The notes beneath the pieces were generated by a model. It made no database searches. It saw only the letters and a program-made list of their open reading frames with translations, and was not told the DNA's origin. A stretch of DNA of 33,895 nucleotides. Source: Ignavibacteriaceae bacterium (GTDB taxonomy: Bacteria; Bacteroidota; Ignavibacteria; Ignavibacteriales; Ignavibacteriaceae). The position numbers were made by a program, and so were the translations under genes. Positions 1 to 33,895 of the stretch are shown piece after piece. How positions within the stretch are numbered: position 1 is the stretch's first letter; the number at the start of each line of letters is the position of its first letter. The stretch spans positions 1 through 33,895 of the forward strand of contig JABWCL010000040.1 of assembly GCA_013360295.1 (NCBI GenBank), given 5' to 3'.

Positions 1-61
1 AATTAATGAAAATTACTGACAAAGTCAAGATATATTTTTTCTTTTCATTACCCGCTTGCTC

Positions 62-190
62 CCCTGTACCAAATATATCGGCTGATAGATTTTATTATTC
101 CGCCTAAGTCCCTGAATATGCCATACCTGACGGCATTTTAATAATTGATCCTGTATCTGCTGCTACCAGGATGCCGTAGCTACGCTACTG
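62..190. repeat. Degenerate palindromic intergenic repeat array (copies about 50 bp apart)
   Basis: Three related segments recur at about 50-bp steps: a weak one near 65-90, GAATATGCCATACCTGACGG at 114-133, and GGATGCCGTAGCTACGCTAC at 169-188. They resemble the two cleaner copies at 3499-3524 and 3551-3576, whose core is GCCGTnCCTACGGnAC. The core is imperfectly palindromic. Copies here are diverged, so the array boundary is approximate. Confidence 0.5.
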
Positions 191-257
191 ATTATAACAT
201 AATTATTGATTTTACTTAATTTGTGAATAAGAAATAATTCTTATTTTTACTTTCTCC

Positions 258-283
258 ATTATCAATTTTCAATTATCAATTAT
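258..283. repeat. AT-rich TCAATT-type short tandem repeat
   Basis: Three TCAATT units with 4-nt spacers occur in a row within an AT-rich block between the pyr operon terminator and the palindromic repeats. It resembles the AATTAAGAATTAAAAATT-type repeats at 7133-7151 and 7472-7490 in composition but not in exact sequence. Function unknown. Confidence 0.4.
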
Positions 284-343
284 TTACTTATTCCGCGCAA
301 ACCCATAAACATCCGCGTCATCTGTGTTCTATCTTTCCAAAAT

Positions 344-370
344 AAAAAAAAGCGCGTCCCCGCACGCGCC
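344..370 (-). terminator. Rho-independent terminator of the pyr operon
   Basis: On the minus strand a 6-bp GC-only-plus-one stem (GCGCGT/ACGCGC) with a 6-nt GC-rich loop is followed by eight T residues. It lies about 40 nt after the pyrC stop codon, as expected for the end of the pyrR-pyrB-pyrC transcript. Confidence 0.88.
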
Positions 371-406
371 TAAATAGTAAATGCAAATAATTGTTATTTA
401 TCTTAA

Positions 407-1696
407 TTATATTTTAATAAATTGCTCCTGATAATACATCATACCGTTATTAATCGCGGCAATTGCCTTTCCCGTAAGCAGCATTTTATCAAACGGGGAA
501 TTCCTGCATTTAGATAGAAATTTCGAAGTCTCAACGGTCCAGACTGCGCCGGTATCAAGTATCGTAATATTTGCCTTCTCCCCGGGTTCAAAAGCAGGGA
601 TCGGGAGGTTAAGTATTTTCCTCGGGTTGATCGCGAACTTTTCGATCAGTTTATCCAAAGTAATAACCTTTTTATGTACAAGTTCAGTGAATGCCAGCCC
701 GACGGCAGTCTCCAGGCCCACTATTCCGTTAGGCGCGTACTCGAATTCCATCTCCTTCTCCTCAATTGAATGCGGCGCGTGGTCGGTGGCAATGCAGTCT
801 ATCGTTCCGTCCTTCAGCCCTTCGAGTATCGCCTCCACATCCCTGCGCGCGCGCAGCGGGGGATTCATCTTGAAATTAGTATCATAGGCCTTAAGGCTGT
901 CATCGGTCAGGGAAAAATGATGAGGCGCGACTTCGGCCGTAACATTAATCCCCTTTGCCTTCCCCTGCCTTACCAGTTCTACCGCTCCTTTTGTGCTTAT
1001 ATGCGCTATGTGAACCCGCGCTCCGGTGTATTCGCTCATCATAATATCGCGTATTACTGTTAACTCCTCCGCTATCGGGGGTATTGGCGGCAGGCCGAGA
1101 AATGTGGAATTAAATCCTTCGTTCATCGCTCCGCCGGCTAATGACTCATCTTCACAGTGCTCAATTACCGGCTTATCATACATCTTCGCGTATTCCATCA
1201 CTCTTCTTAAAACCCGTGCTGTTTTAATCGCTACGCCGTCATCGGAAAAACCGACTGCTCCGGCTTCAACCAGCTCCGCGATCGGGGCAATCACCTCTCC
1301 CTTGCGCTCAGCTGTCGCCGCGGCAATCGGATGGACATCCACAAGGTGCCCTTTCGCTTTTCCGAGTATAAGATGCACAACCTCAGCGGAATCAATTGCC
1401 GGCTCAGTGTTGGGCATACAAGCCACGCCGGTGAAACCTCCGCGCGCGGCGCTGTTGCATCCCGTTACAACAGTCTCTTCATCTTCCCTCCCCGGCTCGC
1501 GAAGGTGTACGTGCATATCATAAAACCCGGGAGCGGCGACTTTACCGTTCATTTCATACACTTTCATTCCGGGGCTTTCTTCTATCGCAGTACTGCTGAC
1601 TTTTGAGATAATCCCGTCTTCAATAAGGATGTTGGATTTTTTATTAAGTTTATATAACGGGTGGTTTATTGTGATATTTTTCAATAATACTTTCAT
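407..1696 (-). CDS. pyrC: Dihydroorotase
   Basis: This enzyme cyclises N-carbamoyl-L-aspartate to L-dihydroorotate, the third step of UMP synthesis, in the cytoplasm. The 429-residue length and the motifs fit the class I (long, multifunctional-complex type) dihydroorotases of the amidohydrolase superfamily. Visible metal and active-site motifs are DMHVHLREPG near residue 60 (HxH metal pair and substrate Arg), DDG near 152, HCED near 180, HIS near 233 and ATDHAPHS near 304 (catalytic Asp and following His). The start codon is ATG, 11 nt after the pyrB stop, so the gene is the last member of the pyrR-pyrB-pyrC operon. A terminator follows the stop. Regulation is probably through the PyrR leader upstream of pyrR. 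Identity is secure. Confidence 0.97.
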   Translation of the reverse strand: MKVLLKNITINHPLYKLNKKSNILIEDGIISKVSSTAIEESPGMKVYEMNGKVAAPGFYDMHVHLREPGREDEETVVTGCNSAARGGFTGVACMPNTEPAIDSAEVVHLILGKAKGHLVDVHPIAAATAERKGEVIAPIAELVEAGAVGFSDDGVAIKTARVLRRVMEYAKMYDKPVIEHCEDESLAGGAMNEGFNSTFLGLPPIPPIAEELTVIRDIMMSEYTGARVHIAHISTKGAVELVRQGKAKGINVTAEVAPHHFSLTDDSLKAYDTNFKMNPPLRARRDVEAILEGLKDGTIDCIATDHAPHSIEEKEMEFEYAPNGIVGLETAVGLAFTELVHKKVITLDKLIEKFAINPRKILNLPIPAFEPGEKANITILDTGAVWTVETSKFLSKCRNSPFDKMLLTGKAIAAINNGMMYYQEQFIKI

Positions 1697-1707
1697 TTCT
1701 ATCGCTC

Positions 1708-2631
1708 CTAATTATGCATTGTTCCTAAAAGGTAGAGCACAGCCATACGTACTGCCACACCGTTTGTAACCTGCTCCAGTATCACCTGGCTCGGCCCGTC
1801 CGCAACCTCAGATGAAATCTCCACTCCGCGGTTGATCGGTCCCGGGTGAAGGATAAGAATGTTCTTCCCGTTTTTTTCAAGCCGCTCAGTTGTTAAACCG
1901 TAATAAGTGTTGTACTCCCTTAGTGAAGGGAAATACTCTCTCGCTTTTCTTTCGAGCTGTATCCTGAGCACGTTAAGTACATCATTTTCCTGAATTGCTT
2001 CATCAATGTTATGGATCACTTTTACTCCGAGATCCTCAATATGACGCGGTATCATCGTTGCGGGTCCGCAGACTGAAACATCCGCGCCCATCGTTTTCAG
2101 TCCGTAAATATTGGAGAGGGCCACCCTGCTGTGAGCGATATCGCCAACTATGCAAACTTTCAACCCTTCCAGTTTACCCAGTTTTTCCCGGATGGAATAC
2201 ATATCCAGCAGCGCCTGTGTGGGGTGTTCGTGTGTACCGTCTCCGGCGTTTATTATCACCGAATCGGAAATACGGGTAAGGTATTGAGGCACTCCCGCGG
2301 CGGCGTGGCGCACAACTATCATATCCACTTTCATTGCTTCGATGTTTTTAATTGTATCCTTGAACGTCTCCCCTTTGGAAACGCTGCTTCCGGATACCGC
2401 GAAATTGATACTGTCGGCGGAAAGTCTTTTTTCTGCTAATTCAAAAGATATCCTTGTTCTGGTTGAGCTTTCATAAAAAAGGTTTACAACCGTTTTGCCC
2501 TGTAAAGTAGGGACTTTCTTTATAGGCCTCTCAAGGACCTCTTTAAAAGTAGTCGCCGTATCGAGGATAAGCTGTATATCCTCTTTAGGGACTCCCTGCA
2601 TACCAAGCAGGTGTTTTATTGAAAGCGGCAT
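1708..2631 (-). CDS. pyrB: Aspartate carbamoyltransferase, catalytic subunit
   Basis: It transfers the carbamoyl group from carbamoyl phosphate to aspartate, the committed step of pyrimidine synthesis. The 307-residue length is normal for the catalytic chain. The carbamoyl-phosphate loop FYESSTRTR is near residues 53-61, the SVSKGETFKDT loop (Lys contributed to the neighbouring active site) near 83-93, HPTQALLDM near 136, and HPGPINRG near 265. No regulatory chain (pyrI) is in the window, and the gene sits directly behind pyrR (3-nt gap), as in organisms with unregulated PyrB trimers under PyrR control. That last statement is inference from context. Confidence 0.97.
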   Translation of the reverse strand: MPLSIKHLLGMQGVPKEDIQLILDTATTFKEVLERPIKKVPTLQGKTVVNLFYESSTRTRISFELAEKRLSADSINFAVSGSSVSKGETFKDTIKNIEAMKVDMIVVRHAAAGVPQYLTRISDSVIINAGDGTHEHPTQALLDMYSIREKLGKLEGLKVCIVGDIAHSRVALSNIYGLKTMGADVSVCGPATMIPRHIEDLGVKVIHNIDEAIQENDVLNVLRIQLERKAREYFPSLREYNTYYGLTTERLEKNGKNILILHPGPINRGVEISSEVADGPSQVILEQVTNGVAVRMAVLYLLGTMHN

Positions 2632-2634
2632 TCT

Positions 2635-3186
2635 TTATTCCTGATTCTGTTTAGTTTCTATTAAGTTAATTGCGTCTTCATCGTCAAACTCTTTCAGTTT
2701 AACCTTCACTTCTTCATTGATTGATGTCGGGACATTCTTACCGATATAATCCGCCTTGATGGGAAGTTCGCGGTGGCCCCTGTCCACAAGCACACAAAGC
2801 TGGATAGTGGCTGGGCGGCCGAATTCCATTATCGCGCAGAGGGCTGCCCGTATGGTTCTGCCGGTATAAAGCACATCATCAATTAGAATCACGTCTTTAT
2901 CGGTGATGTCGAATGTAATATTGGAAACTGATACGGTGGGCTGCTTGAGGCGGGTGCGGAAATCATCGCGGTAGAGGGTAACATCAAGAATACCGAGCTG
3001 AGTCTTCACGCCTTCAATCTCTTCGATCTTTGCGTGGATCCTCTGCGCCAGGAATTCCCCCCTGGTACGCATACCGAGAAGAACGATGTTTTTTGAACCC
3101 TTGTTACGCTCAATTATTTCGTGCGCCATTCTGGTTATGATCCTGTTAAGCCCAAGTTCATCTACTAATTTTGCTTTTATATCCAT
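2635..3186 (-). CDS. pyrR: Bifunctional pyr operon regulator / uracil phosphoribosyltransferase PyrR
   Basis: PyrR binds pyr mRNA in a UMP-dependent way and promotes early termination or blocks translation. Many members also convert uracil and PRPP to UMP. The protein has the type I phosphoribosyltransferase fold with the PRPP-binding motif VILIDDVLYTGRTIRAAL around residues 98-115, and a GMRTRGEFLAQRI segment near 39-51. Length (183 aa from ATG) is normal. I prefer the ATG at 3186. An in-frame TTG at 3192 would add Met-Phe and lies 5 nt after a GGGG motif, so it cannot be excluded. The gene heads the pyrR-pyrB-pyrC operon, and its ribosome binding site lies inside the leader hairpin at 3191-3222. 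The leader also contains a PyrR-binding-loop-like element, so autoregulation is likely. Confidence 0.95.
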   Translation of the reverse strand: MDIKAKLVDELGLNRIITRMAHEIIERNKGSKNIVLLGMRTRGEFLAQRIHAKIEEIEGVKTQLGILDVTLYRDDFRTRLKQPTVSVSNITFDITDKDVILIDDVLYTGRTIRAALCAIMEFGRPATIQLCVLVDRGHRELPIKADYIGKNVPTSINEEVKVKLKEFDDEDAINLIETKQNQE

Positions 3187-3190
3187 AAAC

Positions 3191-3222
3191 AAAAAAACCC
3201 CTTTGGCTTACGCCGCAGAGGT
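3191..3222 (-). terminator. Attenuator terminator hairpin in the pyrR leader
   Basis: On the minus strand ACCUCU pairs with AGGGGU (six pairs, one G-U). An inner GGC/GCC stem closes a GUAA tetraloop, and seven U residues follow. A terminator placed directly before the start codon of the first gene is the hallmark of an attenuator rather than an operon end. The 3' arm contains the AAAGGGG stretch that would act as the pyrR ribosome binding site, so the hairpin would also block translation. Confidence 0.8.
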
Positions 3223-3265
3223 GCTCCTATAATTTATTTTCAAATATGTGGTTTTCAATCGTAAA

Positions 3266-3300
3266 GGTCCTTGTCTATCTCTCTGTATAGAATTAAAGGT
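3266..3300 (-). promoter_or_regulatory. PyrR-binding RNA stem-loop (anti-antiterminator)
   Basis: Read as RNA, the element has a 5' CCUUUAA segment, an upper stem CUAU/AUAG closed by an A-G pair around the hexaloop CAGAGA, and a 3' ACAAGG segment whose AAGG can pair with CCUU. This matches the known Bacillus PyrR binding loops (UUUAA bulge side, CAGAGA-type hexaloop, AGAAGG side). It lies about 45 nt upstream of the terminator. The CAGAG of the loop could also pair with the CUCUG of the terminator 5' arm, giving a plausible antiterminator. That pairing is inference. A weak TATATTTAC box at 3311-3319 could be the promoter. Confidence 0.72.
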
Positions 3301-3498
3301 GAATTAATGAGTAAATATAAACAGATTCCTTATCAGAAAAAAATGAATAATAATGCTTATTCAATCCGTGGTCATCCGTTTAATCTGCATTATCGGTTGG
3401 ATACCGAAACTCATTCCTCTGCGGTCTCTGAGCATCACTATATAAGTCATATTACAAAGCACAGATCGGCTATAACTTTATACACTATCGCATAACAA

Positions 3499-3576
3499 GA
3501 ATATGCCGTTCCTACGGAACTTTGAGGGGGTTGTCACGATGCTTCTTACTAAGATGCCGTACCTACGGTACTTTTT
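3499..3576. repeat. Pair of palindromic intergenic repeats
   Basis: Two copies, 3499-3524 and 3551-3576, start 52 bp apart. Their shared form is A-ATGCCGTnCCTACGGnACTTT, in which GCCGTnCC and GGnAC form the arms of an imperfect palindrome; the variable bases change together (GTTCC/GGAAC and GTACC/GGTAC), which keeps the arms complementary. The same family in degenerate form lies at 62-190. Confidence 0.7.
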
Positions 3577-3810
3577 TCATTTCAGTTATATCTAATACCG
3601 ATAATAAGGAGCTCAAAATGCTCTCTCAAGTTATTTACTTACCAGAGAGCACCTGATATCCACATTTTATATTTTATGCGGCTTAACAGTTTCAACCGTT
3701 TGAGGGAAAAAAAAGACAATAGAAAACCCGAACAATATCATTCCTCCAATCCGCGGTCATCCTCTTAATCTGCGTCATCTGTGGCCTATCCCACCACTAA
3801 GTAACCGGAC

Positions 3811-3840
3811 AAAAAAAGGGAGGCAAAATGCGCCTCCCTT
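3811..3840 (-). terminator. Rho-independent terminator of the beta-helix T9SS gene
   Basis: A perfect 9-bp stem (AAGGGAGGC/GCCTCCCTT on the minus strand) with a 7-nt loop is followed by seven T residues at 3811-3817. It lies 27 nt past the stop codon of the gene at 3867-6074. On the other strand no T-tract of comparable length follows. Confidence 0.9.
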
Positions 3841-3866
3841 AAAAAATAATAACTGTTAATCAGCGG

Positions 3867-6074
3867 CTACTTAATCAGCTGCATCTTCTTCGTGATGACT
3901 GTATTATTCGCGGTCAGGCGGTAGAAGTATGTTCCGCTGGAGAAGTCTGATCCGTTGAAGGATACAATGTGCTTTCCGGCGGGTTGTACGTCATTAACCA
4001 GAGTTGCGATCAGTTCACCTACGGAAGAATAAACTTCCAGAGTTACCTTCGACTCAGCAGGGAGAGAATACCTGATCGAAGTTGAAGGATTGAACGGATT
4101 CGGATAGTTCTGGCTGAGTTCAAACGCGGTCGGTAACTCAGTGTCAACAGAAACTTCTTTGGAATAGATTACGCTTCCGTCAAAGTCAACCTGTTTCAGG
4201 CGGTAAGAAACTGCAGCGCTGCCCGGATTAACATCAGTAAATGTATAACTGACCGGCGCAAGGGTAGTGCCTGATCCGTTAACTCTTCCGATAACTTCGT
4301 AAGAGCCTTTGGCAGTCCTCTTCTCTATTTCGAAATAAGCATTATTCTTTTCGGTGGCGGTCTGCCAGTTAAGAACAACCGTACTTCCGCTTACATTGGC
4401 TGAGAATGAAACGAGTTCAACGGGGATGTAACCCGGGAATTCATCAGCGCCCATTTCAGGAACGTTGTCTCTCATTTCGTTATCGATATCAATTGTAATC
4501 GCGGGTATGTTAAATCCTTTACCAACAACAGGAGATGAGTTAGCGGCAAGGTGAAGATCGGTAGCGGAAACAAAACCCGGATTTACATTAAGGCTGTTCG
4601 CGTCGCCGCCGGATGCAGTCTGCCAGGCAGCAAGCGTTAGAGTAGCGGCATCATTATAAAATCCCACATTGCCGTTCGTAGCGTCTACGGTATAGAAATT
4701 ATTATAGTTTGATGTGAACGTACCGAGCGTTCCGGTGCGGTTAATACAATAAGCAGCAAAATCAACAACTGCATTGACTATTATATTATTTTTAATGTCG
4801 TTTACTCCGTCCGTGACAATTATGCCATTATAGGCAACTGTACCGCCGGCAAGAATATCAGTCATATAAATGGAATTAAAATAAAAGTTCAGGATTCCGG
4901 TTGGCGCGGTGTGCCTGATACCTCTTACATAAGCAAGAGGGTTAGTCGCTGTAAGCGCAAATCCGTAAATGAAATTGTTATAAACATTATAAGTACCCTG
5001 CGACTCAAGGTTGATCGCGGCAATACCACTTGCGGCTGCATTGGTCATTGAGGATACCTTGGAGAATTTATTATTGTAGATATTCAGAACTGAATTGGTA
5101 TCCAGATTGATAGCGTAAAGGGCTTCATTAGTTGTATTAGCGGCGATATCCTGATTAAGGATCAGTTCGTTGCCGAAAATGTTGTGGCTGCCTGCGAGGT
5201 TCAGTCCAATCGCTCGGCGCTTTCCTTCAATCTTATTATTCTTTAATGTTATGTTATAAGGGAAATCAACAGGCACGGGGGTACCGGTCTGATAAGTCCC
5301 ATAGCCCTGTGCATTCTGCGCGTTACCCGGCCAGTTGGCGTTAAGATGATTGTTCTCAAAAGTAATATTTCTCGGAACCCAGTCCTGGCCAAGATAATTT
5401 CTGTGACGAACCATAACGCTGCCGATAAATAAGTTACCGGATGTGCTGATGGTTTGGGTTTTGTAGTAGATGTTCATATTTTTAATTATCACGTCGGACA
5501 CATCGCCGACAATAACCAAAGGCATGGCATTACGATGTGAGGTCGGAGCGGACTGTATCGTAAGGTCCCGGGTGGTTCCGTTTACTGTATTCGATCCGTC
5601 AAAAATAATGTTACGGGTGGTTCTCAGACTGTCCCAGGCAACATTACCTTTTCCCGGAAGGCCAATGACAAACGCACCGGAGGGGCCGCTGTTCAAATCG
5701 GTTGGGTAGTTCAGTGTGATAACCGGCTGAACACCAGTATACGGTTTAAATGTGATTGTAAACTGACCGGGATTGATTGCCAGGCCAAGCCCGCGGCTGT
5801 CAGCATAAGTCTCGGTAATATCACTCGTTATATAAAATATACAGTTTCCTGTAATTGTGGCATTATTTATCGTATCAAGAGCATCTCTGAAAGTGGCAAA
5901 TTCGGGATTCGTACCGCCCGGGCCTGTTCCGGCAGCGCCGATATAGTATGTGCCGGACAAGTTTGCCATCGGAGAATTTCCTCCGGATCCGTTACTGGCT
6001 CCTGCAAACTGCGCCATTACAATAAAGATAAACAGCACAAATGAGAGGGAAAAACGTAGATTCATTTTGTTCAT
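3867..6074 (-). CDS. Secreted right-handed beta-helix protein with T9SS type A sorting domain
   Basis: A 735-residue exported surface or extracellular protein of unknown ligand. Residues 1-26 form a Sec signal peptide (hydrophobic LRFSLSFVLFIFIVMAQFAGA). Residues about 45-545 look like a right-handed parallel beta-helix: many short NITFENNHLN / ITLKNNKIEG / YNVYNNFIYG-type turns typical of PbH1/NosD-like repeats. Residues about 553-640 carry the VxLNWQTATEKNNAYFEIEKR module that precedes the sorting domain, and the last 85 residues contain YPNPFNPSTSIRYSLP and end in KKMQLIK, a type A C-terminal domain removed at the outer membrane by the T9SS. The ATG at 6074 is supported by AAAGGTGAT upstream. 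The gene stands alone with its own terminator and a long leader containing hairpins. A polysaccharide- or surface-binding role is possible but not shown. Confidence 0.9.
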   Translation of the reverse strand: MNKMNLRFSLSFVLFIFIVMAQFAGASNGSGGNSPMANLSGTYYIGAAGTGPGGTNPEFATFRDALDTINNATITGNCIFYITSDITETYADSRGLGLAINPGQFTITFKPYTGVQPVITLNYPTDLNSGPSGAFVIGLPGKGNVAWDSLRTTRNIIFDGSNTVNGTTRDLTIQSAPTSHRNAMPLVIVGDVSDVIIKNMNIYYKTQTISTSGNLFIGSVMVRHRNYLGQDWVPRNITFENNHLNANWPGNAQNAQGYGTYQTGTPVPVDFPYNITLKNNKIEGKRRAIGLNLAGSHNIFGNELILNQDIAANTTNEALYAINLDTNSVLNIYNNKFSKVSSMTNAAASGIAAINLESQGTYNVYNNFIYGFALTATNPLAYVRGIRHTAPTGILNFYFNSIYMTDILAGGTVAYNGIIVTDGVNDIKNNIIVNAVVDFAAYCINRTGTLGTFTSNYNNFYTVDATNGNVGFYNDAATLTLAAWQTASGGDANSLNVNPGFVSATDLHLAANSSPVVGKGFNIPAITIDIDNEMRDNVPEMGADEFPGYIPVELVSFSANVSGSTVVLNWQTATEKNNAYFEIEKRTAKGSYEVIGRVNGSGTTLAPVSYTFTDVNPGSAAVSYRLKQVDFDGSVIYSKEVSVDTELPTAFELSQNYPNPFNPSTSIRYSLPAESKVTLEVYSSVGELIATLVNDVQPAGKHIVSFNGSDFSSGTYFYRLTANNTVITKKMQLIK

Positions 6075-6456
6075 GTCAGATCACCTTTAATTTATTTGAT
6101 TGGAAGTATTTCGATGTGTCTTTGCGATAAGAAACCGTTTGTTAGCATAAGTCTGCGGCAGAAGTTTTGCTTTAAACTTCGGTAGCGTTTCACTGGCTGC
6201 CTTCCGGCTGTCATTTCAGATAATATTTTCACAGATAAGCGCTTTATTATCAAACGGACTATAAAAATGATATTAATAAATAAATATTAACATATTTTAC
6301 TTTTAATTCCAAACTAAATCGGAATTTATTTGGGCGGATGTGAACCATCTCATAGATCAGATTTAGTATGCAGTCCGCCGGCGCTCACCGTAAATGAGAT
6401 TACCGGTTGATATATTTTCTTATTAATTTCAAATATGAAAAATAATATTCTTCCTG
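6075..6456. promoter_or_regulatory. Divergent intergenic region with hairpins in the minus-strand leader
   Basis: There is no gene between the divergent starts at 6074 and 6457. In the minus-strand leader I see a 7-bp stem GAAGTTT/AAACTTC with a 6-nt loop (6161-6180), a GGCA/TGCC pair flanking it (6198-6201 with 6157-6160) and a GCC-GGAA-GGC mini-hairpin just 5' of that (6200-6209). This could be a folded 5' UTR, but I do not recognise it as a known riboswitch class. I find no clear TAnnTTTG promoter on either strand. Confidence 0.35.
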
Positions 6457-7137
6457 ATGCCTCAGGTAATTGATCAGATTTTCCCGACGATGTACGTAAG
6501 CGGTGAGATACTCGACGCGCTCCTTGCCCACGGTTGGAGGAGAACATCGGATTACTTCTTCCGGATGAACATCTCAGCGCACGGAGAAGACACATTCACC
6601 GTCCTGCCCCTGCGAATCGCGCTCAATGAATTCCGGCTCAGTAAAAGTCAGAAAAGAATATGGAATAAAAATGCAGATACCACTTGCAGGATTCTACCAA
6701 CTACAATAAACGATGAAAAGCTCTTACTGTTCGATAAGCATAAAGTAAGGTTCGGAGAGACTGCCCCTGAGTCGCTGTCGGTTTACCTCTCCCCCTCGCC
6801 AGGAAACTTCCCCTGTACAAATTTCGAATTTGATGTGTACAAATGCGGCAAACTAATCGCAGTCAGTTTCCTGGATATCGGCAGCGAATCCACCTCCGCC
6901 TTATATGCAATGTTCGATCCGGAGGAAGAGAAAAGGGGGTTGGGGATATACACAATGCTGAAAGAAATCGAATGGTCGTCAAACAATAAAAAAATCTATT
7001 ATTACCCGGGGTATACATATAAAGAGCCCTCATTCTACGATTACAAAAAAAACTTCCACGGGCTTCAGCAGTTCAACTGGGAAAAATCAAAGTGGATTCA
7101 TTTCCCCAAAAAAGGATTTTCTTCAATTAAGAATTAA
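6457..7137 (+). CDS. Arginyl-tRNA--protein transferase-like (ATE/Bpt family)
   Basis: Enzymes of this family move an amino acid (Arg in ATE1, Leu in Bpt) from its tRNA to protein N-termini, marking them for N-degron proteolysis. The C-terminal half has the expected GNAT-like signature: ALYAMFDPEEEKRGLGIYTMLKEIEW (about 147-172) and YYYPGYTYKEPSFYDYKKNF, matching the family pattern FDP-x(3,5)-LG and YxGY. The N-terminal part keeps ILDALLAHGWRR and LPLRIALNEFRLSKSQKRIW but lacks the cysteines that usually sit just before the PLRI motif. At 226 aa it is slightly shorter than typical Bpt. The start at 6457 has no visible Shine-Dalgarno; the frame is closed upstream by a stop at 6436. It is monocistronic, and its stop codon lies in an inverted repeat. 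Which amino acid it transfers cannot be told from sequence. Confidence 0.8.
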   Translation: MPQVIDQIFPTMYVSGEILDALLAHGWRRTSDYFFRMNISAHGEDTFTVLPLRIALNEFRLSKSQKRIWNKNADTTCRILPTTINDEKLLLFDKHKVRFGETAPESLSVYLSPSPGNFPCTNFEFDVYKCGKLIAVSFLDIGSESTSALYAMFDPEEEKRGLGIYTMLKEIEWSSNNKKIYYYPGYTYKEPSFYDYKKNFHGLQQFNWEKSKWIHFPKKGFSSIKN

Positions 7138-7490
7138 AAATTAAGAATTAAGAATTTTATAAACTTTTTAAAAGGATTTGCGGCTTATCAGCGAATGCTA
7201 AGAAATTTTAATATGGAACGAAAAAAAGAGAGTTGAAAATTAAAATAGTGTTATTTATTCAGGAACAGACTTGATTCCAGAAGTTACTAAATCATACTTT
7301 GCGATCTCTGCGTCAACTTTGCGTCTTTGCGTGAACCCCTTCTTTCAGTTGAACTCGAATTAACTATAATGCAGGCCCGAATCAATAAAAATACAATTAT
7401 GGTACTAACTATGATTCCTTAGAAAACCCTCCACGCACACCCGCCCCCCCCATATAAGTGAAAACAAATTTTTAATTCTTAATTTTTAAT
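7133..7490. repeat. 19-bp inverted repeats bracketing the gene-free stretch 7138-7485
   Basis: ATTAAAAATTAAGAATTAA at 7133-7151 recurs exactly inverted at 7472-7490. Each arm contains the stop codon of the flanking gene: the transferase on the plus strand and the haem lipoprotein on the minus strand. The roughly 320 bp between the arms contain no gene. They hold a CTCTGCGTCAACTTTGCG-type dispersed element at about 7297-7336 and a run of eight C residues near 7444-7451. No transposase or terminal target duplication is seen. Confidence 0.6.
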
Positions 7491-7884
7491 TATTCTTCGC
7501 TCCTTCTTTGATCCAAACCTCGAATCCCTGTTTCTGGTTTTCGGTTAACGGGCCGCCGAGTGAGCCGATGGGAGGCATTGCCAGCGCGCCGCTTTGCCCC
7601 CTGATTGCCCATATCAGTTTACTGTTCTCCGGTTTACCCGGGAATATGATATCGAACCGCTGTGTTATGTTTGTGTAACTCGTGAAACTTAAACCATCTG
7701 CGAGACGGCTGTCATCGTGGCATCCGGAGGTGGCGCATTTAATGGAAAGTACCGGTGTAAGATGTCGCGCGAAACTGACATTCGATGAGGGAATGACTGT
7801 GTTATCCACCTGCTCAGTGGTAAGGGTATCATCACACCCTGTAAATATTATAGCCGATAAAAAAATGATAAAGAAAATTCGCAT
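7486..7884 (-). CDS. Small haem-binding-type (cytochrome c-like) lipoprotein
   Basis: A 132-residue exported lipoprotein. Residues 1-17 are a lipoprotein signal with lipobox FTGC (Cys17 lipidated). The mature part has CATSGCH (Cys50, Cys55, His56), a CX4CH spacing instead of the standard CX2CH, within VLSIKC-type context, and LAMPPIGS (Met103) followed by QKQGFEVWIKEGAKNN. The order CxxxxCH, then AMPP, then WIxxGAxxN resembles the planctomycete-type cytochrome c domains found in Bacteroidota lipoproteins, with His56 and Met103 as likely haem ligands. Haem attachment is inference: the spacing is non-canonical and no maturation gene is nearby. It diverges from the sigma-54-promoted gene at 8024, and a 13-bp palindrome lies 33 nt upstream of its start. 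Confidence 0.75.
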   Translation of the reverse strand: MRIFFIIFLSAIIFTGCDDTLTTEQVDNTVIPSSNVSFARHLTPVLSIKCATSGCHDDSRLADGLSFTSYTNITQRFDIIFPGKPENSKLIWAIRGQSGALAMPPIGSLGGPLTENQKQGFEVWIKEGAKNN

Positions 7885-7916
7885 ACTTTGCTGTATTTAA
7901 ATGAGATAAAATCCTG

Positions 7917-7950
7917 ATTTGTGACAAATAATGTTAATAAACATGTTAAT
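7917..7950. promoter_or_regulatory. Operator-like repeats between divergent genes
   Basis: ATTTG-TGA-CAAAT (7917-7929) is a 13-bp palindrome. It is followed by two copies of ATGTTAAT (7931-7938 and 7943-7950) repeated at a 12-bp step. They lie between the lipoprotein start (7884) and the sigma-54 promoter (7976-7991), where an activator or other regulator could bind. The binding protein is unknown. Confidence 0.4.
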
Positions 7951-7975
7951 TCCGGGCAATATCCAAAGATTACTC

Positions 7976-7991
7976 TGGCACGCTTATTGCA
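7976..7991 (+). promoter_or_regulatory. Sigma-54 (RpoN) promoter
   Basis: TGGCACGCTTATTGCA matches the -24/-12 consensus TGGCACGNNNNTTGCW at every defined position, with GG and GC the required 12 bp apart. The expected start site, about 12 nt after the GC, falls near 8002, leaving a 22-nt leader with AGGA at 8013-8016 before the ATG at 8024. An enhancer-binding activator would be required; none is encoded in the window. Confidence 0.8.
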
Positions 7992-8023
7992 CTCTAAGTA
8001 TAGATATTATTTAGGATTATGAA

Positions 8024-8320
8024 ATGGAATATATGACTTTTATCAGAATTACTATCCTGGGAATGACGATCTTATTCGTTATTACCATGTCACTGATTCT
8101 GTTCTTTAACAGGCTGAGCAGAGTAAAATCCCGCACTGACGGAAAAGCAAAAAGTATCAATTCAAGCGTAAAAAGGAACACACTTGCGGCTGTAATAGGA
8201 GAAGATGACCCTTTCCCGGTGAAAGTAAAAGCCGCGGAATATATTGCGCCAAAACATTATGAATCAAATAATTACGCGGCACGTCAGAAATACGAAGTAG
8301 TAAAAGTGAATCACCGCTAA
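8024..8320 (+). CDS. Small single-pass membrane protein (OadG-like N-terminus)
   Basis: A 98-residue protein with one membrane segment (about residues 6-28, FIRITILGMTILFVITMSLILFF) followed by a basic, polar cytoplasmic tail. The ILGMTILF segment resembles the GMxxVF stretch of OadG, the small membrane subunit of sodium-pumping decarboxylases, but the tail shows no further match I can defend and no decarboxylase subunits are nearby. So the family is uncertain. The ATG at 8024 is preceded by AGGA at 7-nt spacing; a second Met lies at residue 4. Expression is predicted to depend on sigma-54 through the promoter at 7976-7991. It converges with the transglutaminase gene (26-nt gap). Confidence 0.7.
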   Translation: MEYMTFIRITILGMTILFVITMSLILFFNRLSRVKSRTDGKAKSINSSVKRNTLAAVIGEDDPFPVKVKAAEYIAPKHYESNNYAARQKYEVVKVNHR

Positions 8321-8346
8321 CAGAAATTAATTCAATTAGAGGATAT

Positions 8347-9597
8347 TTACCTGCTATCCCATTTACAGAGATAACTGAGGCGGTCACCGTCTTTTCTGCA
8401 TAAAACCACCTCTCCCCGCGGAACCTTCACTTTTATTGAGTAATTCCCTGCTCCATCATTCTTCAGTTCAATAAAGCTGCCCCCTGCATAAATACCGGGG
8501 ACGATATCATTTTTACTAAATATTTTAAATTCTGTTTCACTGTCGGCTTTAAGGGGATTAATCAGGGGCTCGAGAATAACTGCCCCGCTTGCTGCCATAT
8601 CACTGTACACAACCGGAAACCCATAGTCGTTTCCTTCTGAAGCAATTAATTTTAGGTTTGCCACACCATCGTATTTTTCCGCGGCTCCCTTATCGGATGC
8701 AAAGAGAATCAACTCATACTCCCCTTGTGAAGGGAAGCGTACATAAATATTTATTTTCCCGTCTCGCTTCTGCACAAACGTCCTGCCGCTGATTTCTTTA
8801 CCTTTATTATTATATAAAGAGGCCAGCATATTCACTCCGGAGGGGACATTTAAACTTAGAATTTTCTCCGAACCGCATTTTTCGACAAGGTTATATTTTT
8901 CCGCGAACTCTAGCCTCATCTCAAAAAATCCCTCCCTCAGGAAAGGCTGCTTCCTGAATTCATCAAATGAAAGGGGTGAAGGAAGAAACTGGTATTTATT
9001 ATTTTCAGGGAAATGGGAGTAAATAAATTCAGCAGGGTCTGGCATAAAATACGCTGTACTGTAACGCCGTATAAACTCACGTCCATCAACATAACCTGCG
9101 TCCCAGGTAGCATCAATGAGTCTCCATCTGCCCGATAACTTAACGGCATTCCAGGCGTGATTGGAATTATACTTCTCCTCACCGCCGAATATCGAGAAAC
9201 CCAGCCCCCTGCCATAACCGGTAATAATTATATTTTCTATCCCTGCAGCGTTGCACATAGCGGCAAAGACGTTAGCGTATCCCTGGCAAACTGATTTTCC
9301 CGTTCGAAGCACATCGAGTTCCTCATACGCTTCGACCTGTCCCGAGAAATACCCCTCTACATCATATTCAATGTTTAATGCAATCCAATCGTGGAAGATC
9401 CTCACTTTCTCCTCAGGAGAAGAAACACCTTTCATAAGGTGAGCTGTAAGATCAGGGAAATATTTTGAAGGTGATTTCTTTATACCGGATAAAATGGATT
9501 GGGGAACGTTAATTGCACGTGGATGAGGAACCTGGGTAAAAACAGTAAGGAATGAAAAATTAAAAATCAGGAGGAAAAAACGAAGCAGTCTGTACAC
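8347..9597 (-). CDS. Secreted transglutaminase-like (kyphoscoliosis peptidase-type) protein
   Basis: A 416-residue exported protein. Residues 1-22 form a signal peptide. Residues about 60-190 are a transglutaminase-like papain-fold domain with an intact triad: Cys104 in GKSVCQGYA, His147 in NSNHAWNAV, and Asp162 in LIDATWD. Residues about 215-416 are beta-rich and resemble the C-terminal domains that follow this fold in bacterial kyphoscoliosis-type peptidases. The activity could be peptide cleavage or cross-linking; the sequence does not decide. The start is GTG at 9597 with GAGAGG 5 nt upstream; it lies just past the tRNA-Ala terminator, so the gene has its own promoter or depends on read-through. 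Confidence 0.85.
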   Translation of the reverse strand: MYRLLRFFLLIFNFSFLTVFTQVPHPRAINVPQSILSGIKKSPSKYFPDLTAHLMKGVSSPEEKVRIFHDWIALNIEYDVEGYFSGQVEAYEELDVLRTGKSVCQGYANVFAAMCNAAGIENIIITGYGRGLGFSIFGGEEKYNSNHAWNAVKLSGRWRLIDATWDAGYVDGREFIRRYSTAYFMPDPAEFIYSHFPENNKYQFLPSPLSFDEFRKQPFLREGFFEMRLEFAEKYNLVEKCGSEKILSLNVPSGVNMLASLYNNKGKEISGRTFVQKRDGKINIYVRFPSQGEYELILFASDKGAAEKYDGVANLKLIASEGNDYGFPVVYSDMAASGAVILEPLINPLKADSETEFKIFSKNDIVPGIYAGGSFIELKNDGAGNYSIKVKVPRGEVVLCRKDGDRLSYLCKWDSR

Positions 9598-9627
9598 GGA
9601 TACCTCTCTTAAATTATGCCTGTAAAC

Positions 9628-9658
9628 AAAAAAGTCCTTCCCCAGACCGGAGAAGGAC
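9628..9658 (-). terminator. Rho-independent terminator after tRNA-Ala
   Basis: On the minus strand GTCCTTC pairs with GAAGGAC (7 bp, 11-nt loop) and six T residues follow at 9628-9633. It lies immediately downstream of the tRNA and before the transglutaminase gene. Confidence 0.88.
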
Positions 9659-9664
9659 CAAATG

Positions 9665-9737
9665 TGGAGCTAAGCGGGTTCGAACCGCTGGCCTCTTGAA
9701 TGCCATTCAAGCGCTCTACCAACTGAGCTATAGCCCC
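9665..9737 (-). tRNA. tRNA-Ala (anticodon GGC)
   Basis: A complete 73-nt cloverleaf. The acceptor stem GGGGCTA/TAGCTCC has one G-T pair; the D arm is GCTC/GAGC; the anticodon stem CTTGA/TCAAG encloses ATGGCAT with anticodon GGC; the T arm AGCGG/CCGCT encloses TTCGAAC. The discriminator base is A and CCA is not encoded. The gene has a Bacteroidota-type promoter 13 nt upstream and its own terminator, so it is a single-gene transcript. Confidence 0.97.
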
Positions 9738-9749
9738 GAGAAGACGATG

Positions 9750-9781
9750 CAAAATTATGAAGAAATACTCTTAAAAACAAA
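9750..9781 (-). promoter_or_regulatory. Bacteroidota-type promoter of tRNA-Ala
   Basis: On the minus strand TTTG (9781-9778), 20 nt, then TAATTTTG (9757-9750) match the -33 TTG and -7 TAnnTTTG boxes known for the primary sigma factor of Bacteroidota. Transcription would begin about 6-8 nt upstream of the mature tRNA. The -33 box lies inside the T-tract of the preceding terminator. Confidence 0.7.
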
Positions 9782-9818
9782 CCCCGCTTTTCACCTCTTT
9801 CGGGGAGAAAAGCGGGGT
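9773..9818 (-). terminator. Rho-independent terminator of the P-domain T9SS gene
   Basis: A perfect 12-bp stem (ACCCCGCTTTTC/GAAAAGCGGGGT, 9781-9792 with 9807-9818) encloses a 14-nt loop and is followed on the minus strand by TTGTTTTTAA. It starts 20 nt after the stop codon at 9838. Confidence 0.9.
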
Positions 9819-9837
9819 AAATAGTAACTTCGGACTA

Positions 9838-12351
9838 TTACTTGGTAAGGATCATCTTCTTGATTGAAGAGAATGACTGTCCGTCGATTCCTTTAGCTTC
9901 AATCTGATAGATATACATACCGCTGTTTAATCCGAGCGCGCTGAAGTTCACATTGTGAACGCCCGCGTCCATTGTCGCGTTAACGAGTGTGCTTACTTCT
10001 TCACCGAGAGTGTTGAACACTTTAAGTGTAACCTGTGAAGAAACCGGTAATGCAAAACGGATTGAGGTAGCAGGATTGAACGGATTCGGATAATTCTGTC
10101 CAAGTTCAAATACTGACGGCAGGCTTAAGTCAACTTCAACAGCATTGCTGTATGAGAAGGTACCGTCAAAATCTACCTGGCGGAGCCTGTAGGTGTATTT
10201 ACCAGCGGCTACGCCTTTATCAGTAAATGTATAGCTGCGTGTTTCAGAAACCGTTCCGCTGCCGGCGATAAATCCAACTTTAGTGAATTCGCCTGATGCT
10301 GCTTTTCTTTCAACTTCGAAACCTCTGTTATTTACTTCTGTTGCGGTTGACCAGTTAAGGACAACATCACCATTTGAACCAACAGCAGAGAAGGAAGTCA
10401 TTTCAACAGGGATAATCGGTTCAGAAGTTATGAACTGAAGTTTCCAGGCCCACAGGGTACCCACGTCTGAACCTGCGTCATCTACTACACGGAGTTTCCA
10501 GGAACCCCAGGAATTTGAGTTAGCAAGAACATTGAGCGGAGTTTCCGGTTTCCAGATACCCGTCATAGGAGCAACCGCAGTTGTAACGGAAGCTGTTGCA
10601 TCGTCATCAAGCGTACAGTTAATATAGTTGTCACCGCTTGAACCGTTATCGCTCGAAAGGTCAATCAGGGTTCCGTTTGGCGAAACGAGAGTAATATCAA
10701 GGTCAGCATCCCAGGTGTGGATGATAGTATCGATTGTAACAACAACTTTAATGATGTTCGCTTCGGTAAGGCCAAATACATAAATTTCATCTTCTATACC
10801 TGTCGGGTTATTATCAGGAATAGCCAGGTTCAGGTTGTTCCTGCTGAAGGTCATTGAATATAAACCAACTCCGACAACAGCAGATGCTCCGGGAGCGCTG
10901 CCGAATCCGGCTGCCCAGGATGTAACTTTATATATATGCAATCCTGCGGGAGGATTGGATTCGATGAACTGAGTTCCTGTACCGGTAACTTTTCCGATCC
11001 TGGTATCATTTCTCCAGATAATTGAGGAGTCAACCGTAATAGGATCACCGAAGATATTCTGTGTTGGGTTAACCCAGGTAACTGTCGTCTGGTTAGGTTG
11101 AGGAGTCCAGGTACCGGCAACCTGAGTTGGAGGATTCGGAGCAGGAGCTAAGGCAGTTTTGAAACGCCATACCGGTCCTGTTGTTGAATCCGTAGCACCG
11201 GCTTCAATTACACGCCAGAAATAATCTGTATTATAAGCAAGATTAGGAACAGCATTGTAAGTTGTGTGAACTGTTGACGGTGATCCGTTTAATACTAACG
11301 CGTTCGGTGAGAACGAATTAACTTCATTGAGATTGGTGGAGAAGTATACTTTATTATAAACAGTACCGGTCGGATTAGCCCAGGTAATATACGGATGCGT
11401 ATTTACGGGAACATTGTTCGCGTTGTTTGCTGGCAGCGGATTCGTCGGATATCCCGGTCCCGGAGGTGGTCCTAATGTGGCAATTTCATATCCGAACAAG
11501 CGGTCAGGAGCGCCCTGAAGAACACCACCCATAACAAGAATGCCCGGGAGGAGTTGATCGGTAATGAACATACCGCCGGCGATGGCTGTAGTTTGTCCGA
11601 GACCTACATCAGTAATAACATCGTGCTGAACACCGGTTGGCTGTCCTGTGGCTATACTGAGCTGAATAATATTCTGTGGTGTACCCTGACCCGCACCCTG
11701 TGACCAAACCCAAAGGTATGGACCGCCGGTTGACCATTTATCAAAAGCGATACCATAAGTACCGGTGATGGCTGTGTTAGCAATAAAACTTAACTGAGCG
11801 CCTGTTTTGCTGACCTCAAAATAATTGAGAGCGCCGGCATTCCAGTTACCTACCCAGTATGAACCCTGTCCGCCGTTACCGTCCGGATTATAGGTGATAA
11901 ACCTTGCTGTAACACCAGCAGGCAGAACTATTGTTCCGTTAGCTGCACGGGTAGTTGGATTAACTTTATATAATGTTCCGGTAGAAGTTGCAAAGACAAC
12001 ATCGGTACCGTCAAATACCATATTACGTGCGCCGGTGAAGCCCGGTGTTGTGAATGAGTCAACAATAGTACCGGCTGTACTGACAACGTAGATCCTTCCG
12101 GCAGGAGTTGACCAGCGTGATACCCAGAACTGATTGAGTGAAGGAATGAAAACCGCGCCTGCGTTTCCGAGGCCGCCGGTAACGACGCTAAGATCATAAT
12201 TGAACTTAACATCCCAGATCGCTTCAGTCTGATGCGGGAGTTTGAGAGAGCCGGATAAATCCGGTGCAACTTCTGCTTTTGCCCTGTCCTGTGCTAAAAC
12301 GGGGAGGGATAAAAGCAGAGAAAGCATAAGTAAACTTAAAAATCTTCTCAT
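9838..12351 (-). CDS. Secreted multidomain protein with P-domain and T9SS type A sorting domain
   Basis: An 837-residue exported protein. Residues 1-20 form a signal peptide ending in VLAQ. Residues about 45-290 form repeated beta-strand units (AVFIPSLNQFWVSRWST, MVFDGTDVVFATSTGTLYKV) that look like a beta-propeller. Residues about 301-400 and 405-495 look like two fibronectin III-like units. Residues about 500-642 match a proprotein-convertase P-domain (homo B): IPDNNPTGIEDEIYV, HTWDADLDITLVSPNGT, SWGSWKLRVVDDAGSDVGTLWAWKLQF. Residues about 650-750 carry the VVLNWSTATEVNNRGFEVERK module, and the last 85 the YPNPFNPATSIRFALP sorting domain. No protease domain accompanies the P-domain, so it is probably a binding or structural module here. 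The ATG is preceded by AAAGG. The gene follows the T9SS gene at 12427-13662 with a 75-nt gap containing a hairpin. Confidence 0.92.
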   Translation of the reverse strand: MRRFLSLLMLSLLLSLPVLAQDRAKAEVAPDLSGSLKLPHQTEAIWDVKFNYDLSVVTGGLGNAGAVFIPSLNQFWVSRWSTPAGRIYVVSTAGTIVDSFTTPGFTGARNMVFDGTDVVFATSTGTLYKVNPTTRAANGTIVLPAGVTARFITYNPDGNGGQGSYWVGNWNAGALNYFEVSKTGAQLSFIANTAITGTYGIAFDKWSTGGPYLWVWSQGAGQGTPQNIIQLSIATGQPTGVQHDVITDVGLGQTTAIAGGMFITDQLLPGILVMGGVLQGAPDRLFGYEIATLGPPPGPGYPTNPLPANNANNVPVNTHPYITWANPTGTVYNKVYFSTNLNEVNSFSPNALVLNGSPSTVHTTYNAVPNLAYNTDYFWRVIEAGATDSTTGPVWRFKTALAPAPNPPTQVAGTWTPQPNQTTVTWVNPTQNIFGDPITVDSSIIWRNDTRIGKVTGTGTQFIESNPPAGLHIYKVTSWAAGFGSAPGASAVVGVGLYSMTFSRNNLNLAIPDNNPTGIEDEIYVFGLTEANIIKVVVTIDTIIHTWDADLDITLVSPNGTLIDLSSDNGSSGDNYINCTLDDDATASVTTAVAPMTGIWKPETPLNVLANSNSWGSWKLRVVDDAGSDVGTLWAWKLQFITSEPIIPVEMTSFSAVGSNGDVVLNWSTATEVNNRGFEVERKAASGEFTKVGFIAGSGTVSETRSYTFTDKGVAAGKYTYRLRQVDFDGTFSYSNAVEVDLSLPSVFELGQNYPNPFNPATSIRFALPVSSQVTLKVFNTLGEEVSTLVNATMDAGVHNVNFSALGLNSGMYIYQIEAKGIDGQSFSSIKKMILTK

Positions 12352-12396
12352 TGATAAACCTTTATTTATAAAAAATTAGTTTTTATTGAATTCTGT

Positions 12397-12417
12397 AAAG
12401 GGAGGGTTTCCCCTCCC
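12397..12417 (-). terminator. Hairpin between two T9SS cargo genes (weak terminator)
   Basis: On the minus strand GGGAGGG pairs with CCCTCCC around a GAAA tetraloop, 9 nt past the stop codon of the upstream gene. Only TTT follows before ACAG, so termination may be partial, allowing some transcription into the P-domain gene. Confidence 0.6.
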
Positions 12418-12426
12418 ATAAAAAAT

Positions 12427-13662
12427 TTATTTGGTTAAAGTCATCTTCTTGATAGCAGAGAAATTTGTTCCGTCAACGCCTGAAGCATCGATACGGGCAA
12501 AATAGATACCTGACTGTAAAGATGAAGCATCAAATTTTACAGTGTGGTTTCCGGCAGTCATACTTGCATTAACCAGTGTTGCAACTTCCTGTCCGAGGAT
12601 GTTGAATACTTTCAATGAAACTTTTGAATCAGCGGCTAATCCGAATTTAATGTTGGTTGACGGATTGAATGGATTCGGATAGTTCTGAGCCATTTCAAAA
12701 GTAGCAGGTTTCAGAATTTCGGTTTCAACTACTGATGAATAAGCGTAGGTACCGTCAAAATCGATCTGTTTCAGCCTGTAGCTTACTGCGCCAAACTGAT
12801 CTACTTTATCCGTATAGCTGTAATTCTGAGTTTCGGTTGTTGTTCCTTTACCGGATACAAATCCGACTGTGACGAAATCGCTTCCGCTTTTTCTCTGAAT
12901 TTCAAATCCGCGGTTGTTGGTTTCGGTAGCAGTTGACCAGTTAAGGGTTACGTTGTTTCCAACAGTGTTAGCTTTGAAGGAGGTGAGTTCTACCGGAACT
13001 TCGCCGGGACCTGATACTCTGAAATAATCGAGGCCAATGAAATTGGAATTGTTACCACTTGGACCGCCATCCCATATTGCATACTGAACTGCAAACCTGA
13101 TTGTACCGGTAACGTTGATCGTACCACGCCATAAAGCCCATCCGCTTTCGCTGGTGAGGTATCTGCCCCAGGTTGTTGTAAAGTCAGCAGGGGTAATTCC
13201 GGCATTAGGAGAAAGACGAACATAAATTGAATCATCATAAGGATTGGCATCAGGTGATCTGTGATAGAAATATAATGTATCACCGGCGAGAACCTGAATT
13301 GCTGGGGAAATTAACCAGTGGTTGATATAAAAGCCGTTAGCGCCATTGTAGTTTGAAGCCACATATCCGGTATCGGGACCTTCAAAAGCGTTGAAAACCG
13401 CGATTGAACCCTGATAAAACGGAGCAGTGGTTCCGCCGCCATCGACATTAAGAACAACCCAGCCGCGAGCCTGAAGAGCTTCAACGGTGTTAGATCCGTT
13501 CATTCTGTCTTCGAATCTTAAACCAAGTGTACCCATTGGCGTGTTGCCTTCGGTAACGGTTATAGCATTCACGTCTTTGCTTCTGGAGCCACGTTCGTCC
13601 TGGGCGAACATAACCTGAGTAGCGATTAATAAAAAGAGCAAGAGTGAGGTAAAATACTTCAT
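12427..13662 (-). CDS. Secreted choice-of-anchor J-like protein with T9SS type A sorting domain
   Basis: A 411-residue exported protein. Residues 1-20 form a signal peptide (LLLFLLIATQVMFAQ). Residues about 45-215 look like a jelly-roll of the choice-of-anchor J kind: FEDRMNGSNTVEALQARGWVVLN, HWLISPAIQVLAGDTLYFYHRS, then IRFAVQYAIWDGG and NFIGLDYFRV. Residues about 225-320 carry the VTLNWSTATETNNRGFEIQRK module, and 325-411 the YPNPFNPSTNIKFGLA sorting domain ending in KKMTLTK. No enzymatic motif is visible; adhesion or ligand binding is likely from the fold. A strong AAGGAG lies 6 nt before the ATG. The sorting domain is very similar to that of the next gene, which suggests duplication of the 3' end. 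The 285-nt region upstream holds AT-rich sequence with no gene. Confidence 0.9.
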   Translation of the reverse strand: MKYFTSLLLFLLIATQVMFAQDERGSRSKDVNAITVTEGNTPMGTLGLRFEDRMNGSNTVEALQARGWVVLNVDGGGTTAPFYQGSIAVFNAFEGPDTGYVASNYNGANGFYINHWLISPAIQVLAGDTLYFYHRSPDANPYDDSIYVRLSPNAGITPADFTTTWGRYLTSESGWALWRGTINVTGTIRFAVQYAIWDGGPSGNNSNFIGLDYFRVSGPGEVPVELTSFKANTVGNNVTLNWSTATETNNRGFEIQRKSGSDFVTVGFVSGKGTTTETQNYSYTDKVDQFGAVSYRLKQIDFDGTYAYSSVVETEILKPATFEMAQNYPNPFNPSTNIKFGLAADSKVSLKVFNILGQEVATLVNASMTAGNHTVKFDASSLQSGIYFARIDASGVDGTNFSAIKKMTLTK

Positions 13663-13947
13663 TGTATCTCCTTGAATGTAATGAATATAAGTTAGTTATG
13701 AATTAGTTGAATATTATCTAATTTTGTATACTTATAATAAGGGACAAACAATCTGTAAGCACCGGTTAAATTGTCCGCCGAAATAACAGTTCAGTTTAAT
13801 AAAATATTTTTATTATTTCAAGTACTTTCAGCAGGATTTTTAAAATTAATAAAATTATTTTTTCTTTTTTATTTAAAGAATAATATATAACTTACAAAAA
13901 ACAGGGTTATGAAGGGAAAGGTTTTTTCACAGTCAGCCAATGCGGGG

Positions 13948-14712
13948 TTAAATCATCACGGCGCCGGATACTTTCAGCCAGCCCGTATTCCCGTCTCTTA
14001 ATCTTATCCGGAGCCAGCCCTCAAGATTATCCTCCACTTTCACTTTTAGACCTTCGTGAATTATAAAAGACTCTGTCCCTTTTTCATCAGGCGCGGATCG
14101 CACGCTGACCGAGGGCAAAATAATTATCGCGTACTTAGTGTTGCTTCCGGCATATACTTTACCGGCAAGATTAACGCCTGACGCCAAAAACAATATGCCA
14201 GTGGCAAAGGAAAAATACAAAAAGTATTTGCGGACAGAAAATGAAGATGATAAGTATAGTACCGCAACTGATATAATCAGAGCAAGATAAAATATATAAG
14301 TCAGTATAGTCCAGCCATTGAGTGTGAGTGCAGACTGCACAGACTCCCACCAGGCATACAGGAAGAACTGCGGAAGCACGTCCTCTTTATCAAGCAGTCG
14401 AGCGCGCGCGATTTCCAGATTATGGAGCAGGTCTTCATCAGAAGGGTTAAGACGCAAGCCTCTTTCATAATTCAGTATTGCGTAACCGGGTTTACCGGTA
14501 CGGTAGTACGCGTTACCAAGATTGTAGTGAAGCGCGGCTGAAACAGTTCCCCCGTGCAGTATCTCTTCATAGACCCTGATCGCTGAGACATAATCTGATT
14601 TTTTATAATACTTATTAGCTGAATCTATCCGCGAAGTAAGCGTGCCCGAGGCAAAAAGATGAGTTGAGACGCTTACAGAGAAAAATAAAACCAGGAATAA
14701 TACTTTTCTCAT
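13948..14712 (-). CDS. batE: BatE: TPR and SH3-like membrane protein
   Basis: The last gene of the Bat operon. The 254-residue protein has a signal peptide (1-21), tetratricopeptide repeats (about 28-108, with ALHYNLGNAYYRTGKPGYAILNYERGLRLNP), two membrane segments (about 132-155 and 163-185) and a bacterial SH3-like domain (about 192-253, SVSVRSAPDEKGTESFIIHEG...GWLKVSG). That order is the BatE architecture. The TPR and SH3b parts probably face the periplasm and may contact other Bat proteins or the cell wall. It overlaps batD by 4 nt (ATGA), showing translational coupling. No clear terminator follows; the next 285 nt are gene-free. Confidence 0.88.
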   Translation of the reverse strand: MRKVLFLVLFFSVSVSTHLFASGTLTSRIDSANKYYKKSDYVSAIRVYEEILHGGTVSAALHYNLGNAYYRTGKPGYAILNYERGLRLNPSDEDLLHNLEIARARLLDKEDVLPQFFLYAWWESVQSALTLNGWTILTYIFYLALIISVAVLYLSSSFSVRKYFLYFSFATGILFLASGVNLAGKVYAGSNTKYAIIILPSVSVRSAPDEKGTESFIIHEGLKVKVEDNLEGWLRIRLRDGNTGWLKVSGAVMI

Positions 14713-16514
14713 TTTATTCTCTCCTCAATTCCGGCGATAAGTTCGTTGGCCTTTTCATAGACTTCCTCCATCTTTCCTTTCCCCATCGTCGCCGGCGCGA
14801 ATCTTTTAAATTCACAAAGTTCAATAACTTCGCGCAGCGCTTCAGTTTTTTCAGCCGGGTAATCGCGCGCGGTTAATCTTTCTATCACGCCGTCGAGTGT
14901 AAAATCTGCGCGGTCATACTGCAGTTTCCCTTCAAGAAACTTCTGGAGTGCATCAGAAATTTCTTCATAAAACTCTTTCTCCTTTCCTGCCGCCAGCAAT
15001 TTGCCGGCGCTCTTCAGTTTTTTCTTCGCTATTCCCCTTGCCCTGGTCAGCCGAAGAAGCGCCGCGTTACTGTTAAGTTTTTCTTCTTTCTTTTTATAAA
15101 TCACTAATCCTGTTAGTCCCAGCAGCGGCAAGACGGAGAGAAACCAGAAAAAGGGTTTCGCGATAAGGGGAGACTCCCCTTCATTTATATCATTAACCGA
15201 GGTTTTTATATACCGGATATCCTGCTGAAGTAATTTGATCTGTTCTTTGCTCAGTCCCGTACCAGATGTGAACTCGGCATCACCCTTCTCCACTTCAATT
15301 TTCATCGCGGGAATCGTAACGGTGGCATAGGCTTTTTTTCTCGGATCAAAGTAGGAAAAACCGGTTTCAGGAATCTCAAATGTTCCCTGCTCTCTCGGAA
15401 TGATCAGAGACTCAAATGTTTTTTTCCCGGAGATCTCGCCGGATTTATTAACATCACTCTTTACTTTCGGATCATATTTTTCAAATCCGGCCGGGAGTTT
15501 AAATTCCGGAAGCTGTAAAAGTTCAATGTTACCCTTTCCAGCTATCTCGACTTTCAGTGTTACTGCTTCATTTTGCTTTGTTTTGATTTTATCAATTGAG
15601 GCTGTAACATTAAAACTCCCCACTGCACCGGTAAATCCTTCAGGAGCACCTCCGGGAAGAGGCAATACACTCAGACGTACTGTGTTGCTCTTTGCGTTAA
15701 ATTTCACGGTTTCAGTCGGCTGAAAGAAAGGGTCATTGAAGAAATCATCAAATGGGTTGCTGCTTCTCCTCTTTTTCTGCACCGCTACAGGTATCTCCAG
15801 TTCAAAAGCGGTAACCGTCAGGTTTCCGCTCTGCGTGGGGAAAAGCGCCGCGCGTTTAATAACGGCGACATTAAAAAGTTTTCCGTCGAGGTTCTCCCTG
15901 GTAAAATTAATATTCGCCGGCAGAGGAATCTCCTCAGACCAGAACCCCGGATACGCGGGAAGCTTTGAGATCTGCGGCGACGCGATATTCAGACGTGTAT
16001 ATAATTTATATGTAATAGTAACCTGCTCCCCCTGATACAGCGTTGATTTATCGGCGTACGCACGGATAAAAAGATTCTCTGCGATCTCATTCATATTGAT
16101 CCCCTGCTCCTCCTGCTGTCTCTGTTTTGCCTGCGGCGTTCCTTTCACAACTTCAATCTGGACCGGATCAGTCTTCAGCGTCGTTCCCTTGAACGTGACA
16201 AAGGCAGGCCCGATTGTATATTTCCCGATGGTTCTCGCCTGAAGGTAATACGAATATGTCCTTGAGGCGCTAACTGCTCCATTAATTATCTGCATACTGG
16301 TGGACTGGTTAGGGCCGCTGAGCAGATTAAAATCCCTGAATTCAGGCGCTTTGAATGAAGAAAGGGAATTAATGTCACTTCCGGAAAAAACAAAAGATAC
16401 TTCAAACCGGTCTCCTTCAGCGACTTTAGATGAAGAAACATTCACTTCAAAAGACTGCGCGGTCAGGGCAGCGCTCAACAGCAGCATGAGCAAACTGAAA
16501 AACAACGTTTTCAT
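14709..16514 (-). CDS. batD: BatD: membrane-anchored beta-domain protein
   Basis: A 601-residue protein with a signal peptide (1-19), a long periplasmic part built of beta-sandwich domains (about 20-450, with FKAPEFRDFNLLSGPNQSTSMQI and YRL-type repeats typical of BatD), one membrane segment (about 452-472, FFWFLSVLPLLGLTGLVIY) and a helical cytoplasmic tail of about 125 residues. The tail, GKEKEFYEEISDALQKFLEGKL...FTLDGVIERL, resembles the tail of the small BatD-like protein at 19289-20224. BatD is thought to work with the VWA proteins BatA and BatB in the envelope; its molecular role is not established. It starts 1 nt after the batC stop. Confidence 0.9.
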   Translation of the reverse strand: MKTLFFSLLMLLLSAALTAQSFEVNVSSSKVAEGDRFEVSFVFSGSDINSLSSFKAPEFRDFNLLSGPNQSTSMQIINGAVSASRTYSYYLQARTIGKYTIGPAFVTFKGTTLKTDPVQIEVVKGTPQAKQRQQEEQGINMNEIAENLFIRAYADKSTLYQGEQVTITYKLYTRLNIASPQISKLPAYPGFWSEEIPLPANINFTRENLDGKLFNVAVIKRAALFPTQSGNLTVTAFELEIPVAVQKKRRSSNPFDDFFNDPFFQPTETVKFNAKSNTVRLSVLPLPGGAPEGFTGAVGSFNVTASIDKIKTKQNEAVTLKVEIAGKGNIELLQLPEFKLPAGFEKYDPKVKSDVNKSGEISGKKTFESLIIPREQGTFEIPETGFSYFDPRKKAYATVTIPAMKIEVEKGDAEFTSGTGLSKEQIKLLQQDIRYIKTSVNDINEGESPLIAKPFFWFLSVLPLLGLTGLVIYKKKEEKLNSNAALLRLTRARGIAKKKLKSAGKLLAAGKEKEFYEEISDALQKFLEGKLQYDRADFTLDGVIERLTARDYPAEKTEALREVIELCEFKRFAPATMGKGKMEEVYEKANELIAGIEERIK

Positions 16515-16515
16515 A

Positions 16516-17256
16516 TTACCAGTCTTTCTCTGTTTTCACTTTTACCCCTGCCTTTTTCTTTAGTTTGTTTTGCAGGTCCTGTTCGTTGTTCTTTATCGCA
16601 TTGAGCATACGTTCAGCGTCGGCTTTAGAAATTTTTGGGGGCGGCGAGTTCTTCTGCTGCTGATCCTGCTTATCCTGCTGATCGTTTTTGTTCTGATCCT
16701 GCTTCTGCTGATCATCTTTTTTCTGATCCTGTTTCTGGTCCTTATTCTGATCCTGCTCGTTTTTATTCTGATCTTTGTTCTGGTCTTTATTCTGATCCTG
16801 CTTATTCTGCTGCTGGTCGTTTTTATTTTGCTGCTGCAGCTGTTTCAGGGCATACGAAAGATTGTACTTTGCCTCCGCATCTCCGGGTTTTATCTTCAGC
16901 GCGTTTTTATAACTCTCTATGCTTTCTTTGTACTTTTTTTCCTTAAGCAGAGTGTTCCCCATATTGTAATGAGCAGAAAATTTTTCATCATCCTGCTTTG
17001 CTTTTGCCAGCGAGCCCTGGAATGATTTCAGCGCTTCATCATATTTCCCCTGCTTGTAGTAAGAGGTTCCAAGATTAAAGTTGGAAACAAAACTCTCCGC
17101 GTTCTTCTCAAGACCTTTCCTGAACTTAATTTCAGACTCGGTGAAGTTCTTGTCTTTATATAGGTCGACACCTTCATTAACAAGCGACCTTTCCGACTGG
17201 GCATTAAGCGGAACGGATACAAAACATAAAGCAAAAAAGAATACAAAAAATTTCAT
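16516..17256 (-). CDS. batC: BatC: TPR protein with Gln/Asn/Lys/Asp-rich tail
   Basis: A 246-residue exported protein: signal peptide 1-19 (VPLNAQ), three or so tetratricopeptide repeats (about 25-135; VSNFNLGTSYYKQGKYDEALKSF, SAHYNMGNTLLKEKKYKESIESY), then a low-complexity tract at about 140-203 made of QDQNKDQNK-type units, and a basic C-terminal helix KISKADAERMLNAIKNNEQDLQNKLKKKAG. The TPR plus the AERMLNAIxxxE helix is usual for BatC. The tract is long and probably disordered. It lies between batB (3-nt gap) and batD (1-nt gap). The opposite strand shows a long hydrophobic frame that is only a shadow of this tract. Confidence 0.9.
   Translation of the reverse strand: MKFFVFFFALCFVSVPLNAQSERSLVNEGVDLYKDKNFTESEIKFRKGLEKNAESFVSNFNLGTSYYKQGKYDEALKSFQGSLAKAKQDDEKFSAHYNMGNTLLKEKKYKESIESYKNALKIKPGDAEAKYNLSYALKQLQQQNKNDQQQNKQDQNKDQNKDQNKNEQDQNKDQKQDQKKDDQQKQDQNKNDQQDKQDQQQKNSPPPKISKADAERMLNAIKNNEQDLQNKLKKKAGVKVKTEKDW
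16648..16839 (-). repeat. Short tandem repeat coding the BatC low-complexity tract
   Basis: About 190 bp of imperfect repeats rich in CAG, CAA, AAA, AAC and GAT codons encode the Gln/Asn/Lys/Asp-rich stretch of BatC (residues about 140-203). Repeats such as CAGAATAAAGACCAGAAC suggest slippage-prone DNA whose length could vary between strains. Confidence 0.75.
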
Positions 17257-17259
17257 ATA

Positions 17260-18300
17260 CTATTTATTATTAAAATTCAAAAGAAACCTTGAAACAAATT
17301 TCCATTTTTTATCACGAAGCAGAACCTCAACAAGTAACAAAAGGATTGCCGGAATCAGAAAATAATAATACTTGTCATCATATTCTGTCACCCTTTTTGA
17401 TCCGAACTCCGCTTTTTCGAGCGCGGATAAATCCTTATAAATAAGATCAAGTTCATTCTGTGCCGAGACTGCCCTGAAGTATTTGCCATCACCGTCATTC
17501 GCGATCTTTTCGAGTGTGATCTCATCTAGTTTAGTTATGACCGGGTTCCCGTCGGCGTCCTGTTTGAACCCAACCCTGTTCTTGTTCCCGTCATAAACCG
17601 GGATAGGCGCCCCTGCAGGGGAGCCCATTCCTATCGCGTATACTTTAATGCCATTTTCAACAGCCTCCTTAACCGCTCCGTCTATATCTCCTTCGTGGTC
17701 TTCGCCGTCGGTAATGGCGATAATAACCTTTTGTGTCGGGGATTTTTTATCAAATGATTTGACCGCAAGATTTAACGCGGAGGCGAGCGCGGTTCCCTGT
17801 GTAGGGATTGAGTTTGTATTCACAGCGTTAAGGAATAAGTTCGCGGCGGAATAATCCGACGTAAGAGGTATCTGCATAAAGGGTTCGCCGGCGAAAATTA
17901 TCATCCCCATCCTGTCTCCCTGCAGCTTTCTTAGTAAGAGAGCAATTTCATTTTTTGCTTTCTCCAGCCTGTTTGGTTTCAGGTCTTCCGCGAGCATACT
18001 GTTTGAAACGTCAAGAACAATAAACACATCTATTCCCGTTTGTTTAACTTCTTCAAGTTTACTTCCGACCTGCAGCCTCGCCGCGCTAAGTACTATCAAT
18101 GCAAATACACCCATCAGCAGGGCAAACTTAATATGCTCAATAAAAAAGCTCTTACCCGGGAACAAAACCTGCCACATCTCTCTTTCAGCAAATTTCCTCA
18201 GGGCTTTTATTTTATTCCGGTAAATAAATATATATATACCGATAAAAACCGGAATCAGGTAGAGCGCGTAAAGAAATTCCGGATTAGCAAATCTAGACAT
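17260..18300 (-). CDS. batB: BatB: von Willebrand A membrane protein
   Basis: A 346-residue protein with an N-terminal membrane pair (about 8-27 and 58-76), a VWA domain (about 90-290) and a C-terminal membrane segment (about 312-330). The MIDAS metal site is intact: DVSNS (Asp97, Ser99, Ser101), Thr170 in TQGTALASAL and Asp198 in ITDGEDHEG. VWA domains bind partner proteins through a metal ion; the Bat proteins are linked to aerotolerance and envelope stress in Bacteroides. It starts directly at the batA stop (no gap). BatB and BatA are paralogues, with the shared motif SMLAEDxKPNRL. Confidence 0.92.
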   Translation of the reverse strand: MSRFANPEFLYALYLIPVFIGIYIFIYRNKIKALRKFAEREMWQVLFPGKSFFIEHIKFALLMGVFALIVLSAARLQVGSKLEEVKQTGIDVFIVLDVSNSMLAEDLKPNRLEKAKNEIALLLRKLQGDRMGMIIFAGEPFMQIPLTSDYSAANLFLNAVNTNSIPTQGTALASALNLAVKSFDKKSPTQKVIIAITDGEDHEGDIDGAVKEAVENGIKVYAIGMGSPAGAPIPVYDGNKNRVGFKQDADGNPVITKLDEITLEKIANDGDGKYFRAVSAQNELDLIYKDLSALEKAEFGSKRVTEYDDKYYYFLIPAILLLLVEVLLRDKKWKFVSRFLLNFNNK

Positions 18301-19296
18301 TTACGGAAACCTCCTGAGTAGACCAAATGACATTATGAGTTCAAGGAAGAACACCGCGGTGGCGGCAAAAAGCCACGGGAGAAAATGTTCTTTTTTAGTC
18401 CTGTAAGAAGTCACTTCAATTTTGGTCTTTTCGAGTCTATCAATTTCACTGTAGATCTGTTCGAGTTTCCTGTTGCCGGTAGCACGGTAGTATTTCGCGC
18501 CGGTCTCATTAGCAATTGTTCGAAGCACCTGTTCATCAATCTGAACCGGAACCATCTGGTACTGCTTCCCGAAAGGGGTTTGTACCGGGTAGGGAGCCTG
18601 GCCTGTTGTGCCGACGCCAATAGTGTAAATCCTGATTCCGTAATGCTTCGCTATCTCCGCGCCGGTCAGCGGATCTATTTCTCCGGCATTCGAAACACCG
18701 TCAGTAAGCAAGATCATCACCTTGCTCTTTGATTTGGAATCCTTCAGCCTGTTTATGCCGTTCGCGATCGCATTCCCGATCGCCGTGCCGTCTTCGATCA
18801 TTCCGCTTTTTACTTCAAGTAGAAGGTTCTGCAATACATTATAGTCCACAGTCAAGGGACACTGAGTGAAGGCATCTCGGGAAAAAATTACAAGCCCGAT
18901 TCTGTCATTAACCCTGCCGTTAATAAAATCAGCAGTTATTTTTTTTGCCGCATCAAGACGGTTAGGTTTAAAGTCCTCAGCGAGCATACTCCCGGAAATA
19001 TCCAGAACAAGCGCGATATCAACTCCTTCCGTATAAACATTCTCTCCGGTATTAAAGCTTTGTGGCCGCGCTAATGCAATTACAAGCAAAATAAAAGCTA
19101 ATAGTCTCAGATAAAGAGGAAGGTCAGTAAGCTTCTCTCTTATGGTTCGCTTTCTATCTTTAATGATCCTGAAAGCTGAAAACGAGACTTTATTCCTGCT
19201 TTTTTTATAAATGAGATAGTACCAGACGATTATCGCAGGCACAATCAGGAGTAACAAAAAAGCATAGGGATACGCGAACGTTATATCCTTAAACAT
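18301..19296 (-). CDS. batA: BatA: von Willebrand A membrane protein
   Basis: A 331-residue protein with two N-terminal membrane segments (about 9-28 and 60-77), a VWA domain (about 90-285) and a C-terminal membrane segment (about 305-325). The MIDAS residues are present: DISGS (Asp99, Ser101, Ser103), Thr172 in DGTAIGNAI and Asp199 in LLTDGVSNAG. It is the first of the two VWA genes; it overlaps the preceding BatD-like gene by 8 nt and abuts batB. With MoxR and the DUF58 protein it likely forms a chaperone-VWA module. The assignment of A versus B rests on gene order. Confidence 0.92.
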   Translation of the reverse strand: MFKDITFAYPYAFLLLLIVPAIIVWYYLIYKKSRNKVSFSAFRIIKDRKRTIREKLTDLPLYLRLLAFILLVIALARPQSFNTGENVYTEGVDIALVLDISGSMLAEDFKPNRLDAAKKITADFINGRVNDRIGLVIFSRDAFTQCPLTVDYNVLQNLLLEVKSGMIEDGTAIGNAIANGINRLKDSKSKSKVMILLTDGVSNAGEIDPLTGAEIAKHYGIRIYTIGVGTTGQAPYPVQTPFGKQYQMVPVQIDEQVLRTIANETGAKYYRATGNRKLEQIYSEIDRLEKTKIEVTSYRTKKEHFLPWLFAATAVFFLELIMSFGLLRRFP

Positions 19297-20224
19297 TTTT
19301 CTCTCCCAGCGCCGAAGGCGATTTAATATCCCTGCTGATGCAGAGCCTGACTATCTCCCTTGCCTGTGTCATCATCTCTTCATTTATTCCCGCGAGGGGT
19401 ACAAACTTCGCGAACTTAACCAGATCGGCATTATTCAGAAATGACTCTGTAACTTTTGCGACCTCACTCATATTAAGTCCGGTAGAGAGAGATCTGCATA
19501 TTTCACCCGTAGTCATCTCAAGAGCAGGAATCTTAAGTTTCTCTTCAAAGTACCACCGCACTATTTCCGTGATCTCAGTGTGGTACTCCCTTATCTTCCC
19601 GTTCTGCCAAAGTTTCTTTGCCTCAAGGTCAGCCAGCTTTTGCATCACCCTCTCATCAACCGGTATTTCAGGAACGACGGGAATTTCCTCCTTTTTTTCT
19701 TTGCGGGGATAAAAGCGGTAAATCAGGTAACCGATTAAAATTATTCCGGCAACGATGCCAATCCATAAAAGGATTTCCGCTGTGCTTAATGGTATCCTTC
19801 TCGGTTCGTTTATGTCTTTTATCTCCGCCGAGGTATCAACGTCAACAATGTTAATAAAAAGTATTGTCGAATCAACTCTTACCCGTTGGGTATCTCCTGA
19901 CGCGGCAAAGAAGATGACTTCGCCTCCAGAAATAACCTTAGAACCGGAATCATATCCGGCAACGGTATATGTAATTTCCACATTCTGGATACCTCCTTCA
20001 GCCTTAACCAGCGGCTGAGATACGGAGATCAAATCAAGTCCGCCCAAGTTTTTCTGAATATCCCACAAAGCGTATTTATAATTGTCCGGATGTTTTAATT
20101 TCACGCGGTAGTTTATAAAATCACCGATCAGGTAAGATGAAGAATCCGCCCCGGCTCCCGCGGAAAAATTCTGCGGGAAGAGAGAGATTGTAAATACAAA
20201 AAATAAGATGACGTTCTTTACCAC
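19289..20224 (-). CDS. Small BatD-like membrane protein (Bat operon)
   Basis: A 311-residue protein with a signal peptide (1-21), a beta-rich periplasmic domain (about 25-145), one membrane segment (about 149-170, ILLWIGIVAGIILIGYLIYRF) and a helical cytoplasmic domain (about 195-298). The last part, GKIREYHTEITEIVRWYFEEKL...MTTGEICRSL...LVKFAKF, resembles the tail of BatD in pattern. It looks like a short BatD relative with a single beta domain. Between the DUF58 gene (7-nt overlap) and batA (8-nt overlap), it is clearly a cotranscribed part of the module, in the position where many Bacteroidota operons carry an unnamed gene. Function unknown. Confidence 0.82.
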   Translation of the reverse strand: MVKNVILFFVFTISLFPQNFSAGAGADSSSYLIGDFINYRVKLKHPDNYKYALWDIQKNLGGLDLISVSQPLVKAEGGIQNVEITYTVAGYDSGSKVISGGEVIFFAASGDTQRVRVDSTILFINIVDVDTSAEIKDINEPRRIPLSTAEILLWIGIVAGIILIGYLIYRFYPRKEKKEEIPVVPEIPVDERVMQKLADLEAKKLWQNGKIREYHTEITEIVRWYFEEKLKIPALEMTTGEICRSLSTGLNMSEVAKVTESFLNNADLVKFAKFVPLAGINEEMMTQAREIVRLCISRDIKSPSALGEKNV

Positions 20225-21093
20225 CGCTTCTCCCTTATCTTAAAGAACCTTATAAGCGGTTTAACGTATGACTCGTGGGTATTAACGTTAACCGAATCAA
20301 GCTTTGCGCTGTTAAAAAGATTTTTCCGCGAGGCTTCAAGTTCCCTGACCCTGCTGAAGTACCAAAGCCTGAAACTGTTATCCGAGGTATCTATTATCCG
20401 TTCTTCACCGGTCTCCGGATCTACTACGGTCAGCAGTCCGATCCCCGGCATACCGGCTTCCCTTTTGTCGGAGAGTACTATGCCTACAAGGTCGTGTTTT
20501 TTGCCGACTATTCTTAATATTTTTTCGTATCCTTCATCCTGGAAATCCGAGATTAGAAAGACTATGCTCTTCTTCTTTATCGCTTTGTTCATATACTCCA
20601 GCGCTGTTTTCAGGCTTGTCCCTTTACCGGATGGAGTGAACTTAAGAAGGTCACTGATTATCCTCAGGACGTGGCTCTTTGTTTTGGCGGGAGGAATAAA
20701 TCTTTCAACCTTATCGGTAAAAAGCATCATCCCGACTTTGTCGTTATTCTTCAGCGCGGAAAACGCTAGCAGAGCGCTAATTTCAGCGGCAATCTGCTGT
20801 TTGGTCTGCGACTCGCTGCCGAAATACTGTGAACCGCTAAGGTCCACCAACAGAATAACCGTCAGTTCCCTCTCCTCTTCAAATATCTTCACAAAAGGAT
20901 GGCCGAAACGCGCGGTAACATTCCAGTCAATTGAGCGGATATCATCACCGAACTGGTATTCACGCACTTCGGAAAATTCCATTCCGCGCCCTTTAAAGAC
21001 AGAGTGGTACTCTCCCGAGAAAACCTGGTTGACAAGCACACGGGTTTTTATTTCAATCTGCTTTACTTTTGCAGAGAGTTCTTTAGTGAGCAT
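20218..21093 (-). CDS. DUF58 domain-containing protein
   Basis: A 291-residue cytoplasmic protein with the DUF58 signature RGMEFSEVREYQFGDDIRSIDWNVTARFG (about residues 36-64), then KIFEEERELTVILLVDLSGS (69-88), which leads into a VWA-like fold with the metal-binding DxSxS motif (Asp84, Ser86, Ser88). DUF58 proteins accompany MoxR AAA+ ATPases in most genomes and are thought to be their partner, feeding substrates or acting as adaptor. It begins 6 nt after the moxR stop and overlaps the next gene by 7 nt. Confidence 0.92.
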   Translation of the reverse strand: MLTKELSAKVKQIEIKTRVLVNQVFSGEYHSVFKGRGMEFSEVREYQFGDDIRSIDWNVTARFGHPFVKIFEEERELTVILLVDLSGSQYFGSESQTKQQIAAEISALLAFSALKNNDKVGMMLFTDKVERFIPPAKTKSHVLRIISDLLKFTPSGKGTSLKTALEYMNKAIKKKSIVFLISDFQDEGYEKILRIVGKKHDLVGIVLSDKREAGMPGIGLLTVVDPETGEERIIDTSDNSFRLWYFSRVRELEASRKNLFNSAKLDSVNVNTHESYVKPLIRFFKIREKRW

Positions 21094-21099
21094 AAACTA

Positions 21100-22083
21100 T
21101 TAGGGAACTTCTATCTTGTTCAGGATTTCCTGGATGATGTTCTCTGAGGTGATCTCTTCCGCTTCAGCCTGGTAAGTCACCGCGATCCTGTGGCGTAGAA
21201 CATCCTGGGCGATCGAGCGGACATCCTCCGGCACTACGTATCCCCTTCTCTTGATGAAGGCAAATGCCCTCGCGCCGAGAAGCAGGTTTATGGATGCGCG
21301 TGGGGAAGCGCCGTAACTGATCAGGTCGGCTAACTGGTTCAAACCGTAATCTTTCGGGGATCTGGTAGCGAAGACAATATCGAGGATATATTTTTCGATT
21401 TTTTCATCAACGTAAATTTCATCCACTAATGCCCTGCCCCTGAAAATATCTTCGGGGGAAATGACCGGCTTTACTATCTCCTCAACATTGTTAATATGCT
21501 GCCTCATAATCTTCTGCTCCTCATCGCGTGAAGGGTAGGTGATCTTCACCTTCAGCATAAACCTGTCAACCTGCGCTTCAGGAAGAGGGTATGTTCCTTC
21601 CTGTTCAATCGGGTTCTGCGTGGCAAGCACAAGGAAAGGCTCTTCGAGTTTGAAAGTCTCATCGCCTATCGTCACCTGGCGTTCCTGCATCGCTTCGAGT
21701 AATGCACTCTGGACTTTAGCAGGGGCGCGGTTAATTTCATCAGCGAGGATGAAATTGGCGAAGATCGGCCCGCGGCGGATGAAAAAATTACCGTCTTTCT
21801 GATTGTAAATCTGGGTACCGATCAGATCCGCCGGCAGAAGGTCGGGCGTGAACTGAAGCCTGTGGAATTTGGCTTTCATCGCGGCGGCGAGTGTCTTTAT
21901 CGCGAGTGTTTTCGCGAGTCCGGGTACGCCTTCAAGCAGAATATGACCATTTGACAGAAGCCCGATGAGGAGCCGTTCAACCATCTGTTTCTGGCCAATG
22001 ATCACTTTCCCTATCTCCGTCTGGAGAAGCTCAACGAAAGCGCTTTCATTTTTAATTTTTTCATTAAGGGCAGTAATATCCAC
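21100..22083 (-). CDS. MoxR-family AAA+ ATPase
   Basis: A 327-residue AAA+ chaperone-like ATPase. Walker A is GVPGLAKT (52-59), Walker B ILADE (about 112-116), sensor 1 ATQNP (154-158), and DRF (173-175) follows. The C-terminal lid domain is normal. MoxR ATPases help assemble or remodel protein complexes, generally together with VWA proteins, which fits the BatA/BatB neighbours. The start is GTG at 22083; AGGA lies 11 nt upstream. It is the first gene of the bat operon, with a Bacteroidota-type promoter 58 nt before the start codon. It is separated from the upstream rlmI-like gene by 107 nt. Confidence 0.95.
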   Translation of the reverse strand: MDITALNEKIKNESAFVELLQTEIGKVIIGQKQMVERLLIGLLSNGHILLEGVPGLAKTLAIKTLAAAMKAKFHRLQFTPDLLPADLIGTQIYNQKDGNFFIRRGPIFANFILADEINRAPAKVQSALLEAMQERQVTIGDETFKLEEPFLVLATQNPIEQEGTYPLPEAQVDRFMLKVKITYPSRDEEQKIMRQHINNVEEIVKPVISPEDIFRGRALVDEIYVDEKIEKYILDIVFATRSPKDYGLNQLADLISYGASPRASINLLLGARAFAFIKRRGYVVPEDVRSIAQDVLRHRIAVTYQAEAEEITSENIIQEILNKIEVP

Positions 22084-22141
22084 TCTCTTTTTTCCTGTAT
22101 TTATTTGAGAAGCTTATTATTTAATTAAAATTAGACGGGTG

Positions 22142-22173
22142 CAAAGTTAAAAAGGTTTCGTAATACCTTTCAA
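22142..22173 (-). promoter_or_regulatory. Bacteroidota-type promoter of the moxR-bat operon
   Basis: On the minus strand TTG (22173-22171), 21 nt, then TAACTTTG (22149-22142) match the -33 and -7 boxes of Bacteroidota primary promoters. The predicted start lies about 53 nt before the moxR GTG. This is the only gap above 100 nt between 13948 and 29211, which supports an independent transcript here. Confidence 0.65.
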
Positions 22174-22190
22174 GTACTTTAGAAAGTATT

Positions 22191-23366
22191 TCAGATATTA
22201 AAGTAAACCGCGAATTTGAGGTATGAGGTCTCCGGCATTGCAGGCAGAACCGGGTGATCAAGGGAAGCCCCGTTATAATATATCAGCCGGAGGTTTTTCT
22301 TCAGTTTATTCCCCGCTATCCCTACAGCCTCGAATAATTCCTCCTTTGAGATATGGTACGAACAGGAGGATGTAACCAGTATCCCCGGTTTTCGCAATAT
22401 TGAAAGAGCCATCCGGTTAAGTTTTTCGTATCCCTTCAGCGCACTGAATTTTGATTTTTTATTTTTCGCGAACGCGGGCGGATCAATAATAATTACGTCA
22501 TAGGTTTCGCCCCTCTGCGCGCAAGCCTCAAGAAAATCAAAAACATCGCTCTCGATAAAAGCGTGCTCTGTCTGAAAGCCGTTTAGATTAAAATTATTCT
22601 GAGCTTTTTGCAGCTCAGTCCTGGATGAATCAACAAAAACAACATCCTCCGCCAGCCCATAGACGGCGTTAAGCCCGAACCCTCCCTGGTTGCAGAAGGC
22701 ATCAAGCACTTTTTTACTTCCGCAAAATTTCCGGATGAATGAACGGTTATCACACTGGTCAAAATAGAACCCTGTTTTCTGGCTGTTACTAAAATCTATT
22801 TCGTAGCGGATTGTTCCATCGCTGATGATTTCAATTCCCTCCGCGCCGTGATAAACGGTATCATTTATGTTCAGGTGTTCAAGTTCCCTGAAGTATTTTT
22901 CATTTCTGGTGAAAATATTCTGAGCGCCGAGGTCATTAACAAGGATGGAAGTGATGATCCCTATATTTTTTTCCATCCCCGCGGAGTTAACCTGCATTAC
23001 AAAAGTGAGATTGTACTTATCAATAATCAGGCCGGGAAGCCTGTCACTTTCACTGAATACCAGCCTGAAAGAATCCCGGTTCGGGTAACACGATTTCCGG
23101 AGTTCATACGCGCTCAGGATCTTTGTGCGGAAATAATCCTCAAGGTTACCCTGAAAGGATTCGTCCATCATTCTCACGGCAATAAGGGAATTATTATTAT
23201 AAAAGCCATACCCAAGGGAGTGCCCGGATGCGTTAAAAACCTGAACGATTTCGCCGGGCGCCGGTGTTCCTTCAACCGAATGAATCTCATTGCTGAAAAC
23301 CCACTGATGCCCCGCTTTTATCCTGCGGTCCTCTTTATGCTTTAGTATGGCTTTTGGGTAAGACAT
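22191..23366 (-). CDS. Class I SAM-dependent rRNA methyltransferase, RlmI-like
   Basis: A 391-residue cytoplasmic RNA m5C-type methyltransferase. Residues 1-75 form the PUA RNA-binding domain (RRIKAGHQWVFSNEI, GEIVQVFNASG). The catalytic part has QKTGFYFDQ (196-204), motif I VLDAFCNQGGFG (about 220-231), DPPAF (295-299) and SCSYH (334-338), whose Cys is the expected nucleophile. RlmI modifies C1962 of E. coli 23S rRNA; the substrate here is not proven. It is the last gene of the pgeF-to-rlmI run, 4 nt after the Ppx-DUF302 gene. The 107-nt gap to moxR contains a promoter but no terminator that I can see. Confidence 0.9.
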   Translation of the reverse strand: MSYPKAILKHKEDRRIKAGHQWVFSNEIHSVEGTPAPGEIVQVFNASGHSLGYGFYNNNSLIAVRMMDESFQGNLEDYFRTKILSAYELRKSCYPNRDSFRLVFSESDRLPGLIIDKYNLTFVMQVNSAGMEKNIGIITSILVNDLGAQNIFTRNEKYFRELEHLNINDTVYHGAEGIEIISDGTIRYEIDFSNSQKTGFYFDQCDNRSFIRKFCGSKKVLDAFCNQGGFGLNAVYGLAEDVVFVDSSRTELQKAQNNFNLNGFQTEHAFIESDVFDFLEACAQRGETYDVIIIDPPAFAKNKKSKFSALKGYEKLNRMALSILRKPGILVTSSCSYHISKEELFEAVGIAGNKLKKNLRLIYYNGASLDHPVLPAMPETSYLKFAVYFNI

Positions 23367-23370
23367 TTAA

Positions 23371-24768
23371 TTAAATACCTGCGAGAACACGGCTGAGTTT
23401 CTCACTCACTTCCGCGGCGACGGCAGCGAGTTCGGGATTATTAACAGCCTGCATAGAAGTCATTGGATTAACAACGGATACCTTGCACTGTTTTCCGGGT
23501 TCGGTTTCCTGGACGACAACGTTGCAGGGAAGCAGGACACCAATGCTCTCCTCGCTTGAGAGGGCCTTATAAGCGAACGGCGGATTGCACGCTCCTAGTA
23601 TTTTGTACTTCCGGAAATCAACATCAAGTTTCTTCTTGAGTGTATCCTTAACGTCAATTTCAGTAAGGACGCCGAATCCTTCTTTCTTTAATTCTTCCGT
23701 CGCCTTTTCTATAACGGCGGTGAATTCCATTTCGACTACTTTTGAATTATGATAGCTCACGTATTTCCTTTCATTTTTATCAGGTTTGATGATATCAGAT
23801 CCGTTTTGGTTTCGTTTATCCGCGATCTGATTTTCAAACATTTCAAATATGACACCTTCGCGGAGGGAATAGTCGCTGTAATATACTTCCGAAACTTTTA
23901 ACCGTTCCAAAATCCGGTCGTAGATCAGCGCGCCGCTCATAATTATATCCGCGCGCTTTGGTTCCATCCCGGGGATCTTCAACCTCTCATCCGGGGTTCT
24001 GGCGAATAAAACCGTATCCCTGATTTTTCTGAAGTCATCAGCAGAAAAATACTGAATATGGTCCTTCCACGAGTAATGTTTTGCGGCTTTAACCAGATTA
24101 TAAAGGCTGTAAGCTGTGCCCGATGATGCCACTATTCTTGAAGTATCGTACTTTGAGAGAGAGTCAACAACCGGATCCAGGATACGGTCAATCTCATTCC
24201 TGGCTTTATATAATCCCTCATAAGTAATAACATAGTCGGGAAAATATTTTTTTGTCAGCCGAACCGCGCCAAGCGGGACGCTTGCCACATACTCCATTTT
24301 ATTGTAATCACCATAAACAAATTCCGTGCTTCCGCCGCCAAGATCAACCGAAAGGATATGCCCCTCGCCGGGCCTGATGTAGCGCAGCACTCCCTTAAAG
24401 ATCAGTTCGGCTTCCCTTTCACCGGATAGTATCTCAATATCAAGCCCGCAACGGTCTTTTACGGCTTTAAGAAATTCATCGGAATTTTTAGCTTCTCTGA
24501 CAGCGCTGGTGGCGACAATCTTTATCTGCGGGTAATAAAAAGACCAGGATGCTCGCATTCTGCATATTACATCAAGAGCGTAGTCAATCTTGGACTGCGG
24601 TATATAACCCGGCGTCGCAAGATCGTGTTCGGCAAGCCTGACTATTTCTTTTCTTCTTGTTAAAACGTGCAGATGATCCCGCCTGGTTATCTCAGCAACA
24701 ATCATATGAAAGGAATTTGATCCGAGGTCCAGCGCGGCGTAGTATTTCTGATTTTTATTTTTCCCCAT
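23371..24768 (-). CDS. Ppx/GppA phosphatase fused to a C-terminal DUF302 domain
   Basis: A 465-residue protein. Residues about 8-312 form a Ppx/GppA domain (acetate-kinase/HSP70 fold): phosphate loops ALDLGSNSFHMIVAEI (12-27) and SVDLGGGSTEFVYG (140-153), and IVASSGTAYSLYNL (212-225). This family hydrolyses polyphosphate or pppGpp. After a charged linker (313-336) residues about 337-462 match DUF302: ATEELKKEGFGVLTEIDVKDTL, KILGACNPPFAYKAL (Cys394) and IGVLLPCNVVVQE (Cys415), then VSVVNPMTSM. The frame is continuous, so this is a true fusion and not a sequencing artefact I can detect. DUF302 function is unknown. The usual HD-like C-terminal part of long Ppx/GppA proteins is absent. It overlaps the glycosyltransferase gene by 14 nt, so the two are coupled. 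Confidence 0.9.
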   Translation of the reverse strand: MGKNKNQKYYAALDLGSNSFHMIVAEITRRDHLHVLTRRKEIVRLAEHDLATPGYIPQSKIDYALDVICRMRASWSFYYPQIKIVATSAVREAKNSDEFLKAVKDRCGLDIEILSGEREAELIFKGVLRYIRPGEGHILSVDLGGGSTEFVYGDYNKMEYVASVPLGAVRLTKKYFPDYVITYEGLYKARNEIDRILDPVVDSLSKYDTSRIVASSGTAYSLYNLVKAAKHYSWKDHIQYFSADDFRKIRDTVLFARTPDERLKIPGMEPKRADIIMSGALIYDRILERLKVSEVYYSDYSLREGVIFEMFENQIADKRNQNGSDIIKPDKNERKYVSYHNSKVVEMEFTAVIEKATEELKKEGFGVLTEIDVKDTLKKKLDVDFRKYKILGACNPPFAYKALSSEESIGVLLPCNVVVQETEPGKQCKVSVVNPMTSMQAVNNPELAAVAAEVSEKLSRVLAGI

Positions 24769-25816
24769 TCAGAATCCTTTCACACACCTGCAGGACGTCA
24801 TCAACGGTAATGTCGTTAATTTTGTCCGTTTTCCTGAGATTGATTTTATTTTCTCCGGGAGGTGCCCAGTTATCCGGATTTGTCGGCCCGAACAGAGATA
24901 TCTGCGGGACCAGAGTCGCGCCGGCAACGTGCATTATCCCCGTATCATTTGTAATGAATAAATCGCTTTCCGATATCATCGCCGCGAGAGAAGTGATGCT
25001 TCTGTTTTTATAAACGGGCACATCTGTCGTCAATCTGTTCTTTACGAGGTTTAGCTGCTGCTCATCGGCGCTGCTCCCTGTAAGATACACCGATGCGCCA
25101 TACCGGGAGATGAGCACATTAATAAGAGTTGAAAAATTTCCCGCATCCCACACATTTGGCGGTTTCCCCGCGCCAACGTGCAACCCTATAAGATGTTTAC
25201 TGTCTAACTTTTTAATGCTGATAAATTCTTTGGCTTCCTTTATGTCTTCCCGATCAAATGTGACTTCACCGCGGATGGCTGCATTTTCGGCGTTCAAAGG
25301 TTTAAGTATTTCGAGCACAAACCGGTAAACGCTCCTCTCAGGTGCATCAGCCCAATTGAGTTCCACCGGGACGTGAAAGAAGTAGCTTCCTTCGTTCACT
25401 TTACCATTGAGGCTTGAGGGACCGATTTTAAGCCCGGACTTCGACAGTCCCGCGAGCAGGCAGCTTGTATATGAAATTGAAACTGTTCCCGGAACGAGAA
25501 CAAAATCGAAACCCTGCCGCAGGAATCCTGCCAGTTTATTAAAATAAGCGGGCGAATAAATCTGTTTTTTATCGAAGACGAACAAATTGTCGATATACCG
25601 GTTTTTAGTAAGGGCGAAAAAATTATCCGGACTTGCAAGCAGGTGTACTTCGACTGAAGGAAATTTTTCCTTCACCGCTCTGAAAAGCGGCACTGTGGCA
25701 AGCATATCTCCCAACTGGTTGTGCTGCCTGATTATCAGGCACCGTTCCGGTCTCGCAGGGAGTTCAGCCCTTTGGGGTGTTACTCCGAAGAGTAATTTCG
25801 AAATGAAGTGGATCAT
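24755..25816 (-). CDS. Glycosyltransferase family 9 (heptosyltransferase-like)
   Basis: A 353-residue GT-B glycosyltransferase resembling ADP-heptose:LPS heptosyltransferases. N-terminal half: CLIIRQHNQLGDMLATVPLFRAVKEKFP (about 27-54), the GDMLAT loop typical of the family. C-terminal half: HLIGLHVGAGKPPNVWDAGNFSTLINVL (about 203-230), LTGSSADEQ, and DLFITNDTGIMHVAGATLVPQISLFGPTNPDNWAPPG (about 281-318), the sugar-nucleotide site. It probably adds a sugar to an envelope glycolipid; no LPS cluster surrounds it. It starts in the TAATG overlap with the DUF4834-like gene and overlaps the next gene by 14 nt. Confidence 0.9.
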   Translation of the reverse strand: MIHFISKLLFGVTPQRAELPARPERCLIIRQHNQLGDMLATVPLFRAVKEKFPSVEVHLLASPDNFFALTKNRYIDNLFVFDKKQIYSPAYFNKLAGFLRQGFDFVLVPGTVSISYTSCLLAGLSKSGLKIGPSSLNGKVNEGSYFFHVPVELNWADAPERSVYRFVLEILKPLNAENAAIRGEVTFDREDIKEAKEFISIKKLDSKHLIGLHVGAGKPPNVWDAGNFSTLINVLISRYGASVYLTGSSADEQQLNLVKNRLTTDVPVYKNRSITSLAAMISESDLFITNDTGIMHVAGATLVPQISLFGPTNPDNWAPPGENKINLRKTDKINDITVDDVLQVCERILNGEK

Positions 25817-26031
25817 TAATGGCTGCTGTTCCCCTTTTTGTCTTCCGAGGGCGGTTTCACTTCCTCAAAATCCACATCAACAATATCCTTATCATCGTGC
25901 CTCTTAAAACTTCTCTCCTGCTGTTCGTGTCTGCGGAATGCTTCCTGCCTCTCTGCCTTTCCTATCCGTCGTAGAAAAGTAATCAGTTTATAAGCCACAT
26001 AAACGAGTATTATCCAAAAAATAATTCTCAT
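25816..26031 (-). CDS. DUF4834-like small membrane protein
   Basis: A 71-residue protein with one N-terminal membrane segment (about 2-20, RIIFWIILVYVAYKLITFL), a basic stretch (RRIGKAERQEAFRRHEQQERSFKRH) and an acidic VDVDFEEVK motif. The pattern of one membrane helix, a charged linker and a D-x-D-F/Y-E-E-V motif is that of DUF4834 proteins of Bacteroidota. Role unknown. It shares bases with both neighbours (ATGA with the kinase, TAATG with the glycosyltransferase), so it is translated as part of the operon. Confidence 0.75.
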   Translation of the reverse strand: MRIIFWIILVYVAYKLITFLRRIGKAERQEAFRRHEQQERSFKRHDDKDIVDVDFEEVKPPSEDKKGNSSH

Positions 26032-26684
26032 AGGAGCTTCTGCTTCTTTGGCTTGTAGTATTCAACGAGGGCGCTGTCATCCCTGAATATTTCAGTCAGC
26101 AGTTCATCGAAGTCGGATTTATTCGCCACGAAGTCAAAATCGGTTGAGTCAACAATAAGCAGCCTCCCCTGCTCGTCCTTAAAGAAATAATCGGAATACA
26201 CCTGCGAAAGAGAATCGAGATAATCCCTGTTAAGATGTTTTTCAACCTCACGATTCCTTTGATGAATATTCCTTTCGAGCCTGTCAGTTGATGAATGAAG
26301 GAAGATAACGAGGTCAGGTTTACGGATATTTTTCTTCAGTAGCGGAAACAGTGTATTGTAGATCTGAAGCTCTTCGGGTGAGAGGTTCAGTTCAGCGAAC
26401 AACCTGTCTTTTTCAAAAATATAATCAGCCACTATATACTCAGTGAAAAGGTCGTACTGCTGAAGGTCCAGTAATTGTTTATAACGGTTAACAAGAAAAA
26501 ACATCTGAGTCTGGAAAGCGTATTTTTTCCGGTCTTCATAGAATTTGCCGAGGAAGGGGTTCTCCTCAAATTGTTCGAGAATGAGCCTCGCGTTAAGTTT
26601 GGTTGCAAGCATCCTGGCAAGGCTGGTTTTCCCCGCTCCGATCGCTCCTTCGACAGCTATATATTTAGGGCTTTCACTGTTCAT
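26028..26684 (-). CDS. Deoxynucleoside kinase
   Basis: A 218-residue cytoplasmic kinase that phosphorylates deoxynucleosides (dA/dG type likely) in the salvage pathway. P-loop GAIGAGKTS (about 14-22), LEQFEENPFLGKFYEDRKKYAFQTQMFFLVNRYKQL (about 36-71), EYIVADYIFEKDRLFA (about 81-96) and DLVIFLHSSTDRLERNIHQRNREVE (about 123-147) follow the dNK family order. Substrate choice cannot be read from the sequence. It overlaps folK by 11 nt and the next gene by 4 nt. Confidence 0.9.
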   Translation of the reverse strand: MNSESPKYIAVEGAIGAGKTSLARMLATKLNARLILEQFEENPFLGKFYEDRKKYAFQTQMFFLVNRYKQLLDLQQYDLFTEYIVADYIFEKDRLFAELNLSPEELQIYNTLFPLLKKNIRKPDLVIFLHSSTDRLERNIHQRNREVEKHLNRDYLDSLSQVYSDYFFKDEQGRLLIVDSTDFDFVANKSDFDELLTEIFRDDSALVEYYKPKKQKLL

Positions 26685-27186
26685 TTTTGAAAAACTCTTG
26701 ATTGATTTTACGAATCACGCATCTGTCCGGTTCCGGTATAACAATACTGTTAAGTTTAATACCGCTTTCCGGGTGCGCAATATTATTATTTAATTCCAAT
26801 AACGGTAAAATAACAAAATCCCTGTTAATCAGGCCGGGGTGAGGAATTGTCAGCAGCGGCGACTTATAAACAAGAGAGTCATAAAGCAGGATATCCAGGT
26901 CAATTTCCCTTTCGTGCCATCTTTCCCTTTCTTTTCTCCCTGTTTCCTTCTCGATTTTTTTGATCAGGTGAAGAAGCGCTTCCGGCTCAAGCGATGTTTC
27001 ATACAGAAACACCAGATTATAAAAATTTTCCTGCTCCTTATATCCAAAGGGGAGAGTTTCATAGAGCGAGGAGAGGGCTGTTATTTTTCCGTCCCCGGGA
27101 TTATCTAAAAGGTTGAGCGCTTTCCTGATGTTCCCCAGCCTGTCGCCTGTATTGCTTCCGGCGCCGATGTAAACAGTATGTTTCAA
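26674..27186 (-). CDS. folK: 2-amino-4-hydroxy-6-hydroxymethyldihydropteridine pyrophosphokinase
   Basis: HPPK transfers pyrophosphate from ATP to 6-hydroxymethyl-7,8-dihydropterin in folate synthesis. The 170-residue protein shows YIGAGSNTGDRLGNIRKAL (about 5-23), ETLPFGYKEQENFYNLV (about 44-60) and the family signature RERWHEREIDLDILLYD (about 92-108), followed by IPHPGLINRDFVILPLLEL. The start (ATG at 27186) lies 7 nt after the folB stop; the 3' end overlaps the kinase gene. Confidence 0.95.
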   Translation of the reverse strand: MKHTVYIGAGSNTGDRLGNIRKALNLLDNPGDGKITALSSLYETLPFGYKEQENFYNLVFLYETSLEPEALLHLIKKIEKETGRKERERWHEREIDLDILLYDSLVYKSPLLTIPHPGLINRDFVILPLLELNNNIAHPESGIKLNSIVIPEPDRCVIRKINQEFFKNEQ

Positions 27187-27193
27187 GTTATCG

Positions 27194-27580
27194 TTAAGGT
27201 ATGAGCCGTTTAAACTCTTCCCTCGTCATTCCGAGTTCCACTTCAACATTTTCCACTACCCCGCCTATGGGAGGATTATTCTTCCTGATCCTGATCTCCA
27301 CCTGTTCCGCTTTTTCAAACTTCCTGAAAATCTCCTCAATCATTTTCTCCGCCAGCGCTTCTATAAGGTAAAATTTCTGGCTTATTGCCACATCATAAAG
27401 AAGTTTATATACTTTTTCATAATCAATGGTTTGTTTTAGATTGTCGCTTGAAGAAGCGCTGAGGAAGTCAGTGTAAATGGCTATGTCCGCCTCAAATTTC
27501 CCTCCGACATTCTGTTCGGACTTGAACACTCCGTGGTAAGCGTAGAAAGTTGCTTTATTTATTCTGATAACATTTTTCAT
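27194..27580 (-). CDS. folB: Dihydroneopterin aldolase
   Basis: A 128-residue enzyme converting 7,8-dihydroneopterin to 6-hydroxymethyl-dihydropterin and glycolaldehyde, one step before FolK. It shows YAYHGVFKSEQNVGGKFEADI (about 13-33, with the conserved Gly and Glu of the pterin site), DYEKVYKLLYDV, FYLIEALAEKMIEEIF (about 72-87) and VEIRIRKNNPPIGG (about 94-107, conserved Lys). It is directly before folK and 3 nt after the EamA stop. Confidence 0.95.
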   Translation of the reverse strand: MKNVIRINKATFYAYHGVFKSEQNVGGKFEADIAIYTDFLSASSSDNLKQTIDYEKVYKLLYDVAISQKFYLIEALAEKMIEEIFRKFEKAEQVEIRIRKNNPPIGGVVENVEVELGMTREEFKRLIP

Positions 27581-27583
27581 AAG

Positions 27584-28474
27584 TCAGACTTTTTTAACTT
27601 TGGTTTTATATAAATTGGCAAAAATAATTCCGGCAAGTATCATCACGCTCCCAAGCTGCTGAGAGTGGCTTAACCTTTCAGATTCAATTATCCATCCCAG
27701 TATCAATGCGATAACCGGGGTGATAAACGCGATAAGTGACAGCAGTATAATATTCACACGCTTTATCAGGTAATAATACAGAGTAAAAGTAACTACTGAA
27801 CCGAATACCCCCAGGTACAATACAGCGGCAATACCACTCAAGTCAAATTTTACCATACCCATATCTTCAATGAAAGGGCTGACAACGAGATAGATTACCG
27901 CGCTCATTGCCATCGGTACAAGATTCATACCCAGCGGGTGCATATAGGCACAATACTTTTTAACGAAAACCGCAATCCAGGCCTGTATGCCGGCGCTCAG
28001 CACCACGGCAAGCATTCCGAGCAGATATGTATCAATCCCGGAAAAGAGGTCCCTGTAGAACATCATACTTACGCCGAAAAATCCCAGCATCATCCCCACA
28101 AACTTCCCGGCACCTATCTCTTCGGCGGGCAGCATATATACGCTGAATATTGAAACAAAAAACGGGAACACCGCGAACAGCACTGCTGACAAACCTGATG
28201 TAACATACTGCCCTCCCCAGTAAACAAGCCCGAAAGGGATAACGAATGAAAAAACAGACAGTATGGTATAATAAAACATTGACTGCCTGTCCATCTGGAA
28301 CGGGACTTTCCGGAGCTTCATAAGAAAATAGATAATTAAGGCGGCAGCAAGAAATCTTAATCCGGCAGAAAAAAACGGAGGGAATGACTTCAGGCTTATC
28401 CTGATAAATAACCAGGTTGAACCCCAGATCAGGCAGATTATTATGTAATACAAAATATTTGTTAAGCTGTTCAT
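27584..28474 (-). CDS. EamA-family (DMT) transporter
   Basis: A 296-residue integral membrane protein with about ten hydrophobic segments arranged as two EamA repeats: an N-terminal GSTWLFIRISLKSFPPFFSAGLRFLAAALII (about 18-48), then a second repeat ending in ALILGWIIESERLSHSQQLGSVMILAGIIFANLY (about 256-289). This family exports or imports small metabolites; the substrate is not predictable. It overlaps pgeF by 4 nt, and its start codon is within the pgeF stop. Confidence 0.92.
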   Translation of the reverse strand: MNSLTNILYYIIICLIWGSTWLFIRISLKSFPPFFSAGLRFLAAALIIYFLMKLRKVPFQMDRQSMFYYTILSVFSFVIPFGLVYWGGQYVTSGLSAVLFAVFPFFVSIFSVYMLPAEEIGAGKFVGMMLGFFGVSMMFYRDLFSGIDTYLLGMLAVVLSAGIQAWIAVFVKKYCAYMHPLGMNLVPMAMSAVIYLVVSPFIEDMGMVKFDLSGIAAVLYLGVFGSVVTFTLYYYLIKRVNIILLSLIAFITPVIALILGWIIESERLSHSQQLGSVMILAGIIFANLYKTKVKKV

Positions 28475-29211
28475 CTTTTTTCAATCCTCGCAATGACGCC
28501 GAAAGCCCTTCCGGACTTTTCACCGTCACGACGGTAGGAGTGCAGAAGCTTCGTTGCTGAGTAGTTACATATTCCCGACTTCTGTATATTTTCTTTTCGA
28601 ACACCGTTTTCGGTCAGCATATCATAATTCGCGGCAGCCACATCCAGATAGGTGGCACCCCCCTTATGCCGTAGATACCTTTCCTCAAACTGTCCGGCGA
28701 CTTCAGCGCCAACCCTGTAATTCATTTGCGATATCGAAGGAGCCTGATAGACAACCAGGTTTTTCCCGAGGGAATTGAATTCGGTTTTCAGTCTTAAAAC
28801 GGTTTTTTCAGTTATCCGTTTCACCGTGCTTTTCCATCCGGAGTGTATGGCGGCTATCACTTTTTCCTTAACATCATAAATAAAAATCGCGTTACAATCA
28901 GCGGAAGATATGGCAAGCCCTATGTTCGGAAGCGCAGTTATCATAGCATCGCTTTCCCCTTGTGTGCCCGGTTGTGTGACAATGGTGATGGCATCTCCGT
29001 GAACCTGCTTTTGTATCGCCACACTGTTCTTGGTCAGCCCTAATCGGCGAAAAAACGTCTCCCTGTTTTGTTCGACGTTTACGGAATCGTCGCCGACAGA
29101 TAGAGACAAATTAAAATAAAATGGCGCGGAGCGGGAGTGCCCCACCATAGTACTGAACCCGAACCTGATCTCCGGATAATTATTAAAATGATGCGATTCT
29201 ATTATTAGCAT
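28471..29211 (-). CDS. pgeF: Peptidoglycan editing factor PgeF (YfiH family)
   Basis: A 246-residue cytoplasmic copper/zinc-type oxidoreductase or hydrolase family protein; in E. coli PgeF prevents L-Ser from being built into peptidoglycan in place of L-Ala, and homologues act on purine nucleosides. Metal-site residues are present: His71 (KQVHGD), Cys106 (SADC) and His123 (AIHSGW), almost at E. coli numbering. The GPxI...CYEVG loop of many members is APSISQMNYRVG here, without its Cys. It heads the pgeF-EamA-folB-folK-... run; a TAAATTTG box lies 39 nt upstream of the start, which has no Shine-Dalgarno. Confidence 0.92.
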   Translation of the reverse strand: MLIIESHHFNNYPEIRFGFSTMVGHSRSAPFYFNLSLSVGDDSVNVEQNRETFFRRLGLTKNSVAIQKQVHGDAITIVTQPGTQGESDAMITALPNIGLAISSADCNAIFIYDVKEKVIAAIHSGWKSTVKRITEKTVLRLKTEFNSLGKNLVVYQAPSISQMNYRVGAEVAGQFEERYLRHKGGATYLDVAAANYDMLTENGVRKENIQKSGICNYSATKLLHSYRRDGEKSGRAFGVIARIEKR

Positions 29212-29599
29212 TCGTTGTTTTGCGAAGCGGAATATAATTTAACTGAACTTCAAATTTAATAAGTAATTGGAAATCACGCTACTGCTTTTAAGAAGCATAT
29301 GAAAAATAAAACCGCTCACGGGAAAAAACTTTACCCTATCGGGAATGTCGTGTTACATTTTTTAATGGCGAAGCGTGAACTTTGAAGCAAAAATATTCAT
29401 AGATTTTTATTAGAAATAAGCTTAAATTTGATTAAGGTTTTATGTAAAAAGATAATGAGCCAAACGAATGCACTCAGCTGCCGATGCGTGAGGTAAAACT
29501 TTTGCGGAAAACTCACTCCGCTATATGCCAAAAGGAAAGGAAAAACTTTGATCTTTTCTAGTTATTATAAAAATTATATCGAACAATTGAGATAAGTTT
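29212..29599. other. Divergent intergenic region between pgeF and the plus-strand secreted-protein genes
   Basis: No gene is seen. On the minus strand TAAATTTG (29251-29258) matches the -7 box of Bacteroidota promoters but lacks a clear TTG at -33. On the plus strand TAAATTTG (29423-29430) is a similar half-promoter with a roughly 165-nt leader. A loose GTGAG/CTCAC pair (29488-29492, 29512-29516) and a CCC-TATC-GGG mini-palindrome near 29333-29342 are the only other structures. No tRNA, terminator or repeat was recognised. Confidence 0.4.
29251..29258 (-). promoter_or_regulatory. Probable -7 box for the pgeF operon
   Basis: TAAATTTG on the minus strand matches TAnnTTTG and lies about 40 nt before the pgeF ATG. 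The expected -33 TTG is not evident (TAG in the same place), so the call is tentative. Confidence 0.4.
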
Positions 29600-31363
29600 A
29601 TGAAAAAACTTAACAGCTCATCACTTCTGATAATATTTATCTTCCTGCAAATTAATGTCCACTCCGCAATCCGTTATGTGAAGGCGGGGAATCCTACTCC
29701 AATACCGCCATATACAAGTTGGGCAACAGCGAGCGACAGCATACAGAAGTGCATAAACGTTTGTGTGCCGGGTGATACGATATACCTATCAGAAGGCGTA
29801 TTTGAGGAACAGGTATTTATGATACCAGGACTTGCAATAATAGGGAGTGGTATGTTGACCACGATAATTGACTGTTCTGAGGTAGCTCCATGGCAAGGTG
29901 CAACGAGAGTGGTTTATATGCAAGATAGTTGCAAAATCAGTGATTTAACACTAAAAATAAGAAGATATATTCCGGAGATTGTTGGTGGTATTTCAGCACG
30001 AGATTTGATTAAGATAAATATCAACAATATTTATTTTGATGCGACCAGGTATGGTGTAAGCGCCTCAGATGCAAAAGTGTACAATTGCATTTTTTATTGG
30101 AGCGGTACAACAATGACAAGCGCATCGATAGAGCAGCCTTACCAGATTAATTTTTATAATAATTATTTAATCGGAGTGGGAGATTATGCATATTTATCCG
30201 GTAATACGAACGGACAGCCGTGCAAGGTGGATCTTCATAATAATGTTATCAGTCTTAAGCGATATGCTCAGATAATGGATAACGGCTGGAGTTCTCTATT
30301 TACTACATATTTTAGAAATAATATTGTCCTCGGTTATGAGAATCAGGAACATATCGTCCGACCGCTGGGTACAATTTCCAAAAACACCGAAATAACTAAC
30401 AACCTTTTTTATATAAATCACGAGTACGGATTTAATATTTACGGCAATTGCAAGATGCACAATAACATTTTTTATAAAATCCCGAAGTTGTTCCGCGAAG
30501 CGGGGGATGGATTAAGTTTCAGGTATAATGCATTGTGGCAGAGCGATATTAGGGGTTGGTACGACAGCACAAATATCATCGCATATCCGATGGTGTACAA
30601 AATGACAGGAATACCTGAGCAGGTTGACGGAAGATTACAGAAGTACTCTCCCCTGATAGATGCCGGCAATCCCGGGATACTCGACCCCGACAGCAGCCGA
30701 AGCGACATAGGCCCTGCCGGCGGTGTTTATGGTATGATCTACGAATATGCCGACCTGCCACCTGTTGTTCCTGAAAATGTTACGCTGAAAGCGAATGACA
30801 CTCTAAGAACTCTTGAAATAAAATGGAACCCTAATTATGAAGTTGATTTCCGGTCGTATTATCTCTACAAAGACACAGTTGACAACTTCATTGCAGATTC
30901 GACAAAATTATTATTAGAGACTGCTGATACTTGCGCGATACTGCCGGTACCATTTAACGGATTCGGACAGGCGTTTTACCGGCTTAGGAGTGTAGACAGT
31001 CAAGGTAATCTAAGCGAAGCCGGTAAGACAGTAGGATATGTTGTAACGGGAGTGGATGGGAATGAGCCGGGGAGTAATGAGAATAAGCTATACGATATCT
31101 ATCCAAATCCCACAGCGGGTAAGATAGTAATCCCATACAGGATCAAAGAAGAATCGAAAGTAAGGATAGTAATATTCGACATTAAGGGGGAGGTTATAGA
31201 AAAAACGGAAGTTGAGAAGCCCGGGGGATATTATGAATATGAATATGCCATTAGAGAAAAGGAAAAAGCGAGCGGGATATACATAGTATTGCTTGAAATA
31301 CACAATCCTGAAAAAGGAATACTTATTTACAGTGAAGTGAAGAAAGCGGTTCTGTTAAAATAA
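29600..31363 (+). CDS. Secreted right-handed beta-helix protein with T9SS type A sorting domain
   Basis: A 587-residue exported protein. Signal peptide 1-22 (LLIIFIFLQINVHS). Residues about 23-375 resemble a pectate-lyase-like beta-helix: CVPGDTIYLSEGVFEEQV near 55, then ISDLTLKI, ININNIYFDA, NFYNNYLIGV, DLHNNVISL and TNNLFYINHE turns. Residues about 395-485 look like a fibronectin III-like unit (LEIKWNPNYEVDFRSYYLYKD), and the last 80 are a sorting domain with YDIYPNPTAGKIVIPYRI, which lacks the NPFNP motif of the other three cargo proteins. Frequent ATA (Ile) and AGG/AGA (Arg) codons and an AT-richer sequence set it apart from the rest of the window. It begins a two-gene plus-strand unit, with the next gene 18 nt downstream. 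Confidence 0.88.
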   Translation: MKKLNSSSLLIIFIFLQINVHSAIRYVKAGNPTPIPPYTSWATASDSIQKCINVCVPGDTIYLSEGVFEEQVFMIPGLAIIGSGMLTTIIDCSEVAPWQGATRVVYMQDSCKISDLTLKIRRYIPEIVGGISARDLIKININNIYFDATRYGVSASDAKVYNCIFYWSGTTMTSASIEQPYQINFYNNYLIGVGDYAYLSGNTNGQPCKVDLHNNVISLKRYAQIMDNGWSSLFTTYFRNNIVLGYENQEHIVRPLGTISKNTEITNNLFYINHEYGFNIYGNCKMHNNIFYKIPKLFREAGDGLSFRYNALWQSDIRGWYDSTNIIAYPMVYKMTGIPEQVDGRLQKYSPLIDAGNPGILDPDSSRSDIGPAGGVYGMIYEYADLPPVVPENVTLKANDTLRTLEIKWNPNYEVDFRSYYLYKDTVDNFIADSTKLLLETADTCAILPVPFNGFGQAFYRLRSVDSQGNLSEAGKTVGYVVTGVDGNEPGSNENKLYDIYPNPTAGKIVIPYRIKEESKVRIVIFDIKGEVIEKTEVEKPGGYYEYEYAIREKEKASGIYIVLLEIHNPEKGILIYSEVKKAVLLK

Positions 31364-31381
31364 ATATAGAAAGGGTTCTTA

Positions 31382-33895
31382 ATGAGAAAACTATTAGTAT
31401 GCTCATCTGTTCTTCTTTTTAACCTGGCAATAATGAGCCAGAGCAGCCAGCCAATTATAATCGGTACTTTTGGAGTCGGTAATCCGGATAGCGCATTCTA
31501 TTTTAAAACCAATCTTGAAAATTCATTCGGATTTAACACAAAGTTTACCAACTTTTTGTTTCCTAACCCTGATACATGGTACACATACACCGGCCCGGTT
31601 ATCCCATTTTCGGGAAGCCAAAATTTCAGCAGTCTCACTACTATCAACAATATTGGCGGAATTCTTGGAACAAGTTCACATTATTTAGCAAATGGTAAAA
31701 GGAATACGGACAATTATGTGCGCAATTTTGATTGGTTATATTACTTCACCGGAGGATTATACTCGGTATGGCCAGGATATGACAATTCAAACTCAGTTTA
31801 TAAAACTATGTTGAAGCACATTACAGGCAACTCAACCGACAGCTCCGGATATTGGTCAAGCGGTTCGGTACCTGGAATAATGGCATACGGGCCAACATGG
31901 GGGGGAGATAATAGCCCTCAGCCAGGCTCGCGCAACTGCGGTTACAAACAGGAAACGAGGTACAGGGCGTCCGGCAGTTACTTTACACCGGATAGCACGG
32001 AATATGAAGCTAAATTTAATATTTTCCCATATACCGTAATTGATACTACGGGTAATCCGGTCGTTTGTTCACTTCTCGTATTAATTCATTATCAATTAGC
32101 AAATAGCGCAAATAAAGATACAACCGACACAATTAAAATGGCAATAAGAGCTCTCGAAGTATTGGATGAGGATAATTTAAAAGTAGTATATAACCTCGGT
32201 AAATATCAACGAAATATTAACCTATACGATGAGCATCCCTACATATACCAAAAGACTGAATTCCAGGTGCATTGGGTTGGCGGCAGAAAGATATTACTGA
32301 GAGATATTGAAGTGTATGATGTGAATATTTATAAAAATGTATTCATGAACCTTGATCGTATTAATGAAGTAAAGGACTCAATTTATAATTACCTCTCCAG
32401 AATAAAAAGCCATAGTTCTCCATTTTATAACAATAATTTCAAATACCATCAATCCGTGGACGAACCTCACACAAGAGATTTGTTCCCTGCTCTAAGATAT
32501 GTTAACAGGGTACTGGATACCCTCAGGAGCGGTTCACTTGGTACCGCGCCAAAATTATTCACTCATTTCTATCCGGAATGGAACGGCTATTGGGACTTCG
32601 AACATTCTCTCTCACTTTATTATGATTCCGTACTGCCTGATCCCTTTGTATATTATTATCACTATTCGGTGGGTGACGACGAACAAGTCACTATGTTCTA
32701 TAACTGGTCAATTCACCAGCAAGCTTCCGTAGCATGCGGCAATAAACCTTTTCACTTTATTATTGATGTGTGGGACCAACAAAATGTGAGTGGCGGGCAG
32801 GCATGGAGGGCTCCGTCTAAATCTGAGATGACTGCCTCAATAATGGGAGCGTTATCGTTTGGGTGCAAGGGCATCTATTACGAGCCATTTTTCAGTTATG
32901 GTACTGTAAAGGGTTTGGTTGAACTTGACAATAATCTTAGACAATATGTTCCCAACGAGCTCGGCTATTTTGTCAAGGACAGTCTAAACATAAGGCTTTC
33001 GGGCCCCCTCGGTATAACGCTCAACAAACTAAAGTTCACGGATTCTTCTGCTACGATAAGATTTTTCTACACTAAACCAAAGGATACTGAGAATATTCCT
33101 CTCAGCGAATCAGGTAGTGCGATCATTGATTATCTGAAAATTGAAAACAACCTTTCGGGCGGCGAATACTTTTTCCATGCGGGATTGTTGGAAGATTCGA
33201 TTGATAATTCTAGCAAATATTTTATGCTTTGTAATCTTTATACTGATACCCTTCAGCAACAACGCAAAGTAAAGATTACCATAGCAAGCGCCACGAATTT
33301 TGTAAATCATACCTTATCGGATATAGAATCGGTTTACCCTGACACAACCATTAATAGGTCAAATAATTTTATATTCACCCGGACTATGAAACCCGGCGAT
33401 GCGACATTATATCGTATCGTGCCGGTTGTGCAATTTGGGGGCAATCTTTTTTACAATGAAACAATTAACGCCGGATGCAACTTAAAAGAGAAGGCTCTTA
33501 GAGTAAAAGCCGGAGTTACACTGACCATTAATGCCAACTACACTTGCTCGCAGGATATAATTGTAGAACCAGGCGGTAAACTTGTTATTAATCCAGGAAA
33601 ATCTCTGACTTTCACCAACGGTGCGAAGCTGAGGGTGTACGGTTCGTTCATATCACGCGGTACTTCTAATAGTCCCATAGGCATTAATTTTACTGCCGTT
33701 GACATTGCAAAGCAAAATGGCATTTATCTTGATTCCTTAAGCATTGACTCTCTCGAATACACTAATGTATCAAATTGTTATTTCGGCATACATTCGCGTT
33801 ATACAGATCCTTACATCTCAGAATGCAATATCAGCAATACCAAAGTTGGTATTTATCTTGATAACGCGGAATATCAACCCGATATGGAAGAAGGT
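31382..33895 (+). CDS. Large secreted protein, glycosidase-like barrel plus beta-helix (partial, 3' end outside window)
   Basis: The reading frame opens with ATG at 31382 (AAAGGG 6 nt upstream) and stays open for 838 codons to the end of the window, so the C-terminus is missing. A signal peptide is present (MRKLLVCSSVLLFNLAIMSQ). Residues about 355-520 look like the core of an alpha/beta-barrel hydrolase: VDEPHTRDLFPALRYVNRVL (Asp360, Glu361), FTHFYPEW, PFVYYYHYSVGD, HFIIDVWDQQ and WRAPSKSEMTASIMGALSFGCKGIYYEPF. Residues about 705-838 turn into a beta-helix (LTINANYTCSQDIIVEPGGKLVINPG, GIYLDSLSI...NVSNCYFGI). Glycoside hydrolase activity is inference; no family number is offered. A T9SS sorting domain is likely beyond the edge. 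The gene follows 29600-31363 by 18 nt and shares its AT-rich codon use. Confidence 0.85.
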   Translation, partial: MRKLLVCSSVLLFNLAIMSQSSQPIIIGTFGVGNPDSAFYFKTNLENSFGFNTKFTNFLFPNPDTWYTYTGPVIPFSGSQNFSSLTTINNIGGILGTSSHYLANGKRNTDNYVRNFDWLYYFTGGLYSVWPGYDNSNSVYKTMLKHITGNSTDSSGYWSSGSVPGIMAYGPTWGGDNSPQPGSRNCGYKQETRYRASGSYFTPDSTEYEAKFNIFPYTVIDTTGNPVVCSLLVLIHYQLANSANKDTTDTIKMAIRALEVLDEDNLKVVYNLGKYQRNINLYDEHPYIYQKTEFQVHWVGGRKILLRDIEVYDVNIYKNVFMNLDRINEVKDSIYNYLSRIKSHSSPFYNNNFKYHQSVDEPHTRDLFPALRYVNRVLDTLRSGSLGTAPKLFTHFYPEWNGYWDFEHSLSLYYDSVLPDPFVYYYHYSVGDDEQVTMFYNWSIHQQASVACGNKPFHFIIDVWDQQNVSGGQAWRAPSKSEMTASIMGALSFGCKGIYYEPFFSYGTVKGLVELDNNLRQYVPNELGYFVKDSLNIRLSGPLGITLNKLKFTDSSATIRFFYTKPKDTENIPLSESGSAIIDYLKIENNLSGGEYFFHAGLLEDSIDNSSKYFMLCNLYTDTLQQQRKVKITIASATNFVNHTLSDIESVYPDTTINRSNNFIFTRTMKPGDATLYRIVPVVQFGGNLFYNETINAGCNLKEKALRVKAGVTLTINANYTCSQDIIVEPGGKLVINPGKSLTFTNGAKLRVYGSFISRGTSNSPIGINFTAVDIAKQNGIYLDSLSIDSLEYTNVSNCYFGIHSRYTDPYISECNISNTKVGIYLDNAEYQPDMEEG

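Follow-up and report, generated by a model that had tools for sequence, protein, structure and literature searches.

When two domains share one open reading frame in a single draft genome, does the frame report a functional link between them or an accident between neighbouring genes? The question is raised by a contig of an Ignavibacteriaceae bacterium (GCA_013360295.1, JABWCL010000040.1), of which positions 1 to 33,895 (33,895 nt, hereafter the window) were analysed. A sequence-only reading of this DNA had described a continuous 465-residue frame that joins a Ppx/GppA-type phosphatase to DUF302, and had taken the fusion to tie DUF302 to phosphate or alarmone metabolism. The frame and its domains, a conserved gene order, relatives that keep the two genes apart, and start signals still in place together lead us to consider it likely that two adjacent members of an old gene row were joined locally by loss of the ppx stop, and that DUF302 does its own job.

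The frame itself was confirmed: positions 23371–24768 of the minus strand form a single ATG-started open reading frame of 465 aa that is open throughout, with no internal stop. It comprises a Ppx/GppA domain (residues 24–312; 23833–24699, minus strand), a linker outside both domain matches (residues 314–336; 23761–23829, minus strand) and a DUF302 core domain (residues 371–435; 23464–23658, minus strand). Both domain matches are far beyond chance, with Pfam scores of 219.9 bits for Ppx-GppA (PF02541; gathering cut-off 27) and 78.5 bits for DUF302 (PF03625; cut-off 23). Since a joint MAFFT alignment of Ppx-only and DUF302-only sequences with the fused protein had placed Ppx C-termini over DUF302, the two halves were aligned apart.

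The phosphate loop of the first half is intact, as the sequence-only reading had held. Residues E119, D142, G144–S147 (GGGS) and E149 were invariant across 22 aligned Ppx sequences (21 relatives plus the fused protein; some relatives that were found, e.g. L008 of G025, were left out of this alignment), and the fused protein thus carries both the catalytic glutamate and the GGGS phosphate-binding stretch. By the numbering of the structure match (query 108 opposite chain 110), E119 lies opposite position 121 of E. coli PPX, and E121 of that enzyme we take to be the catalytic base. Residues 11–312 align with residues 7–309 of the 315-residue protein 3mdq (E 1.7e-40), and the half keeps the active-site residues of the short Ppx/GppA phosphatases (PF02541; PDB 3mdq, 1t6c). 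However, these relatives stop about 20 residues or less past the LREG motif, whereas the fused frame continues into DUF302. The NCBIfam model exo_poly_only (TIGR03706) gave 242.7 bits, below its curated cut-off of 307, so the model does not fix whether the substrate is polyphosphate or pppGpp; the Ppx half most likely hydrolyses one of these, as do named family members. A second, diverged Ppx is encoded on another contig of the source genome.

The second half matches standalone DUF302 proteins (PF03625; PDB 1j3m, 1q9u), with residues 357–463 aligning with 1j3m (E 3.2e-21) and residues 340–461 with 1q9u (E 2.9e-13), which bears out its earlier assignment to DUF302. Both cysteine motifs are retained as well: C394 (GACNPP) and C415 (LPCN) were invariant in 27 of 27 aligned sequences (26 relatives plus the fused protein), a trait (ACNP, LPCN) judged on an alignment of near relatives rather than on the whole DUF302 family. 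The fused frame holds the only DUF302 match in the source genome at E 0.001 or better. Standalone DUF302 proteins have no Ppx in frame ahead of them, in contrast to the fused protein, in which Ppx lies in frame upstream.

The same locus was then compared across relatives. In seven members of the family (G008, G009, G017, G027, G033, G034 and G099), ppx stands beside DUF302 at the syntenic place. Each of these tandem pairs has at least one stop codon between the two genes, and the ppx stop lies 35–145 nt ahead of the DUF302 ATG; the fused frame of the window has no such stop. A stop in the homologues near residues 313–336 had been named beforehand as a refuting observation, and its presence in 7/7 pairs refutes a conserved fused architecture, leaving the continuity of the frame in the source genome unrefuted. 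In three of the seven, ppx and DUF302 share a reading frame, with two intervening stops in G008 and one each in G017 and G027. Since a single stop separates the genes of G017 and G027, one substitution there would yield the same kind of fusion. The Ppx of G027 is highly diverged (26% identity).

The gene row around the pair is shared in part. In the window, it runs on one strand as PgeF-like (Cu-oxidase_4), EamA, FolB, FolK, dNK, a 71-aa protein, a family 9 glycosyltransferase (GT9; 24755–25816, minus strand), ppx/DUF302, a PUA and SAM-dependent methyltransferase (22191–23366, minus strand; presumably RlmI-like), a MoxR-type AAA ATPase (21100–22083, minus strand) and a DUF58/VWA protein (20218–21093, minus strand). 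The end of GT9 overlaps the start of ppx by 14 nt. Upstream, the tandem pair of the seven relatives has the same order as the window, FolB-FolK-dNK-(small protein)-(GT9)-ppx-DUF302; DUF302 directly follows ppx downstream of FolB-FolK-dNK in G008, G009, G017, G027, G033 and G034, and GT9 is absent from the G017 and G027 loci. Downstream, the methyltransferase-MoxR-DUF58 set is common to the window and, among the seven, to G008, G017 and G033 only, with other genes following DUF302 in G009, G027, G034 and G099. Because the row mixes folate, nucleoside kinase, glycosyltransferase and methyltransferase genes, the adjacency of ppx and DUF302 within it implies little.

In the one congener compared (G001), the gene order of the window is kept and matched proteins are 56–92% identical, and this ppx is missing: DUF302 is a gene of its own directly after GT9 (L036:5192-7881), with flanking neighbours kept on both sides. 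Loss of ppx in G001 is the simpler reading, because other members of the family have ppx at this place.

The junction has the features of a former intergenic spacer. Similarity to Ppx fades near residue 312, and standalone DUF302 genes begin at the position equivalent to 337. The 23 linker codons in between are AT-rich (36% G+C) and spacer-like, correspond to the 35–145 nt spacer of the seven relatives, and are matched in the 22-row alignment by no Ppx relative beyond its own tail. That the linker is open is not beyond chance: when its 69 bases were shuffled 20000 times, 4081 of the products, about a fifth, also lacked an in-frame stop. We propose that the locus began as an old pair, a ppx gene for a short Ppx/GppA-type phosphatase and an adjacent DUF302 gene. 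The ppx stop codon, or its frame, would have been lost, either in this lineage or in the assembly; the intervening spacer happened to be open and would have become the linker. A ribosome finishing Ppx would then read on to give the 465-residue fusion.

Loss in the assembly means that the missing stop is a sequencing or assembly error and that the cell has two genes. This forms a sub-case of the local join, with which its probability overlaps, and we regard it as possible, at well under an even chance. The assembly is a draft of 92 contigs, 10 of the 23 linker codons are one substitution away from a stop, and all seven tandem-pair relatives have separate genes. In addition, the +1 frame of the linker has no stop, and the next +1 stop is a TGA that overlaps the GTG codon of residue 337, so a single-base indel would give an overlapping gene pair. 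However, the frame is intact over the remainder of both domains, and the sequence carries no sign of error.

The signals for a separate DUF302 start are still in place within the fused frame. A putative internal DUF302 gene (23371–23760, minus strand; 129 aa) starts at a GTG at residue 337, preceded by GAAAGGA (23766–23772, minus strand), a ribosome-binding-like site 5 nt before it (distances in this paragraph were counted by eye). V337 aligned with the start methionine in 24 of the 26 other DUF302 genes, and the true ATG of G017 falls there too; the DUF302 of L084 starts two residues before the equivalent position. GAAAGGA occurs at the same distance before the DUF302 ATG in the congener G001, and GGA lies 6–8 nt before the DUF302 start in seven other homologous loci (5–8 nt over the eight homologues and this locus). 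The start codon is GTG in the fused gene as opposed to ATG in the homologues; a separate DUF302 start may have become less necessary here.

Pairing energies, calculated for about 300 kb of the source genome plus the window, were dropped as support for the GTG337 site, which they did not separate from background: of the 2960 internal in-frame start codons sampled, 13% scored as well, as did 22% of first start codons. The mean was −2.7 for first starts of long open reading frames and −2.5 for internal starts; because the two scarcely differ, the source genome may lean little on ribosome-binding sites. The GTG337 start is credible because its position is conserved, not because of its pairing energy, and DUF302 can probably still initiate there on its own. 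If the sequence is right, we predict that both the fusion and a free 129-residue DUF302 protein are made, the latter as a second product from the internal GTG, and DUF302 most likely works separately, with no need of the Ppx half. That the 465-residue frame is never read through and yields two proteins only would agree with the positional conservation of the internal start signals. Yet a ribosome at the end of ppx, meeting no in-frame stop, has no known reason to halt, and we consider this outcome very improbable.

A rival reading is that joining Ppx to DUF302 was selected and gave a functional bifunctional enzyme, with the phosphatase regulated or localised by its DUF302 half. The whole protein was searched against 80 family genomes, and none of the nine matches at E 1e-62 or better was a second uninterrupted fusion (a weaker one could fall below this threshold). 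In the 96 order genomes that are at least 90% complete, 142 of 143 DUF302 matches lay in frames no longer than 204 aa, and the remaining one was the frame of 465 aa. At the level of the phylum, no second Ppx-DUF302 case was found among the listed DUF302 matches of 238 genomes, and a whole-protein search of 395 genomes at E 1e-66 or better, below which a more distant fusion could fall, returned only the two-gene locus of G017 and a plain Ppx besides the fused frame. Scanning contigs with the full-length protein returned four loci that each carry one domain only, and of 399 matching plasmid records none covers at least 80% of the query at a single site. Thus the uninterrupted frame was found in one genome only, and there is no family of conserved fusions among the genomes searched. 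Nor was a conserved linker combined with loss of the internal start found, since these searches gave no other fused sequence and the GTG and GAAAGGA are retained.

Other long DUF302 frames were read by eye as translations and rejected as Ppx fusions. Besides the fused frame, those over 300 aa among the listed phylum matches were G309:C15, G309:C1 and G260, which are double DUF302 proteins, and G148:C32, a lipoprotein-like protein of 318 aa without Ppx. A 230-aa frame in G265 has one DUF302 domain and is extended upstream, again without Ppx. The double DUF302 proteins look exported (L098:930-1853 and L101:796-1710 in G309; L099:1064-2089 in G260). Their ACNP and LPCN cysteines are replaced and, because they lack these motifs, the two cysteines are not universal in DUF302.

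A selected bifunctional enzyme would fit the real continuous frame, the two intact domains and the tendency of the genes to be neighbours: DUF302 lies within 500 nt of ppx, always on the same strand, in at least 7 of the 96 order genomes including this one, compared with 0.18 pairs expected within 1.5 kb. Ppx matches were thresholded at 1e-30, which misses weak Ppx neighbours such as that of G027, an additional ppx-DUF302 pair. However, the fusion occurs in one genome among those searched, the congener G001 has DUF302 without this ppx, most genomes place other genes beside DUF302, and the row is otherwise mixed; we therefore judge selection for a bifunctional enzyme unlikely. For the same reasons, namely one case, separate genes in 7/7 relatives, a congener without ppx and bshB1 as a neighbour elsewhere, the proposal that ties DUF302 to the metabolism of phosphate or alarmones lacks good support. 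What remains of it is the adjacency in at least 7/96 genomes plus G027, in a mixed housekeeping row. No result points to a conserved requirement for linking the two domains, and the neighbour of DUF302 varies between families. More generally, a lone open frame in one draft genome should not be taken for a functional link when relatives have separate genes and the downstream one retains a start of its own, and a local accident, as this seems to be, says little on the role of DUF302.

The neighbours of DUF302 elsewhere point in another direction. In 29 of the 96 order genomes, DUF302 and the bacillithiol deacetylase gene bshB1 lie no more than 5 kb apart. The two genes share a strand in each of the 30 pairs, where 0.36 pairs are expected by chance for genomes of 3.7 Mb. 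Linkage to bshB1, the foremost of the other upstream neighbours of DUF302, is confined to the sister families f2 and f3 and linkage to ppx to f1, so each linkage may be one inherited arrangement rather than many independent events. Five genomes have DUF302 and no bshB1 match at E 1e-40 (G033, G073, G090, G468 and G037, the last with a weak DUF302), which makes DUF302 independent of bshB1. Among 20 selected DUF302 loci, none of them beside ppx, 12 had a PIG-L cluster gene nearby, 5 had MoxR, 3 had a thioredoxin and 2 had a P-type metal ATPase. In the PIG-L cluster, the member scanned was bshB1 (280 bits, cut-off 182.5) and the others were assigned by clustering; one member each of the thioredoxin and P-type ATPase clusters was scanned and the rest were assigned by clustering, and the MoxR group was assigned by reading of the sequences.

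Given its two invariant cysteines and the bshB1, thioredoxin and rhodanese neighbours elsewhere, DUF302 is perhaps thiol-related. The bshB1 linkage is a better lead on its function than the adjacency to ppx, and makes a thiol-related role testable. At the locus itself, the thiol idea is unsupported, because bshB1 is on another contig in the source genome and, among the 96 order genomes, the linkage was not seen in near relatives within f1. A further scenario combines the two predicted products: DUF302, taken as thiol-linked because of the bshB1 linkage in the sister families, would pair between the fusion and the free protein and so tether or tune the phosphatase on a thiol signal. We hold this to be improbable, and a local join with DUF302 working on its own remains our preferred explanation.

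In the literature searched, neither a Ppx-DUF302 fusion nor a linkage between DUF302 and bshB1 was found described, and no paper there mentions both DUF302 and bacillithiol. The text available from PMC5037610 describes DUF302 as a protein of unknown function, places a DUF302 gene beside sox genes in Thermithiobacillus, speculates on a role in trithionate oxidation, and mentions a possible DUF302 dimer suggested by conserved-domain analysis. In the part of PMC7760498 that was available, DUF302 and exopolyphosphatase are mentioned in unrelated places. PMC6193735 was set aside as a DUF302 source, as the protein named in the portion available is DUF3021.

Several other features were recorded along the way. 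Examples of bshB1-DUF302 loci are L070:3356-6013, L092:5203-6389 and L091:6108-7286, and in several loci the two are separated by a gene for a DASS anion symporter or one resembling hydroxyisobutyrate dehydrogenase. Thioredoxin genes lie near DUF302 at L077:2242-5640, L085:3768-5502 and L086:4067-4910, with rhodaneses at L077 and L085 and a YgaP-like membrane protein at L085; heavy-metal P-type ATPases lie near DUF302 at L083:4250-8375 and L087:4250-7984. These neighbours, too, are thiol or metal genes. Within the window, other proteins have C-terminal sorting domains, which hint at the Bacteroidota and related groups, and overlapping tandem repeats (units of 12, 24, 45 and 60 bases) occur at 16714–16827, inside the gene at 16516–17256.
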